The position numbers were made by a program, and so were the translations under genes. The notes under the pieces were generated by a model, which was not told where the DNA came from, ran no database searches, and was given only the letters and a program-made list of their open reading frames with translations. From a virus, in IMG/VR virus record IMGVR_UViG_3300006920_000065, positions 1 through 49,586 of that record: 49,586 bases of DNA; one strand, written 5' to 3'. Shown here piece after piece: positions 1 to 49,586 of this stretch (position 1 is its first letter; each line of letters opens with the position of its first letter).

Positions 1-622
1 AATCTGTAGTGTCTGTAATATCTACAACACCTGCTACAGTTAAAGTTGAAGCCATATCTACAGCACCATCAATGTCTACTACATCTAAATTAGATGTACC
101 ATTAACATCAATAGCACCTTCTAAATCTATATCACCATTAACAATAAGATCATCTGTTAATGTTAAATCGTCTTGTATTTTTAAATCTACAACATTAAGA
201 CTAGCAAAAGCATCAACAACTGCTGCTCCAGAACCTGCTCCGTCTAAATAAACTGCTTTTACATCTCCTGCTGGAATAGTTATGTTTGCACCAGAGCCTT
301 GTGAAATAATAATGTTTTGAGAACCACTTGTTCCATTTTCTATAAATTGCATACGCTTCATAGTATTTGGAGTTATAGTAATAGTACAAGCTGAATCTAG
401 TGTGCCTGTATATTTAAGATACATGGCTCTACCAGCATCTGATGCACCATCTGCTACTACAGTAGAATGTGTATCAGCATTAGTAGTTATAGCTTCTGTA
501 CCAAAACCTAATGCTTCACCAATTAATTCTAAATTAGTATTAGTTGTTGTACCCCATGTACCACTGGCATCACCAGTACCCATTTCATTGAGTCTTAAAT
601 TGTTTACATATGAACTTGCCAT
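1..622 (-). CDS. Tail-fibre-like virion protein, 3' end cut by window edge
   Basis: An open frame runs from ATG at 622-620 leftward off the window edge, giving 207 residues with no stop. GAGG lies about 7 bases upstream of the ATG. The N-terminus reads MASSYVNNLRLNEMGTGD. After about residue 140 it becomes a strand-rich repetitive stretch of short D/L/V/G/N units (for example LIVNGDIDLEGAIDVNG), as in phage fibres and appendage proteins. It is the last gene on the left of the late minus-strand run, after the head and connector genes, where a tail appendage is expected. The missing C-terminus would carry any receptor-binding part. Fibre function is inferred from composition and position. Confidence 0.7.
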   Translation of the reverse strand, partial: MASSYVNNLRLNEMGTGDASGTWGTTTNTNLELIGEALGFGTEAITTNADTHSTVVADGASDAGRAMYLKYTGTLDSACTITITPNTMKRMQFIENGTSGSQNIIISQGSGANITIPAGDVKAVYLDGAGSGAAVVDAFASLNVVDLKIQDDLTLTDDLIVNGDIDLEGAIDVNGTSNLDVVDIDGAVDMASTLTVAGVVDITDTTD

Positions 623-654
623 ATTATTTCCTCGTGTTAATCATAATATAATTT

Positions 655-1185
655 TTAAGCAACTTCACTCCAATTAGGTGTTTGTGAAGTGCTTATCGTT
701 GAGTAGTTAGGTGTTTGAGATGTATCTACTAATCCCCAAACATTAACTCCGCCTAAACCTGATGTTGTTAATAATCCTGTTATATCTACATCTGCTGCTG
801 CTGTTGGAGTAACTGAACCTAATGAAGATGTTGCAGCTCCAAGTGTAATAGGTAATATATTATTACTAATAATACTTTCATCACCTAAACCACTTGTTGA
901 TGTAACTGCAGATACGCCAACAATAGCAACTGCTTGTACAGCCATTGTTCCAACTGCACTTGTTCCTGATTGTCCTGTAACTGGTAAAACATTAACTGTA
1001 ACTAATGATTCATTACCTAATGCAGAAGTACCTGCTACGCCTGTAACTGAAACATTTGCTACACCTGTAACTGTTTCTGAGCCTAAAGCTGAAGTTCCTG
1101 CTACCCCTGTTAAAGAAACAGGTATAGGTTCACCAAAGGTTAATTGACCCCAAGTACCTCTACCCCAACCAGTTATATTAGCCAT
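655..1185 (-). CDS. Repeat-rich virion protein (fibre or decoration type)
   Basis: 176 residues. The N-terminus MANITGWGRGTWGQLTFGEP carries the W-G-x-G-x-W-G signature seen in marine phage structural proteins. The body is a degenerate tandem repeat of about 22-35 residues around VTGVAGTSALGSE, repeated as VTGVAGTSALGNE, VTGQSGTSAVGT, VTSTSGLGDE and LGAATSSLGS. The C-terminus has a small doublet, TSQTPNYS and TSQTPNWS. Such repeats usually build an elongated beta structure on the virion surface. It sits between a small structural gene and the fibre-like gene at the left edge. The exact role is not recognised. Confidence 0.6.
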   Translation of the reverse strand: MANITGWGRGTWGQLTFGEPIPVSLTGVAGTSALGSETVTGVANVSVTGVAGTSALGNESLVTVNVLPVTGQSGTSAVGTMAVQAVAIVGVSAVTSTSGLGDESIISNNILPITLGAATSSLGSVTPTAAADVDITGLLTTSGLGGVNVWGLVDTSQTPNYSTISTSQTPNWSEVA

Positions 1186-1193
1186 AAGCTAAA

Positions 1194-1625
1194 TTACGCT
1201 ATTCTTATAATTGCGTTAGATGCGTCTGCTGTAGGAAATTGAATAGTAAAAGCACCTGCTGTAGATGTTTTATCTCCACCAAAATCAAATACTGCAACTG
1301 CTGGATCGCCTGATTGTGTATCGTTATAGATCATACATCCTCTAGCAGTAACAGTAGCTGTACCAAAAGTTAAATCAGCAAAGTCTGTAAATGCAGTTGT
1401 ACCTGAACTTGTAGGATTTATATTGGTTAATGCTGCACCACCAGAAGTATAATTAGTTCCAGATGCTTGATTGGTTGTAGTAAAAGCTGTGGTAGCTGCA
1501 CCCATTGTTGCACTTGAAGTATACAAAGCTAGTTTAAAAGAATTACCTCCAGAAGCTAAAAAATTATGCTTACCTTCTAAAAGTTCTTTTTTAAAGCTAG
1601 TTGCCATTGCTTGTGTTATTGCCAT
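1194..1625 (-). CDS. Small virion structural protein
   Basis: 143 residues beginning MAITQAMATSFKKELLEGKH, followed by FKLALYTSSATMG. I recognise this as a common small structural protein of marine phages, usually placed near the connector genes, but its role in the particle is not known to me. It is rich in Thr, Ala, Ser and Gly and probably mostly beta strand; the end, IQFPTADASNAIIRIA, looks like a beta edge. Its ATG shares a base with the stop of the gene at 1625-1915, indicating translational coupling. Confidence 0.65.
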   Translation of the reverse strand: MAITQAMATSFKKELLEGKHNFLASGGNSFKLALYTSSATMGAATTAFTTTNQASGTNYTSGGAALTNINPTSSGTTAFTDFADLTFGTATVTARGCMIYNDTQSGDPAVAVFDFGGDKTSTAGAFTIQFPTADASNAIIRIA

Positions 1626-1915
1626 TATAGTCTCCTAATAATATTTGCTAAGTCTTTATGACCTTGTTTTTCTAATTCATTACATACTGTGCAAATGTGG
1701 TTTTTAATACCTTCTTTTACATAATATGTTATGACCATTTTTGTTCTATCTCTAAACGCATGAGCCTGTGCTTTTACCATAGGATCAGCATTATCACTTA
1801 TAGAAATTATTTTATCTGTTGCCATTTCTGCAACTTCTTCAGGCGTATGCCCTCTATTTTGAGTTGTTTTAACTCCTAAATCACCTATAGCAATTTTAAA
1901 CTCGTCTGTATGCAT
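1625..1915 (-). CDS. Hypothetical protein, 96 aa
   Basis: A small soluble protein, largely alpha-helical by composition, with one Cys-x-x-Cys (ICTVC) near residue 78. It contains the stretch HTPEEVAEMATDKI. It overlaps its neighbours by single bases (1625 and 1915), so it is clearly part of the late operon. No domain recognised. The single CxxC could take part in metal or disulphide chemistry, but a second pair of ligands is not evident. Confidence 0.6.
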   Translation of the reverse strand: MHTDEFKIAIGDLGVKTTQNRGHTPEEVAEMATDKIISISDNADPMVKAQAHAFRDRTKMVITYYVKEGIKNHICTVCNELEKQGHKDLANIIRRL

Positions 1916-2649
1916 TAATACTTATTTGGTTCAGTTGGTTCAGTTAAGTTTAAATCTTTTCTATTAATTATGCCAACAGGTTTAGGTTTTGGTTCTAATT
2001 GCATTTCTGATAAATTACAGACTTTCATACCTGCACCATTTTGATAACTAACTTTAGGGTCATTCAATCTATGATAACCATAAAGTTTTTCTTCAAAACC
2101 TATATCAGTATCTAATAATGTAGATCGTGGTGCTACTTCTATTTGCATACCAGCATCAATACATTTAGATAACCAAAACTCAGTGCATGATCTACCAGCT
2201 TCTGCAAAATGCATATTACTTCTATAGGTAAAATCTATACCAAATAAAGATATTTTTTTAACTTTACTCCATAAAGCATAAGCTATTGTATATGGAATAG
2301 TATTATTAAAATAAGAACAACCTAAATCACCTACAATAGATTCTATTGGATACTCTACTGCAGTAGGAACTCTATCATCTAGTTCACAAGTATAAATAGG
2401 AAAATCGCATTGAGGTAAGTATTTACGCATCATTGGAGTCATAGTTCCAGCATCTTCGGTATCTAAAAATCTACTCATAGGGTCAAGAATAAAAGCTCTA
2501 TCTATTCTAGGTAAAACACCTATCATTGCATTTATTGCCCAGACTTCATCAAATTCAACGCTGTGTGTTTGTGCAAGATGAAAGTCTATTTGACTTTGAC
2601 CCATAGCAACTATTGCTACACTTGAATCTTCTAATTCTTTTATAGCCAT
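1915..2649 (-). CDS. Maf/DUF115-like Rossmann protein, possible glycosyltransferase
   Basis: 244 residues. The N-terminal strand SSVAIVAMGQSQ is followed by EVWAINAMIG and RAFILDP, then YFNNTIPYTIAYALWSKV and ISLFGIDFTYR. This order (GxS loop, W-x-x-N, D-x-x-F-x-x-D, N/S-x-x-x-A-x-x-x-A, GxDF) resembles the DUF115/MAF_flag10 family of motility-accessory, sialyltransferase-like Rossmann proteins. Members of that family modify surface proteins with sugars. Here the gene lies between connector and appendage genes, so a role in glycosylating virion appendages or host surface is possible. Family assignment is from motif order only; catalytic activity is inference. Confidence 0.5.
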   Translation of the reverse strand: MAIKELEDSSVAIVAMGQSQIDFHLAQTHSVEFDEVWAINAMIGVLPRIDRAFILDPMSRFLDTEDAGTMTPMMRKYLPQCDFPIYTCELDDRVPTAVEYPIESIVGDLGCSYFNNTIPYTIAYALWSKVKKISLFGIDFTYRSNMHFAEAGRSCTEFWLSKCIDAGMQIEVAPRSTLLDTDIGFEEKLYGYHRLNDPKVSYQNGAGMKVCNLSEMQLEPKPKPVGIINRKDLNLTEPTEPNKY

Positions 2650-2652
2650 TTG

Positions 2653-3297
2653 TTAGGCATTTATTTTACGCTGTCCATCTCTGTAAGCATCTTTACGATT
2701 GTATCCATCTGATTCTAAAGTTAGTCTACCTAACGCTTCTTGAAATCTTTTTTCATAATTTACAAGAATATCTGGCTCACCTTTCATAAAGGTATAGGCT
2801 TCACATAAAGAAGCATATAACAATACTTCTGGTGCATTTGTTCCTAACCAGCTAGTGCCATCAGCAGAAGCTGATATAGATTCAGGTATATAAAAATAAT
2901 GTAATTCTACTGTAAATCCTGAGCTTGGAGTTGGTCCAATAATAAATGTGTCATCATCAAACTGTGCATAATGTTTTGGTGTTCCTGTTGTAGCAGCTAC
3001 AGGATATGCTTCTCGTATAAAGCTAACATCTGTATTTAAAAGATAGCTGTAATTACTATCGCTATCTAATACTGCTAAAGAATATGGATATAAATAATCA
3101 CTAGGAGCAGATAAATATTGATTACCAGAAGTTAAACTACCAGTAACATTTTTTCTAAAGTTTGGTAACTCAACAGATTTAATAATTCTTTGTTCTGCTT
3201 GAGTAATAATAGTTGCTAAATCAGCAACAAATGTTGATTCTGTATTTTGCGTATAATCTTGTATCGCTGATTTTAATGTTGTATATGTCCAACTCAT
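2653..3297 (-). CDS. Head-tail connector/adaptor-like protein
   Basis: 214 residues beginning MSWTYTTLKSAIQDYTQN, then ATIITQAEQRIIKSVELPNFRK. It has a beta-rich middle and a helical C-terminus ending in LTLESDGYNRKDAYRDGQRK. This helix-strand-helix arrangement and the position beside a gp4-like gene match the phage adaptor proteins that form the ring below the portal. Its ATG overlaps the stop of the zinc-ribbon gene upstream (3294-3297). I have no closer family name; the adaptor role is inferred from pattern and synteny. Confidence 0.6.
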   Translation of the reverse strand: MSWTYTTLKSAIQDYTQNTESTFVADLATIITQAEQRIIKSVELPNFRKNVTGSLTSGNQYLSAPSDYLYPYSLAVLDSDSNYSYLLNTDVSFIREAYPVAATTGTPKHYAQFDDDTFIIGPTPSSGFTVELHYFYIPESISASADGTSWLGTNAPEVLLYASLCEAYTFMKGEPDILVNYEKRFQEALGRLTLESDGYNRKDAYRDGQRKINA

Positions 3298-3632
3298 GAT
3301 GTGCTCACTGTTACTTTTCCTATTTCACCTTTAATATCTAAACCCATAGTGCTTGAGCCAAATTCTGTAACTCCACCACCAATAGGATCAAAAGCAAAAT
3401 ATCTTGTTGATTCTGCTTCTCCTGTATCTACTCTAGGATTATAAAGACTTTCATTATCACTGGTATCTATATCACCCAATTTAAGTTGAGGTTGATCAAT
3501 ATCAAAACACTCATTGCATACACGCAAACCATTTCTTTTACTATCAACAATTTCATATTTTAAATCATTTAATTTATAAGAAAATCCACAACGATCACAT
3601 AGTCCTAATGCTTTTTTACCTTGTGCGTACAT
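3294..3632 (-). CDS. Zinc-ribbon virion-associated protein
   Basis: 112 residues. Two Cys pairs about 25 residues apart, CDRCGF near residue 12 and CNECFD near residue 38, make a clear four-Cys zinc site. The rest is acidic and disordered-looking, with a glycine-rich strand IGGGVTEFGSSTMG toward the C-terminus. The gene lies between two connector-type genes and overlaps the next one, so it is probably a small connector or particle component. Zinc binding is inferred from the motif; its function is unknown to me. Confidence 0.6.
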   Translation of the reverse strand: MYAQGKKALGLCDRCGFSYKLNDLKYEIVDSKRNGLRVCNECFDIDQPQLKLGDIDTSDNESLYNPRVDTGEAESTRYFAFDPIGGGVTEFGSSTMGLDIKGEIGKVTVSTS

Positions 3633-3859
3633 TAGTATATTTTCCTAATAGTATAGTTAAATGGATTTATAGAAGATTTTGTGTATGCATTACCTTCTAT
3701 ATCTACTCCTCTTAAATAAGTATTATTAATTTTAATTATTTTTTTTAGTTGAATGGTAAAAGTATTAGACATATTACCTTCTTTGTCATACTCAACAACT
3801 CTAACTTCATATTGTTCTTTGGTAATTTTGCGATAAAAATCTAATAATCTTTTAAACAT
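3632..3859 (-). CDS. Hypothetical protein, 75 aa
   Basis: A small, basic, strand-rich protein starting MFKRLLDFYRKITKEQYEVR. It shares one base with both neighbours (3632 and 3859), so it is firmly embedded in the late operon between the gp4-like gene and the zinc-ribbon gene. No domain recognised. The size and position would fit a small assembly or connector accessory protein, but nothing in the sequence proves it. Confidence 0.5.
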   Translation of the reverse strand: MFKRLLDFYRKITKEQYEVRVVEYDKEGNMSNTFTIQLKKIIKINNTYLRGVDIEGNAYTKSSINPFNYTIRKIY

Positions 3860-4554
3860 TATTGATAAAAACTTACATCTGGAACAAATCTAACTGGTGC
3901 TTTTTCTCTATCAGCTTGAGTTACTTCTTCCCATAGCTCCATATAGCGTTGTCGTATCATAGGAACTCTCTGTTGAGCTTCTGGTGACTTACAAGCTAAA
4001 TTATATGCTAAAGCATAAGTTAAGCATGGAAGGTATCTAGAGGGCACATCAGCATTTAAAGTGCCGACTGTACCAACATCTTCTATGCGTTTTACATAAT
4101 CGTAAACAAGTGTATATGTTTGTGCTGAGTCAGGAGTTGCCCAAAGAATTATTTTTACTGCATCATTATCTTTATCTACAAAAAATTGTGTAGGTTTTGA
4201 TTGAGTAAGTTTTTTAGCTTGATGTGCATATTCTGTTCTAGATATGCGATTTAATCTTTGATCAAACTGTTTAGTAGTATCTGCTGCATCTGTTCTTATA
4301 AAAACATCTACAATATCTAATGCACTTGAATCTACTGTGTAGCTACTTGTACCTGCAGTAAGAGTTGTTGAACCTTGTTCTATAGTCCATAAGTTAAGAC
4401 CTTTGTTTTGCCATTCTAAAAATACAAGATTAAGTGCTCGTTTAGCACTTCTATAGCTATAACCTGAACGCAGTTCTAGACCACAAAGATCATAAGACTC
4501 TTCCATAATTTCACTTATGTCTAAGTTAAATGTTGTTGTTCCACTTGTTGCCAT
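3859..4554 (-). CDS. P22 gp4-like tail accessory (head-completion) protein
   Basis: 231 residues. The N-terminal helix region (DISEIMEESYDLCGLE) leads into SAKRALNLVFLEWQNKGLNLWTIEQ, then beta strands, then a helical C-terminus (YLPCLTYALAYNLACK, MIRQRYMELWEEVTQADRE). The pattern of two helices with RALN-x-x-x-x-x-W-x-x-x-G-x-x-LW is that of P22 gp4-type proteins. These bind under the portal after packaging, close the head and provide the tail assembly site. Neighbouring genes are other connector components. Assigned by eye from family pattern. Confidence 0.7.
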   Translation of the reverse strand: MATSGTTTFNLDISEIMEESYDLCGLELRSGYSYRSAKRALNLVFLEWQNKGLNLWTIEQGSTTLTAGTSSYTVDSSALDIVDVFIRTDAADTTKQFDQRLNRISRTEYAHQAKKLTQSKPTQFFVDKDNDAVKIILWATPDSAQTYTLVYDYVKRIEDVGTVGTLNADVPSRYLPCLTYALAYNLACKSPEAQQRVPMIRQRYMELWEEVTQADREKAPVRFVPDVSFYQ

Positions 4555-4566
4555 AGTAATCCTGTA

Positions 4567-4869
4567 TTAACACTTCCACCTTCTACGAGCCTGTCTTATT
4601 CTAGAATTAGGATCGTTTTTAGTTTTAGCTGAACTTCTTTTAAGTTGACCTAATGATCTTGCACAGTAAGACTTTCTGCGTTTTGCAGCCTTACTACCTT
4701 TTTTTACTTTACCTGTTACTGCTGTTTTAAGTTTAGAACCTGGATTTGCTTTGCGATAAGCTGCAACTCCTTTTTTGGTCATACCAGCACCAGACTTAGT
4801 AGAACGATAATTAGCTCCCTTACCTTTAGTTGTTTTAGGTATAGGGTTTTCTCGTTTTCTTTTGGTCAT
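4567..4869 (-). CDS. Highly basic virion protein (DUF6321-like)
   Basis: 100 residues, roughly a third Lys/Arg. It contains GAGMTKKGVAAYRKANPGSK, then LKTAVTG and KAAKRRKSYCARS, and ends RIRQARRRWKC. I recognise the GMTxKGVxxYRxxNPGSKL-x-TAVTG pattern as a widespread small basic phage protein carried in virion-gene clusters. Its charge suggests binding to packaged DNA. It is the first of three basic genes in 4567-5462, making a basic-protein cluster between connector and head genes. Function is not established. Confidence 0.7.
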   Translation of the reverse strand: MTKRKRENPIPKTTKGKGANYRSTKSGAGMTKKGVAAYRKANPGSKLKTAVTGKVKKGSKAAKRRKSYCARSLGQLKRSSAKTKNDPNSRIRQARRRWKC

Positions 4870-4882
4870 TTAAAAAACGAAG

Positions 4883-5134
4883 TTATCTTCTTCCGCCTTT
4901 TTTACCGCCTTTAGAACCATTCTTGCTTTTCATTCCAGTGTAAGTACCACCTGCAGCTTTATTTTTTTTCATAGCTGGTCCACTTGTATTACCGCCACCG
5001 AACATTTTTTGAACATATTCTTTATACGATTGAACTTTAGCTTCTTTACCTACTTCAGTTTTTCCCCTATTTCTATAGCCAGTATTTTTTTTACCGCCCA
5101 TTTTACCGCCCTTTGGACCATTTTTACTTTTCAT
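4883..5134 (-). CDS. Basic glycine/lysine repeat protein
   Basis: 83 residues. The same motif occurs at both ends, MKSKNGPKGGKMGGKK at the N-terminus and MKSKNGSKGGKKGGRR at the C-terminus, around a central helix KVQSYKEYVQKMFGGG. The charge is strongly positive. It is likely a nucleic-acid-binding or scaffold-like small virion protein. The terminal duplication argues for an internal repeat that arose from a shorter unit. It is preceded (in the direction of transcription) by the 12-bp hairpin at 5158-5186. No named family recognised. Confidence 0.6.
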   Translation of the reverse strand: MKSKNGPKGGKMGGKKNTGYRNRGKTEVGKEAKVQSYKEYVQKMFGGGNTSGPAMKKNKAAGGTYTGMKSKNGSKGGKKGGRR

Positions 5135-5157
5135 AAGTTACCTTTTAAATTAAATAG

Positions 5158-5186
5158 TTATAGTACCCTCTATAAGGGTACTATAA
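5158..5186 (-). promoter_or_regulatory. Perfect 12-bp stem-loop between basic-protein genes
   Basis: TTATAGTACCCT at 5158-5169 pairs perfectly with AGGGTACTATAA at 5175-5186 around a CTATA loop. It lies in the gap between the genes ending at 5202 and starting at 5134. On the minus strand no run of T follows, so it is not a standard intrinsic terminator. An RNA-processing or stability element, or a binding site for a dimeric regulator, would fit. Confidence 0.6.
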
Positions 5187-5201
5187 ACAAAGTGAGTTAT
5201 G

Positions 5202-5462
5202 CTACTTTTTAGTAGCAGTTTTTTTAGACTTACCTTTTTTAGCTGTAGCTTTTTTTGCTGGAGCTTTTTTAGGTGTTTCCTTTTTTGGCTCTGCTGCTTT
5301 TTTTACAGCCTTTTTAACAGGTTGTAGTTCTGCAACTTTTCGTTGAGCATCTTCAAGATCAGGATCAGGACCAAAAATTGGTATCCATATTCCATCTTTA
5401 CCTTCTTGAAGAACTTTATATTGAGGTGGAAATTCACCTGTTTCTGAAATAATATATTTCAT
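5202..5462 (-). CDS. Protein with histone H1-like lysine/alanine tail
   Basis: 86 residues. The N-terminal half is folded-looking (MKYIISETGEFPPQYKVLQE, then WIPIFGPDPDLEDAQRKVAEL). From about residue 50 the chain is a Lys/Ala/Pro tail, with blocks KKAVKKAA, KKAPAKKATAKK and KKTATKK. Such tails resemble bacterial histone H1-like proteins and bind DNA non-specifically. With the two genes downstream it forms a set of three basic proteins, suggesting condensation of packaged DNA or coating of the genome in the infected cell. The role is inferred. Confidence 0.6.
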   Translation of the reverse strand: MKYIISETGEFPPQYKVLQEGKDGIWIPIFGPDPDLEDAQRKVAELQPVKKAVKKAAEPKKETPKKAPAKKATAKKGKSKKTATKK

Positions 5463-5473
5463 AATATCTCCGA

Positions 5474-5881
5474 TTAATCAGAATATACTTTAACCATTTC
5501 TAAAACAATGGAATAAGTATCTCCTGAGCTATGACCTTTAGTGGTAAAAAGAATATCTCCATTCTTACCACTCCCTGCATTATTTGAAAGTCCACCAAAA
5601 TCTTGAAAGTCCATATGTCCATTACTACTTTCAGCTAGTTCCATAAGTAGAACATTGCTTGTAGCATTAAGAAACATTTGAACTGACATACCAACAATAG
5701 CATGACTCACTCGCATTACTCTAACTTCTGAACATGAAACACCTTCAGAGTTAGCAGCTAAAGCAGATACATCTACTTTAGCTACTGCGGATTCGCCACT
5801 GCCATCGCTGACATTGGTAAACTTCATAATGCAATTTCTTTCACCATCAATGATGGTTTGTGAAGTTACTGCATCAGCCAT
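5474..5881 (-). CDS. Virion structural protein
   Basis: 135 residues beginning MADAVTSQTIIDGERNCIMKFTNVSDGSGES, followed by a beta-rich body with VRVMRVSHAIVGMSVQMF and ending YSIVLEMVKVYSD. I recognise this N-terminal pattern from small structural proteins of marine phages near the head genes, but no function is known to me. It has no signal peptide or membrane segment. It lies in the group after the terminator at 6553-6590, with 5891-6475 upstream. Confidence 0.6.
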   Translation of the reverse strand: MADAVTSQTIIDGERNCIMKFTNVSDGSGESAVAKVDVSALAANSEGVSCSEVRVMRVSHAIVGMSVQMFLNATSNVLLMELAESSNGHMDFQDFGGLSNNAGSGKNGDILFTTKGHSSGDTYSIVLEMVKVYSD

Positions 5882-5890
5882 AATTTACTC

Positions 5891-6475
5891 CTAGCTAAAA
5901 CTATGAGAAACAGTGCCATCACCAAAGACATGACCATTAAGAAGCCATATGGCATCTGTAATAGCTACACATCTAATATGACCGCCAATAAAACGACCAT
6001 CAGTGTCAGCATCCATAGTTAATCTATAGTCAGCAGCAGCAGGAACATTCCATCCTGCAGTGTCGATATTTTCATTAAGAGCTACTACACTTCCTAATTC
6101 ATCTTTATCAAGCTGAAATACCATTCCTTGAAAAGTATCTGCATCAGAAGCACCTTGTAAAATAAAAGAGCCTGTAAATGTAGTACCTATATGAAACTCA
6201 TAAAACAGTCCAGCAGCAGCAGCAGGTAAAGTTACTGTTACACCAGCAGCTCTATTCAAGCTAAAGATAGTTCCAGATTGTGCTGTAGTTGGAGTGTATG
6301 TTGCATCAGTAATGCTAGTAACAGGAAATAAATTATTTAGTGTTCCTGTTGTACTAATATTACCGCTTGTATCAACATCTAGATTAGTTGTAATTGCTCC
6401 AGTTGTTGAGTTTTTAGTGATTTGTTCAAAACCACCTTCGGACCTAACTGGTCCATTAAATGTTGTGTTAGCCAT
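5891..6475 (-). CDS. Virion structural protein
   Basis: 194 residues beginning MANTTFNGPVRSEGGFEQI, a start common to marine phage virion proteins. The middle is small-residue-rich beta sequence (VTLPAAAAGLFYEFHIG) and the end (GHVFGDGTVSHSFS) looks like a capsid-associated beta domain. It is the first gene after the terminator that ends the major capsid transcript, so it may be expressed at a different level. Function beyond virion component is unknown. Confidence 0.6.
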   Translation of the reverse strand: MANTTFNGPVRSEGGFEQITKNSTTGAITTNLDVDTSGNISTTGTLNNLFPVTSITDATYTPTTAQSGTIFSLNRAAGVTVTLPAAAAGLFYEFHIGTTFTGSFILQGASDADTFQGMVFQLDKDELGSVVALNENIDTAGWNVPAAADYRLTMDADTDGRFIGGHIRCVAITDAIWLLNGHVFGDGTVSHSFS

Positions 6476-6552
6476 TTTTCCTCCTAAAGGAAAGCATCTA
6501 TCATCTTGGCAAGTCTGCTAGGGCAGTTGATAGACAAATTAAAAAATTCCCT

Positions 6553-6590
6553 AGAATAAAAAAAAGGGGGAACAAAAGCTCCCCCTTAAA
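6553..6590 (-). terminator. Intrinsic terminator after the major capsid gene
   Basis: On the minus strand an eight-base stem (AAGGGGGA pairing with TCCCCCTT, 6564-6571 with 6580-6587) closes a short loop and is followed by a run of eight T at 6558-6565. It begins just past the capsid stop codon at 6596. This is a textbook rho-independent terminator and would separate capsid expression from that of the downstream virion genes. Confidence 0.9.
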
Positions 6591-6595
6591 AGTCC

Positions 6596-7510
6596 TTACG
6601 AACTACCTGGTGATCCGAAGATACCTAGTGGATCAGATACTCCAAAGGAATATCTTTCTCTAGCTTTGTATCTTACATTACCAGTTTCAAAGTCACCATC
6701 CATTGAGGTGGTCATTGGTGCTCTGACAAAATGCTTCATGCCATCTGGAACATCAGTTGTGATAAAGAAAGCATTTGTATCAGTTAAATAATGATTAACT
6801 GAATAACCTTCTGGAATCACTCCATTAGTTTTAATAGCATTGATGTCATTGTCAGCAGTACCGACTCTATAGTCACTTTGTAAAAGTCTAGTAGCTACGA
6901 ACTGAAGATCAGAAGGTACTATTAGCTTTTTAGGTCTAGCTGCAATTTTAAGACCTCTTTCATCAGTATATTTACCGATTTGAATGATTGCATCTTCTAA
7001 AGATGTTTCATTTAAATCAGCTCCTGATGAAGGTCTATTGCTGTTAGTTCCACCGCTTACAAGTGGGTGAGCTGTGCTGAATAATGCAACACCATCACCT
7101 GAAGAGAAAGTAGTTGAGAATCCATTGTTTAATGGATACGCTGCTTTCACTTGTTTTGTATAAGCCATTGCACGAGCTAGTGCTTTAGTATATCTAGCTG
7201 ATAAAGAAACATAAAGGTTATCCTCCATTGCTTCTTCGGTCACTGAATATCCCATAGCGATAGTTTCGTGTGTGTAACGAGCCACAAAAGATTCTTGAGC
7301 AGTATCATAGTTAATACTTGATCCTTCATCTTTTACTGGTGCTGCACCGAAGCCAGATAGTTTCAGTTCTTCCTCAAATGATCTTTCGGAATTTTCTGTA
7401 ACATAAATTTCTTCATGCTCGTTTTCGTAGTTACCATACTCTTCACCAAACAAGGCGTTAAGTCCAGGTAATAATTGCTTGAGCTCATTAGCTCTTGATA
7501 TAGCTGCCAT
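6596..7510 (-). CDS. Major capsid protein
   Basis: 304 residues. The N-terminus reads MAISRANELKQLLPGLNALFG-like sequence with an acidic E-loop region (YENEHEEIYVTENSERSFEEE). Features include YTHETIAMGYSVTEEAMEDN, FSTAHPLVSGGT and a C-terminus with YKARERYSFGVSDPLGIFG. These match the HK97-fold major head proteins of the Mu gpT-like and marine phage type. It directly follows the scaffold-like, 8147-8674 and 7521-8108 genes, and a strong terminator sits right after it, as expected for the most abundant virion protein. GGGG precedes the ATG. Assignment by family pattern and position. Confidence 0.85.
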   Translation of the reverse strand: MAAISRANELKQLLPGLNALFGEEYGNYENEHEEIYVTENSERSFEEELKLSGFGAAPVKDEGSSINYDTAQESFVARYTHETIAMGYSVTEEAMEDNLYVSLSARYTKALARAMAYTKQVKAAYPLNNGFSTTFSSGDGVALFSTAHPLVSGGTNSNRPSSGADLNETSLEDAIIQIGKYTDERGLKIAARPKKLIVPSDLQFVATRLLQSDYRVGTADNDINAIKTNGVIPEGYSVNHYLTDTNAFFITTDVPDGMKHFVRAPMTTSMDGDFETGNVRYKARERYSFGVSDPLGIFGSPGSS

Positions 7511-7520
7511 GATTTACCCC

Positions 7521-8108
7521 TTAGCCTATGCCAGTTGTGTTGAGCAATTGATGCCCTACATTAAACATTACTAATACATCTGTATAGGAATCACCAACTG
7601 CACTATCTGGACCATCAACAAAGTCGATGATTTTCACAGGTAATGTGTTAGTGGTTGCTACAGTAGATATATCAACCGAGTTTTTGCTAGTTCCAATTGC
7701 TGTACTACCTGCAGTTTGAACAACAGCACAATTCTTTCCAAGATCATCTTGGTCAGCAGCACCATCGCATTGCATTTGCATTACAATAAAAGGATCAGTA
7801 GCAACATACGCAACAATATCATCCGCAGCAGTTGAAGCTGGGAAATATTGGTTGGGTGTGAATTGACCTGTAGTTGGGTCAGTGTAAGCACATCCAAGAA
7901 ATACACCTATTGGTGTACAAGCTGTAGTACCAGTATCTTTTTGGATAGTGGTATTAGGGTTGTCATCACCCCATTTTACAAAATCGCCATAGAATATAGA
8001 AGTTCCATATGCATTTTTAATTTTATAATGGGTAACTTTTCCTTGGTAAGGGCTTCCAACGACTGTACCTGTAGGTCTTGCTCCATGTGGAGTAGCCGAA
8101 CTTGACAT
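7521..8108 (-). CDS. Head decoration-like structural protein
   Basis: 195 residues, beta-rich. It begins MSSSATPHGARPTGTVVGSP, then VTHYKIKNAYGTSIFYGDFV and GVFLGCAYTDPTTGQ, and ends FNVGHQLLNTTGIG. The gene precedes the major capsid gene by 10 bases, the usual place of a capsid decoration or cement protein. The Y-G-T-x-I-F-x-G-D-F-V and G-V-F-x-G strands resemble head proteins that co-occur with this capsid type in marine phages. The exact role is inferred from synteny. Confidence 0.6.
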   Translation of the reverse strand: MSSSATPHGARPTGTVVGSPYQGKVTHYKIKNAYGTSIFYGDFVKWGDDNPNTTIQKDTGTTACTPIGVFLGCAYTDPTTGQFTPNQYFPASTAADDIVAYVATDPFIVMQMQCDGAADQDDLGKNCAVVQTAGSTAIGTSKNSVDISTVATTNTLPVKIIDFVDGPDSAVGDSYTDVLVMFNVGHQLLNTTGIG

Positions 8109-8146
8109 AATTGTCTCCTTACTAAATTAATAAATTACAAAAGATT

Positions 8147-8674
8147 CTAAGAATCTTTCCCAAAAGTTGTTCTCGATTTGCGTTCAAACACTTGTTTGGT
8201 CGCCATTCGATTATCTTGGTCTTTAAAATAAGTATTATCAACAGATTCCACTTGAGATGAAGCTAAGTCAGCAAAGTGTTTATCCCTTGCTTCCGCTCTC
8301 TCTTTAGGCATCTTACATAATAATTGTCCACCTATTTCAATATGACCTTTTTTTGCCCATTCTGAGTTATGATCCATCATATGTATTTGAAGCTCTGGAT
8401 GATCTTCAAGTCGGACTGGTTGCCACCCTTCTCTCATTCTTCTAGAAACATTTGGATTGTCAGTTTGCCCTAAAAGAGCAGTCCTTACCCATCTAAATAC
8501 CCATCCGTCTTGCGGATCAGGTTCTGGAAGATTACCTACACTATCCCAACTCATTGGTCTTGAATCGATTTCTCGACTTTCTACACTCCTTGGAGTACGC
8601 ACTTGTTCGTTATCATTAGTTTCAGGAGAGTCAGCTTTAACTTCTTCTGATTGATTTTTAGTTTCTTCTGACAT
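8147..8674 (-). CDS. Hypothetical head-cluster protein, 175 aa
   Basis: The N-terminus is acidic and disordered (residues 1-40). It is followed by a compact part with WVRTALLGQTDNPNVSRRMREGWQPV and a charged C-terminus. It is preceded by a good ribosome site (AGGAGA) and sits between the scaffold-like and decoration-like genes. The W-x-R-x-x-x-x-G-x-x-D-x-x-N-x-x-x-R-x-x-x-G-W-x-P-V pattern is frequent in phage head-gene clusters, but no function is known to me. It may be an assembly cofactor. Confidence 0.55.
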   Translation of the reverse strand: MSEETKNQSEEVKADSPETNDNEQVRTPRSVESREIDSRPMSWDSVGNLPEPDPQDGWVFRWVRTALLGQTDNPNVSRRMREGWQPVRLEDHPELQIHMMDHNSEWAKKGHIEIGGQLLCKMPKERAEARDKHFADLASSQVESVDNTYFKDQDNRMATKQVFERKSRTTFGKDS

Positions 8675-8675
8675 A

Positions 8676-9707
8676 TTAAATCTCCTTTAATAATTGATTT
8701 GCGTATTGCTCAGGACTAATACCAAGTTGTCGTGCTAAACGAACTTGGGTCTGAGTCAAACGAATTTGCGAGGGTTTTTTATTTCCGCTATCCCTAGTGG
8801 CGGATGCAACAACTGTTGAAGGTTGTCGTTTTGGTGTATTAGTTTCATGGACTACATCTGTAGTCTCTTCTACTTGAACACCAAAGAAACTTGGATATTC
8901 TTTATGCATAGCTTTATCTACTTCTGCATAATATTTTTGTGCATCTTTTTCAGGAAGTATTCCCTGATTACGAAGTCTTGTATCAATGGTTAAAGCATAT
9001 GAACTCATATCTTGATGTTCAGGTACTGTGCTCATAAACCAAGGATTTTTGCTTGACCATGCTTTCATATCAGGGTCTAGCTCTTGTGTTTGTTGTACTG
9101 GTTGTTCTGCAGGTAATTTTTTTGTTATTTCTGCTTGAACATTCTGTGCCATATTCATTGACTGTTGTTCTGCAAGAGTAGCTTTAGCTATCATCTCTTG
9201 TGCTTTAGTCATAGCATCAGCATCGCCTTCTTCATAGGCTTTCTTAAATTCTACTTGAGCATTTTGTTTTGCCCATAAAGCATTGTTATGTGCTTGTTTG
9301 TTTAAGACTTCTCCGCCTTGATCAACCATAGCTTGTAGTCTTTGGTTTTCAGACATCATTGTTTGTAGTCTTTGAACAGCTTCTTTTGATTCTCTTGTTG
9401 CTGCTTCTTTAGCTCTGCGTTCTTCGTGATATTCGTATTTAATTTTAGCTATACGATCTGCAGCTCTTTTGCTGTAATCAGCTATTTCTTTGTCTACTGC
9501 ATCATCATCAACTTCAACTGGTGTATCTTCTGCTCTAGGTTTTTTACCTTGATCTTCTACAGGAGTATCGTCAACAATAGTAACTTCAAGATCATCTGGT
9601 ATTGTGCGATCTATTTCAGTTTGTTTGCCAAAGAATTGATCTTCTTTTGTTTGAACTACTGGTTCATCAAAGTTAGGCTCTTCATTAATTATTTCTGTTT
9701 TACTCAT
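8676..9707 (-). CDS. Scaffold-like coiled-coil protein
   Basis: 343 residues. A long acidic N-terminus (about residues 1-75) is followed by a Lys/Glu/Ala-rich coiled coil (about 80-200, containing KEAVQRLQTMMSENQRLQAM) and a basic C-terminus with PSQIRLTQTQVRLARQLG. The charge layout, coiled coil and position between portal/co-chaperonin and capsid are those of phage scaffolding proteins, whose basic C-terminus binds the coat. No protease is visible beside it, so the scaffold may be released intact. Function is inferred. Confidence 0.65.
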   Translation of the reverse strand: MSKTEIINEEPNFDEPVVQTKEDQFFGKQTEIDRTIPDDLEVTIVDDTPVEDQGKKPRAEDTPVEVDDDAVDKEIADYSKRAADRIAKIKYEYHEERRAKEAATRESKEAVQRLQTMMSENQRLQAMVDQGGEVLNKQAHNNALWAKQNAQVEFKKAYEEGDADAMTKAQEMIAKATLAEQQSMNMAQNVQAEITKKLPAEQPVQQTQELDPDMKAWSSKNPWFMSTVPEHQDMSSYALTIDTRLRNQGILPEKDAQKYYAEVDKAMHKEYPSFFGVQVEETTDVVHETNTPKRQPSTVVASATRDSGNKKPSQIRLTQTQVRLARQLGISPEQYANQLLKEI

Positions 9708-10108
9708 GCTCTTACTACTCCTGTTGGATCATCGACCACTGCTTCTACAGTGTCATCATTAATTAAACGAAATTCTTGTCCATACATTTTCATGCGAGTT
9801 CCTGAGTAAGCTCTAAAAACAACCCAATCACCTTCTTTACACCAAGGTCCACTTGGAAACCTTTTGCTGTCGTTGTAACATTCAGTACCTAGTTTTAAAA
9901 CATATCCACAAATATTACTTACTTCTTCATCTCTAAGAGTTGTAGTTGCTTTAATAATACCGCCATCAGTTTTTTCGTCTACTCTAGGCATAGCTATAAG
10001 AATCTTCCACCCTTTTGGTTCAGGCAGTTGACTTTTTATTTCTTCTTCTACGATAGGAGTTTCAACGCTTTCTGGTTCTGGAATGTTGACTTGTTCTTTT
10101 TTACTCAT
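9704..10108 (-). CDS. GroES-like co-chaperonin
   Basis: 134 residues. After an acidic N-terminal extension of about 32 residues comes the Cpn10 fold pattern: GWKILIAMPRVDEKTDGGII, then SNICGYVLKLG, WCKEGDWVVFRAYSGTRMKM, and FRLINDDTVEAVV. The mobile-loop tripeptide that docks to GroEL is normally I/V-V-L after GG; here the loop reads GGIIK, so binding may be altered. Phage co-chaperonins of this kind help host GroEL fold the capsid protein. The gene lies between portal and scaffold genes, consistent with head assembly. It overlaps the scaffold gene by four bases. Confidence 0.75.
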   Translation of the reverse strand: MSKKEQVNIPEPESVETPIVEEEIKSQLPEPKGWKILIAMPRVDEKTDGGIIKATTTLRDEEVSNICGYVLKLGTECYNDSKRFPSGPWCKEGDWVVFRAYSGTRMKMYGQEFRLINDDTVEAVVDDPTGVVRA

Positions 10109-10138
10109 ATTTTATGCACGACTTTAGGAGTCGAGTTC

Positions 10139-10342
10139 CTATTGTTTGAGAACCCTTTCGATATAATCTAGTAGTTCTCTTTCTGCAAGGGCAATGCCCT
10201 CGATAATACCAACCATTTTTTGATAGTCAGGAAAGTCTTTACAAGCTCCTGTAGCAATATGATCAGCGTGTTCATTCATCATATCACGATACTTTAACTT
10301 CAGATGTTCTGAAAGTGATAGCTCCGTGATTTCAATTGACAT
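10139..10342 (-). CDS. Hypothetical protein, 67 aa
   Basis: A small helical protein (MSIEITELSLSEHLKLKYRD, then YQKMVGIIEGIALAERELLDYIERV) placed one base after the portal gene. The C-terminal helix is amphipathic. Proteins of this size and pattern often follow the portal in marine phages, but I know no function. It has no Cys pairs or membrane segment. Confidence 0.55.
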   Translation of the reverse strand: MSIEITELSLSEHLKLKYRDMMNEHADHIATGACKDFPDYQKMVGIIEGIALAERELLDYIERVLKQ

Positions 10343-10343
10343 A

Positions 10344-12818
10344 CTAATCGCTATCTTTAATCATATCCTTGGCTATGTCAACACCTGTTTTAAAATCTTC
10401 TATTGATTGTTTTTCTTTTTCAGATTCTTTTGATAGCAAATCACTAGCAACTTGCTGTCCTATTTTAGCTCCAGCTATTTGACCTTCTTGTTGCAATCTA
10501 GCTTCTTGTAATTCCTTATTAGATGCAGCTTTTGTAGCATCAAGCAATAGTCTACCTTCATCTATATCCATTTTAGCTTTTGCTTGTGCTTCTTTAATTG
10601 CTACTTCTCTTTCTTTAGCTTGAATAAGTGGGTCTTTAAGTTGTTCTTGTACTCGTTGTTGTTCAGCTTCTGCTTGTGATGTACCCAATACTCGTTTAGC
10701 TGCTTCTGCTACAAGGCTAGAGATACGCTTCTCAACATCTGCTGGGATCGGCTCACCTTCTGGTGGAAGCTCAACACCCATTTCTCTTTCAACTTCTTTT
10801 CTATATTGCATTGATAAATGCTCATTAATATAAGCTGAACCTGCAGCAAGTATAGAAGGAGCACTTGGACTTTGACCTACAAGCTGTTGTATTGCAGGGT
10901 CTTGCTGTGCTGATGTAACTACAGCAATATGTGCTTCATGATCTTGATCTATAAATGCTTTGACTGGTTTACCAGTAATAATGTTTTGTACTGCAGTGAC
11001 TGGATCAACTGGTTTAACATCATCTACATCTGGAATAATATCTTCTACATCTTCAATGCCTAATACATTAAGCATCTGTCTGTGTAATTCAGGTAGGTTA
11101 TACATATCAGGAGATGACTGAGCTAACTGCATAGCAGCCTGATATTGCATAATTCTTTGAGCCATTGTTGCTGCATTAGGATCAGATACTGGTAATACAT
11201 CTACTCTGTTATCAAAATCTTCTGCTTTAATATCTTCACCTTCATCTGTTTCATATGGATAAGATGGGTCTGTAAAGTCTTTTACAATACCAACTAATAT
11301 ATCAAACTCTTTACGCATTGAAGCATGAAGTCTAGATTGCACAGCACTCATAACTTTTTGATTTCTTTCTAGCAATGCTAGTGTAGTTCCAACAGGTGCT
11401 TGGTTATTCATATCAGATATCTTCATATCCGACATACTGGCAAACCTTCTGCCTTCTTCTACAATGTTCTGTAATAAGTTATACAAAGTTCCTGATGGTT
11501 CTTTGTATGGTAAGAATGTTATGTTGTCTCTAATAGCACCACCTGGTACATCAACATCTCTAAATTCTCCAGGCATGATAGGAGTATCGTCTCCCTTTAT
11601 CCTGAGTCCTCTAGCTTTTAAACCACCAGGTAAATTACTTAAAGTACCTGCATCAACTAATTGTCTTAGTATGGATGTAGCTGACTTGGCTAATCCTCCT
11701 ACCATGTGTATTAAACCAAACCCATAGAAACCTAATCCTGGTAAGTATTGGTAATGCACAAAGTGCATCCTTCTTAGTTTTGCAGAGTCATCTTCGTAAT
11801 AGTTTCTGCGTATGCTAAGAATAATGCCACTTGGAAAATCAATAGTGACAACATAAGGTATAGCTATACCTGTTTGTTTGCCTGAACTATCAGTATCTTC
11901 AAACCCTTCTAGGTCTAAATCTACCTGCATTTCTAGTATTGTATGGCTTTGATCGTAGTTGTAAGTGTCTGATTCACCAGTAATTTCGTCATACTTCTTA
12001 CTGATATCTGACATTTTTTGTGAACCATCAGGTATCTTGATGTCTCTGTAGAACCCATTAACCTGCATCTTTCTAACAATGTTAGATGATTTACGCATTA
12101 CATGGGTGGCTCTTTCACAAGTTTCTAAATCACTTGCTCCATAGTTCACTACAACATCTTCTGCTGGTACAAAAATAGAGCTAGGTCTATCTAAGCTAGG
12201 ATCAAAATAAACTTTTCTAAATGCAGAACCTGCCAATGGCAATGAAAATAACATCTTTTCTGTTTCAGTTCTGTACTCTGACATTTCATGTGTCAGCAAG
12301 TAGTTTAAGTAATCTTCTACTCTCTGCGATTGTTTTTCTTTTTCTTCTGTAATCTTTCCTACTATCTTAGTTCTGACTGGTCCAGCAGCAGGAAACATTT
12401 CTGTAATTGATTGGGATTGAAAGCGTATAACAGCTTCACTGAGCATTGGATGAAACACACCACAAGCTCCTGACCAAGGTGTAGTTCTTTCTTCTATCTT
12501 GAGTCCTAGCTGATCTAAGCCTTTAGTATAGGTTTCTTCCCACTCTGATCTTGAGTCTTTGTCGCCATTGTAATCACCTACAAGTTTAGAACCTAGTTCT
12601 TGTAAAACATCATCATCTATAAATTCTGCTAGATTAGAATCAAACTCTACATTGCCCATTTCTTTAGCATTAGGATCAAAGTCAATGATCATGCCACCAT
12701 CTTCAGTTTCGATGGCTAATGAGTCTGGGTTTTCTATAGCAATGGTAAGCTCTTGATCTTGAGGGTCTTGCTCTATTGTTCCTTCTACAGGTGTAGCTGG
12801 TTGTCTTTCTATAGCCAA
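10344..12818 (-). CDS. Portal protein
   Basis: 824 residues. The start is TTG at 12818, chosen because AGGAGA lies about 8 bases upstream. Recognisable portal features are TPWSGACGVFHPMLSEAVIR near residue 117, QSITEMFPAAGPV, LLTHEMSEYRTETEKML, AFRKVYFDP, and the later APVGTTLALLERNQKVMSAVQ. The last ~200 residues are an Ala/Gln/Lys-rich helical stretch, as in the P22-type barrel. Twelve copies should form the DNA channel that the terminase docks to. It lies directly downstream of the large terminase gene, the standard order. Confidence 0.85.
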   Translation of the reverse strand: MAIERQPATPVEGTIEQDPQDQELTIAIENPDSLAIETEDGGMIIDFDPNAKEMGNVEFDSNLAEFIDDDVLQELGSKLVGDYNGDKDSRSEWEETYTKGLDQLGLKIEERTTPWSGACGVFHPMLSEAVIRFQSQSITEMFPAAGPVRTKIVGKITEEKEKQSQRVEDYLNYLLTHEMSEYRTETEKMLFSLPLAGSAFRKVYFDPSLDRPSSIFVPAEDVVVNYGASDLETCERATHVMRKSSNIVRKMQVNGFYRDIKIPDGSQKMSDISKKYDEITGESDTYNYDQSHTILEMQVDLDLEGFEDTDSSGKQTGIAIPYVVTIDFPSGIILSIRRNYYEDDSAKLRRMHFVHYQYLPGLGFYGFGLIHMVGGLAKSATSILRQLVDAGTLSNLPGGLKARGLRIKGDDTPIMPGEFRDVDVPGGAIRDNITFLPYKEPSGTLYNLLQNIVEEGRRFASMSDMKISDMNNQAPVGTTLALLERNQKVMSAVQSRLHASMRKEFDILVGIVKDFTDPSYPYETDEGEDIKAEDFDNRVDVLPVSDPNAATMAQRIMQYQAAMQLAQSSPDMYNLPELHRQMLNVLGIEDVEDIIPDVDDVKPVDPVTAVQNIITGKPVKAFIDQDHEAHIAVVTSAQQDPAIQQLVGQSPSAPSILAAGSAYINEHLSMQYRKEVEREMGVELPPEGEPIPADVEKRISSLVAEAAKRVLGTSQAEAEQQRVQEQLKDPLIQAKEREVAIKEAQAKAKMDIDEGRLLLDATKAASNKELQEARLQQEGQIAGAKIGQQVASDLLSKESEKEKQSIEDFKTGVDIAKDMIKDSD

Positions 12819-12827
12819 TTAAATCTC

Positions 12828-14324
12828 CTAATAATAGTTTGCGGTACGATTGTGTTCCAAAGGCTCATCTTCTTCGTCTGAGTATAATGGAATAAAACCA
12901 CCTTGTCTGAATCTTAACAGAGCTTGCGTAGTGCTATCAACTAAATCGTCATGTTCCATATTAGGAAATCCAGCAAACTCTTCAACGACTTCTTCTGCCC
13001 ATCTAGTTGCAGGAGCATAAACAACACCTGAAGCAAACAAATCAGAGACTGCGTTGACTCTTGATATCTTATCGTTACCTCGGCTAGGAGTGTATTCTTG
13101 TACAGGTATACCCATAGCTCGTAATTCAAATATTAAGGGCATACCAGCAGCCTTAGCTTCTACAATAAAGGCATCTGGCTTGTATGCGTTGTATTTCTCA
13201 AACGCCATCTTCTTTAGATCAGGAAACTCTAATCGTTCTTTGTATGCATCTAGCATGATAACAAAAGGAGAAATAAGTCCATCGTCATCTTCTTTGTAGA
13301 AAACTCCCCATGTAGTACACGCAGAATAGTCAGCTCTTTGATTCTTCATAAAAGCTGTATCCCATGATTGAATAACAAACTCACAGTCAGGCGGTTCTCT
13401 GCCTTCCCACACTTGCCACCACTCACGCTTAACTAAAGCTCCCTCCTCAGAGGTTGGGTCTTGTTGATATTGAGCCATCCATTTACTGTTGGGTAGCTCG
13501 GCTTTCAAAGCCTGTAACTCTTCCATCTTCCAGAACTCTGCCCACAAAGGGTTTCCAGAAGGCATAATGGCAGGAAGTTCTATGACTTCCCACTGGTCAG
13601 CACCGCCACGCTTTACACTAGCATCGACTACTTGACCTGTTAAATCTTTATTGTGCCATCTAGTCATAACCACAACGATAGAACCATTAGGTTGTAAACG
13701 CTGTCTTGGACCAGATGTGTACCATTCATAGGTACGATTGAATACATTGATGTCTGCAGAAGCTCCCTCTTGCTCGGAATGGGGATCGTCAATAATGAGT
13801 AGATCAGCACCTTTACCAGTAACCGCACCGCCTACACCAATCGCAAAGTAGTCTCCACCCTGATTGGTGTTCCATCTACCTGCTGCTTTTGAATCTGACT
13901 GTAAGCTCACATTAGGGAATACAGCTTTGTAATCCGCACTGTTGACTAAGTTTCTAACCTTCCTACCAAAGCCAACCGCTAATTCAGCAGTATGGGCAGT
14001 CTGGATGATCTTCTTATCTGGGTATTTGCCTAAGAACCACGCAGGGAGCAGGTACGAAGCGAACTCACTCTTTGTATGTCTAGGTGGCATATTGATAATT
14101 AAACGCTTCAGATCGCCTCTAGCGACTCTCTCGAAGGCATCCGCCATAATTTGATGGTGTTTACCATGAATAAAGGCTGACCACATCTCCCCAACAAAGG
14201 TCATGAAGTCCTCATGGCACTTTTCTCTACCTTTGGCTTTTTCTAGTTCTTCTAACAGGGAAAGAAGTTCCTGCTTCTGATCAGAGGATAGGTTTTTTAC
14301 TTTACTTAGTACACTTTTATCCAT
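12828..14324 (-). CDS. terL: Terminase large subunit (ATPase and nuclease)
   Basis: 498 residues. The ATPase half shows the variant Walker A PPRHTKSE at 80-87, Walker B LLIIDDPHSE with the acidic pair at 179-180, and the coupling motif VVVMTRWH near 217-224. The RNase H-like nuclease half shows SWDTAF with D322, VEAKAAG with E389, and HDDLVD with D459-D460. It packages DNA into the prohead and cuts the concatemer. There is no strong ribosome site before the ATG. The TACCTA-A-TAGGTA palindrome starts 18 bases upstream. The 455-base gap separating it from the small subunit gene is unusual. Confidence 0.92.
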   Translation of the reverse strand: MDKSVLSKVKNLSSDQKQELLSLLEELEKAKGREKCHEDFMTFVGEMWSAFIHGKHHQIMADAFERVARGDLKRLIINMPPRHTKSEFASYLLPAWFLGKYPDKKIIQTAHTAELAVGFGRKVRNLVNSADYKAVFPNVSLQSDSKAAGRWNTNQGGDYFAIGVGGAVTGKGADLLIIDDPHSEQEGASADINVFNRTYEWYTSGPRQRLQPNGSIVVVMTRWHNKDLTGQVVDASVKRGGADQWEVIELPAIMPSGNPLWAEFWKMEELQALKAELPNSKWMAQYQQDPTSEEGALVKREWWQVWEGREPPDCEFVIQSWDTAFMKNQRADYSACTTWGVFYKEDDDGLISPFVIMLDAYKERLEFPDLKKMAFEKYNAYKPDAFIVEAKAAGMPLIFELRAMGIPVQEYTPSRGNDKISRVNAVSDLFASGVVYAPATRWAEEVVEEFAGFPNMEHDDLVDSTTQALLRFRQGGFIPLYSDEEDEPLEHNRTANYY

Positions 14325-14341
14325 ACTTACTATCTAGTATA

Positions 14342-14428
14342 TACCTAATAGGTAGTGATTCTTAAATAAAAAAACTTAATAGGTACATATAGGTAGGCAC
14401 TCATTAGGTATTCACTGGATACTAGGTA
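14342..14428. repeat. TAGGTA repeat cluster with perfect 13-bp palindrome
   Basis: TACCTA-A-TAGGTA (14342-14354) is a perfect palindrome. Further TAGGTA words start at 14380, 14390, 14405 and 14423. The same palindrome with a central C occurs at 24012-24024 upstream of the primase gene. Both lie just ahead of leftward genes, so an operator for a dimeric regulator such as the Arc-like protein at 21515 is possible. Confidence 0.55.
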
Positions 14429-14489
14429 TATGTATCTACAGATTATACAATATTGCATGGCTTCACATAAAAATCAACCCTTAATTTTG

Positions 14490-14680
14490 AAAATATAGTA
14501 TGGGGGGGTAGGATTCCTAGCCTTTTTACCTGAAAAAAAGGGTATTTGGTAGAAAAAGCTAGCAAAATGCAATATATAATAGGGGGGGGTATGTGAAATT
14601 AGGTCATATTATGAGTAAAACACTATGTATATATGGTAGTCAGGTAGCCTGTTATATATTTGGGGGGTAGGGGGTCTGTT
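14490..14680. repeat. Three G-run repeats at exact 80-base spacing
   Basis: The units are ATATAGTATGGGGGGGTA (G run 14502-14508), ATATAATAGGGGGGGGTA (14582-14589) and TATATTTGGGGGGTAG (14662-14667). The third is followed by a further five G at 14670-14674. The spacing between G-run starts is 80 and 80. The flanking sequences are otherwise different, so this is a spaced-site array rather than a duplicated block. Confidence 0.6.
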
Positions 14681-14779
14681 GATACTGGGAATTTCCCTCT
14701 ATTAAGGTGGGGTCTAGGTCTGTGCTTTAGGTACGCTGTGGATGTCTGTGATCTTCGTGGTGATCGTCTATTGATCTGT

Positions 14780-15283
14780 CTATTGATTGCCCTCTGACTC
14801 TCTGATCAATGCTTCTATCTTCTGCTCAATCTCACTCTCTATGTCATCACTGGTTCTGCTCTCCTTAATCTCTAGGGTGTCGCTGAATAGGTTCACTGTC
14901 TTACCCAACAATTCCAATGCCCTAACTCTCGTGCTGTCACTGTCCGCTTCCTTAGACTCTCTCATAAGCTGTTCAAGAACATAGCTCCTTGTTCGAGTAG
15001 TGGAAGCTACTGCATTGGTCTCTAATCGTTTCAAGCCATTGGATATTCGTAGGCTAACACTAGGGTTCGCCATGAGCCTACTGCAATCAACATGAGCGTG
15101 TTTAGGTATCTTCCCTGTCTTGGTTAGAGCAACATCATAGACTTGCATATAACATTCGATCTGACTTCCCAACTTGCCCTTGATTATGAGATCACAAAAG
15201 GCTCTTTGTTTCATGGTCAACTTGGTCTTATCTTTTACCAGTTTGAGGTTAGGTTTTTCTTCCTGAGATTTATCTTTATCCAT
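14780..15283 (-). CDS. terS: Terminase small subunit
   Basis: 167 residues. After a charged N-terminus comes a helix-turn-helix region (KLTMKQRAFCDLIIKGKLG, then ECYMQVYD) and the CSRLMANPSVSLRI segment. This is the usual layout of small terminase subunits, in which the N-terminal HTH binds the packaging site. The middle is a coiled helix for oligomer formation, and the acidic C-terminus (DDIESEIEQKIEALI) would contact the large subunit. The ATG lacks a clear Shine-Dalgarno; instead an ACTGGT-type element lies at 15286-15303, three bases upstream. Confidence 0.8.
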   Translation of the reverse strand: MDKDKSQEEKPNLKLVKDKTKLTMKQRAFCDLIIKGKLGSQIECYMQVYDVALTKTGKIPKHAHVDCSRLMANPSVSLRISNGLKRLETNAVASTTRTRSYVLEQLMRESKEADSDSTRVRALELLGKTVNLFSDTLEIKESRTSDDIESEIEQKIEALIRESEGNQ

Positions 15284-15285
15284 GA

Positions 15286-15303
15286 GAAATATTATCTACC
15301 AGT
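15286..15303 (-). promoter_or_regulatory. ACTGGT element next to the small-terminase start
   Basis: On the minus strand the sequence is ACTGGTAGATAATATTTC, a close match to the phage-wide ACYRGT-W-AAATAWTATTTT element. It ends three bases before the start codon, so it could act on leftward initiation of transcription or translation. A related but weaker copy, ACCAGTTATATATACT, is at 15381-15396. Confidence 0.5.
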
Positions 15304-15666
15304 AGGAGGAGTTTCGTAATGCCCACATTCTGCTATCTAATAAGATGACTTAGATGATGATTTAAATGATGCAATTTTCTACCAGTTATATATACTGTCC
15401 TTAGACCAAATGGATTATGTCTTTAAAAGATTCGCTACCGCCCAAGAGGGTTCTCTAAAGGATTAAAGGTAAAGGTTCTAGAAGTGTTAGAGAGAGATAA
15501 CCATTAAGTGAGACTCTAACAATATCCTACCTTTTGAAAGTGGCTAGTGTGAGAGAGGTTTTCCAAGACTCATAAATTCCAAGTGGAATAAATTGCATCG
15601 ACCTATTTTGATTTTAGGTTCGAGTGAAAGATTAAAGAGGTGCAATTTTGAAACCTTGGAGACAGT
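15304..15666 (+). other. Structured non-coding leader region
   Basis: No plausible gene is seen between the divergent starts at 15283 and 15746. Three folding signals are visible for a plus-strand transcript. TGTTAGAG (15485-15492) pairs with CTCTAACA (15514-15521). AAATTGCA (15590-15597) pairs with TGCAATTT (15641-15648), enclosing an inner ACCTA/TAGGT stem. TTGGAG (15656-15661) pairs with CTCCAA (15668-15673). The last hairpin is mutually exclusive with stem III of the ribozyme that follows. The region is probably the 5' leader of the plus-strand early transcript. Confidence 0.5.
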
Positions 15667-15737
15667 CCTCCAACTGTCTGTGAATTAACACACTGATGAG
15701 AATCCTATTTTGGGGTTCAAGAAACATACCTTGGAGG
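15667..15737 (+). ncRNA. Hammerhead-like ribozyme A, type III, overlapping a ribosome site
   Basis: Order 5' to 3': stem III strand CCTCCAA (15667-15673) and TGT (15675-15677), cleavage triplet GTC ending at 15678, stem I TGTG/CACA with an AATTAA loop (15679-15692), core CTGATGA (15693-15699), stem II GAATCC/GGGTTC (15700-15718), an extra AA, core GAAA (15721-15724), then ACA and TTGGAGG (15731-15737) closing stem III. All core elements are present in the right order. The AA insertion before GAAA and the internal loop in stem III make activity less certain. TTGGAGG is also the Shine-Dalgarno of the gene at 15746. Confidence 0.6.
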
Positions 15738-15745
15738 TATAACTT

Positions 15746-16033
15746 ATGAATAATTATTCAAAACTAAAAGAATTGTCTGAAACTAAAAAAAGAAAACTAT
15801 CTAATAACACCTATCTAATAGTTAGGGAAGATGGCGGTCTTGGAGTCAAACTTCATAATACTGAGGTGGTAATCCATTATCCTAATAAAGTAGTTTTAGA
15901 TAGTGGTGGATGGCAGACAGTCACAACTAAAGCGAGAATGAATGAATATACGAATTTAAAAATCTGTCAAAAAGATTTTGAATGGTTCGTTGATGGTGTT
16001 CCTTTTCACGATGGTATGACAATTCAATATTAA
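15746..16033 (+). CDS. Hypothetical protein, 95 aa
   Basis: The start ATG is 8 bases after GGAGG, which is part of ribozyme A stem III. The protein is basic at the N-terminus (MNNYSKLKELSETKKRKLSN) and then beta-rich (TYLIVREDGGLGVKLHNTEVV, VTTKARMNEYT), ending with FEWFVDGVPFHDGMTIQY. I recognise this as a type of small protein seen in phage accessory clusters, but without a known function. It is the first gene of the rightward cluster and lies between ribozymes A and B, so it would be cut free on its own mRNA. Confidence 0.65.
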   Translation: MNNYSKLKELSETKKRKLSNNTYLIVREDGGLGVKLHNTEVVIHYPNKVVLDSGGWQTVTTKARMNEYTNLKICQKDFEWFVDGVPFHDGMTIQY

Positions 16034-16036
16034 TAA

Positions 16037-16121
16037 ACCAACTGACGATGACCTTTGAGATAAGGTCGAAACTTTAAACCAGTAAGCAGAAATGCTCTGA
16101 CCCTTTCGAGGGAGTCTTGGT
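16037..16121 (+). ncRNA. Hammerhead-type ribozyme B, type I
   Basis: Order: stem I strand ACCAA (16037-16041), core CTGACGA (16042-16048), one extra T, stem II GACCTT/AAGGTC (16050-16067), core GAAA (16068-16071), stem III ACT (16071-16073), a branched insert, AGT (16113-16115), cleavage after C16116 in the triplet GTC, then stem I strand TTGGT (16117-16121). The insert contains AGCA-GAAA-TGCT (16085-16096) and CCCT-TTCG-AGGG (16101-16112), two hairpins with very stable tetraloops. Stem III itself is only three pairs, so folding relies on the branched insert. It lies 75 bases upstream of the MoxR gene. Confidence 0.7.
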
Positions 16122-16125
16122 AGTT

Positions 16126-16142
16126 ACTGGTAAATAATATTT
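16126..16142 (+). promoter_or_regulatory. ACTGGT element upstream of the MoxR gene
   Basis: ACTGGTAAATAATATTT, a close copy of the repeated phage element. It follows ribozyme B by four bases and precedes the MoxR start by 54. If the element is a promoter, the MoxR gene could also be expressed from an mRNA that lacks ribozyme B. Confidence 0.55.
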
Positions 16143-16195
16143 ATTGGTAATTGAAATTAACTTGAATCATTACAAAAAAGATGGAGGTCTTTATT

Positions 16196-17245
16196 ATGAA
16201 ACCAAGTCAAGCATTACTGTCGATTAAGGCAGTTTTAAAAGGGTCTAATACCCCATTCCTTTTAGGAGGAACAGGTATTGGGAAAAGTGCAATTGTTCGA
16301 GCATATGTCGATGACATTGCTGAGGATAGAAAGGTAGTCGTGGATAAGATTAATCCTACTCAAAAAGAGTTTGGATTTATTGATTTCAGACTGTCGTTGT
16401 ATGAGTCTGTTGATTTAGGTGGTTTACCTTATATCAACGATGCGAATGAACAGAAGAGAGCCTTTTTAGGTAATCTTCCAGTGAGTGGTGAGGGTATTTT
16501 ATTCTTCGATGAGTATGCCCAAGCACATAATTCGATACAGGCTATCTGTGGGCAATTGCTGTATGAGGGAAGGATAGGAGACTATTCATTGCCTAAAGGT
16601 TGGAAAGTTATTTGTGCTGGTAATAGGGCAACTGATAGGGCTGGAAGCAACAAGCTACCTAGCCATGTTGTTGGTCGTTGTACCATGATCGATTTCGAGC
16701 ATAGCACTGATGACTGGTTAGCATGGGCAAGTAAGAATGATATCTGTTCTGACATCTTGGGATTTATAAGTTTTCAGCCCGAATTGTTGAATGACTTTGA
16801 CCCCAAGATAACAACTCCGCAACCTAGCCCAAGGTCATGGGCAAGGTTAAGCGATACTCTCAAAATTGACCCTCCAAAAGAAGTTTTGCAATTGATAGTG
16901 CAAGGCGATATTGGAGAGAGAGCATCGATAGAGTTTATGTCATTCCTATCTCTGAAAAATGATGTTCCCAACTTGCAAGATATTTGTGAGGGCAAGGATG
17001 TCGAGGTTGTTGATAGTGGTGGTCTCTGCTATGCAACTGTCTGTGCATTAGTGACTGTTCTTAAAGAAGTAAGCGATGATAAATTGCATGACTACTTTGC
17101 TAATGCCCTTGATTACATTGAGAAATTTCCTACACCCGAATTTGGAATTTTCTTTGTGAGATCGCTTGTTGGAGCAAGAAGCGATATTGTGGATTCTGCA
17201 AGATATGGAGAATTCAAAATCAAGAATCAAGACTTAGAAGTCTAG
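16196..17245 (+). CDS. MoxR-type AAA+ ATPase
   Basis: 349 residues from ATG at 16196, preceded by GGAGG at 16183-16187; an in-frame ATG at 16181 overlaps that ribosome site and is unlikely. Walker A GGTGIGKS is at 24-31, Walker B ILFFDEY with D105-E106, and sensor 1 CAGNRATDRAG with N143. The spacing and the GNR sensor are those of MoxR/CbbQ AAA+ proteins, which remodel targets together with a von Willebrand factor A (VWA) protein. Such a partner is encoded two genes downstream. The likely complex is MoxR ring plus VWA adaptor acting on a metal-dependent or assembly target. The substrate is unknown. Confidence 0.85.
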   Translation: MKPSQALLSIKAVLKGSNTPFLLGGTGIGKSAIVRAYVDDIAEDRKVVVDKINPTQKEFGFIDFRLSLYESVDLGGLPYINDANEQKRAFLGNLPVSGEGILFFDEYAQAHNSIQAICGQLLYEGRIGDYSLPKGWKVICAGNRATDRAGSNKLPSHVVGRCTMIDFEHSTDDWLAWASKNDICSDILGFISFQPELLNDFDPKITTPQPSPRSWARLSDTLKIDPPKEVLQLIVQGDIGERASIEFMSFLSLKNDVPNLQDICEGKDVEVVDSGGLCYATVCALVTVLKEVSDDKLHDYFANALDYIEKFPTPEFGIFFVRSLVGARSDIVDSARYGEFKIKNQDLEV

Positions 17246-17272
17246 GTCTGAGTGAGGGCAGAATTTATATTT

Positions 17273-17290
17273 ACTGGTTAAATATATTTT
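17273..17290 (+). promoter_or_regulatory. ACTGGT element upstream of ribozyme C
   Basis: ACTGGTTAAATATATTTT, with A/T-rich sequence on both sides. It ends six bases before ribozyme C starts. If transcription begins just downstream, the ribozyme would form the very 5' end of the message. Confidence 0.55.
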
Positions 17291-17296
17291 CTGCTC

Positions 17297-17351
17297 TGCT
17301 GTCATGAGTTTTTTTACTCATCTGAGGAGATCAATTAAGATCGAAACAGCA
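17297..17351 (+). ncRNA. Hammerhead ribozyme C, type III, complete core
   Basis: Every element fits. Stem III is TGCTGT (17297-17302) with ACAGCA (17346-17351), six perfect pairs including A15.1-U16.1. The cleavage triplet is GTC with H17 = C17303. Stem I is ATGAGT-TTTTTT-ACTCAT (17304-17321), six perfect pairs. The core CTGAGGA (17322-17328) is the CUGANGA consensus with N = G. Stem II is GATC-AATTAA-GATC (17329-17342), closed by the usual G10.1-C11.1 pair. The core GAAA is at 17343-17346. Cleavage between 17303 and 17304 would leave a 5'-OH end 78 bases before the start codon at 17382. Confidence 0.92.
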
Positions 17352-17381
17352 ACTTTCTTAAAAAGAATGGAGGTTCTTATT

Positions 17382-18365
17382 ATGGAAAAATTAACTAATA
17401 CTCTGTCTGAAAATGCAGTGTTGGTTCGCATGACTGCGAAGCATCCTAGTGGTATCAGAACAGATAAAGCGTTAAAGCGTAATCTAGCAAAAGAAACTGA
17501 GGTTTCTAGTGAAAGATTACTAGGTGTTTCTAAGCACATTTATGGCGAGGATATTAACAAATATTTTCGTTCAATCTTAAATGAGTTTAGGAATAGTTTT
17601 TACTATCCGATGACTTTGCCTTGGGCAGATAATTCTACTGATTGGGATAACAAGGTTGTTAGTGGGTGGCGTTTATGCCCTAACTCTCAACTGGAATCAT
17701 TGCAAAATGCAGTAGATGAAGCCAAGCAAAAATGGGATAAAGAGGTAGATGGATTTTTAAAAGGCTATCCACAAAAAATGGAACAAGCCAAAAGAAATCT
17801 TGGTAAAGCGTTCAATGAATGTGACTATCCAACTTTCGATGAACTTAGATCAAAATTTAGGTTCGATTTCGAGATATCTACTGTTCCCCAATATGGCTCT
17901 GACATTCGTCTGAATGTATCAGAAAAGTTAAGGTCGAAGATAGAAAATGATGTGAAGAATAGACTCAACAATAATATCAAGAATGTCTTGAAAACTACTG
18001 TTGATGCTGTTCTTGAACAGACTGATCACTTAGCGAAAAAATTGAGAGAATATGACCCTAAGCAGAAACAAAAAGGTTTCTTTAATGCTTCCAGTTTTAA
18101 AGCACTGGAAAAATTAACTGGGTCTTTACCAAATATCAATTCTGATATTTTAGGTAATGATCAAGATATCGCTGATGCTCATCAAAAATTGGTTGGCGTT
18201 GTTGCAACTTTCAATGGTTATAACAATGGCATTGACTCTCTGAGAGAGGATGATGCTTTAGCTGATCAAAAGAGAAAAGACTTAGCTGATAAGTTAGAAG
18301 AGTCTGCTGACTCTCTAAAAGGTGGATTCTTGGGAAGAGCCTTTGGAGGGAAAAAAGATGACTAA
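17382..18365 (+). CDS. MoxR/VWA-associated coiled-coil protein (DUF3150-like)
   Basis: 327 residues from ATG at 17382, 8 bases after GGAGG (17369-17373). An upstream in-frame ATG at 17304 falls inside ribozyme C. The protein has an N-terminal conserved-looking part (ENAVLVRMTAKHPSGIRTDK, then YFRSILNEFRNSFYYPMTLPW), a middle helical part with CDYPTFDELRSKFRF, and a long charged C-terminal helix region. Proteins with this TLPW and YP-x-x-x-E-x-x-x-x-F layout sit between MoxR and VWA genes in other phages and have been labelled DUF3150; I make that link from memory. Its last 8 bases overlap the VWA gene, so the two are translationally coupled. Confidence 0.7.
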   Translation: MEKLTNTLSENAVLVRMTAKHPSGIRTDKALKRNLAKETEVSSERLLGVSKHIYGEDINKYFRSILNEFRNSFYYPMTLPWADNSTDWDNKVVSGWRLCPNSQLESLQNAVDEAKQKWDKEVDGFLKGYPQKMEQAKRNLGKAFNECDYPTFDELRSKFRFDFEISTVPQYGSDIRLNVSEKLRSKIENDVKNRLNNNIKNVLKTTVDAVLEQTDHLAKKLREYDPKQKQKGFFNASSFKALEKLTGSLPNINSDILGNDQDIADAHQKLVGVVATFNGYNNGIDSLREDDALADQKRKDLADKLEESADSLKGGFLGRAFGGKKDD

Positions 18366-19776
18366 TTTAGCAACTGTAAATGAGCCACAATTGGCTCACG
18401 ATTACATAGTTAAGGCGAGAGCAAAATTAATGAAAGGTAATGTGGGCATGGCTTCCATGCTCTTACACCTTGATTTAATTGAGGTCGATGAGTCTAAGTG
18501 CGACACAATGGCAACTGATGGGAAAGTAATTTATTACTTTCCTCCTTTTGTCTTGGGTCTAAGCGAAGCTGAACTTCAAGGTGTCTTGGTTCATGAAGCA
18601 TTTCATGTGGTTTATGAACATCCTTTGCGAAGAGGAAAGCGACATCCTAAAGTTTGGAACATAGCGTGTGATTATGTAATCAATGCCTACATATACTGGG
18701 ATTTAAAAATGGAACTTCCTATGGGTGGTTTACTAGATCATAAGTATAAAGGCATGACTGCAGAAAAGGTTTACTCAATCTTGGTAAAAGACGAGGAAGC
18801 CTTGGAAGATGCAATCAATCAGATTAATCAACAAAAACCTAATGGAGAAAACTCTGACGAAGAGCAAGATGCTCAAAGTCAAAGTCAAGGTGGCGATGAA
18901 GAATCTGATGAAGAGGGTACAAGTGACTCTCAATCTGAAGCTGAAGAAATTTCAGATACCAGTCAAGGAAATATTTCTGATGCTGGAACTGGAACAGATT
19001 GGGATGAACTACCCTCTGCAATTGGCGAAGTTTGGGATGCTACTACTGAAGATGGAAATCCTTTAAATGATGCAGAAATGCAAGAATTAAAAGGTGAGAT
19101 TCAACGAGCAATTTCTTTAGCTGATAAGTTAGAGGTTGCTATGAGTAGCAATGGTTCATCTAATGGTCTTGGTTCTGCTGATGCGAATCAAGAAGTAAAA
19201 GTGGATTGGAGAGATCAACTTAATGATCTTTTACAGTCCTCTATTGCTGATGACATTACTTGGGCAAGACCTAATAGGAGACATCAATTTAGAGGTATTA
19301 ATTTACCTAGTAAAGCGAAGTCTCCACAAGGTGGTGAACTAGCCATTGTGATTGATACCAGTGGTTCTGTTTCTCAATATGAACTAGATATGTTCGCAAC
19401 TGAGATACAGGCTATGGCTGAGGATTGTGGTCTTGATAAGATTAGAGTCTGCTATTGCGATACTGTGGTTCGTAAGAATCAACAAGGCGAGTGGTGGGAT
19501 ATCTATGAGTTAGATCAAGGCGAGGACATTCAGCTAACTGTTCGTGGAGGAGGTGGAACTTTATTTGACCCTCCTTTTAACTTGTTCAATGACTTTTCAG
19601 ATGATGTAGACGAGGTACAAGCCATTGTCTATTTCACTGATGGTTGGGGTGAAGTTAGCGAAGAGGTCGAGCCTAATGTTCCAGTCTTTTGGGCAGTCAC
19701 TGAGAAAAGCAGTTATTCAGAAAACCTAGCCTTTGGCGAGGTTGTGTATGTTGATACTGCTGACTTCTATCACTAG
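18358..19776 (+). CDS. Metallopeptidase-like/VWA protein (DUF2201 type)
   Basis: 472 residues from ATG at 18358, 7 bases after GGAGGG. The N-terminal domain has the zincin motif HEAFHVVYEH (HEAFH at 79-83), followed by D105 in NIACDYVIN. A very acidic Ser/Gln/Glu linker spans about 165-205. The C-terminal VWA-like domain has the MIDAS start DTSGS at 333-337, RGGGGT at 396-401 and VYFTDG near 424-429. This is the DUF2201_N plus DUF2201 arrangement that pairs with MoxR ATPases. The VWA part should bind the ATPase or substrate through a divalent metal. The peptidase part may cleave, or may only bind metal. It is uncommon cargo for a phage this size. Confidence 0.85.
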   Translation: MTNLATVNEPQLAHDYIVKARAKLMKGNVGMASMLLHLDLIEVDESKCDTMATDGKVIYYFPPFVLGLSEAELQGVLVHEAFHVVYEHPLRRGKRHPKVWNIACDYVINAYIYWDLKMELPMGGLLDHKYKGMTAEKVYSILVKDEEALEDAINQINQQKPNGENSDEEQDAQSQSQGGDEESDEEGTSDSQSEAEEISDTSQGNISDAGTGTDWDELPSAIGEVWDATTEDGNPLNDAEMQELKGEIQRAISLADKLEVAMSSNGSSNGLGSADANQEVKVDWRDQLNDLLQSSIADDITWARPNRRHQFRGINLPSKAKSPQGGELAIVIDTSGSVSQYELDMFATEIQAMAEDCGLDKIRVCYCDTVVRKNQQGEWWDIYELDQGEDIQLTVRGGGGTLFDPPFNLFNDFSDDVDEVQAIVYFTDGWGEVSEEVEPNVPVFWAVTEKSSYSENLAFGEVVYVDTADFYH

Positions 19777-19786
19777 AAGCGATTTA

Positions 19787-19830
19787 AGAGGAGGGTGTTT
19801 TGAGGGTCACTAGACCCTTGACCCTCCTCT
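19787..19830 (+). ncRNA. Long two-part hairpin after the VWA gene
   Basis: AGAGGAGGGT (19787-19796) pairs perfectly with ACCCTCCTCT (19821-19830). Inside it AGGGTC (19803-19808) pairs with GACCCT (19813-19818) around ACTA. No T run follows, so it is not an ordinary terminator. It could protect the 3' end of the VWA message after ribozyme D cuts 50 bases downstream. Confidence 0.6.
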
Positions 19831-19872
19831 GATTCGTTCTCTATGGCGATCTCACGAAGCTGATTTTGACAA

Positions 19873-19965
19873 TTTCTGTCTGAAAATGTGTATTTTCACT
19901 GATGACCACGAAAGTGGCACTTATCTATTTATAGGTAGGTGGACTCAAAAGAGTCGAAACAGAAA
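19873..19965 (+). ncRNA. Hammerhead-type ribozyme D, type III with three-hairpin stem II
   Basis: Stem III is TTTCTGT (19873-19879) with ACAGAAA (19959-19965), seven perfect pairs. The triplet is GTC with cleavage after C19880. Stem I is TGAAAAT-GTGT-ATTTTCA (19881-19898), seven perfect pairs. The core CTGATGA is at 19899-19905 and core GAAA at 19956-19959. Where stem II should be there are three hairpins with no unpaired base between them: CCAC-GAAA-GTGG (19906-19917), a ten-pair stem closed by TTTA (19918-19941), and GACTC-AAAA-GAGTC (19942-19955). The last one supplies the usual G10.1-C11.1 pair. The inserted 36 bases are unlike any hammerhead I know. Confidence 0.8.
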
Positions 19966-19998
19966 CTTAAACTTATTCTATTACTTTGGAGGTAAATT

Positions 19999-20172
19999 AT
20001 GAATAAAGATATAGAGAAAGTCTTTTCAGAAATGAAAAGCAAGTATGGGATAACTGGTAAAACTCCTATTGGAGATTTGCCATTTATGATGACCAAGGCT
20101 GATTGGTTAGTCTTTTCTTGTTTCTTAAAATATCCTAATGGTGTTTTAAAAAATAGAGAGGTGAAATCATGA
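19999..20172 (+). CDS. Small hypothetical protein, 57 aa
   Basis: ATG at 19999 follows TTGGAGG with 7 bases between. The product begins MNKDIEKVFSEMKSKYG and ends LKYPNGVLKNREVKS. It is the first gene after ribozyme D and ends in an ATGA overlap with the next gene. The last coding bases, GAGGTGAAATCATGAGT, recur at the end of the next gene (20340-20356). No domain recognised; the length and charge suggest a small host-acting or regulatory protein, but that is a guess. Confidence 0.65.
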   Translation: MNKDIEKVFSEMKSKYGITGKTPIGDLPFMMTKADWLVFSCFLKYPNGVLKNREVKS

Positions 20173-20354
20173 GTGATCTAGTCCAATATAATCATAGACC
20201 TAACCCCAAATGTAGGGATGAGGTTTTGATTACAGTCGAGCATGGCTATCATTATCGAGAGGTAATGAGGAAGTGTGGACAGACAGCTACAGATGGAGGT
20301 CGAATCCTTTGTAATAAATGCTGTAAGTCATACGATAGCGAGGTGAAATCATGA
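20169..20354 (+). CDS. Small Cys-containing protein, 61 aa
   Basis: It begins MSDLVQYNHRPNPKCRDE and contains ILCNKCCKSY near the C-terminus, with single Cys residues at about 15 and 36. Together these could make a zinc ribbon (C...C...CxxC). Its start overlaps the previous stop (ATGA), and its end again carries the duplicated GAGGTGAAATCATGAGT junction that starts the next gene. Function unknown. Confidence 0.6.
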   Translation: MSDLVQYNHRPNPKCRDEVLITVEHGYHYREVMRKCGQTATDGGRILCNKCCKSYDSEVKS

Positions 20355-20608
20355 GTAAGCCTTGGGAAAAGTATTGTTATGGCACAAGTAAACAGCCTTA
20401 TTATGGTTGTTGTGAAAGCAATAGAAATGAAGAGGGAAAACCTTTGCATGAAATGTCTCGATGCGATGATGCTGAGGGAGATTTCGTTGCTCATTTTTGT
20501 GAAAAGTGCGAGGACAAAACTCTAGGAAAGTATGAGCCTAGAATTTGGTCAAGCAATCATAGACCCTTTGATCAATATGGAGGTGAATGTATAGACGATT
20601 GGGTTTAA
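20351..20608 (+). CDS. Cys-rich hypothetical protein, 85 aa
   Basis: Cysteine-rich: YGCCESN, MSRCDD, FCEKCED and a late GGECIDDW. It may bind zinc through the CxxC and upstream Cys residues. It begins MSKPWEKYCYGTSKQPYYG. It is the last gene before the strong terminator at 20622-20664. Partial similarity in sequence start and junction with the gene before it (both begin MS after EVKS) suggests the junction was copied. Function unknown. Confidence 0.6.
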   Translation: MSKPWEKYCYGTSKQPYYGCCESNRNEEGKPLHEMSRCDDAEGDFVAHFCEKCEDKTLGKYEPRIWSSNHRPFDQYGGECIDDWV

Positions 20609-20621
20609 TCCTAAAATAAAT

Positions 20622-20664
20622 AAGGCGGTAGCTACTTTAATTAGTAGCTACCGCCTTTTTTTTT
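20622..20664 (+). terminator. Strong intrinsic terminator of the ribozyme/MoxR cluster
   Basis: AAGGCGGTAGCTACT (20622-20636) pairs perfectly with AGTAGCTACCGCCTT (20643-20657) around TTAATT. It is followed by a T run to 20664. A 15-pair stem plus nine T is an unusually strong terminator. It closes the rightward unit that starts near 15.3 kb. Confidence 0.95.
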
Positions 20665-20720
20665 GGCTCAAAATAAGGTGTTTCAAGGGCATCAAAGAGC
20701 TGTGTTTTGCGTACAGGGAG

Positions 20721-20888
20721 AATAATATTTACTGGTATATAGAATTTACTGGTTTTGCGAGAGGGTGGGGTATGTGTGCGTTCAGATTCTCATCAGGTGA
20801 TAAAAAAAAATATATTTGACCAGTATTCGGCTGTGGATAACTCTGTGGATAAACTGTAGATAAGTCTTGCAATCTGCAATCACCTGAT
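20721..20888. other. Candidate replication origin
   Basis: Two perfect DnaA boxes, TGTGGATAA at 20832-20840 and 20844-20852, are followed by a one-mismatch copy TGTAGATAA at 20855-20863. These are direct repeats at 12 and 11 base spacing. To their left is an A/T tract (20802-20818). A perfect ten-base inverted repeat, ATCAGGTGAT (20792-20801) and ATCACCTGAT (20879-20888), brackets the set. Three ACTGGT elements (20731, 20748 and, inverted, 20819-20824) also lie here. The phage encodes a primase-helicase but no visible polymerase, so use of host DnaA and host polymerase is plausible. Confidence 0.7.
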
Positions 20889-20940
20889 ATATATTGATTG
20901 ACATAAGATTCATTTCTTAACCAATCACTTCATAAGAGTG

Positions 20941-21003
20941 AGACCTCCAAGTCTATAAGTTAGATGGGAAAGGGTAGATAGCAATATCTACCCTTTTTTT
21001 TTG
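20941..21003 (+). ncRNA. Possible small RNA ending in an intrinsic terminator
   Basis: AGAC-CTCCAA-GTCT (20941-20954) would display an anti-Shine-Dalgarno loop; ACCTCCAAG (20943-20951) is the exact complement of CTTGGAGGT at 15730-15738. It is followed by a terminator: AAAGGGTAGATA/TATCTACCCTTT (20969-20980 with 20985-20996) with a GCAA loop and T run to 21002. No gene lies between this and the terminator at 20664, so a separate transcript must be what it ends. A TTGACA lies at 20898-20903, but I see no good -10. The 5' end is not defined. Confidence 0.45.
20969..21003 (+). terminator. Intrinsic terminator with GNRA loop
   Basis: The 12-pair stem 20969-20980/20985-20996, GCAA loop and T-rich tail to 21002 make this a confident terminator. 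It lies 300 bases past the previous terminator with no gene between them. Confidence 0.9.
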
Positions 21004-21033
21004 GCAGTGAGTGATAGTCCATTGGTATTATTG

Positions 21034-21076
21034 TTTGTATTGTTTGTAGTGTTTGTATTGGTGTTGGTGTTTGTTG
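21034..21076. repeat. G/T-only tandem repeat (9-base unit)
   Basis: TTTGTATTG (21034-21042), TTTGTAGTG (21043-21051) and TTTGTATTG (21052-21060) are tandem. They are followed by the degenerate GTGTTGGTG and TTTGTTG. The top strand from 21023 to 21080 has no C. Such strand-biased runs are found near origins and may act as an unwound or primase-loading region. Confidence 0.6.
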
Positions 21077-21085
21077 TTTTCCCAG

Positions 21086-21104
21086 ACTGGTAAATAATAT
21101 TTTT
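21086..21104 (+). promoter_or_regulatory. ACTGGT element upstream of the 21181 gene
   Basis: ACTGGTAAATAATATTTTT, a near-perfect copy of the repeated element, lies 77 bases before the start of the next rightward gene. It is followed by TTCCACATGGAA (21130-21141), itself a 12-base perfect palindrome. It may be the promoter or operator for the two-gene unit 21181-21742. Confidence 0.5.
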
Positions 21105-21180
21105 TAGCAGGATACAACACGATCCTGTGTTCCACATGGAACAGCTTTCAATTTGATTGCATTTCACTTAGAATATAGAG

Positions 21181-21534
21181 ATGTTTGCAGTTATTAGACA
21201 CACTTATAAGTTAGATATTCCTGACCCAACCAATCCCAACAGTACCCAAAGCAGTGCTAAGTGGAAGCACTTGGTATGGATATTTGAAACTGAGATAGAT
21301 GCTTTGGCTTTTGCCATTACATTATTGGATGACCCATTGATTACTTCTAATAGATGGCTTATCAAATCAGCCATACACCAACTTGAAACCGATAGATACT
21401 ATCAAGTAGGCAGAGAAAGTGTTGCCATTGCAGAAGTACAGGATGCTCCTGAGATTGTCTTTACTGACGATAATATTGAAAATGCATTAGATGAAATAAT
21501 AGAGGAAAAAAATCATGAAGAGCCTATTCATTAG
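21181..21534 (+). CDS. Hypothetical protein, 117 aa
   Basis: It begins MFAVIRHTYKLDIPDPTNPN, then WKHLVWIFETEIDALAFAITLLDD, and ends in an acidic tail (DDNIENALDEIIEEKNHEEP). Helix-strand layout, no Cys pairs, no membrane segment. It overlaps the Arc-like gene by 20 bases and so forms a two-gene unit with it. Its start has only a weak ribosome site. It may be a partner or antagonist of the Arc-like regulator; there is no direct sign of function. Confidence 0.6.
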   Translation: MFAVIRHTYKLDIPDPTNPNSTQSSAKWKHLVWIFETEIDALAFAITLLDDPLITSNRWLIKSAIHQLETDRYYQVGRESVAIAEVQDAPEIVFTDDNIENALDEIIEEKNHEEPIH

Positions 21535-21742
21535 ATGTTCTGAGGAAACTTACGAACTAGCACACGCTTTAGCTAAAAAAGAAAGCAGATCACTTAACAA
21601 ACAAATCATCCATATGATTCATAACGAAGCAGATAACAAAGGTGTTGTTGTTGAAAAGAAACCTGAACCTGAGAAAACTGTAGAAGTTAAGACTGGTTTA
21701 CAAGGCTTTGTTGGAACAGCGACACAGGGTTTTTCTGACTAA
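21515..21742 (+). CDS. Arc-like ribbon-helix-helix DNA-binding protein
   Basis: 75 residues. The N-terminus MKSLFIRCSEETYELAHALA is a strand followed by a helix, then KKESRSLNKQIIHMIHNEA. The RSLNxxI turn and second helix are the hallmark of Arc/MetJ-type proteins, which dimerise and place the N-terminal strand pair in the DNA major groove. GAGG lies about 9 bases before the ATG. The C-terminal ~30 residues are a charged tail. Good candidate targets are the TACCTA-N-TAGGTA palindromes or the ACTGGT elements. Its 3' end overlaps the convergent gene at 21687 by 56 bases. Confidence 0.75.
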   Translation: MKSLFIRCSEETYELAHALAKKESRSLNKQIIHMIHNEADNKGVVVEKKPEPEKTVEVKTGLQGFVGTATQGFSD

Positions 21743-22205
21743 TATACCAGTAGTTTTGTAGTGCATTAGCACATTCTTGTACCACCATTATCTCTAAAGC
21801 ATTTACCTTCTTGGGATTGTTGACCATTAGTTTCCAAAACATTTGCTCTTTTTTTGTTCCCACTTCTTCTTTGATTGTGCGTTGAACTCCTATCAAAATA
21901 ACGCCACGAGGCTCGTGTCCGTAATTTCCCTGACTGGTTAAATATATTTTATCAAGCCCTGGGGTCTGGACAAAACTTCCTGACTTACTTAACAAACCAA
22001 GATACTTATCACATACATGATGTTGTTGCGTATCAAGATCATCATTGAGAAAAAGCACATCTATGAGGTGTTGATCAAGCACTATGGCTCGACCAACTTT
22101 TGTTTTAGAGAACTGTTTAATTGCAACTTTATGTTGCTTATGCAAGTATGCACTGCCAATATCATTGACATGGATTTCTTCTTTAGAACTCCCAATCGTA
22201 GTCAT
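21687..22205 (-). CDS. Hypothetical protein downstream of the primase-helicase
   Basis: 172 residues from ATG at 22205; the frame is open to 22229, but the later ATG has GAAGAAG upstream. It has several His-rich stretches (LDTQQHHVCDKY) and a strand-rich C-terminus (RGVILIGVQRTIKEEV). It overlaps the primase-helicase 3' end by 23 bases and so is translated from the same message. At the other end it runs antisense into the Arc-like gene. An ACTGGT element (21933-21950) is embedded in its coding sequence. No family recognised. Confidence 0.6.
   Translation of the reverse strand: MTTIGSSKEEIHVNDIGSAYLHKQHKVAIKQFSKTKVGRAIVLDQHLIDVLFLNDDLDTQQHHVCDKYLGLLSKSGSFVQTPGLDKIYLTSQGNYGHEPRGVILIGVQRTIKEEVGTKKEQMFWKLMVNNPKKVNALEIMVVQECANALQNYWYISQKNPVSLFQQSLVNQS
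21933..21950 (+). promoter_or_regulatory. ACTGGT element inside a minus-strand gene
   Basis: ACTGGTTAAATATATTTT is identical to the 18-base copy at 17273-17290, although here it lies within coding sequence and reads as KIYLTS on the other strand. Identity in an unrelated gene argues that the sequence itself is selected. Other intragenic copies are at 23564 (core ACTGGT), 25652 (ACCAGT) and 27785 (ACCAGT). Confidence 0.5.
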
Positions 22206-23955
22206 CTTGTAAGACTTCTTCTTCTGCATATCTATTGCTTAAAGGGTCAAAAGTTAAAGCAGTCATACCTGTTTTACCACACCATGCCCACCTTTGCTTC
22301 CAACAATGTATCTCTACATTACTTTCCCCACGATAAACTGTCAATCCTGTATCACATTTAGAGAACCAAGCATTACTTCCACTGATATCATTACCAGTAC
22401 ATACATTCTTCTTGCCATCCCTGACAAAAGGCTTTGTTGGATGAGCAATAAAGAAACAAAGTACATCAAACTTCTTGCAAAACAACTGAACTTTAGTAAG
22501 CATTTCAGAGATAGCATCAGTGACTAAACCTTGATGATCTGAATGTATAAAGTTAAAAGGGTCAATGACAAGTATCTTTACCCCATATCTCATGACTGCA
22601 TCTGCTCCCTTTTCTAATACCCTTTCAATCGTAGGCATCCCTCCATCTTGATAATCTTGGAATAGAAAATGTTCGTTGATGAAGTGTTGGGCAAAGTCCT
22701 TTTCTTCTTGCGACATCCTAGCGTTCTGCCCTTGGAAAAATGGTTTACCAGTAAAACATTGTGCCAACTGGATAGCATGAAGCGTTGGGGGTTTCTCAAA
22801 AGAACAGTAGTTTGTTTTCCATCCAAAATTCTTAGCGACATTTACACATAACTGATCAACAAAAGCTGACTTACCATCTGAGGGATAGCCTGTAATGACT
22901 GCAAGATAGCCAGTTTGTAGGTTAAATAGATGATCAACTTGAGCAAAACCAGTGCTTACACCTTTGGGATATCCCTGTTCATACAAAGTTTGGAACTCAT
23001 TGTCATAGAAGTCTATGTTATTAAGTCCATGTAAAGGAACTGGTTGAGCATTTAATACTTGATGTCTTACAGTTTCTGCATTTGTTTCTATTAATAGATC
23101 ATTTGCATCTTTGTTTCCAAGGTAATCTACCTTATAACACCTAGCCTTGTTAAGTCTCCTTGACAACTCTTGAGCCAAAGCATCTCCACTTTCATCCATA
23201 TCTGTGGCAAGAATAATCCTTTCAACATCCTCAAACTTTGCTCTCTCGCTCCATACATACTTGAATCTGCCCTCTTCATTGGGGTCAACTTTCTTATCAT
23301 CTGCTACTTTGTTTGGTGCTCCATTGGGAACTGAGTAAACTGTTATGTTGCTGTGATTCTTAAAGGCTTCTTTGATTGCAAGGGTGTCCATCTCTCCCTC
23401 TGTAATAACAATCGTTGATTCAACTGTTGGCAAATCATCCTTAAAAGTTTGCTTACCCCATAGCTTGACTGCGTTGTTATCCCACCAAAAATCTTTCTTA
23501 CCATTTGCTGTTCTCCATTTGACTGCGATAGTGTTAGAACCATCGTGGAAAGAAAAACCTATGACTGGTAAATTATTTTTTTCTGCCAACACACATCCTG
23601 AATCTTCCGCCACCTCCTGACTAATTCCTCGTGCCAATAACCATTGAGCAGTCTTATCTGTCTTGCTGTCTTTGGGTAGATTGATTGGCTTGTTTGGTTT
23701 CTTTGGGGGTGTTTTCACGACTGACATTTTAACTCCTTGTGTCCTTGGAAATGCACCATTGATTCCACAATGATGACAATTATAAACTATTGTTTCTGAA
23801 TTGATATTGACACTTAGTGGGGTGTCTCTTTTGTTTTTGCTTCTGTTGTTTTGACAACTAGGACAAGTTATTTTGTATTGACCATGACCTAGATTACTTG
23901 TTTTGTGATTGTGATTAATGTGACTCTTGATGTCACTTACCTCTTGACTTTGCAT
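22183..23955 (-). CDS. T7 gp4/Twinkle-like primase-helicase
   Basis: 590 residues from ATG at 23955 with GGAGG four bases upstream. The zinc site is CPSC (31-34) and CHHC (60-63). The Toprim domain has EGEMD (186-190) and ATDMDESGD (250-258). The RecA-like helicase has Walker A GYPSDGKS (356-363), Walker B KILVID with D465, and a late DISGSNAWFSKCD motif. This enzyme unwinds the fork and lays primers; the zinc site selects primer sites. It is the only replication-fork enzyme visible here, so the polymerase is either from the host or outside the window. The TACCTA-C-TAGGTA palindrome starts 57 bases upstream. Confidence 0.9.
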   Translation of the reverse strand: MQSQEVSDIKSHINHNHKTSNLGHGQYKITCPSCQNNRSKNKRDTPLSVNINSETIVYNCHHCGINGAFPRTQGVKMSVVKTPPKKPNKPINLPKDSKTDKTAQWLLARGISQEVAEDSGCVLAEKNNLPVIGFSFHDGSNTIAVKWRTANGKKDFWWDNNAVKLWGKQTFKDDLPTVESTIVITEGEMDTLAIKEAFKNHSNITVYSVPNGAPNKVADDKKVDPNEEGRFKYVWSERAKFEDVERIILATDMDESGDALAQELSRRLNKARCYKVDYLGNKDANDLLIETNAETVRHQVLNAQPVPLHGLNNIDFYDNEFQTLYEQGYPKGVSTGFAQVDHLFNLQTGYLAVITGYPSDGKSAFVDQLCVNVAKNFGWKTNYCSFEKPPTLHAIQLAQCFTGKPFFQGQNARMSQEEKDFAQHFINEHFLFQDYQDGGMPTIERVLEKGADAVMRYGVKILVIDPFNFIHSDHQGLVTDAISEMLTKVQLFCKKFDVLCFFIAHPTKPFVRDGKKNVCTGNDISGSNAWFSKCDTGLTVYRGESNVEIHCWKQRWAWCGKTGMTALTFDPLSNRYAEEEVLQDDYDWEF

Positions 23956-24011
23956 ACGACCTCCATCATATTACTCGTTATACTAACTACTTTAGTAGTC
24001 ACTTATTAAAA

Positions 24012-24034
24012 TACCTACTAGGTATATATACCTA
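24012..24034. promoter_or_regulatory. Palindromic operator-like site upstream of the primase gene
   Basis: TACCTA-C-TAGGTA (24012-24024) is a perfect palindrome, followed by a further TACCTA at 24029-24034. It differs from the one ahead of the large terminase (14342-14354) only at the central base. A second inverted repeat, ACTACTTTAGTAGT, lies at 23986-23999. Confidence 0.6.
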
Positions 24035-24307
24035 CTAAGAAACTCTTTTAACCCACACAGCATCAATCTCTTTAGCCATATCATTGGCTAATTTCTTTCT
24101 TGATAACAGGGGATAAGCACTTAAACTTCCAACTGCTCCTCTAACCATATCTGCATCTATATGATTGCGTTTTGCTAGTTTTTTAAAGTCATCTGATATA
24201 AAATAAGAGAGTGCCTTACTCGAAATATCAATGTCTTTGCTTCCACAATCTCTGACTGCTTGTTTAATAACTAGGAGATCAAGTTTTGTTTCAGCGTTTA
24301 AATTCAT
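24035..24307 (-). CDS. Hypothetical helical protein, 90 aa
   Basis: The ATG at 24307 begins MNLNAETKLDLLVIKQAVRDC; a TTG two codons earlier is also possible, as no clear ribosome site decides between them. The whole protein looks helical, with DDFKKLAKRNHIDADMVRGAVG near the middle, which could be a helix-turn-helix, and a basic end (AVWVKRVS). It is divergent from the operon at 24440 and upstream of the primase gene. This is the position of a regulator, but DNA binding is a guess. Confidence 0.5.
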   Translation of the reverse strand: MNLNAETKLDLLVIKQAVRDCGSKDIDISSKALSYFISDDFKKLAKRNHIDADMVRGAVGSLSAYPLLSRKKLANDMAKEIDAVWVKRVS

Positions 24308-24380
24308 CCCCAAATATTAATTCATTCTTACTAACTAATCAAGTGTTCATCTAGCTATAAACTTTATATCATCATCTATG

Positions 24381-24408
24381 TTGAAAAATATAATAAACTA
24401 TATATACT
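24381..24408 (+). promoter_or_regulatory. Sigma-70-type promoter for the recombination operon
   Basis: TTGAAA (24381-24386) and TATACT (24403-24408) are separated by 16 bases, a good match to the consensus -35 and -10. The first gene of the rightward operon starts at 24440, with GGGAG just before it. Host RNA polymerase would be expected to read this early in infection. Confidence 0.6.
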
Positions 24409-24439
24409 AAAGTTTTACACATTCATAAAGGGAGAAAAT

Positions 24440-24760
24440 ATGAAATGGAATAACGAAGAAATTACTAACCCAAATCATCTTGCAAGAACCATGATTTTAA
24501 ATGTCCTGATTGGTTTAGAAGATCAAGTGCATAAAGAAATGTTTGGTGGTCTTGATATAAGAAGCGATATCGCTAAAAGAATATTAAAAGTGAATCAAAA
24601 ATTTGAGGTAAGTGAGTTTGAAGCTGAGGTTTTATTGAAGAACATATCATTTGAGATAGCCAAGATCATTGGCAAATTAGAAAATCAAACAGGCATTGAT
24701 ACAGGTTTAGTAGCTAGAAACAATCAAGGTTATGTAGATAGGCAGTCTTACAAAATTTAA
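24440..24760 (+). CDS. Hypothetical protein, 106 aa
   Basis: First gene of the rightward operon, with GGGAG just before the ATG. It begins MKWNNEEITNPNHLARTMIL, then a helical body (LNVLIGLEDQVHKEMFGG, FEAEVLLKNISFEIAKIIGK), ending TGLVARNNQGYVDRQSYKI. No Cys, no membrane segment, no family recognised. First genes of early operons often act on the host or on regulation, but nothing here shows that directly. Confidence 0.6.
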   Translation: MKWNNEEITNPNHLARTMILNVLIGLEDQVHKEMFGGLDIRSDIAKRILKVNQKFEVSEFEAEVLLKNISFEIAKIIGKLENQTGIDTGLVARNNQGYVDRQSYKI

Positions 24761-24771
24761 TAGGAGACCAT

Positions 24772-25017
24772 ATGGAATTTGAGATTAAGAAAGGCGTACC
24801 CTTGCCTAGATCAAAGGGCAAACCAAGAAAGTATGATTTACCTTTAGAGGATTTAGAGGTAGATGAACACATACACATACCAATACCCAAAACTAAAATT
24901 GCACAAGAACAAAAGATCATAAGAAACTTTGTCTTGCGATTTACTTACAAGAATCCAAATAAGAAATTTACTGTTAGACAGTTATCTGATGGCATAGGTA
25001 TTTGGAGGACTAAGTAA
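24772..25017 (+). CDS. Small phage protein (DUF7303-like), 81 aa
   Basis: It begins MEFEIKKGVPLPRSKGKPRK, then VDEHIHIPI and QEQKIIRNFVLRFTYKNPNKK, ending KFTVRQLSDGIGIWRTK. The pattern KGVPLP then L-x-V-x-E/D-H then F-x-x-R-x-x-x-x-G-x-x-I-W-R is a small conserved phage family I remember without a known function; it may bind DNA through the basic C-terminus. AGGAG precedes the ATG. Its last base overlaps the next start. Confidence 0.6.
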   Translation: MEFEIKKGVPLPRSKGKPRKYDLPLEDLEVDEHIHIPIPKTKIAQEQKIIRNFVLRFTYKNPNKKFTVRQLSDGIGIWRTK

Positions 25018-25208
25018 TGACTAGAAGAGAAGAATTAAACTTACAAGCGATTAATGTTGATAAAGACATTCATACAGTGGTTAAAAAGTTTTGTGAACAA
25101 CATGGTCTTGTTTATTCAAAGTTTGTAGGTTTTGCATTAAAAGATCGCATGATTAAAGTTTCTAAAATGTTTGCTGAAATGGATGCTGATCAAGATGAAA
25201 TACACTAA
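25017..25208 (+). CDS. Small ribbon-helix-helix-like protein, 63 aa
   Basis: MTRREELNLQAINVDKDIHT starts with a strand, followed by two helices (VVKKFCEQHG, LVYSKFVGFALKDRMIK) and an acidic tail. This strand-helix-helix layout resembles CopG/Arc-type DNA-binding proteins, though the second-helix signature is weaker than in the 21515 gene. It overlaps the exonuclease gene by 14 bases. It may be an autoregulator of the operon; assignment is tentative. Confidence 0.5.
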   Translation: MTRREELNLQAINVDKDIHTVVKKFCEQHGLVYSKFVGFALKDRMIKVSKMFAEMDADQDEIH

Positions 25209-26097
25209 CAATCAAAACATCCCTGATGAAATAATTAGGGCAGTACATAACGATAGCTACTCTAAAGGTGCTTCTACTATGTCAGTCACTGGTTTACTTG
25301 CTCCTCCTCGCATTAGACTACTTAAAGAGGAACATGACTCTGAGATCAGTGTGGATGTCTCTAACGAGATTTGGAAGCTATTAGGTCAAAGTGTTCACAC
25401 TATCCTTGAGAGAGCCAATGAGGGCAACGAGGACACCATTACAGAGGAGAGGATGTTTGCTAAGGTCAATGGTTGGACTATCAGTGGTCAGACAGATTCA
25501 ATCTCATTAGGCACTAACACTTTAAAAGATTACAAAGTCACCTCTGTTTGGTCTGTAATCTCTGCAATGAAAGATGGGAAGATAGAGTGGGAGCAACAGC
25601 TTAATTGCTACGATTGGTTGCTTCGACAGAACTATCCCGAAATTTCTATTGACCAGTTAAATATTATTACGATCAATCGAGACTGGAGCAAAAACCAAAT
25701 GTTGAGAAGTGGAGATGACTATCCAAAATCACCAGTCAGCGTCATTCCTATTACCAAATGGAGTGAAGAAGAACAAGAAGAGTTTATTAAACAACGAGTT
25801 TCAATCCATCAAGATGCAGAAGCTGATTATCTAATCAGTAAGACATTGCCTTTGTGCAGTGATGCTGAGGTGTGGAGAAGAAAGGATGCTTATCGAGTTA
25901 TGAAAAAGGGTAGGAAATCTGCTCTGCGTGTTTTAGATACGCAAGAATTAGCTGATGAGTTTGTAGGTGGTCACGATGACAAGAAGATTCTAAACATAGA
26001 ATTTCTCAAGGGAGAAGCTATTCGATGTAAAGACTATTGTGATGTGGCTGAATTTTGTGATCAATTTCAAAGGGAGAAAAATGAAATTATTAGCTAA
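25195..26097 (+). CDS. PD-(D/E)XK exonuclease (RecB/Cas4-like)
   Basis: 300 residues from ATG at 25195; the frame is open to 25171, but the upstream part has no ribosome site. The nuclease motif is GQTDSI (98-103, D101) followed by LKDYKVTS (K111-D112-Y113-K114), with a preceding H-x-x-x-E helix (VHTILE near 68-73) and a later QLNCYDWLL helix. The C-terminus has CKDYCDVAEFCDQF with three Cys, which might hold an iron-sulphur cluster as in Cas4-like enzymes, though a fourth ligand is not obvious. It lies four genes before an annealing protein, suggesting a two-part recombination system (exonuclease plus annealase). Confidence 0.75.
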   Translation: MKYTNNQNIPDEIIRAVHNDSYSKGASTMSVTGLLAPPRIRLLKEEHDSEISVDVSNEIWKLLGQSVHTILERANEGNEDTITEERMFAKVNGWTISGQTDSISLGTNTLKDYKVTSVWSVISAMKDGKIEWEQQLNCYDWLLRQNYPEISIDQLNIITINRDWSKNQMLRSGDDYPKSPVSVIPITKWSEEEQEEFIKQRVSIHQDAEADYLISKTLPLCSDAEVWRRKDAYRVMKKGRKSALRVLDTQELADEFVGGHDDKKILNIEFLKGEAIRCKDYCDVAEFCDQFQREKNEIIS

Positions 26098-26536
26098 AGA
26101 AAGAAACTTTATTTCAAACGAAGTAAAGAGATTAATGGAACGACACCATCTAAAAAAATTAGAAAGGATAAAACAAACTAAAGAGTACCAAGTATTTGAT
26201 AGTGAGCGTAAAAGTTTGTATGAACTAGAATCTAAGATTAAAAAACTAGAAGAAGAATCAAGGGTCAGACATCACAAACTGCAAAACAAAATAAGAAACT
26301 ACAATCATAGAAAAGGATTTCAATATAATTCAGGCATTAGAATTCCTTATCGTGCAGATCATATACCTTTGGGAATTGAATGGGATAGCTATGGTTGTTA
26401 TCAAGAAGCAGTTGAAAGAGACATCATGATGAACTCTTTTAAGCAGATAGATGTTCCTCAATTCATAAAAGATTTGTTTAACAAGTATAAGAATTTGACT
26501 TACAAACAAATTCAAGAATTGGATGAGGTGGCATAG
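26081..26536 (+). CDS. Hypothetical coiled-coil protein, 151 aa
   Basis: ATG at 26081 has GGGAG upstream and overlaps the exonuclease gene by 17 bases. The first ~80 residues are a long charged helix (KRLMERHHLKKLERIKQT, then ELESKIKKLEEESRVRHHKL), a likely coiled coil. The C-terminal half contains IPLGIEWDSYGCYQEAVERD. Its place inside the recombination operon suggests a DNA-repair or replication partner. No family recognised. Confidence 0.6.
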   Translation: MKLLAKERNFISNEVKRLMERHHLKKLERIKQTKEYQVFDSERKSLYELESKIKKLEEESRVRHHKLQNKIRNYNHRKGFQYNSGIRIPYRADHIPLGIEWDSYGCYQEAVERDIMMNSFKQIDVPQFIKDLFNKYKNLTYKQIQELDEVA

Positions 26537-26709
26537 TGGATAACAAAGTATTAGGAATACTAGAACAGTGTGAGCAGTTGCAAGAGTATCAGAAGAAGCA
26601 GATAGCTACTATTCTGATGGCATCGACTCTCGAATCATTAAGTTTATCGCAAGTTATAAAGGTGCTTGTCGATGATATGGCTAACAAACTAGATACTGAG
26701 GAGGTATAA
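26536..26709 (+). CDS. Small helical protein, 57 aa, GTG start
   Basis: GTG at 26536 shares a base with the previous stop and follows GATGAGG. The product MDNKVLGILEQCEQLQEYQK runs on as helix (KKQIATILMASTLESLSLSQ) and ends NKLDTEEV. The stop lies one base before the ATG of the annealing protein, and its last codons contain that gene's ribosome site GAGGAGG. This tight fit supports it as real despite its size. Function unknown. Confidence 0.6.
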   Translation: MDNKVLGILEQCEQLQEYQKKQIATILMASTLESLSLSQVIKVLVDDMANKLDTEEV

Positions 26710-26710
26710 A

Positions 26711-27418
26711 ATGGCTGAGAAAAAACTAACCTATGGCGAAGTGTGGGAAACACTATCCAAAGTGGATGTGTCAAAACACACTGAGGAGAAAATGAAACTA
26801 ACTTATTTAAGTTGGTCAAGGATGTGGATGCTTCTATGTGAGCATTATCCACAAGCACAATATGAGTTTGTCGATTTCGATGGAGTGCCTTACAAGACTC
26901 TTCCTGATGGCACTGCTGAGGTTGTGACTAGAATTATGATTGATGACTTGGTAAGAGAGATGAGATTACCAGTAATGGACTATAAGAATAATCCAGTGGT
27001 CAATCCTCATGCTAGGCAAGTATCAGATAATGCGATGCGATGCTTGGTTAAATGTGTGGCGATGTTTGGATTAGGCATATCAGTCTTTACTGGTATGGCT
27101 GATGAGACTTTGCCTGATGAAACTAAAGATGAACAGCCTAAAGGCAAGAAAGCACCATCCAAGAAAGCTGAACCTGTAAAGGAAGTAGTTGTTGAGGAAG
27201 ATGCTATGGGGTCTAAAGGTTGGGCAGATGCTTTTGTTCAAGGTTTCAGAGATACTTTGGCTCTTTACAGCACTAGAGAACAAGTTGTCGATGCATACAA
27301 AAGCAACAGCGAAGCAGTAGGAACTCTTAAAGATAAGTTTCCTAAGCATAAGGAAGCCTTAGATGTGGCTATTCAAGAATTTATAAGTAAATTACCAAAG
27401 GAGGTAAACGATGACTGA
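26711..27418 (+). CDS. DUF1071-type single-strand annealing protein
   Basis: 235 residues, ATG after GAGGAGG. The pattern TYLSWSRMWMLLCEHYPQAQ, then AEVVTRIMIDDLVREMRLPV and NAMRCLVKCVAMFGLGISVF is that of the DUF1071 family of phage annealases (Sak/RecT-like group). The core (1-135) forms rings on single-stranded DNA and anneals complementary ends. The C-terminal part (about 140-235) is a Lys/Glu-rich linker and helix. It works with the exonuclease at 25195, and probably with the SSB-tailed protein next to it. It overlaps that gene by eight bases. Confidence 0.75.
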   Translation: MAEKKLTYGEVWETLSKVDVSKHTEEKMKLTYLSWSRMWMLLCEHYPQAQYEFVDFDGVPYKTLPDGTAEVVTRIMIDDLVREMRLPVMDYKNNPVVNPHARQVSDNAMRCLVKCVAMFGLGISVFTGMADETLPDETKDEQPKGKKAPSKKAEPVKEVVVEEDAMGSKGWADAFVQGFRDTLALYSTREQVVDAYKSNSEAVGTLKDKFPKHKEALDVAIQEFISKLPKEVNDD

Positions 27419-27731
27419 GGAAAGGATGCAGAGTGATGGAGCAATCTTCACTAATAACTATAAAGACAACGAGAAACAGCCTGATTGGACAGGCAAGGTT
27501 GTCTTGGATAAGAACTTACTCAAGGCTTTAGTTGAGAAAGTAAAGAGTGGGCAAGAAGCAGAGATGCGTGTTGCTCTTTGGGATAGACAGTCTAAGAATG
27601 GCAACGATTACAAGTATGCTCGACTAGACATTCCACAGCCACAAAAGAAACCTGATGACTTTGTGGCAGACCCAAGACCAGTAGAGCCTGTAAACAAACC
27701 TGAGATTAGTGATGACGATATCCCTTTCTGA
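27411..27731 (+). CDS. Small protein with SSB-like acidic C-terminus
   Basis: 106 residues. The N-terminal part (DGAIFTNNYKDNEKQPDWTG then KVVLDKNLLKALVEKVKSGQ and MRVALWDRQSKNGNDYKY) looks like a small beta-barrel. After a Pro-rich linker it ends EISDDDIPF. The last six residues DDDIPF match the tip of bacterial SSB that recruits RecO, PriA, exonuclease I and others. It may serve as a phage SSB or as a decoy that brings host repair enzymes to phage DNA. Direct overlap with the annealase gene fits a role on single-stranded DNA. Confidence 0.65.
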   Translation: MTEERMQSDGAIFTNNYKDNEKQPDWTGKVVLDKNLLKALVEKVKSGQEAEMRVALWDRQSKNGNDYKYARLDIPQPQKKPDDFVADPRPVEPVNKPEISDDDIPF

Positions 27732-27954
27732 GATAAAACCCTTGCATGGCAAAGAGTTGATACAGGAGATAGAAAATTCTATTGACCAGTATATATTTTT
27801 TGAGCTGATGAAGAACTACTCGGAATTGATCGGGCAGTTGAAACCAGTCGTAGAGGGAAGTGGGTCTACCCCACATTCTCTCTTGATGGACTATATGTTT
27901 TTCAAGATAGAAGAACAGAGAGATGAATACCATAAAAACAAATTGGGGGTGTGA
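27712..27954 (+). CDS. Hypothetical protein, 80 aa
   Basis: ATG at 27712 overlaps the end of the previous gene by 20 bases. It begins MTISLSEIKPLHGKELIQEI, continues as helix (ENSIDQYIFFELMKNYSELI) and ends FKIEEQRDEYHKNKLGV. Mostly helical, slightly acidic. An ACTGGT-type element (ACCAGT at 27785) lies inside. No family recognised, and no sign of membrane or metal binding. Confidence 0.5.
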   Translation: MTISLSEIKPLHGKELIQEIENSIDQYIFFELMKNYSELIGQLKPVVEGSGSTPHSLLMDYMFFKIEEQRDEYHKNKLGV

Positions 27955-27955
27955 T

Positions 27956-28174
27956 ATGGAAGAAGTATTTAAGTATGACGATAACGAAACTTACGAAGCT
28001 AATTTCAGTACATGGTTTAGCATGAATACTCAAGAGAGAAGATTGCATAAAGAAGAACCATACTCTGAACAGATTGCCAAACGAGTATTCAACGAGATGC
28101 ATGGTAGAAAAGCATTGAACAATGTTGAAGATCAGATAGGCAAATTCTTTACTAAGGAAAGTGAGAATGGATGA
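27956..28174 (+). CDS. Hypothetical acidic protein, 72 aa
   Basis: ATG at 27956 follows GGGGGTG with 3-4 bases between; an open frame upstream from 27923 overlaps the previous gene and lacks a ribosome site. It begins MEEVFKYDDNETYEANFSTW and continues FSMNTQERRLHKEEPYSEQI. Helical C-terminus. It overlaps the next gene by eight bases. Function unknown. Confidence 0.55.
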   Translation: MEEVFKYDDNETYEANFSTWFSMNTQERRLHKEEPYSEQIAKRVFNEMHGRKALNNVEDQIGKFFTKESENG

Positions 28175-28505
28175 GCAAGTAGAATCGTGGATGCATCAGA
28201 TTAGAACTCTTGCACCATTGATAGAGAAAACTGAATACTTGGTCTTTAAGAATGAAGCTGATGTAAAACAGTTGTTAGCTACTCTCAAACTCAAGGCACT
28301 GGCTGATGGAATGAAAACTACTTCTGCTCAAGATACTTGGGCAGAAGCACAGGATGAAGTCTATAACGCTAGATTAAGAGTGGGCGAAGCCAAAGGTGGC
28401 TTGTCTGCTCTCAAGGTGCAATTGAAAGCATTAGAGGTAGGCTTTGAGGAGTGGAGGACTAAGATGGTCAATGCTAGAGAAGAACGCAAGAGGTATGGAG
28501 CATGA
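28167..28505 (+). CDS. Hypothetical helical protein, 112 aa
   Basis: ATG at 28167, though a GTG two codons earlier is possible. Two long helices are visible (KQLLATLKLKALADGMKT; AEAQDEVYNARLRVGEAK), and the C-terminus is a basic helix (WRTKMVNAREERKRYGA). Ala-rich heptads suggest a coiled coil. Operon position is between two tiny genes. No family recognised. Confidence 0.55.
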   Translation: MDEQVESWMHQIRTLAPLIEKTEYLVFKNEADVKQLLATLKLKALADGMKTTSAQDTWAEAQDEVYNARLRVGEAKGGLSALKVQLKALEVGFEEWRTKMVNAREERKRYGA

Positions 28506-28630
28506 ACCAAAAAGCTAGAGACTTCTATGCTTGGCTTAATGCTTGTCCTTTTAAGGTATGGAAAATTCAGTATGATTCTTTTGGTAAGACTACTGTAAGT
28601 TTTATATGGGATGAAGATGTCCAAGGGTAG
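28502..28630 (+). CDS. Very small protein, 42 aa
   Basis: ATG at 28502 forms an ATGA overlap with the previous stop. The product MNQKARDFYAWLNACPFKVW continues KIQYDSFGKTTVSFIWDEDV. Translation is supported by the overlap at its start and by the next gene starting within its end (28617). Small strand-rich peptide, function unknown. Confidence 0.5.
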   Translation: MNQKARDFYAWLNACPFKVWKIQYDSFGKTTVSFIWDEDVQG

Positions 28631-28727
28631 CAAGAGGAGACCTGAAAAGGAAACGCAGTATCAAGACAATTGGGAAAGGATATTTGGTAAAAAAGATGGC
28701 AATAAAAGGAAGAAACCCAAACGCTAA
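28617..28727 (+). CDS. Very small basic protein, 36 aa
   Basis: ATG at 28617 gives MSKGSKRRPEKETQYQDNWE then RIFGKKDGNKRKKPKR. I recognise the S-K-G-S-x-R-R-P and Q-Y-x-x-N-W-x-x-I-F-G-K pattern as a recurrent tiny phage protein, function unknown to me. It overlaps genes on both sides in different frames (ends inside the Ref-like gene). The basic charge would allow nucleic-acid binding. Confidence 0.6.
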   Translation: MSKGSKRRPEKETQYQDNWERIFGKKDGNKRKKPKR

Positions 28728-29004
28728 AGAGAAGAGACACATGGATGCAGTTTTTCAGATAGGTTGTATTGTGTGTCTTAACAAAGGCTTTCCCAATCAT
28801 GCTGTAGAAATCCATCATGTTTATGGCAAGACTAAAGAGGATGCACATATGCATATATTACCTTTATGTTTTGACCATCATCGTGGTGGTAAGGATGCTG
28901 AACCTATTATCAGTAGGCATCCTTGGAAGAAGAGGTTTGAGACAGCCTATGGAACTGAACAAGAATTATTAGATCAAGTAAATGGTATAGTGGAGAACAC
29001 ATGA
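28696..29004 (+). CDS. Ref-like HNH nuclease (RecA-dependent type)
   Basis: 102 residues from ATG at 28696. Zinc and active-site residues follow the Ref/HNH pattern: C24 and C27 in GCIVC, IHH at 39-41, HMHILPLCFDHH with C58 and H61-H62. It ends with ISRHPWKKRFETAYGTEQEL, which is typical of phage P1 Ref relatives. Ref cuts DNA at RecA-made displacement loops and aids recombination. Being in an operon with an annealase, exonuclease and resolvase fits that role. It starts inside the 36-residue gene. Confidence 0.75.
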   Translation: MAIKGRNPNAKEKRHMDAVFQIGCIVCLNKGFPNHAVEIHHVYGKTKEDAHMHILPLCFDHHRGGKDAEPIISRHPWKKRFETAYGTEQELLDQVNGIVENT

Positions 29005-29267
29005 AAGACTTTAAGACTAAATCAAAAATAGAAAAGGTGGTTGTTCAGCCTTTCTTTTGTTTTGAATTTGACCATATGCCTAGTGATCAAGAAATTAAAG
29101 AAGAACTGGTTAGGTCTGTAAAAAGAATAGAATTAGACTTCAAGAACATTGCTTATTCTGTAAAGGTGTCCTATCAACAAGAATACAAAGGCAATTTTTA
29201 TGATCATGAAACCAAGAAGCTATACAAATGGAATGATCTAATGGAGTTGCGTAGTGATAAGTCTTAA
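29001..29267 (+). CDS. Hypothetical protein, 88 aa
   Basis: It overlaps the Ref-like gene by four bases. It begins MKDFKTKSKIEKVVVQPFFC, then FEFDHMPSDQEIKEELVRSV and a beta region NIAYSVKVSYQQEYKGNFY. An alpha-beta small fold, slightly basic. No family recognised; its end overlaps the GTG-start gene that follows. Confidence 0.55.
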   Translation: MKDFKTKSKIEKVVVQPFFCFEFDHMPSDQEIKEELVRSVKRIELDFKNIAYSVKVSYQQEYKGNFYDHETKKLYKWNDLMELRSDKS

Positions 29268-29430
29268 ATCAATCATAGTAGAAACAACAGAGGGAGACTT
29301 CCAAGTTGATACCCATGTTGTTAAAGGCAAATCTTTTACTGGTGTGGAACGCAAGTTTAAAGGCGAACACATTGTAGCCATATTAAAAATAGATGAAGAT
29401 CAGTTTATGGTTTTTGTGGAAACAGAATGA
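29254..29430 (+). CDS. Small protein, 58 aa, GTG start
   Basis: GTG at 29254, with GGAG about 8 bases upstream and a 14-base overlap with the previous gene. The product MISLKSIIVETTEGDFQVDT has a beta layout and continues FKGEHIVAILKIDEDQFMVF. All-beta small protein; unknown function. It is followed by a 50-base gap carrying the ACTGGT element ahead of the RusA-like gene. Confidence 0.5.
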   Translation: MISLKSIIVETTEGDFQVDTHVVKGKSFTGVERKFKGEHIVAILKIDEDQFMVFVETE

Positions 29431-29451
29431 CGGCTTCCAGGGATCGCTGCA

Positions 29452-29471
29452 ATAAAATATATTTTACCAGT
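29452..29471 (-). promoter_or_regulatory. ACTGGT element before the RusA-like gene
   Basis: Read on the minus strand it is ACTGGTAAAATATATTTTAT. It ends ten bases before the ATG at 29481, which has no good Shine-Dalgarno. The A/T part points away from the gene. It sits in one of the few gaps of the operon. Confidence 0.5.
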
Positions 29472-29480
29472 CAATAGAAT

Positions 29481-29888
29481 ATGACCTTCGTCACCTTACC
29501 TCTTGAAGTTTACTACTCTGAAAAGAAGAAGTTTATCCTGAACCTAAACAATTATCGCAATGCTCATTACAGAGTTTTATCTATTGCAAAGAAAGTCTAT
29601 ACAGAAAACCTAGTAGAGAGAATTAAAGACTACTCTAGGTTTGATGACCCTGTTTCCTTAGAGTATGTCTACTATGCCAAAAGCAATCGAAGATTAGATG
29701 TGAGTAATCCTTGTTCTATTATAGACAAGTTTACTTGCGATGCTTTGGTCAAGGCTGAGATCATAGAGGATGATAGTTTTAAACAGATTAAAAAGGTGTC
29801 GTATGTATTTGGGGGTGTGGATAAGCATAACCCTAGATGTGAACTTACGATTAAATGTTTTCCATTAGTGAGGAGTAAAGATGGATAA
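29481..29888 (+). CDS. RusA-like Holliday junction resolvase
   Basis: 135 residues. The conserved acidic set is present: RLDVSN with D73, IIDKFTCDAL with D82 and D87, and IIEDDSF with D97-D98. The N-terminal NNYRNAHYRVLSIAKK matches the family's conserved N-x-x-R/H-x-H region. RusA dimers cut four-way junctions, here likely to resolve recombination or replication intermediates before packaging. The gene start lacks a clear ribosome site. It overlaps the next gene by eight bases. Confidence 0.8.
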   Translation: MTFVTLPLEVYYSEKKKFILNLNNYRNAHYRVLSIAKKVYTENLVERIKDYSRFDDPVSLEYVYYAKSNRRLDVSNPCSIIDKFTCDALVKAEIIEDDSFKQIKKVSYVFGGVDKHNPRCELTIKCFPLVRSKDG

Positions 29889-30096
29889 AGATGAAGTGAC
29901 TTACGATGAAGTCAAGCAATGGGCAGAAAATATAGATAGAGAAGATTTACTGCAGATGATTACTGATATTGCTAACAAGTATTACTTGCCTAGAATATTA
30001 GTAAAAGATATTAAAAATGAAAGTGGTTTTAAAATGGCAGGATGGTTAGAAAAATTAATGGAGGAAGATAATGTCGATGATGATAGAACAGCTTGA
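29881..30096 (+). CDS. Hypothetical protein, 71 aa
   Basis: ATG at 29881 follows GAGGAG with about 6 bases between, and overlaps the RusA gene by eight bases. It begins MDKDEVTYDEVKQWAENIDR, is helical throughout and acidic at the end (MEEDNVDDDRTA). It overlaps the next gene by 26 bases. No family recognised. Confidence 0.55.
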   Translation: MDKDEVTYDEVKQWAENIDREDLLQMITDIANKYYLPRILVKDIKNESGFKMAGWLEKLMEEDNVDDDRTA

Positions 30097-30529
30097 ACAA
30101 AAGCTACAAGAAAGGAAAGAGGCTTGGTGGGAGTGGCATAAAAAGAACCCTCAAGTATGGAATAAGTTTGAGGAATATACGCTAGAAGCTATTAAGACTG
30201 GCAGAAAGCATTACTCTCATTGGGCAATCATTAATCGCATTAGGTGGAACAGGGAGATAGAAACCAATGGGGGGGAGTTTAAGATCAGTAATGATTATAT
30301 TGGCTTCTATGCTCGTCTGTTTCATGCTCGTCATCCTGATCACAATGACTTCTTTAAGTTAAAACAATTTAAGGAAGAGAAAATCATCGAACAGCTAAAG
30401 AGTGTGGATGAAAACATTGATCGAATGTCAGACAAAATAGTTGATCTAAGCAACGCAGTTGAAAGGGTGAACCAGAAATCGCAGCGTCTGGCAGCCCAGA
30501 AAAATATATTATTTACTGGTAAGAGATAA
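30071..30529 (+). CDS. Conserved phage protein of unknown function, 152 aa
   Basis: ATG at 30071 after GGAGG. It has the pattern NPQVWNKFEEYTLEAIKTGRKHYSHWAIINRIRW, seen here in pieces as WNKFEEYTLEAI, HYSHWAIINRIRW and FYARLFHARHPDH. I recognise it as a widespread phage protein near replication/recombination genes, with no known function. It ends with a coiled coil (DRMSDKIVDLSNAVERVNQK). Its stop lies one base from the stop of the convergent giant gene, and its last codons contain an inverted ACTGGT element (30501-30520). Confidence 0.65.
   Translation: MSMMIEQLEQKLQERKEAWWEWHKKNPQVWNKFEEYTLEAIKTGRKHYSHWAIINRIRWNREIETNGGEFKISNDYIGFYARLFHARHPDHNDFFKLKQFKEEKIIEQLKSVDENIDRMSDKIVDLSNAVERVNQKSQRLAAQKNILFTGKR
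30501..30520 (-). promoter_or_regulatory. ACCAGT element at the convergent operon ends
   Basis: Minus-strand reading is ACCAGTAAATAATATATTTT. It is the last copy of the element toward the right and falls where the rightward operon meets the leftward giant gene. No intrinsic terminator is seen between these two convergent genes. Confidence 0.45.
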
Positions 30530-30530
30530 C

Positions 30531-33500
30531 CTATCGCAGGATGACACCCACTGTATCAGGTGGGATATCTGCTTTTTGTCTTAGTTCAGGAATCATTGCC
30601 AGTCTTTTATCTCTTTCTATTTGCAAGTCTAACAACATATCACTTCTAACATTTGCGTTGATGTCTGTTCTGTTGAGAATCCTATCTCTTCTTTTTCTCC
30701 AATTCCTCATGTATCTTTCTATGGCTCTAACCTGACCTTTTGCATTTAACAGTCCTTGTACTTGGTTTCTGTAAGCGTAGAGTTCATCCATTCTGCCATC
30801 TTCTCTGAGAGAGTTCATGGTAGTCACAGCAGTATTAACCTCTTCTCTGAGTTTATAGAATTGTTGTTGCAGTCCTCCCATCCTTTCCTGATTACCAAAA
30901 AACCTACCTGCAACAGGAATTTGTTTGATGTTAGGTGGCATGAGAGGTGTGCCAGTCACTGACCTTGCAAGAGCATCAGTGATAGTCAAGGCATAACCTC
31001 CTAGTGTTCCTGTGTAGCCTTTAAAGATGTACTCAAGTTTGATTGGAGATATGTTTAATGCTTCTCCCATCATTCTAAATATCTCATTGGTAGACTCTCT
31101 TGATTGATAGGCAGGTTTTTCTTTTGCCATAAAGTAAGGCACTATTTCTGAGTTAGTAAATGAGGCTCTATTGGTCACTGCTTCAAAGATAGGTTTAAAT
31201 GCTTGTATGCCTATGTCTCCTCCTAAGAAAGGAAGATTTAAAGAGTTGCTTAGTTGTCTAACTGTTGAGTCTTTAAAGTCTGTAAGAGAGGTATCAGAGA
31301 AAGCATCTTCTCCACTCATCAAATCAAACAACCTTTCAGGTATAGCCTTGGTTAACATACCCACTTCAAACGCAATAGGTAAGTAAATAACATTGCCACC
31401 ACCTATAGGGATAATGTAATTGTCATCTCTCTTTTCTAGTTTTTCTGCTTTGTATTCATCGGTATCACTAACTAAAGCGTAGTACATGGCTGTTGTTCCA
31501 ACCATTACACCCAGTCTCATTAATGCTCTTCGCATAATCATGCCTTGCAAATCTTCTAATGTGCCACCCTCTTGAAGTTTATCTTGTGCAGAATACTGAC
31601 CACTAAACGATCTATATAAAACATCGAGACCTTGCACTCTTGCATTTAAAAAAGGTATTGCAGTGGTCAATACTCTAAACATGGATGATTGTCCACGCCT
31701 TCCAAAGTTAATTATTTCTAATCCTTGATAAGCTGCTTCAGATTGAGCTTGAGCTTCTGTATATCCTTCTTTAATTAATTTTTTATAGACTGCATCTGCT
31801 ACAGCTTTTCTAGTTGCTCCATCAGATTTAGTTGTAAGATTACCTAATCCATCCCATAGTTTATAAAAGGCTACATCAGGTCTCAAACCATTATTGGGTG
31901 AGAGTCCAGCTCTTCTTCTTGCTCTGTTTAAGAAATCTTTAACATCACCTTCATCATTAGCAAAGTCATATCCACCAATAACTCCAAACTCCTCTAATGA
32001 ACTTATGTCACCAAATAAATTTTTAAATGAATCTAGTATTGGTGTAAATCCATCACCACCTAATGGTGCACCAGAAGTAACTGCTGCAGATATTGTGTCT
32101 CTAAATACATTAACAAATACAAATCCAGGATCACGAGTCACTGTATCTCTTAGTAATCCTGCAGGCATTGCTAATATTTTCATTAAGCCATCTGACTTAA
32201 CTCCACCAATAGATTGCATAGCCATGTATGTATCTATGTCATCTACTTGATAGTGTTTTTTATTTCCGTTTTCAAAAACAAATACACTATTAATACCTGC
32301 TAGTTTTGTATTTGATACAACTCTTGCTTCTCCAAGAGATTCTAAGTCTCGAAGTAATTTCATTGTGCCATCGTTTTTCATAGCAGCAGTAAGAATAGAT
32401 AAAGAGTTTCTTGATATAGCTTCTATAGGGTCAACATCAATTTTTTCTTCAGACCCTTTCATTGGCATATTCAAAGGGTTATTAGGTAGTGAACCACCTG
32501 CAATAGTAGGTGCAGTAATGTTTGCATCATCTACCATAGTTCTATAGAAAGGATAATAGCTTGAATGTTCTATCCATTTTGCAGCTTGATCTGAATCTAA
32601 TAATCCTTTTCTACTAGCAAAATCTACTAAAGCATTGTTCCATTTTTGATAGTTGTTATATGCTTCTACTACTACTGGATGTTCTCTTTCAATAGTTTCA
32701 ATAGCTTGTAATTCTTTAGAAGTAATTGGAGAGGCTATTTCTTCTCCTTTTTCATTTAACTTTTTAACTCTTTTTAACTTAGCATATAAAGAAAAAACAC
32801 CTTCTAAGTCTACTTCAGGATCAGATTGAAGTGCTGATAGTATTTGCATTAATCCACCTGTAGAAGTATCACCTTCAATTAATGGGTTATATCTTGTGTT
32901 AATTACTAAATCAATAACTTTAGTTAAAGATGGCATACCTTCTATTTGATCTACTGGTATACCTTTTAATAACATTTGTTGGAAGATACCTCTTGCTCTA
33001 TCTGCCATTCTAATTGCAGCTACAGTTGCTGTATCTGCAGTGTTATTAGCTAATCTAACTTCTTCATTTTCTGCTGAACCTTTAACAATTCTTTTTTCAA
33101 TAGCATCTAATTTATCTATGTAATTAGTTCTAAAGTCTTTAAATTGTTTTTTAATACTTGCAACAGGATTAGATGCAAAATCAATTAATCTTGTGGCTTG
33201 TGATTGTTTAGGTGTAGCAACTCCTACTGTGTCTGCAGCTTCCTGTAAGTTAGATGGCATAGCTTTAGAAAAAGTAGGTATGTCATCAGGTGCAGTCTTG
33301 AGTGGGTCTTGATTAAACTCTATAGCAGCTTCTAAGGCGATGTCTGAAGCATTCATATTGTAAAAAGGTACATCACCTCTAGGTGTTTCTTTTGTTCTCT
33401 CTTCGGCTACTTTTACAGCTTCTCTTCTTTTAATGCTTTCATTAGAGTTGCCATCACTAAAATTTCTAGATGCTCTGCTAAACAATGGTATGTCTCTTGT

Positions 33501-36500
33501 AATACTAGCTTCTTTTCTTGCCCTAGTTTTAGGTGAGTATTGATAGGTAGGTTTAATGCCACGAAGATCAGCAACAACCTCAGCTTCATTTATATATTCA
33601 TCTAATTTATAATTTTCATCATCAAGTAATTCTTCCATAGATTGTTCTTCTTGAAAATAAAAATCTCCTGCTTCATCCATTTCAGCTTGTTCTTCTTCTA
33701 TCTCTTCTCGACTTCGATAACCACTACCTGCTAAATCACTTTTATATGTTTCAAGATAATTACTTCTCATGGCTTGTATTAATGTGGGAACATAACCTAT
33801 GACTTTATCCATAGGAACTTCGTATCTTAATATTTCAGTATTCCATGTAGCACCTGCGTTATAAGCTCTATTAAATAAATTACGACCTATTGCTTGTGCT
33901 TCTTTTGGATTTAAAGTTGTACTAGCAAAATTATCTTCAGGTAATTGTCCATAATTTCTAATATTTTCATTTTCAGGAATGTTTAAACTTCTAAATAAAA
34001 TTAAATTACCCCTGCTATTAGTAAATTGTTGTAAGAAATTTTTACTAGCTTCTTGTATTTTTTTATTTTTTAAACCATTTGTAATTGCAACTTTTAAATC
34101 ACCTGGTTTTTCTCTTGTTCCACCTAATCTACTTCCTTCAAGTTGATCAAAAATTCCATTTGGATAAATTTTTCCTACCTCTTCTCTGCCAAATGATGAA
34201 AAATCTTCTCTATTTAATATAGGCATTTCTGATTGCTTAGGAGTTAAACTAGCTCTACTAAATAAAGGTACATCTTCTTGTGTACGAGGTATGTAATCAA
34301 AATCTACAAGTAATTGTCTATGTGTTGGATTCTTATATGTCTTTTTAGATAACTTATCACCAGTAGGTGCAAAGAAAGTTTCTACTCTATCTGGATATAC
34401 AGCATAAGATTCATTGAGAGCAAGATCATTTTTTCTATATGCTGCATCTATCTCACCTTCTGTTCTAGGTGCACCTGGTCTTTCATTTAAGTTTTCATAA
34501 TTATGATATTTTAACCAACGCTGTAGAGTTCTATCATTTAATCTATAACCAAGAGGTTCATTAAGAGGTGATCCAATATCTTGTGCTCTACTAAATAAAG
34601 GTACTTGTTCTGGAGGTAGATTGTTTCTTTCTTCTACCAGTCTTGCTCTTTGTCCTTTAAGAACATCTATCTCATTAGACATTCTATTGTAAGAAGCTGT
34701 GCCAAGGTATTGACCATCTTGTCGTAAAGTATTTTCTTTAATTTCTATTCGTCTATCAAGGTCAGCAATTCTATTATCTAACTCACCTCGTTTACTAATC
34801 CTTGAGAATGTAGGCACATCTTGTCTAGCTAAATCAAGAGTAACACCTTCATCTAATATAAGTTTGTTTTCACCACGAACTCCATAGGTATAAGAACCAT
34901 TTCTAAGAAGTTGTAGCCATAAATTTTTAACATTTGTAACAGCATCTTTTTTGTTAAAAGCATTTAAGTTTATTGATGAAATATCAGATTTAAGTGTGAC
35001 ACCATTAATTATTTGTTCTGCTGGTGATTCTAAATACCATGACCCATCATCAAATTTAAAAATTTGTAATTTATAATTATTAAGCTCTCCATTGTGATAA
35101 ACAATATCCATACCAGCTTCTTCTGGTTTAGCTTTTGTATATGTAAATGGTTTAGTTACAACTACTTCTGTAGGTCTAGTAGCAAAAGGAACTGTATCTG
35201 GCTCTTTAGGTTTTTTAGGTTTTTTTTCTAGCTCTATAGGCGGTGCTCTTGGCACTAATGATTCTAATCCTGTTTGTCCTAAATCTAAAACCTCTGATGT
35301 ATTAGATAAAAACGCATACAATTCTGTATCTAGTTTAGCTGGTATTCCTAAAATTGTTCTTATACTTTCAACAAAACTTTGCCATAAAGTCTTATTGTTT
35401 TTATATGGAATACTTTCAAGCATTTCTTGAAACTTTCTATTAGTTAAACCAAATGTAATTATTTCAGATACATCTTGATCTCTTTGTAATTCTCTAGAAT
35501 ATAATTGATAATCAATGCGATAATCTCTAAAATTTTTTAAATATATTTTTTGAAAGCCAAAACTTCTTTTTAAAGGAATTTCAATTTCTTGTTCTAAATT
35601 TATAGGTCTAATAAATATATCTGCTATTTCTTTTTCAATTGCAGAGGCTTTATTATAAGCAGTAATATATTGTTCTCTACTATTATTATTACTAGGTGTT
35701 AAATGTAAGTTTTTATAAAATTTTATTCTTTCATTGTAAAAACTTTTTATTCTTTTTTGTTGATCTTTTAATTGATTGACTGCTTTTATAACTCTAGGAT
35801 TTGTATTTTCTAATCCATAATATTTAGCAAAGTCATAATTACGACTATATATTTGAGCTAATGTTGCTTGATGTATATGTTCATGCAACATAGTTTCAAA
35901 ATTAATACCATTTCTTCTTGGATTAGGTTTATCTGTGCCTTCTATTTTTATATCTGCAATTTGATTAGAATAAATAATTGGAAGATTGGATGAAGTGCCT
36001 CCTTTAGTAGTAACTCTTCCTCTAGCATTTGATGCTCTACCTCTTCTGTCTTTTAATTCTTTTTCAAATGCAAAAGGAAATTTAAATCCTAATTTTTTTA
36101 AATCAAGTAAAGATTTATGTGTTCTATCTGCTATTATTTTATAATCTTCATTTGGAGAATTTTCTTTAAGCCATTTAATTACTTGAATAGAATCAACATT
36201 TGGATTTGTAGTATATATATCATCTTTTTTTATAATTTTAGCTTTAATTAAACCATTAATAATATTATTTCTATCACTTTCAAATTCTGCTTGAGTTAAT
36301 TGAGCAACATCATAAATAGGTTTAACTGTTGTAGCAGGTGGTGTTGCAACTGTATCAAACTCAGGATCAGGAGTAATATTATAAGGTTTAGAACTTATAT
36401 TAGGGTAAAAAGTAAAAGCACCATCTTCATATCTTCTTACATCTGCATTAAAAATTTCTTGTGCTTTTCTTCCTTTAACTGTATTTGTATCAAAACCTGC

Positions 36501-39500
36501 AACTCTTAATAATTCTTGTAAAAAATCTACATCACCATCTTCTTCAAATTTTTTTGCAAAGTTTTTTAAGTTTTTAGTTTGCGGAAGAAAATCTCTAAAT
36601 ACTTGATAATCAGAAACATCACCACCATTAAAATCAGAATAATACCTTACTAAGTGATTATAAGCATAAGGATTTTTAAATTTTATAGGAGGATTTTTTC
36701 CTTGAGGAACAAGTGTTGTTGGTGCAACTGGTGTTGTTGGTGTTACAGGCGTAGTAGGTGTAGTAGGTGGCGTAGTAGTTGGTGTAGCTCTAGGATCAAA
36801 AGCCAAAGGTCTAGGACTTGTAGGTTTAACTTTTGTTTCTATTACTGGACCAGTAGGAGTCTCTGCATCATCTTCAAAGTCAGTTACAACTTGAGCTTGT
36901 GCTCTACCAGCTTGATCTAAGTCTCGTAAAGTTCTTATCTCACCTCTAGTTCTAGCTCCAACTTTACCTGCTTCTATGTCTTGAAATATATCTGCAGCTT
37001 TGTTGTAGCCTGATATCTTCATGGCATTGCCAACGCTTTGGAAGAACTGAACAATCTTGTTATAGATACCTTTAGCTTTAGGTGGTACATCTTGAGCCAC
37101 TAATTCTCTAGTTCTAAACAGTTCTGCTATAGCTTCTTCTATATAGATTTCTTCTTTCTTGTTTTCATTAGCACCAGATTTTGCAATTTGTGTGTTAATT
37201 CGTTTACTTCTATCATAAAAAGTTTCTTTACCTGCAAGATTCATATCGGCATCTAGACCAGTGCCATATAAAGATGAGGGTACTTTTTTATTTTTAACTA
37301 AATTCTTTAAGTATCTGTATTCACTTTCTGTAATTAAATCTTTAGCTCGTAAAGCATGAATCATTTCATGATCTAGAATTTTATTTAATCGTGTTTGTAT
37401 TTCCGCATCAGTAGCATTGCCATCAGGATTAACTGCATTTAATGATAAGAAAATAATATCTGTGTTCTTATCGTATTGACCTTCTGCTTGTCTTACTTCT
37501 CTAGGATCAAAAGCTATTTGTCCATCTTGTTCTTTTAATGCTGTAGTAGATAAGATGTCATTGCTTACAATTACACCTGTATCTTTTAGACCTCTAGCAT
37601 CTAGAGACTTACGCAATTCTTTAGCAAACTTATTGGTTCGCCCTTCTTCTAGAGCTTCTGCAAAGTTTATGGTTTGTTCTTCTAGTTGTTCAGGAGGAGT
37701 GTAAGGTTCTTGTCTAGCTGTTTCGTTTTGAACCATTTGTTCAATAACTTCTGGTTTAAGTTCACCTTGGCTTTCTAACCTAGCACGAAACTCTTCAGGA
37801 GACTCGTTAAAGCCTTCTGCTCTTCTGGCAATATCAAACTCAAAGTTAGGTCTAATCTGTCTTACAGAGGTTAAAAATCCTTTTTCTTTACCTTTAACAA
37901 ACTGTGCTCTACCACTTTGATCTAAGTCTCTTAAAAAATCTGTAGCAGCAAGGGGAGATATTTCTCTATCTGATAAAAAGTTTTGTACATCTCTACCAAC
38001 AAACTCAGTTGAGCCTATGGTTGCTACAAAGTCTGCAGTGTCTTTTGCAGAGTAAGGTCTAGGTGTAAAGTTAGGAAATGGGGTTGCAACACTAAAGCTA
38101 GGAAGGGAATGAAGTTTAGCCAAGAACAATTCTTTTTGTCCTTTGCTCATCTTAGAATAATTTCCTTCACCAGTATATAGTTTTGCTGCATAGTTTACAG
38201 CAGAAGAACCAAATTCTAAGTCTATGTTTTTACCAGCAGCAAAATCTACAATATATTTTCTAGATGTATCAATGGTTTGTTTACCATCACGAATAGAAGG
38301 TATACCATTTTTTTCTGAGTTTTCAAATATTTTAGCTGCAGCATCAGATGCAAACTGATTAAATTGTGATTTGCTTAATAACTTTTGTGCATCTGCAATA
38401 GTGTATTGATTTTGAAATGGAAGTTTGTTGTAAGTACCTGCAGTTTCTAGCTCTTCTCTATACTTTTTAAGAGTTTTGTTTTTAGCTTTAGGGTCATACT
38501 TAATAATTGTATTGATGCCAACAGATATAGAATTTGGGTTTAACAAACTCTCACCAATCCTATATGCAGTAGAACTGTTAATAAGTCCTTGCGAATATAG
38601 ATCGTTGTTTAGTTGTTGTATGATTTGTGTTTGTGCAAAAGCATCTTTAACTTTTTTATTTTCAGCTAAGGCTTCTGCTTGAGTTGGTACTGTTTTAATA
38701 ACAGGATTTTCAAGATTGTTTTGATCTAACAAAGAAAATGTTGAATCGGTATTTGCTATAATTTGTAAGTCAGGTGCAATTGCAGGTTCTACTGGTGCAG
38801 GTATACTTGGAGCAAGTTTAAATGGTTGGTCTTGTATTACTGGTAATACACCTTGTTGTTCTGCTAATTCTGCTTTTTTAGCTTCAATTAGTTTATTAGA
38901 ATCTAGTTTGGCTCGTTCTGCTCTTTCACCTTCTTCATGAGTAGCAATACCTCTACGCTTTTGCATACTGTTAAAGACAAGATCAGCAGTACCACCAACA
39001 ATACCACCAAGAGTAAACTCTTCAAATACACTATCTATTAATGGTAGTTCATCGCTGTATAAACCACGAGCAACCATGTTTTGCAAGAAACTTGCTGCTA
39101 CTTCTTGACCACCTTCAAATGTTCCTGACTGTGCAGCAGACTTCATGTACTCAAGTATGAGTTGTTTAGTTGGTAAATCTTCTAATGCTTTCCTTGGAAC
39201 TTTCTTTAAGATATTAGCAACAGGCATTATTTCTGTAGCACCTATAGCACCACCAAGTAATGTGGCTACAGTTTCTTTAAAACCACCTACTTCTTCTCCT
39301 AATCCTCTAGAGGCTTCAATAAGATCAGCTTGTTGACCCATACCTGCTGGAACTGCCAAACCTAATGGAACACCATACTGCCCTGCTCTTGCACTTATTG
39401 TACCTGCTTTAGCTAGTGCTCCACCTACTACACCTGCTCCTAAAAAAGGAACAAAAGAACCAAATGCACCACCTAGTTTTGTACTGTATAAATCTTCGTA

Positions 39501-39806
39501 ACCAGCTTCAGGTGCTAGTGCTGAATCTTCTTGTAGGTATTCTTCAAATTTTTTAATGCCTTGATATGAAAGACTATCATCACCAACATCAAATAAAGCA
39601 ACTGGACCTTTAATGGCAGAAGCTAATGTAGCTAGACCACCTCTAGGTATAGCTTTACCAAACTCAACAGCTCTACCACCTAGTGTTGGTTCATATATAT
39701 TAGCACCAGGATATACTTTTTTTAAAGCATTAGATAATTGTTCTTTTTTTTCAGGGTCTGATGGTATGTTAAATACAGTTCCATCAGGTGCTGTATATTG
39801 ACTCAT
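30531..39806 (-). CDS. Giant polyvalent virion protein, 3,091 aa
   Basis: One open frame. Residues 1-200 hold an Ala/Gly-rich, membrane-active-looking region (FVPFLGAGVVGGALAKAG). Two zincin motifs are HEMIH (near 813) and HEHIH (near 1307). A Thr/Pro linker is near 1006-1035. An ADP-ribosyltransferase-like segment (ILFRSLNIPENENI, FASTTLNPKEA) lies near 1935. The final ~700 residues resemble the large-polyvalent-protein domain LPD38. Short motifs RDLDQ(S/A)GRAQ (two) and PLFSRA-like (five) mark domain borders. Such proteins are thought to be carried in the virion and delivered with the DNA; enzyme functions here are inferred from motifs. It is the last gene of the late unit and is convergent with the early operon. 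Confidence 0.8.
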   Translation of the reverse strand: MSQYTAPDGTVFNIPSDPEKKEQLSNALKKVYPGANIYEPTLGGRAVEFGKAIPRGGLATLASAIKGPVALFDVGDDSLSYQGIKKFEEYLQEDSALAPEAGYEDLYSTKLGGAFGSFVPFLGAGVVGGALAKAGTISARAGQYGVPLGLAVPAGMGQQADLIEASRGLGEEVGGFKETVATLLGGAIGATEIMPVANILKKVPRKALEDLPTKQLILEYMKSAAQSGTFEGGQEVAASFLQNMVARGLYSDELPLIDSVFEEFTLGGIVGGTADLVFNSMQKRRGIATHEEGERAERAKLDSNKLIEAKKAELAEQQGVLPVIQDQPFKLAPSIPAPVEPAIAPDLQIIANTDSTFSLLDQNNLENPVIKTVPTQAEALAENKKVKDAFAQTQIIQQLNNDLYSQGLINSSTAYRIGESLLNPNSISVGINTIIKYDPKAKNKTLKKYREELETAGTYNKLPFQNQYTIADAQKLLSKSQFNQFASDAAAKIFENSEKNGIPSIRDGKQTIDTSRKYIVDFAAGKNIDLEFGSSAVNYAAKLYTGEGNYSKMSKGQKELFLAKLHSLPSFSVATPFPNFTPRPYSAKDTADFVATIGSTEFVGRDVQNFLSDREISPLAATDFLRDLDQSGRAQFVKGKEKGFLTSVRQIRPNFEFDIARRAEGFNESPEEFRARLESQGELKPEVIEQMVQNETARQEPYTPPEQLEEQTINFAEALEEGRTNKFAKELRKSLDARGLKDTGVIVSNDILSTTALKEQDGQIAFDPREVRQAEGQYDKNTDIIFLSLNAVNPDGNATDAEIQTRLNKILDHEMIHALRAKDLITESEYRYLKNLVKNKKVPSSLYGTGLDADMNLAGKETFYDRSKRINTQIAKSGANENKKEEIYIEEAIAELFRTRELVAQDVPPKAKGIYNKIVQFFQSVGNAMKISGYNKAADIFQDIEAGKVGARTRGEIRTLRDLDQAGRAQAQVVTDFEDDAETPTGPVIETKVKPTSPRPLAFDPRATPTTTPPTTPTTPVTPTTPVAPTTLVPQGKNPPIKFKNPYAYNHLVRYYSDFNGGDVSDYQVFRDFLPQTKNLKNFAKKFEEDGDVDFLQELLRVAGFDTNTVKGRKAQEIFNADVRRYEDGAFTFYPNISSKPYNITPDPEFDTVATPPATTVKPIYDVAQLTQAEFESDRNNIINGLIKAKIIKKDDIYTTNPNVDSIQVIKWLKENSPNEDYKIIADRTHKSLLDLKKLGFKFPFAFEKELKDRRGRASNARGRVTTKGGTSSNLPIIYSNQIADIKIEGTDKPNPRRNGINFETMLHEHIHQATLAQIYSRNYDFAKYYGLENTNPRVIKAVNQLKDQQKRIKSFYNERIKFYKNLHLTPSNNNSREQYITAYNKASAIEKEIADIFIRPINLEQEIEIPLKRSFGFQKIYLKNFRDYRIDYQLYSRELQRDQDVSEIITFGLTNRKFQEMLESIPYKNNKTLWQSFVESIRTILGIPAKLDTELYAFLSNTSEVLDLGQTGLESLVPRAPPIELEKKPKKPKEPDTVPFATRPTEVVVTKPFTYTKAKPEEAGMDIVYHNGELNNYKLQIFKFDDGSWYLESPAEQIINGVTLKSDISSINLNAFNKKDAVTNVKNLWLQLLRNGSYTYGVRGENKLILDEGVTLDLARQDVPTFSRISKRGELDNRIADLDRRIEIKENTLRQDGQYLGTASYNRMSNEIDVLKGQRARLVEERNNLPPEQVPLFSRAQDIGSPLNEPLGYRLNDRTLQRWLKYHNYENLNERPGAPRTEGEIDAAYRKNDLALNESYAVYPDRVETFFAPTGDKLSKKTYKNPTHRQLLVDFDYIPRTQEDVPLFSRASLTPKQSEMPILNREDFSSFGREEVGKIYPNGIFDQLEGSRLGGTREKPGDLKVAITNGLKNKKIQEASKNFLQQFTNSRGNLILFRSLNIPENENIRNYGQLPEDNFASTTLNPKEAQAIGRNLFNRAYNAGATWNTEILRYEVPMDKVIGYVPTLIQAMRSNYLETYKSDLAGSGYRSREEIEEEQAEMDEAGDFYFQEEQSMEELLDDENYKLDEYINEAEVVADLRGIKPTYQYSPKTRARKEASITRDIPLFSRASRNFSDGNSNESIKRREAVKVAEERTKETPRGDVPFYNMNASDIALEAAIEFNQDPLKTAPDDIPTFSKAMPSNLQEAADTVGVATPKQSQATRLIDFASNPVASIKKQFKDFRTNYIDKLDAIEKRIVKGSAENEEVRLANNTADTATVAAIRMADRARGIFQQMLLKGIPVDQIEGMPSLTKVIDLVINTRYNPLIEGDTSTGGLMQILSALQSDPEVDLEGVFSLYAKLKRVKKLNEKGEEIASPITSKELQAIETIEREHPVVVEAYNNYQKWNNALVDFASRKGLLDSDQAAKWIEHSSYYPFYRTMVDDANITAPTIAGGSLPNNPLNMPMKGSEEKIDVDPIEAISRNSLSILTAAMKNDGTMKLLRDLESLGEARVVSNTKLAGINSVFVFENGNKKHYQVDDIDTYMAMQSIGGVKSDGLMKILAMPAGLLRDTVTRDPGFVFVNVFRDTISAAVTSGAPLGGDGFTPILDSFKNLFGDISSLEEFGVIGGYDFANDEGDVKDFLNRARRRAGLSPNNGLRPDVAFYKLWDGLGNLTTKSDGATRKAVADAVYKKLIKEGYTEAQAQSEAAYQGLEIINFGRRGQSSMFRVLTTAIPFLNARVQGLDVLYRSFSGQYSAQDKLQEGGTLEDLQGMIMRRALMRLGVMVGTTAMYYALVSDTDEYKAEKLEKRDDNYIIPIGGGNVIYLPIAFEVGMLTKAIPERLFDLMSGEDAFSDTSLTDFKDSTVRQLSNSLNLPFLGGDIGIQAFKPIFEAVTNRASFTNSEIVPYFMAKEKPAYQSRESTNEIFRMMGEALNISPIKLEYIFKGYTGTLGGYALTITDALARSVTGTPLMPPNIKQIPVAGRFFGNQERMGGLQQQFYKLREEVNTAVTTMNSLREDGRMDELYAYRNQVQGLLNAKGQVRAIERYMRNWRKRRDRILNRTDINANVRSDMLLDLQIERDKRLAMIPELRQKADIPPDTVGVILR

Positions 39807-39808
39807 AG

Positions 39809-41185
39809 TTATACTACTTTAGATTGCTCAAAAATTGTTTTTTCTGCATTTGATAAAAATTCACTTCCTTTTTTATTTTCTTGACCTTCTAATTCAGCTA
39901 ATCTTGCTGACAAAGATTGATATTGAAGCATAGCTTTATCTCTATCTGCATATGCTCCAGCTTCAAGACCTTCAAGGATTAATTGCATATATTGACGAAT
40001 AGCTTCTTTAGGCATAGCTTCAATATTTGCACGCATTTGTTCAGTTTGTGCTTTAGTAAATTCACCTTGTAATCCTAATAACTCACGCTTATCTTGAGCA
40101 TCTAGTACACCAGTAACAGATTCTCCTAGTTCAGACATATCTTTAGCACCCATAACACCAACACCTAATCTAATCATATCTCTATAGTCCATTTGACCGC
40201 CTAACCCACTACGAGTTGGTGCATCAACATCAATATTTTCTAAAAAAGCTTCTGTTGGTCCTTTTGTAGGTGATTTATCTTTATCTGTATCAGAAGTTTG
40301 TGTTGCAGGTGATGTCATATAATCATAAACACCCTCCAATGCTTTTCCTGATAAACCAGCAGTAAATGCTGCTCTCATTGGTGAAAATTCTCTAAGTTTT
40401 TGTAATTTATTTACTTGAGATAATGGAACATTTCTTCCAGCCTGTAAAGTTTGAGGCAATAAAACTTTACCTCCTGTTGGACTTGGTCTAGTAAATGTTT
40501 TTTTAATATTATTAAGAAAAATTCTTCTAGCTTTAGGTGATCTATATGCTTTTAAAGCAGTTCTTGCCGCCCAACTTAATCCCATTCCAAGACCTTTTAT
40601 ACCCAAACCAGCAAGAGGAATAGCCATAGCTGCTGTTGTTGTAACATCAAAACCATCTATAGCTGCTTTAGCATAATCAGTGCTACCATCTTCCATAGTA
40701 TATCTATCTCTAAAAAAATTTGACATATCTTCAATCCGAGAATTAGCATCATCTTTTAATGTATCCATATCTTGATTCATGAAAGCTGCACCTGGTGTTG
40801 CAATATTTTGGTATGTATCGGAAAATTGTTCTAAAGCAGTCTGATCACCTTCTGCATAACCAGTAATACCACCACTAGCTGCCATTTGCATAGGAGCAGT
40901 TGGTGCACCAGATAATCCTGCAGAGATATTTGTAGGCAAGGGAGTTGCCTGTGGTGCACCACCCTGCAAACCTTTAGGTTGTGCAAAGTCACTTACTACT
41001 TCTTCAGCTACTGTAGTAGTAGGTTGATTAACCATAGCTTGATAATTTTTTTCGTTAGTTGTTCTTCTTTGTATTTCGCTTAATACTAAAAATGGAGGAA
41101 ATTGTGCATTAGGGTCTTGTGACATACTAACCAATTGATCTTTAGGCACATCTTCTAAAAAGTTTGCTTGTTGTACTAAATTCAT
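39809..41185 (-). CDS. Internal virion protein, 458 aa
   Basis: It begins MNLVQQANFLEDVPKDQLVS, then FLVLSEIQRRTTNEKNYQAM. This N-terminal pattern (FLE-x-VPK-x-QL-x-x-MSQDPN, VLSEIQRR) is common in marine phages upstream of giant virion proteins. The middle has two hydrophobic stretches (AAMAIPLAGLGIKGLGMGLS; MRAAFTAGLSGKAL), and the C-terminus is a helical Gln/Glu-rich coiled region. Likely an internal head or ejection protein acting with the giant protein three bases downstream. The role is inferred from context. Confidence 0.6.
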   Translation of the reverse strand: MNLVQQANFLEDVPKDQLVSMSQDPNAQFPPFLVLSEIQRRTTNEKNYQAMVNQPTTTVAEEVVSDFAQPKGLQGGAPQATPLPTNISAGLSGAPTAPMQMAASGGITGYAEGDQTALEQFSDTYQNIATPGAAFMNQDMDTLKDDANSRIEDMSNFFRDRYTMEDGSTDYAKAAIDGFDVTTTAAMAIPLAGLGIKGLGMGLSWAARTALKAYRSPKARRIFLNNIKKTFTRPSPTGGKVLLPQTLQAGRNVPLSQVNKLQKLREFSPMRAAFTAGLSGKALEGVYDYMTSPATQTSDTDKDKSPTKGPTEAFLENIDVDAPTRSGLGGQMDYRDMIRLGVGVMGAKDMSELGESVTGVLDAQDKRELLGLQGEFTKAQTEQMRANIEAMPKEAIRQYMQLILEGLEAGAYADRDKAMLQYQSLSARLAELEGQENKKGSEFLSNAEKTIFEQSKVV

Positions 41186-41187
41186 AA

Positions 41188-42615
41188 TTAACCCATCCCT
41201 CTATAAAGACCAAGACCTGCTAGACCAGCACCTACTGCTTGTTGAAATAATCCAGGTTGTTGACTGTATGTGCTTATTTTTTGTTCTGGTGTAACAGGCA
41301 CACCTCTTAACATACCACTAAAGTCACTGAGCTGTCGTTTAGAAAAGTCTCTTTGTCGCATGAAATCTTCATATCCCATGTCCATACTAGCTTGTCTTAA
41401 GGCTCTGTCTTGAGCACCAATGCCACTTAAAGCACCGATTCTAGAAAGCACATCTTGTTGTTGTGCACTACCTATACTTTGTAAACCTTGAGCTGCCATC
41501 ATGTTATAGCGATTAGACATATCGTATGCACTTTGCGAAAATTTTTCTTGTGCTTGACGAGCAGCTTCATTCTGTTGTGCTGCTGTTAAGTTAAGTTTAG
41601 CTGCTTGTTGTCTTGCAGCTTCACCAGCTTGATATGCTTGTAAACTTTGTACACCTTGTTGTTGCTTGGCTTGTTCTTGCATTTGAAATGCACTTTGTGC
41701 AAATTTTTCCTGAGCTTGTCTTGCAGCCTCTTCTTGTTGTTGTGCAGATAATCCAAGTTGAGCAGCTTTTTGTCTAGCTTGTTCACCTGCATTAAATGAT
41801 GCTTGTGATAATTGTTCTTGTGTTTGCAATGCACCTTCTTGTGCACCAAATCTAGATAGACCAAATTGTGCAGCACCTAACTGAGTAGCTCTTTCTCTTT
41901 CAAGTTGTGCTTGTGCTGATTCAAATGCAGCTTGACTACCTCGTGTTTGAATATCTCCTAGTTGTTGTCCTAAGTTTCTTTCTCTTTCTGCTTGAACAAT
42001 AGCTTCACGATAGCCACCTAGTCCACCTTGTGATGTAGCTTGATCACCTATGCCTTTGCTCATAATGTCTGATTGACGAGCAGCTTCTCTTTTTTCTATA
42101 TCAATAACATTCTGTTGATATGGTGACATAAACCTAGAAAGGTTTTGTTCATAAGCTAATGGATCATATGTTGGCAATGCTTGACCAGCCATATATTGTG
42201 AGTCTCTTGTTCTTGCATCATATCCTGCATCAAAACTACCAGCTTGATAATTAGGATTGTAAGTACCTGCTTGATAAGTTTGACCTACTTCTCTTGGATC
42301 ATAAGTAGATTGAGTTTGACCTGCTGTATAGCCTGAAGTCATTGGAGCAACTGATCCAAATCTAGCTTGAGCATCTTTATATGCTTGTGGTGTACCTGAT
42401 GTAGCATAGCCACGAGTCATTGCCTGTGATGTTAATTCATCAGGTGAAAAGTATGCTAGTCGTTGACCACCATAAGGCTGATAACCTTGTACGCTGTCAG
42501 CTTCAGCTCTTTGTAATAATCTTTCAAAATACGGCTGTACATATTCTGGTAGATCAGTTTGAGTTACAGTTGTTTCTGTTGGTCCGCTACTACCACCACC
42601 TTTAAACTTTCTCAT
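41188..42615 (-). CDS. Gln/Ala-rich repeat virion protein, 475 aa
   Basis: The N-terminus MRKFKGGGSSGPTETTVTQT leads to LPEYVQPYFERLLQRAE. A Tyr-rich part (about 100-160) has SFDAGYDARTRDSQY. From about 220 to 380 there are approximately three helical repeats of about 48 residues built on LSAQQQEEAARQAQEKFAQS, with a later copy NEAARQAQEKFSQSAYDM. Long Gln/Ala helices of this sort suit a rod or internal core protein of the virion. The N-terminal ETTVTQT-x-LPEYVQPYF pattern recurs in phage internal proteins. Function is inferred. Confidence 0.65.
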   Translation of the reverse strand: MRKFKGGGSSGPTETTVTQTDLPEYVQPYFERLLQRAEADSVQGYQPYGGQRLAYFSPDELTSQAMTRGYATSGTPQAYKDAQARFGSVAPMTSGYTAGQTQSTYDPREVGQTYQAGTYNPNYQAGSFDAGYDARTRDSQYMAGQALPTYDPLAYEQNLSRFMSPYQQNVIDIEKREAARQSDIMSKGIGDQATSQGGLGGYREAIVQAERERNLGQQLGDIQTRGSQAAFESAQAQLERERATQLGAAQFGLSRFGAQEGALQTQEQLSQASFNAGEQARQKAAQLGLSAQQQEEAARQAQEKFAQSAFQMQEQAKQQQGVQSLQAYQAGEAARQQAAKLNLTAAQQNEAARQAQEKFSQSAYDMSNRYNMMAAQGLQSIGSAQQQDVLSRIGALSGIGAQDRALRQASMDMGYEDFMRQRDFSKRQLSDFSGMLRGVPVTPEQKISTYSQQPGLFQQAVGAGLAGLGLYRGMG

Positions 42616-43088
42616 TTGTTTTCCTCAAATATATATTCATAAAATGTTGCAGGTTTTTTCCAACCTTTTTTATTTTTTACCCAATTCCATTGTCCATGTC
42701 TGCCAATACCTTCTAAACCTTCGCAGTCTGTATCTTTAGCAAATTGAGTAATTACATCAATACCTTTTTCAACCCAGTCTTGCATATTAGTTCCAGCAGT
42801 ATGTTCTAAATTTAACATTTTCTTACCAGTAGGATAAATATTAAATAAAGTTATTTGCACTCCACTAATATCAGATGTGTTTGATTCATAAATAATCCAA
42901 AGATGTGTTTTATTATTTATAAGTTCATAGTAAATATTTTCTATTGTTGTTCTTCCACCTGAACGACCAGCAGATTTTTTAAGAAATTTTTCTACTTTTT
43001 TCCAAATTAAAGAAATTTTATCAGCAGGAACTAAAGAAATTTCATAATTTTCTTGTTGCATTTCTATGTTTTCTGCTACTAAATTCAT
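42612..43088 (-). CDS. GNAT-like acetyltransferase-fold protein, 158 aa
   Basis: Strand order and motifs fit a GNAT-type fold: NKTHLWIIYESNTSDISGVQ, then LNLEHTAGTNMQDWVEKGID and CEGLEGIGRHGQWNWVKNKK. The usual acetyl-CoA loop (Q/R-x-x-G-x-G/A) is not clear, with GIGRHGQW instead, so catalysis is doubtful. Proteins of this type occur among virion genes of short-tailed marine phages and may be structural. It overlaps both neighbours by four bases. Confidence 0.5.
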   Translation of the reverse strand: MNLVAENIEMQQENYEISLVPADKISLIWKKVEKFLKKSAGRSGGRTTIENIYYELINNKTHLWIIYESNTSDISGVQITLFNIYPTGKKMLNLEHTAGTNMQDWVEKGIDVITQFAKDTDCEGLEGIGRHGQWNWVKNKKGWKKPATFYEYIFEENK

Positions 43089-45472
43089 GCTGGTAATAGT
43101 CCTCCAGCATTAGCTAGTTTAGGTGCTTGTTTGGTTGTACCAGTTTTCTTTTGTCTTACTCTATCCATCATGTCATAGAGTTCTTTAGAACCAGCATCTG
43201 AACTACCATCACCTAGCATAGAAACTACATCGGCAGGTACAATAAATTCATCTTGAGATACAGCAATTTTTTCTTTATTGCCTATAGTTCCCATAATGTC
43301 ATCATCCATACCACCATTACCAACACCTTCTATTAGTCCTGATGTTTGAGCATTAGGCACAAGTGATTGAAGAATTTGTTCTCTTAGTTGAGTAAAGGCT
43401 TCTACACCATACTTATCAACAAATTGATTAACCACTTGTTGATTATCAGATTCACCTAAAATAAACATAGTAACTTCTTGTATTAATGGGTCTGTTTGTC
43501 CACCTTCTTGATAACCCATTTTATCTACTACATCAGGTGCTACTTTATTTAGAGCTTCTAATCCTTTATTAGGCATTTTTTTATCTGTATCGCCACCAGC
43601 TTGTCTACCAATGTCTGCCATTTCATCTCTATAAAAGTCTTGAATGTCATCATAGTCAAAGAAATAATTACTATATTGATCTCTTATATCTTGTACAGCT
43701 TGTTGATCATATGCACCATATGGAGAGCCAGTTAAAGGATTACCAGCAGAATCTGTTGCATTATAAATAGAAAAATCAAAATTAGGATTACCACTATAAT
43801 CACCTCCGCCAATGTCAGTATAATCAGAAGTATCTTGCGTTTCATCTGTTGGAGACATACTCATTGGTTGTACTGGATAAGGATTATAAGCAGATTGAAC
43901 TAAACCTTGGGGTGCAGAACCTGTATATGCTGCATATGGGTCTATAGCTGTCTGTGGTGCAAACTGTACGCCTTGTGCTGTACCTGGAGTAAAGTTTCCA
44001 TCTGCATCATAACTACCTTCATAGTCATAACCACCTTTAGTTCCTGTATAAGTATCTGCTCCTGATGTTGGAGCTGACCCACCTCTTGTACTCATTGATG
44101 GAGCATTAAGAGTATCAGGTCTAAAGTACATTGTTTCAGGTGCAAATCCTGCCATAAAGTCAGGGTTTACTGCATATTGAACTTTGGCTGGTGCATATAC
44201 TTGTTTTTTTGATTCATAGCCATAATCAGTATCGCCACCATTACTAAACTGTGTTAATCCACCTGCTGCTGTATACAACTGTACTTCAGGATTATTTGCA
44301 TACATATCTCTTTTGCGTTGCTCTTCATCCATTTCCATTTGTCGCATTTCTTGTTCATATAAATCTTGTGAATCCATAATAGCTCTACCACCCATGCCTA
44401 CTGCCATAGGTGCATATGCTTGAAGAGAACTTGCTCCTTGTGCTAAATTACCAAAACCTTCTCCATAGCCACCTTCAAAAGCTTTTCCTAAACTTTCAAA
44501 CATAGTTGGTTTTCCTCCACTAGCACCACCTGTTTGAGAAAATGCATCTGCAACATTTTTGCCGTATTGATTAATGCTAGGTTGATAACCAAGCATTTGT
44601 TTTCGCAATTCTGCTTGCCCTATATTGGTTAATTCAGGTGAAACTCCTGTTGGCAATGGACCTACAAAATTTGGGTTTGCTAACATAGTAGGGTCTTTAG
44701 CCACTAAATTAGAAGTTAATTCTGGTTTTAATTTTGTAGTTGCTTCTGTAATTGCTGCATCACTTGCTCCTAGACCACCTGCTAATTCTGCTGCTTTTGC
44801 TCCACCATATCCTGTAAGAGCAGACATTAATGCTTTAGAGCCAGAACCACCTGTTTGTGCATATGTAGCTAAACCTGCTCCAATACCACTTGCTAATGCC
44901 GAAGATAAACCTGCTGCTCCTAATATTCCCCCAGCTCCTGCACCAGTTAATAAAGCACTACCAGCCATTGATCCTAATACTGGTGCAAGAAAAGGTAAGA
45001 AGGCTTCAGGCTGTCCTGTTTGTGGATTTACTGTAATAGGCATTGCTTGTGCCAAGCCTTTAACTTCTGCTGGATTTACATGAAGAAGCATAGAGTCGCC
45101 ATAACGACCTTGATTAGCTACATTTTGTGTTTGTTGTTTTATATCCATATTGCCACCTTGAGCATATCCACGCAAATCTTTAATTACATTTCCCATAGTT
45201 TGATTTGCTTCATTCATTTTTCTTGTATTTCCACCCATGCCTTGTGTCATTTGTAATTCTTTATCAATCAACTTAAGTTCATTGAGCAATGAATTAAAAG
45301 CTTTTGGATTATCATCCAAATATATAACATCTTTTTGTTTTCTATCTATGTAATAACCCTCTTCAATAATATCATTTATGTCTCTTCTTCTATCGTGCAA
45401 GTTTTCAACTGCTCCACTTGGATGTCCGTATGGATATTTAGGTATGCCATGTGTTTGTTCTTTTATATTCAT
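43085..45472 (-). CDS. Internal virion protein, 795 aa
   Basis: It begins MNIKEQTHGIPKYPYGHPSG. An Ala/Gly-rich hydrophobic region lies at about 155-215 (ILGAAGLSSALASGIGAGLA). There is a Tyr/Gly/Asp-rich middle (TGTKGGYDYEGSYDADGNF). The C-terminus contains KIAVSQDEFIVPADVVSMLG and YDMMDRVRQKKTGTTKQAPK. The last pattern is a frequent marker of marine phage internal virion proteins. It may form part of the ejected core with the two proteins downstream. There are no catalytic motifs I can point to. The role is inferred from composition and order. Confidence 0.6.
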   Translation of the reverse strand: MNIKEQTHGIPKYPYGHPSGAVENLHDRRRDINDIIEEGYYIDRKQKDVIYLDDNPKAFNSLLNELKLIDKELQMTQGMGGNTRKMNEANQTMGNVIKDLRGYAQGGNMDIKQQTQNVANQGRYGDSMLLHVNPAEVKGLAQAMPITVNPQTGQPEAFLPFLAPVLGSMAGSALLTGAGAGGILGAAGLSSALASGIGAGLATYAQTGGSGSKALMSALTGYGGAKAAELAGGLGASDAAITEATTKLKPELTSNLVAKDPTMLANPNFVGPLPTGVSPELTNIGQAELRKQMLGYQPSINQYGKNVADAFSQTGGASGGKPTMFESLGKAFEGGYGEGFGNLAQGASSLQAYAPMAVGMGGRAIMDSQDLYEQEMRQMEMDEEQRKRDMYANNPEVQLYTAAGGLTQFSNGGDTDYGYESKKQVYAPAKVQYAVNPDFMAGFAPETMYFRPDTLNAPSMSTRGGSAPTSGADTYTGTKGGYDYEGSYDADGNFTPGTAQGVQFAPQTAIDPYAAYTGSAPQGLVQSAYNPYPVQPMSMSPTDETQDTSDYTDIGGGDYSGNPNFDFSIYNATDSAGNPLTGSPYGAYDQQAVQDIRDQYSNYFFDYDDIQDFYRDEMADIGRQAGGDTDKKMPNKGLEALNKVAPDVVDKMGYQEGGQTDPLIQEVTMFILGESDNQQVVNQFVDKYGVEAFTQLREQILQSLVPNAQTSGLIEGVGNGGMDDDIMGTIGNKEKIAVSQDEFIVPADVVSMLGDGSSDAGSKELYDMMDRVRQKKTGTTKQAPKLANAGGLLPA

Positions 45473-45521
45473 ATTTCCACCTTAAATTGCTCTGGATTAA
45501 TATTTTTTTTTTCTTTTGCCA

Positions 45522-45860
45522 CTATCTTTCCTCTGTGGTTTCACAGCCAAACATATTAAAACTCATGTCAACTGCACTTGTGTAAACTTTGATAACATCT
45601 GTTTGATTTAATGTTATACCTAAAACGATTGCTAGGGAATCATTAGCTGCTACTGATTTATCATAGTATATGTACTGCTTATCATCAGCACCTGCTCCAG
45701 CTACATGAACACTTAGTCTAAAAGTGATAGCAGAACCTGTGCGATTTGCTGCAACAATAGAACTAACTGTTGTTTGTGTCATATCTGGAACTGTGTATAA
45801 CACAGTAGTTGTGGTAGCTGCTGGGTCTAACTGTCCTAATACTTTAAGATTATCAGCCAT
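45522..45860 (-). CDS. Small beta-rich virion protein, 112 aa
   Basis: It begins MADNLKVLGQLDPAATTTTV, then LYTVPDMTQTTVSSIVAANR and IYYDKSVAANDSLAIVLGI. The GQ-x-P-A-x-x-T-x-x-x-LYTVP pattern is that of small phage proteins thought to decorate heads or tails. It overlaps the previous gene by eight bases and is separated from the next by 49 bases with a T10 tract on the plus strand. The structural role is inferred from family pattern. Confidence 0.65.
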   Translation of the reverse strand: MADNLKVLGQLDPAATTTTVLYTVPDMTQTTVSSIVAANRTGSAITFRLSVHVAGAGADDKQYIYYDKSVAANDSLAIVLGITLNQTDVIKVYTSAVDMSFNMFGCETTEER

Positions 45861-46056
45861 GTTTCATTCCCATAAGTAAAAATTGTTGTCGTCTAGAAGC
45901 CTTGCTTATAGTAGTAGACTTCATTCTATTAATTAAAGTAATTTTAGTATTGATTTCTTCAATAGCTTGTTCTATTAATCTGCGTGTAACTGCTTCATTA
46001 TTTGGATCAAATTCTTGACTAGGTAAAGGTAATGCTATCGTTTTGATATCAGCCAT
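45853..46056 (-). CDS. Small virion-cluster protein, 67 aa
   Basis: It begins MADIKTIALPLPSQEFDPNN, then EAVTRRLIEQAIEEINTKIT. A single long amphipathic helix follows an extended N-terminus, ending with a basic tail (KASRRQQFLLMGMKHG). It overlaps genes on both sides. The pattern recurs between gp10-like and decoration-like genes in marine phages; the function is unknown to me. Confidence 0.6.
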   Translation of the reverse strand: MADIKTIALPLPSQEFDPNNEAVTRRLIEQAIEEINTKITLINRMKSTTISKASRRQQFLLMGMKHG

Positions 46057-47921
46057 TATCTTTTACCATCTGGTCTAATCTCTAGTCTAAGGTCTCCTGC
46101 TCTCCAACCATAGTCACTAGAAGAGTTTGATATTCTAACTGCAGCTTGTCTGCTTCTAGCTCTAGTATTAGAAAATGTAGAATTAGGAGTTACATCAACT
46201 GTTTGTAATGTAGTTAAATCTTGTAGTGGATAGTCTCTACCTTTAATTGTGTAAGTTACGCTATCACTTGTACCTTGTTGATCTCTAAACTGTACATCAG
46301 GTATTAGTTTAGATATAAAAGTAAATCTTTCGCCATCTGGCTCTAAGTCAAAGTCACTTGACTCTATATATGCTGTAAAGTTACTGCCATCATTACCATG
46401 ACCTTTTTCATGATTATAAACATAGTTAAGATTGCTTGAGTCATTTTTACTTGCAGCTATAGGATATTCTAGTATTGATGCTTGATCCCATGCTGTTCTA
46501 ACAAAACCATCATCGGTTGTGCCTATGCTCCAAACATTTTCAAGATAGTTATATAAAACATACTTATCTATTTCTGTATTAGTGCCTGATGGATAAAACC
46601 ACATTACTTCATTGGCAACATTATTAACTGCAGCAAATACTTTAAATGACTGGTCTTGGTTTAAATCAGATAAAACATAGTCTAATACTGTGCATTGTAT
46701 TTTTTCTGCAGAACCTGAGTAGGAATAAAATCCACCAGCATCCATAAAATAAACTCTATTATTAGCACTTACAGCAGCATTAGGTCCTATAAGGGATGGA
46801 CCTTCTGCTACTTCTGTAAATGAAAATATAAATGGTTCGCCAACAAAACGCATAGAAATAATACCTACATCAGTCCATATAAGTATTTCTTGCCTTGTTC
46901 TAAGTGCTCCAATAATTTCAGAACCTTGTGAAAGTTGTACGCCACCAGCTTGATTGGTTGCTGTAGGAGTCCAATCTACTGCACTTTCTCTATCAGAAAA
47001 TCTTACCAGTAAAGGGTCTATAGTGCTTGAACCTATAGGATTGCAACCAAATGCAATACAGTGTTTATCTACATCAGAAGTCATAACTTGTATAACTGCT
47101 GTAGGTACATCACTTGCACCTGATTCTGCTGATAGCAGTGTAGCTCTAGTGCTTAAACCATCTGACTCATCCCAAAAATATATTGGTCCACCTCTAGGTG
47201 CAGCAAGAGTATCATCACCAAAATTATCTATAGTCCATAATCTAAGTTGATTGGTTAAAGATAAATCAGCTTTTGATCCCCATGTTCCTGCTCCCCAAGG
47301 GTTTACACCCCAACCAGTAGTACGAACATAAACATCTAATCCTGAGTTTATTTGATATACACCATCTACTCCTGAACCACCATTACCTGTATCACTTGAG
47401 TTAGCGGTAACAGTATTACCATCAGTATCTTTAGCAGTAAAAGTATAAGTATCTGCAGTAGGTACAGAGTCAATTTGATATTCTTGATTTAAAACAGTAG
47501 CTGTAATTAATCCACCTAAACTAACAGCTTGTGCAAAAGTTACAGAATCTCCTGCGACTGCTCCATGTGCATTGTCAGTAGCTGTAATAGTAGATGATCC
47601 ATTAGTTGCTGCAAACACAACACCATTGGTAGAAGTAGCTCTAATAGGATTTATATCGTAATAAACATCTCCATTAAGAACATATAGTTTTTGATGAGTG
47701 CCAAGTATTATAAACTGATCACCATCGATAGCTTTATATGGGTATAGTTTTCTACAAGTTCCAATAAAACTTCCATCAGTAAATTTATCCCAGCCACCTA
47801 TGCGTTCAGGTTTACCTTTACGAAATCTTACTTTGTCAGCATCAAACCAACCATATTCATTGCTGTAGTTAGTACCTTCTTTATTAATTCCAGGTCTAAA
47901 AACATATTTAGCTAAAGGCAT
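46056..47921 (-). CDS. P22 gp10-like packaged-DNA stabilisation/tail hub protein
   Basis: 621 residues. It begins MPLAKYVFRPGINKEGTNYS, then NEYGWFDADKVRFRKGKPER and IGGWDKFTDGSFIGTCRKLY. This opening is typical of P22 gp10-type stabilisation proteins in short-tailed phages. The body is a WD-like beta structure (FSDRESAVDWTPTATNQAGG, ILIWTDVGIISMRFVGEPFI, GLRTA-type repeats absent). The protein closes the tail hub beneath the gp4-like ring (3859-4554) and holds packaged DNA. It overlaps the lysozyme gene stop/start by one base. Assignment from family pattern. Confidence 0.75.
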   Translation of the reverse strand: MPLAKYVFRPGINKEGTNYSNEYGWFDADKVRFRKGKPERIGGWDKFTDGSFIGTCRKLYPYKAIDGDQFIILGTHQKLYVLNGDVYYDINPIRATSTNGVVFAATNGSSTITATDNAHGAVAGDSVTFAQAVSLGGLITATVLNQEYQIDSVPTADTYTFTAKDTDGNTVTANSSDTGNGGSGVDGVYQINSGLDVYVRTTGWGVNPWGAGTWGSKADLSLTNQLRLWTIDNFGDDTLAAPRGGPIYFWDESDGLSTRATLLSAESGASDVPTAVIQVMTSDVDKHCIAFGCNPIGSSTIDPLLVRFSDRESAVDWTPTATNQAGGVQLSQGSEIIGALRTRQEILIWTDVGIISMRFVGEPFIFSFTEVAEGPSLIGPNAAVSANNRVYFMDAGGFYSYSGSAEKIQCTVLDYVLSDLNQDQSFKVFAAVNNVANEVMWFYPSGTNTEIDKYVLYNYLENVWSIGTTDDGFVRTAWDQASILEYPIAASKNDSSNLNYVYNHEKGHGNDGSNFTAYIESSDFDLEPDGERFTFISKLIPDVQFRDQQGTSDSVTYTIKGRDYPLQDLTTLQTVDVTPNSTFSNTRARSRQAAVRISNSSSDYGWRAGDLRLEIRPDGKR

Positions 47922-48364
47922 TACACTTCACTCCAATCTTTACCTTGGAATAAAAGAGCTTCTGCTTCTCTTCTTCTAACAAGACCTTCTAATACTTTGC
48001 CACCTGCTTTATTCCAACGCTTAATTTGATTAGGTACTTCTTCCCAATCTTTTTCATTAATTTTTTTTAACATTGTGCTGCTATTAAGATTAGTAGGACC
48101 TAAGTTATATGTCCATGCTACTAAAGCATCAAATTGATTTTGTTCTAAATCAACTTTAACTGCATCATTTACATATTCACCATACTCATGCAACTCTTCT
48201 TTAAGCCAAGCATCGGCTTGTTCTTGTGTGCAAGTGTCACCAGCTTGTACATTTTTAGTTCTTCCATAAGCTATCGTTAAAACATCAACAGCATCGTAAT
48301 ATGCTTCTAACTTACAGCCTTCAAATTTTTTAATTAATGATATGCCTTCATTTGATATGTTCAT
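47921..48364 (-). CDS. Phage lysozyme (glycoside hydrolase 24)
   Basis: 147 residues. The catalytic triad is at T4-lysozyme spacing: E15 in KKFEGC, D24 in YYDAVD and T30 in VLTIAYGRT. Further family marks are NQFDALVAWTYNLG and WNKAGGKVLEGLVRRREAEA. It cuts the MurNAc-GlcNAc bond of peptidoglycan. There is no signal peptide, so release requires a holin-type pore; the membrane protein at 49215-49562 is the nearest candidate. It overlaps the lipoprotein gene by four bases in a compact lysis cassette. Confidence 0.92.
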   Translation of the reverse strand: MNISNEGISLIKKFEGCKLEAYYDAVDVLTIAYGRTKNVQAGDTCTQEQADAWLKEELHEYGEYVNDAVKVDLEQNQFDALVAWTYNLGPTNLNSSTMLKKINEKDWEEVPNQIKRWNKAGGKVLEGLVRRREAEALLFQGKDWSEV

Positions 48365-48747
48365 TTATCCCCCTGCGGTGTAGTAACTTTTTTATAATAA
48401 ACCACAACTTCTTGTAACTCACTAATATATCGTTTTAATTCTTGTGTGTTGTATGCCATCAATTCATAATCAGGTACTGACATAGCAAGAAATACAACTG
48501 TACCACTTTCTTTTTTTATTCTAGCAAGAAACTCATCTAAGTTTTTATCTGAAACAACATACCAATAAGGATCATTTAAAGATATTTCACGAGGCATTAC
48601 TGGTTGTGCTATAGATCGTTCTATAGGTTTAGAAATAATTTCTACTTGTTGTCTACTCGGAAACAGACTGCAACTGGAGATTATTGTCAAGACCATCAAT
48701 AGTCCTGCTAACTTCTTCGATGCTATCAAATACTTTTTTTGTTCCAT
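48361..48747 (-). CDS. Lipoprotein, probable outer-membrane spanin subunit
   Basis: 128 residues. The N-terminal signal (MEQKKYLIASKKLAGLLMVL) is followed by TIISSC, a good lipobox with Cys26 as the lipid-bearing residue. After it lie a Pro-containing segment and a helical C-terminus. It starts 95 bases inside the i-spanin-like gene in another frame, the typical overlapping Rz/Rz1 layout. It would sit in the outer membrane and pair with the inner-membrane partner to fuse membranes at lysis. It is longer than classical Rz1. Confidence 0.65.
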   Translation of the reverse strand: MEQKKYLIASKKLAGLLMVLTIISSCSLFPSRQQVEIISKPIERSIAQPVMPREISLNDPYWYVVSDKNLDEFLARIKKESGTVVFLAMSVPDYELMAYNTQELKRYISELQEVVVYYKKVTTPQGDK

Positions 48748-49048
48748 TATTTACCCTTGTTTCAATTAAACTAGGTTTAGCAATAGCTAATTTAGTTAAA
48801 TTGTGTCTTTTAAATATATCAAGATAACGAGTCATTTCTAATTCTATTTCGTTATTTTTTTTTTGTATTTTTAATAAACCTTCTGATTGCGTTTTAAAAT
48901 CTTCTTGCAAAGTTTTAATAGCTTCTTTTTGTTCTTGATCTCTTAACTTAAATGCTTGATTAAGTTCTGCTAGTTTAGAGTTTTCATTCCAAAGAAAAAA
49001 AGTAAACAGACCTAGTATTGCAAGTACACCTAATAAAATTCTACTCAT
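48653..49048 (-). CDS. Inner-membrane spanin subunit (Rz-like)
   Basis: 131 residues. The N-terminal membrane anchor ILLGVLAILGLFTFFLW is followed by a long periplasmic coiled coil (KLAELNQAFKLRDQEQKEAI, then KIQKKNNEIELEMTRYLDIF). The C-terminus RHNLTKLAIAKPSLIETRVN is the usual Rz tail. Together with the overlapping lipoprotein it should bridge both membranes. This implies a Gram-negative host. Confidence 0.8.
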   Translation of the reverse strand: MSRILLGVLAILGLFTFFLWNENSKLAELNQAFKLRDQEQKEAIKTLQEDFKTQSEGLLKIQKKNNEIELEMTRYLDIFKRHNLTKLAIAKPSLIETRVNNGTKKVFDSIEEVSRTIDGLDNNLQLQSVSE

Positions 49049-49215
49049 TTATTAAACTCTCCCATGCACTCTGTCCATAACTCTGTATTTATTAAATGTT
49101 TGCAAACTTCATATTGATTACGCCATTGTTCAGGATCATAAGCATCAGACCATTCTTTTTTAGGCATAGGTACTGTGCAACTTGTAAGTACAATAATGCC
49201 TAATAAATAACGCAT
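49045..49215 (-). CDS. Very small lipoprotein in the lysis cassette, 56 aa
   Basis: ATG at 49215 shares one base with the upstream stop, and the stop forms an ATGA overlap with the i-spanin start. The product begins MRYLLGIIVLTSCTVPMPKK, with lipobox L-T-S-C and lipidated Cys13. It then has a short mature part containing two Cys (YEVCKHL, WTECMGEF). The signal is very short but complete. It could be a second, Rz1-like lipoprotein or an unrelated lysis helper. Confidence 0.65.
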   Translation of the reverse strand: MRYLLGIIVLTSCTVPMPKKEWSDAYDPEQWRNQYEVCKHLINTELWTECMGEFNK

Positions 49216-49562
49216 TATCCGTTTAATGGATTATCGTCTTTATTTTCTAATTTACTTAAATCTTTTTCTAAACTTTGTAAATCAGCTTTAATAGTAGCAA
49301 TGTCTGTTTTAATTTCAGTTACATCAGGAACAGATATACCATCTATTTCTTTTTCTAAAAACTGAACAGATGTTTCTATAGATGCAAAGCGTTCTTCAAT
49401 AACTTTCATTTCGTTTTCTGTTTCTCCTAAACTACCAATTTTGGCTTCTAGGTTAGTAATGCGATTAACATACTGTGCTCCAGTCCATCCAAATCCTGCT
49501 AAGGTAGAAACTATTGTTGCTAAAGCTATAAGCTGTCCTGTTTTGCTTTGAAACCAATCCAT
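49215..49562 (-). CDS. Membrane-anchored coiled-coil protein, candidate holin-type
   Basis: 115 residues from ATG at 49562, chosen because GGAG lies 6 bases upstream at 49569-49572; a GTG at 49574 overlaps that site. One membrane span (QLIALATIVSTLAGFGWTGA) is followed by a long acidic coiled coil (ITNLEAKIGSLGETENEMKV, KTDIATIKADLQSLEKDLSK). One-span proteins at the head of lysis cassettes may act as holins, but the coiled coil is unusual for that. First gene of the right-hand late group. Confidence 0.55.
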   Translation of the reverse strand: MDWFQSKTGQLIALATIVSTLAGFGWTGAQYVNRITNLEAKIGSLGETENEMKVIEERFASIETSVQFLEKEIDGISVPDVTEIKTDIATIKADLQSLEKDLSKLENKDDNPLNG

Positions 49563-49586
49563 AATTATCTCCACATATTAGGTTGA

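Follow-up and report, generated by a model that had tools for sequence, protein, structure and literature searches.

In the early transcript of phage T7, a polycistronic RNA is cut between the genes by the host RNase III, yielding mRNAs with structured ends. T7 uses a host protein enzyme for this, whereas at the locus described here the cuts are predicted to be made by ribozymes in cis. To our knowledge, what hammerheads do in bacteria and phages has remained unclear ever since many of them came to light in 2011. Clustered phage hammerheads in series were published in that year together with the proposal that they process transcripts into single-gene mRNAs, and cleavage of tandem phage arrays was shown in vitro and in vivo (Perreault et al. 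2011, PMC3088659). The principle is therefore known, and the claim of the initial annotation that no such serial arrangement had been described in a phage does not stand. As in the published arrays, two or more hammerheads on the same strand flank genes of a phage transcript here. However, the genes flanked in those arrays are not constant, whereas the present operon is conserved across a large virus family and has 3–7 ribozymes, which fill most of its junctions and whose type is linked to position.

The Rfam hammerhead families of types I and III (RF00163 and RF00008, respectively) share the core, the three helices and the NUH cleavage site with the present elements, but not their recurrent core variants and inserts. 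The theta (HDV-like) ribozymes of gut phages are likewise self-cleaving RNAs in phage transcripts, but their fold differs, and their association is with tRNAs and recoding instead of a serial array in an operon (PMC10879173). The N4-like gp24/gp25 genes and the cyanophage MoxR/VWA genes also combine a MoxR ATPase with an adjacent or nearby VWA protein, but no hammerheads were found in the four regions examined. The cultured MoxR phages MinM2, S-TIM5, G7C and Vibrio 1.238 had none near MoxR; therefore, the ribozymes are not required for those proteins. The family-wide array, the rule linking type to position and the anti-Shine-Dalgarno hairpin at the HHR1 cut site appear to be new.

Hammerhead elements of the MoxR/VWA unit

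The window, i.e. the whole stretch of 49,586 nucleotides that was analysed (IMG/VR record IMGVR_UViG_3300006920_000065), derives from an uncultured, probably marine phage. Its MoxR/VWA unit contains the following features.

15661-15678, plus strand: hairpin GACAGU-CCUCCA-ACUGUC; its 3' arm extends to the predicted HHR1 cleavage nucleotide, and its loop is complementary to the Shine-Dalgarno
15667-15737, plus strand: HHR1, variant hammerhead of type III with loop I GAAUUAAC and an additional AA ahead of GAAA; predicted cut after 15678
15746-16033, plus strand: gene A, 95 aa, Kyano_Gp96-like (PF23790, E 1.4e-8); stop codon 16031-16033
16037-16121, plus strand: HHR2, type I hammerhead, begins 3 nt past the gene A stop codon; predicted cut after C16116
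16126-16157, plus strand: palindrome-like element ACTGGTAAATAATATTTATTGGT just 3' of the HHR2 cut; the MoxR message may carry it as its 5' hairpin
16196-17245, plus strand: MoxR-type AAA ATPase, 349 aa (phrog_1297, E 7.6e-68)
17246-17296, plus strand: spacer from the MoxR stop to HHR3 with a long stem-loop GGGCAGAAUUUAUAUUUA...UAAAUAUAUUUUCUGCUC; candidate 3' end structure, -16.5 kcal/mol
17297-17351, plus strand: HHR3, canonical type III hammerhead; predicted cut after C17303
17382-18365, plus strand: third gene, 327 aa, distantly related to a DUF3150 protein (23.5% identity, E 1e-9)
18358-19776, plus strand: DUF2201 putative metallopeptidase/VWA protein, 472 aa (PF13203, E 1.9e-33; PF09967, E 2.1e-14)
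19786-19831, plus strand: stem-loop rich in G+C, downstream of the VWA gene; candidate 3' end structure
19873-19965, plus strand: HHR4, type III hammerhead with an insert at A9/10.1; predicted cut after 19880
19906-19941, plus strand: HHR4 insert, 36 nt, two hairpins, between A9 and stem II
19999-20172, 20169-20354 and 20351-20608, plus strand: three small overlapping genes without ribozymes between them
20623-20665, plus strand: terminator of the Rho-independent type closing the unit, GGCGGTAGCTAC...GTAGCTACCGCC and then a run of T

The core CUGANGA...GAAA, an NUH cleavage triplet and three helices around the core are present in all four elements. This confirmed the four plus-strand hammerheads of the initial annotation, each in its gap and at the coordinates given there, and the cut positions it had predicted coincide with those predicted here.

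In HHR1, stem I (UGUG/CACA, 15679-15682/15689-15692) and stem II (GAAUCC/GGGUUC) were read from the sequence. The core CUGAUGA is located at 15693-15699, the extra AA at 15719-15720 and GAAA at 15721-15724, and the GUC triplet ends at 15678. Distal stem III pairs CCUCCAA (15667-15673) with UUGGAGG (15731-15737), the latter being the Shine-Dalgarno. HHR2 consists of stem I (ACCAA/UUGGU), the core (16042-16048), an extra U16049 after A9, a 6-bp stem II, GAAA and a branched stem III, in which a conserved domain is formed by UUAAAC, a bulged hairpin and a CCC/GGG hairpin. HHR3 has stems III and I of 6 bp each, a 4-bp stem II and its core at 17322-17328, and its MFE fold is exactly the hammerhead. 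For HHR4 (stems III and I of 7 bp each, core 19899-19905, stem II 19942-19946/19951-19955) the MFE fold contains the hammerhead junction and two additional hairpins (z -4.95).

Only HHR3 has a canonical core setting; the other elements carry insertions at the stem II junction. These non-canonical junctions, in HHR1 (AA), HHR2 (U) and HHR4 (36 nt), count against the cleavage reading. Core-region insertions lowered hammerhead activity in published tests (PMC3088659).

HHR1, HHR2 and HHR3 had descriptor scores of 11, 14 and 16, respectively. Dinucleotide-shuffled windows gave 0.07 matches per strand at a score of at least 11 (60 shuffles), and the minus strand of the window gave none. A looser scan returned two further matches, one within the VWA gene and the other on the minus strand, both of which were rejected because shuffled windows averaged 1.1 matches.

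The initial annotation had also suggested a search with the Rfam hammerhead models. No hammerhead was detected at the gathering cut-off in the window or in 11 relatives, nor in a permissive scan of 15300-21500. RF00008 did match relatives below the gathering score, with E-values down to 1.7e-11; the best score, in a relative at that E-value, was 47.5 bits versus the 48.5 required. Because RF00008 detects relatives at E 1e-11 below its cut-off, the missing match was not read as disproof. The curated cut-off is strict, and it is a criterion of the database, not of biochemistry.

Conservation and layout in related viruses

In 738 kb of related viral contigs, the hammerhead descriptor gave 249 matches on the operon strand versus 0 on the other. 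The MoxR/VWA operon contains four ribozymes in the window and 3–7 in most relatives. Among 83 distinct operons, for which genes were called automatically in the relatives, 256 of the 278 gaps of 60–250 nt held a hammerhead, versus none of the 110 gaps shorter than 30 nt; those inspected among the gaps first scored as empty were mostly missed variant ribozymes or gene-calling errors. As initially annotated, no ribozyme is present between the third gene and the VWA gene of the window, which overlap. In three relatives (L143, L160 and L165) a gap separates these two genes, and a ribozyme is found there too.

The layout appears to follow a rule, with type I at the upstream stop codon and type III before the downstream start codon, preceded by a stable hairpin. 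The distance from the 5' edge of type I to the upstream stop codon had a median of 0 nt (-30 to +10 in 65/71), and that from the 3' edge of type III to the downstream start a median of 29 nt (40 nt or less in 77/80). The initial annotation had placed one ribozyme in each leader; this holds for type III, but type I elements are trailers that start at the upstream stop codon. HHR2, which had been assigned to the MoxR leader, is joined to the end of gene A and lies 74 nt before the MoxR start, and is therefore a gene A trailer as much as a MoxR leader. Spacers upstream of type III contained a stem-loop (median z -4.3, 92% below -2, n=59), compared with a median z of -1.5 (43% below -2, n=21) for other intergenic gaps; the median fold z of spacers downstream of type I was -2.4.

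Covariation was scored at outer pairs that the descriptor did not demand, leaving out a coding match in L058/L059. In type III, stem I pair 4 was paired in 70/70 elements versus a shuffled mean of 52, and stem III pairs 3–5 in 70, 63 and 58 of 70 versus 39, 40 and 31. In type I, stem III pairs 3–5 were paired in 56, 56 and 55 of 56 versus 31, 28 and 31 after shuffling. By descriptor, all 70 type III and all 56 type I elements have the A15.1-U16.1 pair. Loops were conserved by class: GUGU with AAAA, and UGAAAU in type I. Recurrent core variants of the family include AA before GAAA, CUGAANGA, CUGACGU, U-U at 10.1/11.1, and inserts at A9/10.1 and in stem III. A U-U at 10.1/11.1 and an A6 insertion have been reported for hammerheads before.

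A DNA-only scan for type I led mostly back to MoxR/VWA operons, and in five genomes of 57–60 kb the strong hammerhead matches were located in this operon. No relative was found by a DNA search of INPHARED or by scanning bacterial and archaeal genomes with the MoxR profile. With ribozymes at the same junctions and stems kept by compensatory change, the relatives strongly support both the hammerhead identity and the serial arrangement put forward in the initial annotation. That the four window elements are real hammerhead ribozymes of a phage MoxR/VWA transcription unit, with predicted cleavage, is thus strongly supported at the level of sequence.

Proposed processing of the transcript and alternative roles

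Because relatives carry 3–7 hammerheads in the same cluster with a fixed layout, we propose that the message is probably able to cut itself, without an enzyme, into single-gene pieces with hairpins at both ends. We consider it likely that the polycistron is processed by RNA alone into units with structured ends, the elements being the hammerheads of the MoxR/VWA unit. Assuming a single transcript across the unit, the polycistronic RNA would cut itself at each junction into separate mRNAs. After cleavage, the upstream message would keep a type I element, which starts at the stop codon, as a folded structure at its 3' end, and the downstream message would open with a separate hairpin. With type III, whose elements lie about 29 nt ahead of the start codon, it is the downstream message that would retain the folded element, at its 5'-OH end, and the upstream message would close with the separate hairpin that precedes the element. 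With structure kept by each element and a separate hairpin opposite, each released piece would therefore tend to be structured at both ends, and structured ends are indeed predicted on both sides of the predicted cuts. RNA stability would thereby be set separately for each gene. For HHR1, the first element of the unit, the predicted role is trimming of the leader, possibly combined with unmasking of the Shine-Dalgarno. Strong unmasking was rejected, since the predicted exposure upon cleavage changed only modestly (class median 0.52 to 0.67; window 0.47 to 0.53).

This modest change also speaks against a second reading, which we hold to be possible: that the ribozymes are translation-gated regulators rather than constant processors, only poorly translated messages cutting themselves. 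In type I, the stem I strand would be covered by a ribosome at the stop codon; in the HHR1 class, binding of a 30S subunit to the Shine-Dalgarno would disrupt stem III. In line with this, the 5' edge of type I elements abuts or overlaps the upstream stop codon. In addition, a hairpin of at least 4 bp with a CUCC loop and varied arms ends exactly at the cleavage site in 46/54 HHR1-class relatives, versus 0/74 other type III elements; therefore, two exclusive folds are conserved in the HHR1 class. However, the 3' edge of most type III elements is some 29 nt from the start codon, farther upstream than the usual 30S footprint reaches. A translation-coupled array is rather doubtful; in it, the choice of the junctions that cut would fall to ribosomes, positioned at stop codons for type I and at the Shine-Dalgarno for the HHR1 class with its anti-Shine-Dalgarno hairpin. 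If true, translation of each gene would set the release and lifetime of its own message without a protein regulator.

Ligand or protein control of some elements, with the branched stem III of HHR2 or the HHR4 insert sensing a signal as in an aptazyme, is unlikely. UUAAA, the bulged hairpin and the second hairpin of HHR2 stem III are kept in distant relatives, with double-sided change in 5/7 predicted pairs of this domain, and the HHR4 insert is identical in L029 although the flanking stems I and II covary. However, the conserved parts may merely fold the ribozyme, no known aptamer family matched in Rfam searches of the window or in the permissive scan of 15300-21500, and many relatives have one U or nothing in place of the HHR4 insert. 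Still less probable is that the junctions are mainly conserved DNA seams for the exchange of small gene cassettes, with cutting as a by-product. Gene content between ribozymes does vary (window, L025, L029, L033), and a ribozyme of their own accompanies both the added gene of L025 and the extra genes of L029; but helix sequences diverge while pairing is kept, which argues for selection on RNA structure, not DNA identity.

Cleavage and religation between adjacent ribozymes, giving circular RNAs as in retrozymes, or a role in RNA recombination, is very improbable. Hammerheads do flank single genes in series, and circular RNAs that bear hammerheads are known elsewhere (PMC7761336, PMC4918200), but adjacent elements often differ in type and sequence, and circular products were sought in bacterial arrays and none found (Perreault et al., PMC3088659). 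Chance or relic motifs without catalytic function, to which the core insertions in three of the four window elements and the missing Rfam match at the cut-off would point, are contradicted for the family by strand bias, junction occupancy and compensatory change and are extremely unlikely, but could account for single copies such as HHR4.

Enzyme-free mRNA maturation thus offers a concrete, testable function for these ribozymes. The virus family keeps a hammerhead at nearly every non-overlapping junction of one operon, and the circular permutation is matched to the gene end that each hammerhead would protect. Well over a hundred natural variants, odd cores included, are also available in the family for activity assays.

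Hammerhead elements and their relatives

The virus record (49,586 bases) carries four hammerhead-type elements, all at the positions claimed in the initial annotation, as confirmed by reading of the sequence and by a descriptor scoring core and helices:

HHR1, 15667-15737, plus strand, type III hammerhead with additional nucleotides at the stem II junction
HHR2, 16037-16121, plus strand, type I hammerhead
HHR3, 17297-17351, plus strand, textbook type III hammerhead, GCUGUC|AUGAGU...ACUCAU CUGAGGA GAUC...GAUC GAAACAGC
HHR4, 19873-19965, plus strand, type III hammerhead with additional nucleotides at the stem II junction

The minimum-energy fold of HHR3 and of HHR4 is the hammerhead junction itself. 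The simple descriptor gave three matches scoring 11 or more in the window, compared to 0.07 per strand in shuffled windows, and HHR4 was detected once a long insert was permitted. No hammerhead was found in the descriptor scan of the minus strand.

None of the four was reported by Rfam at the curated score, and a permissive Rfam scan of the surrounding region showed no hammerhead either. Their identity was therefore examined through relatives, viral contigs collected by scanning with the MoxR protein and then with a MoxR profile (identity down to 50%). In 738 kb of these contigs the operon strand contained 249 descriptor matches and the opposite strand 0. Helix sequences vary widely among relatives, with pairing kept. 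Covariation was counted at the outer stem III pairs 3–5, positions that the descriptor left free: in type III elements these were paired in 70/70, 63/70 and 58/70 (39, 40 and 31 with shuffled partners), and in type I elements in 56, 56 and 55 of 56 (31, 28 and 31). The conservation in related phages that was to be looked for is present, as compensatory pairing. In relatives, the Rfam model RF00008 matches several of the hammerheads (E down to 1.7e-11, one bit below its cut-off). When the DNA pattern of type I was used by itself in an independent scan, most of what it retrieved was again MoxR/third gene/VWA operons, in some cases with a similarity of only about 35%. At the level of sequence, the assignment of the window elements and those of the relatives to the hammerheads is conclusive.

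Arrangement along the operon

In 83 distinct operons, a hammerhead was present in 256 of the 278 gaps of 60–250 nt and in 0 of the 110 gaps under 30 nt. Many gaps that appeared empty at first either contain variants unseen by the descriptor (CUGAANGA, CUGACGU, or a stem II with internal loop) or stem from wrong gene calls. As initially noted, the overlapping third gene and VWA gene of the window have no hammerhead between them; where these genes lie apart in relatives, there is one. Type I elements start at a median of 0 nt from the stop codon of the upstream gene (-30 to +10 in 65/71), which in some lies inside the ribozyme, and are often followed by a stem-loop (median z -2.4). Type III elements end a median of 29 nt before the next start (within 40 nt in 77/80) and are preceded by a strong stem-loop, usually ending 0–3 nt ahead of it (z has a median of -4.3 and is below -2 in 92%, against -1.5 and 43% in other gaps, n = 21). 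In five genomes of 57–60 kb, strong matches were limited to the MoxR/VWA operon, and the few scattered matches scoring 11–13 were at chance level. The array is real, conserved and more orderly than could be seen from the window.

Type I hammerheads were also observed on contigs in which no MoxR gene was detected (L132, four in a row at 1447–3724; L109; L120, at 3145); these contigs either are truncated or belong to other groups of viruses.

Variant forms and neighbouring elements

The HHR1 class is marked by loop I GAAUUAAC and AA before GAAA. Just upstream, 46 of 54 elements have a hairpin ending exactly at the predicted cleavage nucleotide, with CUCC in the loop, which was found in 0 of 74 other type III elements. 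The arms vary within the class; the CUCC is complementary to the Shine-Dalgarno sequence. Only one of the two, this hairpin or stem III of the ribozyme, can form at a time, which suggests a switch. Since Shine-Dalgarno exposure is computed to change only modestly, this switch is not our main claim.

Stem III of HHR2 contains a branched domain that is kept in distant relatives. The 36-nt insert of HHR4 (19906–19941) is identical in contig L029, where both adjoining stems have compensatory changes; other relatives have a single U or nothing at this position. The branched domain and the insert may either tune or impair cleavage. The same two-hairpin insert is common to the window, L001, L002, L004 and L010/L029, within differing ribozyme stems, and looks recently exchanged or strongly constrained. 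In five contigs (L042, L044, L046, L075 and L082) a conserved type I element 5' of MoxR has the core CUGACGU, in which position 9 is U in place of the usual A; this is a naturally occurring test of a core position. In the MoxR/third gene gap of L060 and L065, a type I element carries a conserved structured stem III insert of well over 100 nt, for which there was no Rfam match.

Two further elements were observed in the window:

15298(-), 16126, 17273, 20731, 20819(-), 21086, 21933, 23564, 25652(-), 27785(-), 29466(-), 30501(-): dispersed element, present about 12 times over the 15.3–30.5 kb half, with the sequence ACTGGT-N-AATATATTTT or ACTGGTAAATAATATTT, (-) denoting minus strand
20825–20860: paired DnaA-box-like TTATCCACA repeats, adjoining two terminators and a GT-rich repeat stretch (21020–21080)

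The former, a possible phage promoter or operator, forms type I stem III in L034 and L038 and part of stem II in L085. The latter region is a possible replication origin.

Proposed processing of the operon transcript

Hammerheads clustered around genes in prophages were described by Perreault et al. 2011 (PMC3088659), who demonstrated cleavage of tandem arrays and proposed processing into gene-length mRNAs. Among the deviations they reported were U10.1-U11.1 mismatches and an insertion following A6, which occur here too. The initial statement that no such phage operon had been described was therefore too strong. Among open-licence papers, we found none on the present virus family, the rule linking type to position, or the anti-Shine-Dalgarno hairpin.

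Comparison of sequences establishes the structure, conservation and position of the hammerheads; from these, we infer that the operon transcript would cut itself at each gene junction. The early RNA of T7 is processed by RNase III. The proposed cutting at junctions resembles this, except that no protein would be involved. Cleavage of a type I element would leave the ribozyme on the upstream 3' end, with a hairpin beginning the downstream piece, and cleavage of a type III element would leave it on the downstream 5'-OH end, with a hairpin closing the upstream piece. Each gene, or block of overlapping genes, would thus become a message with structure at both ends.
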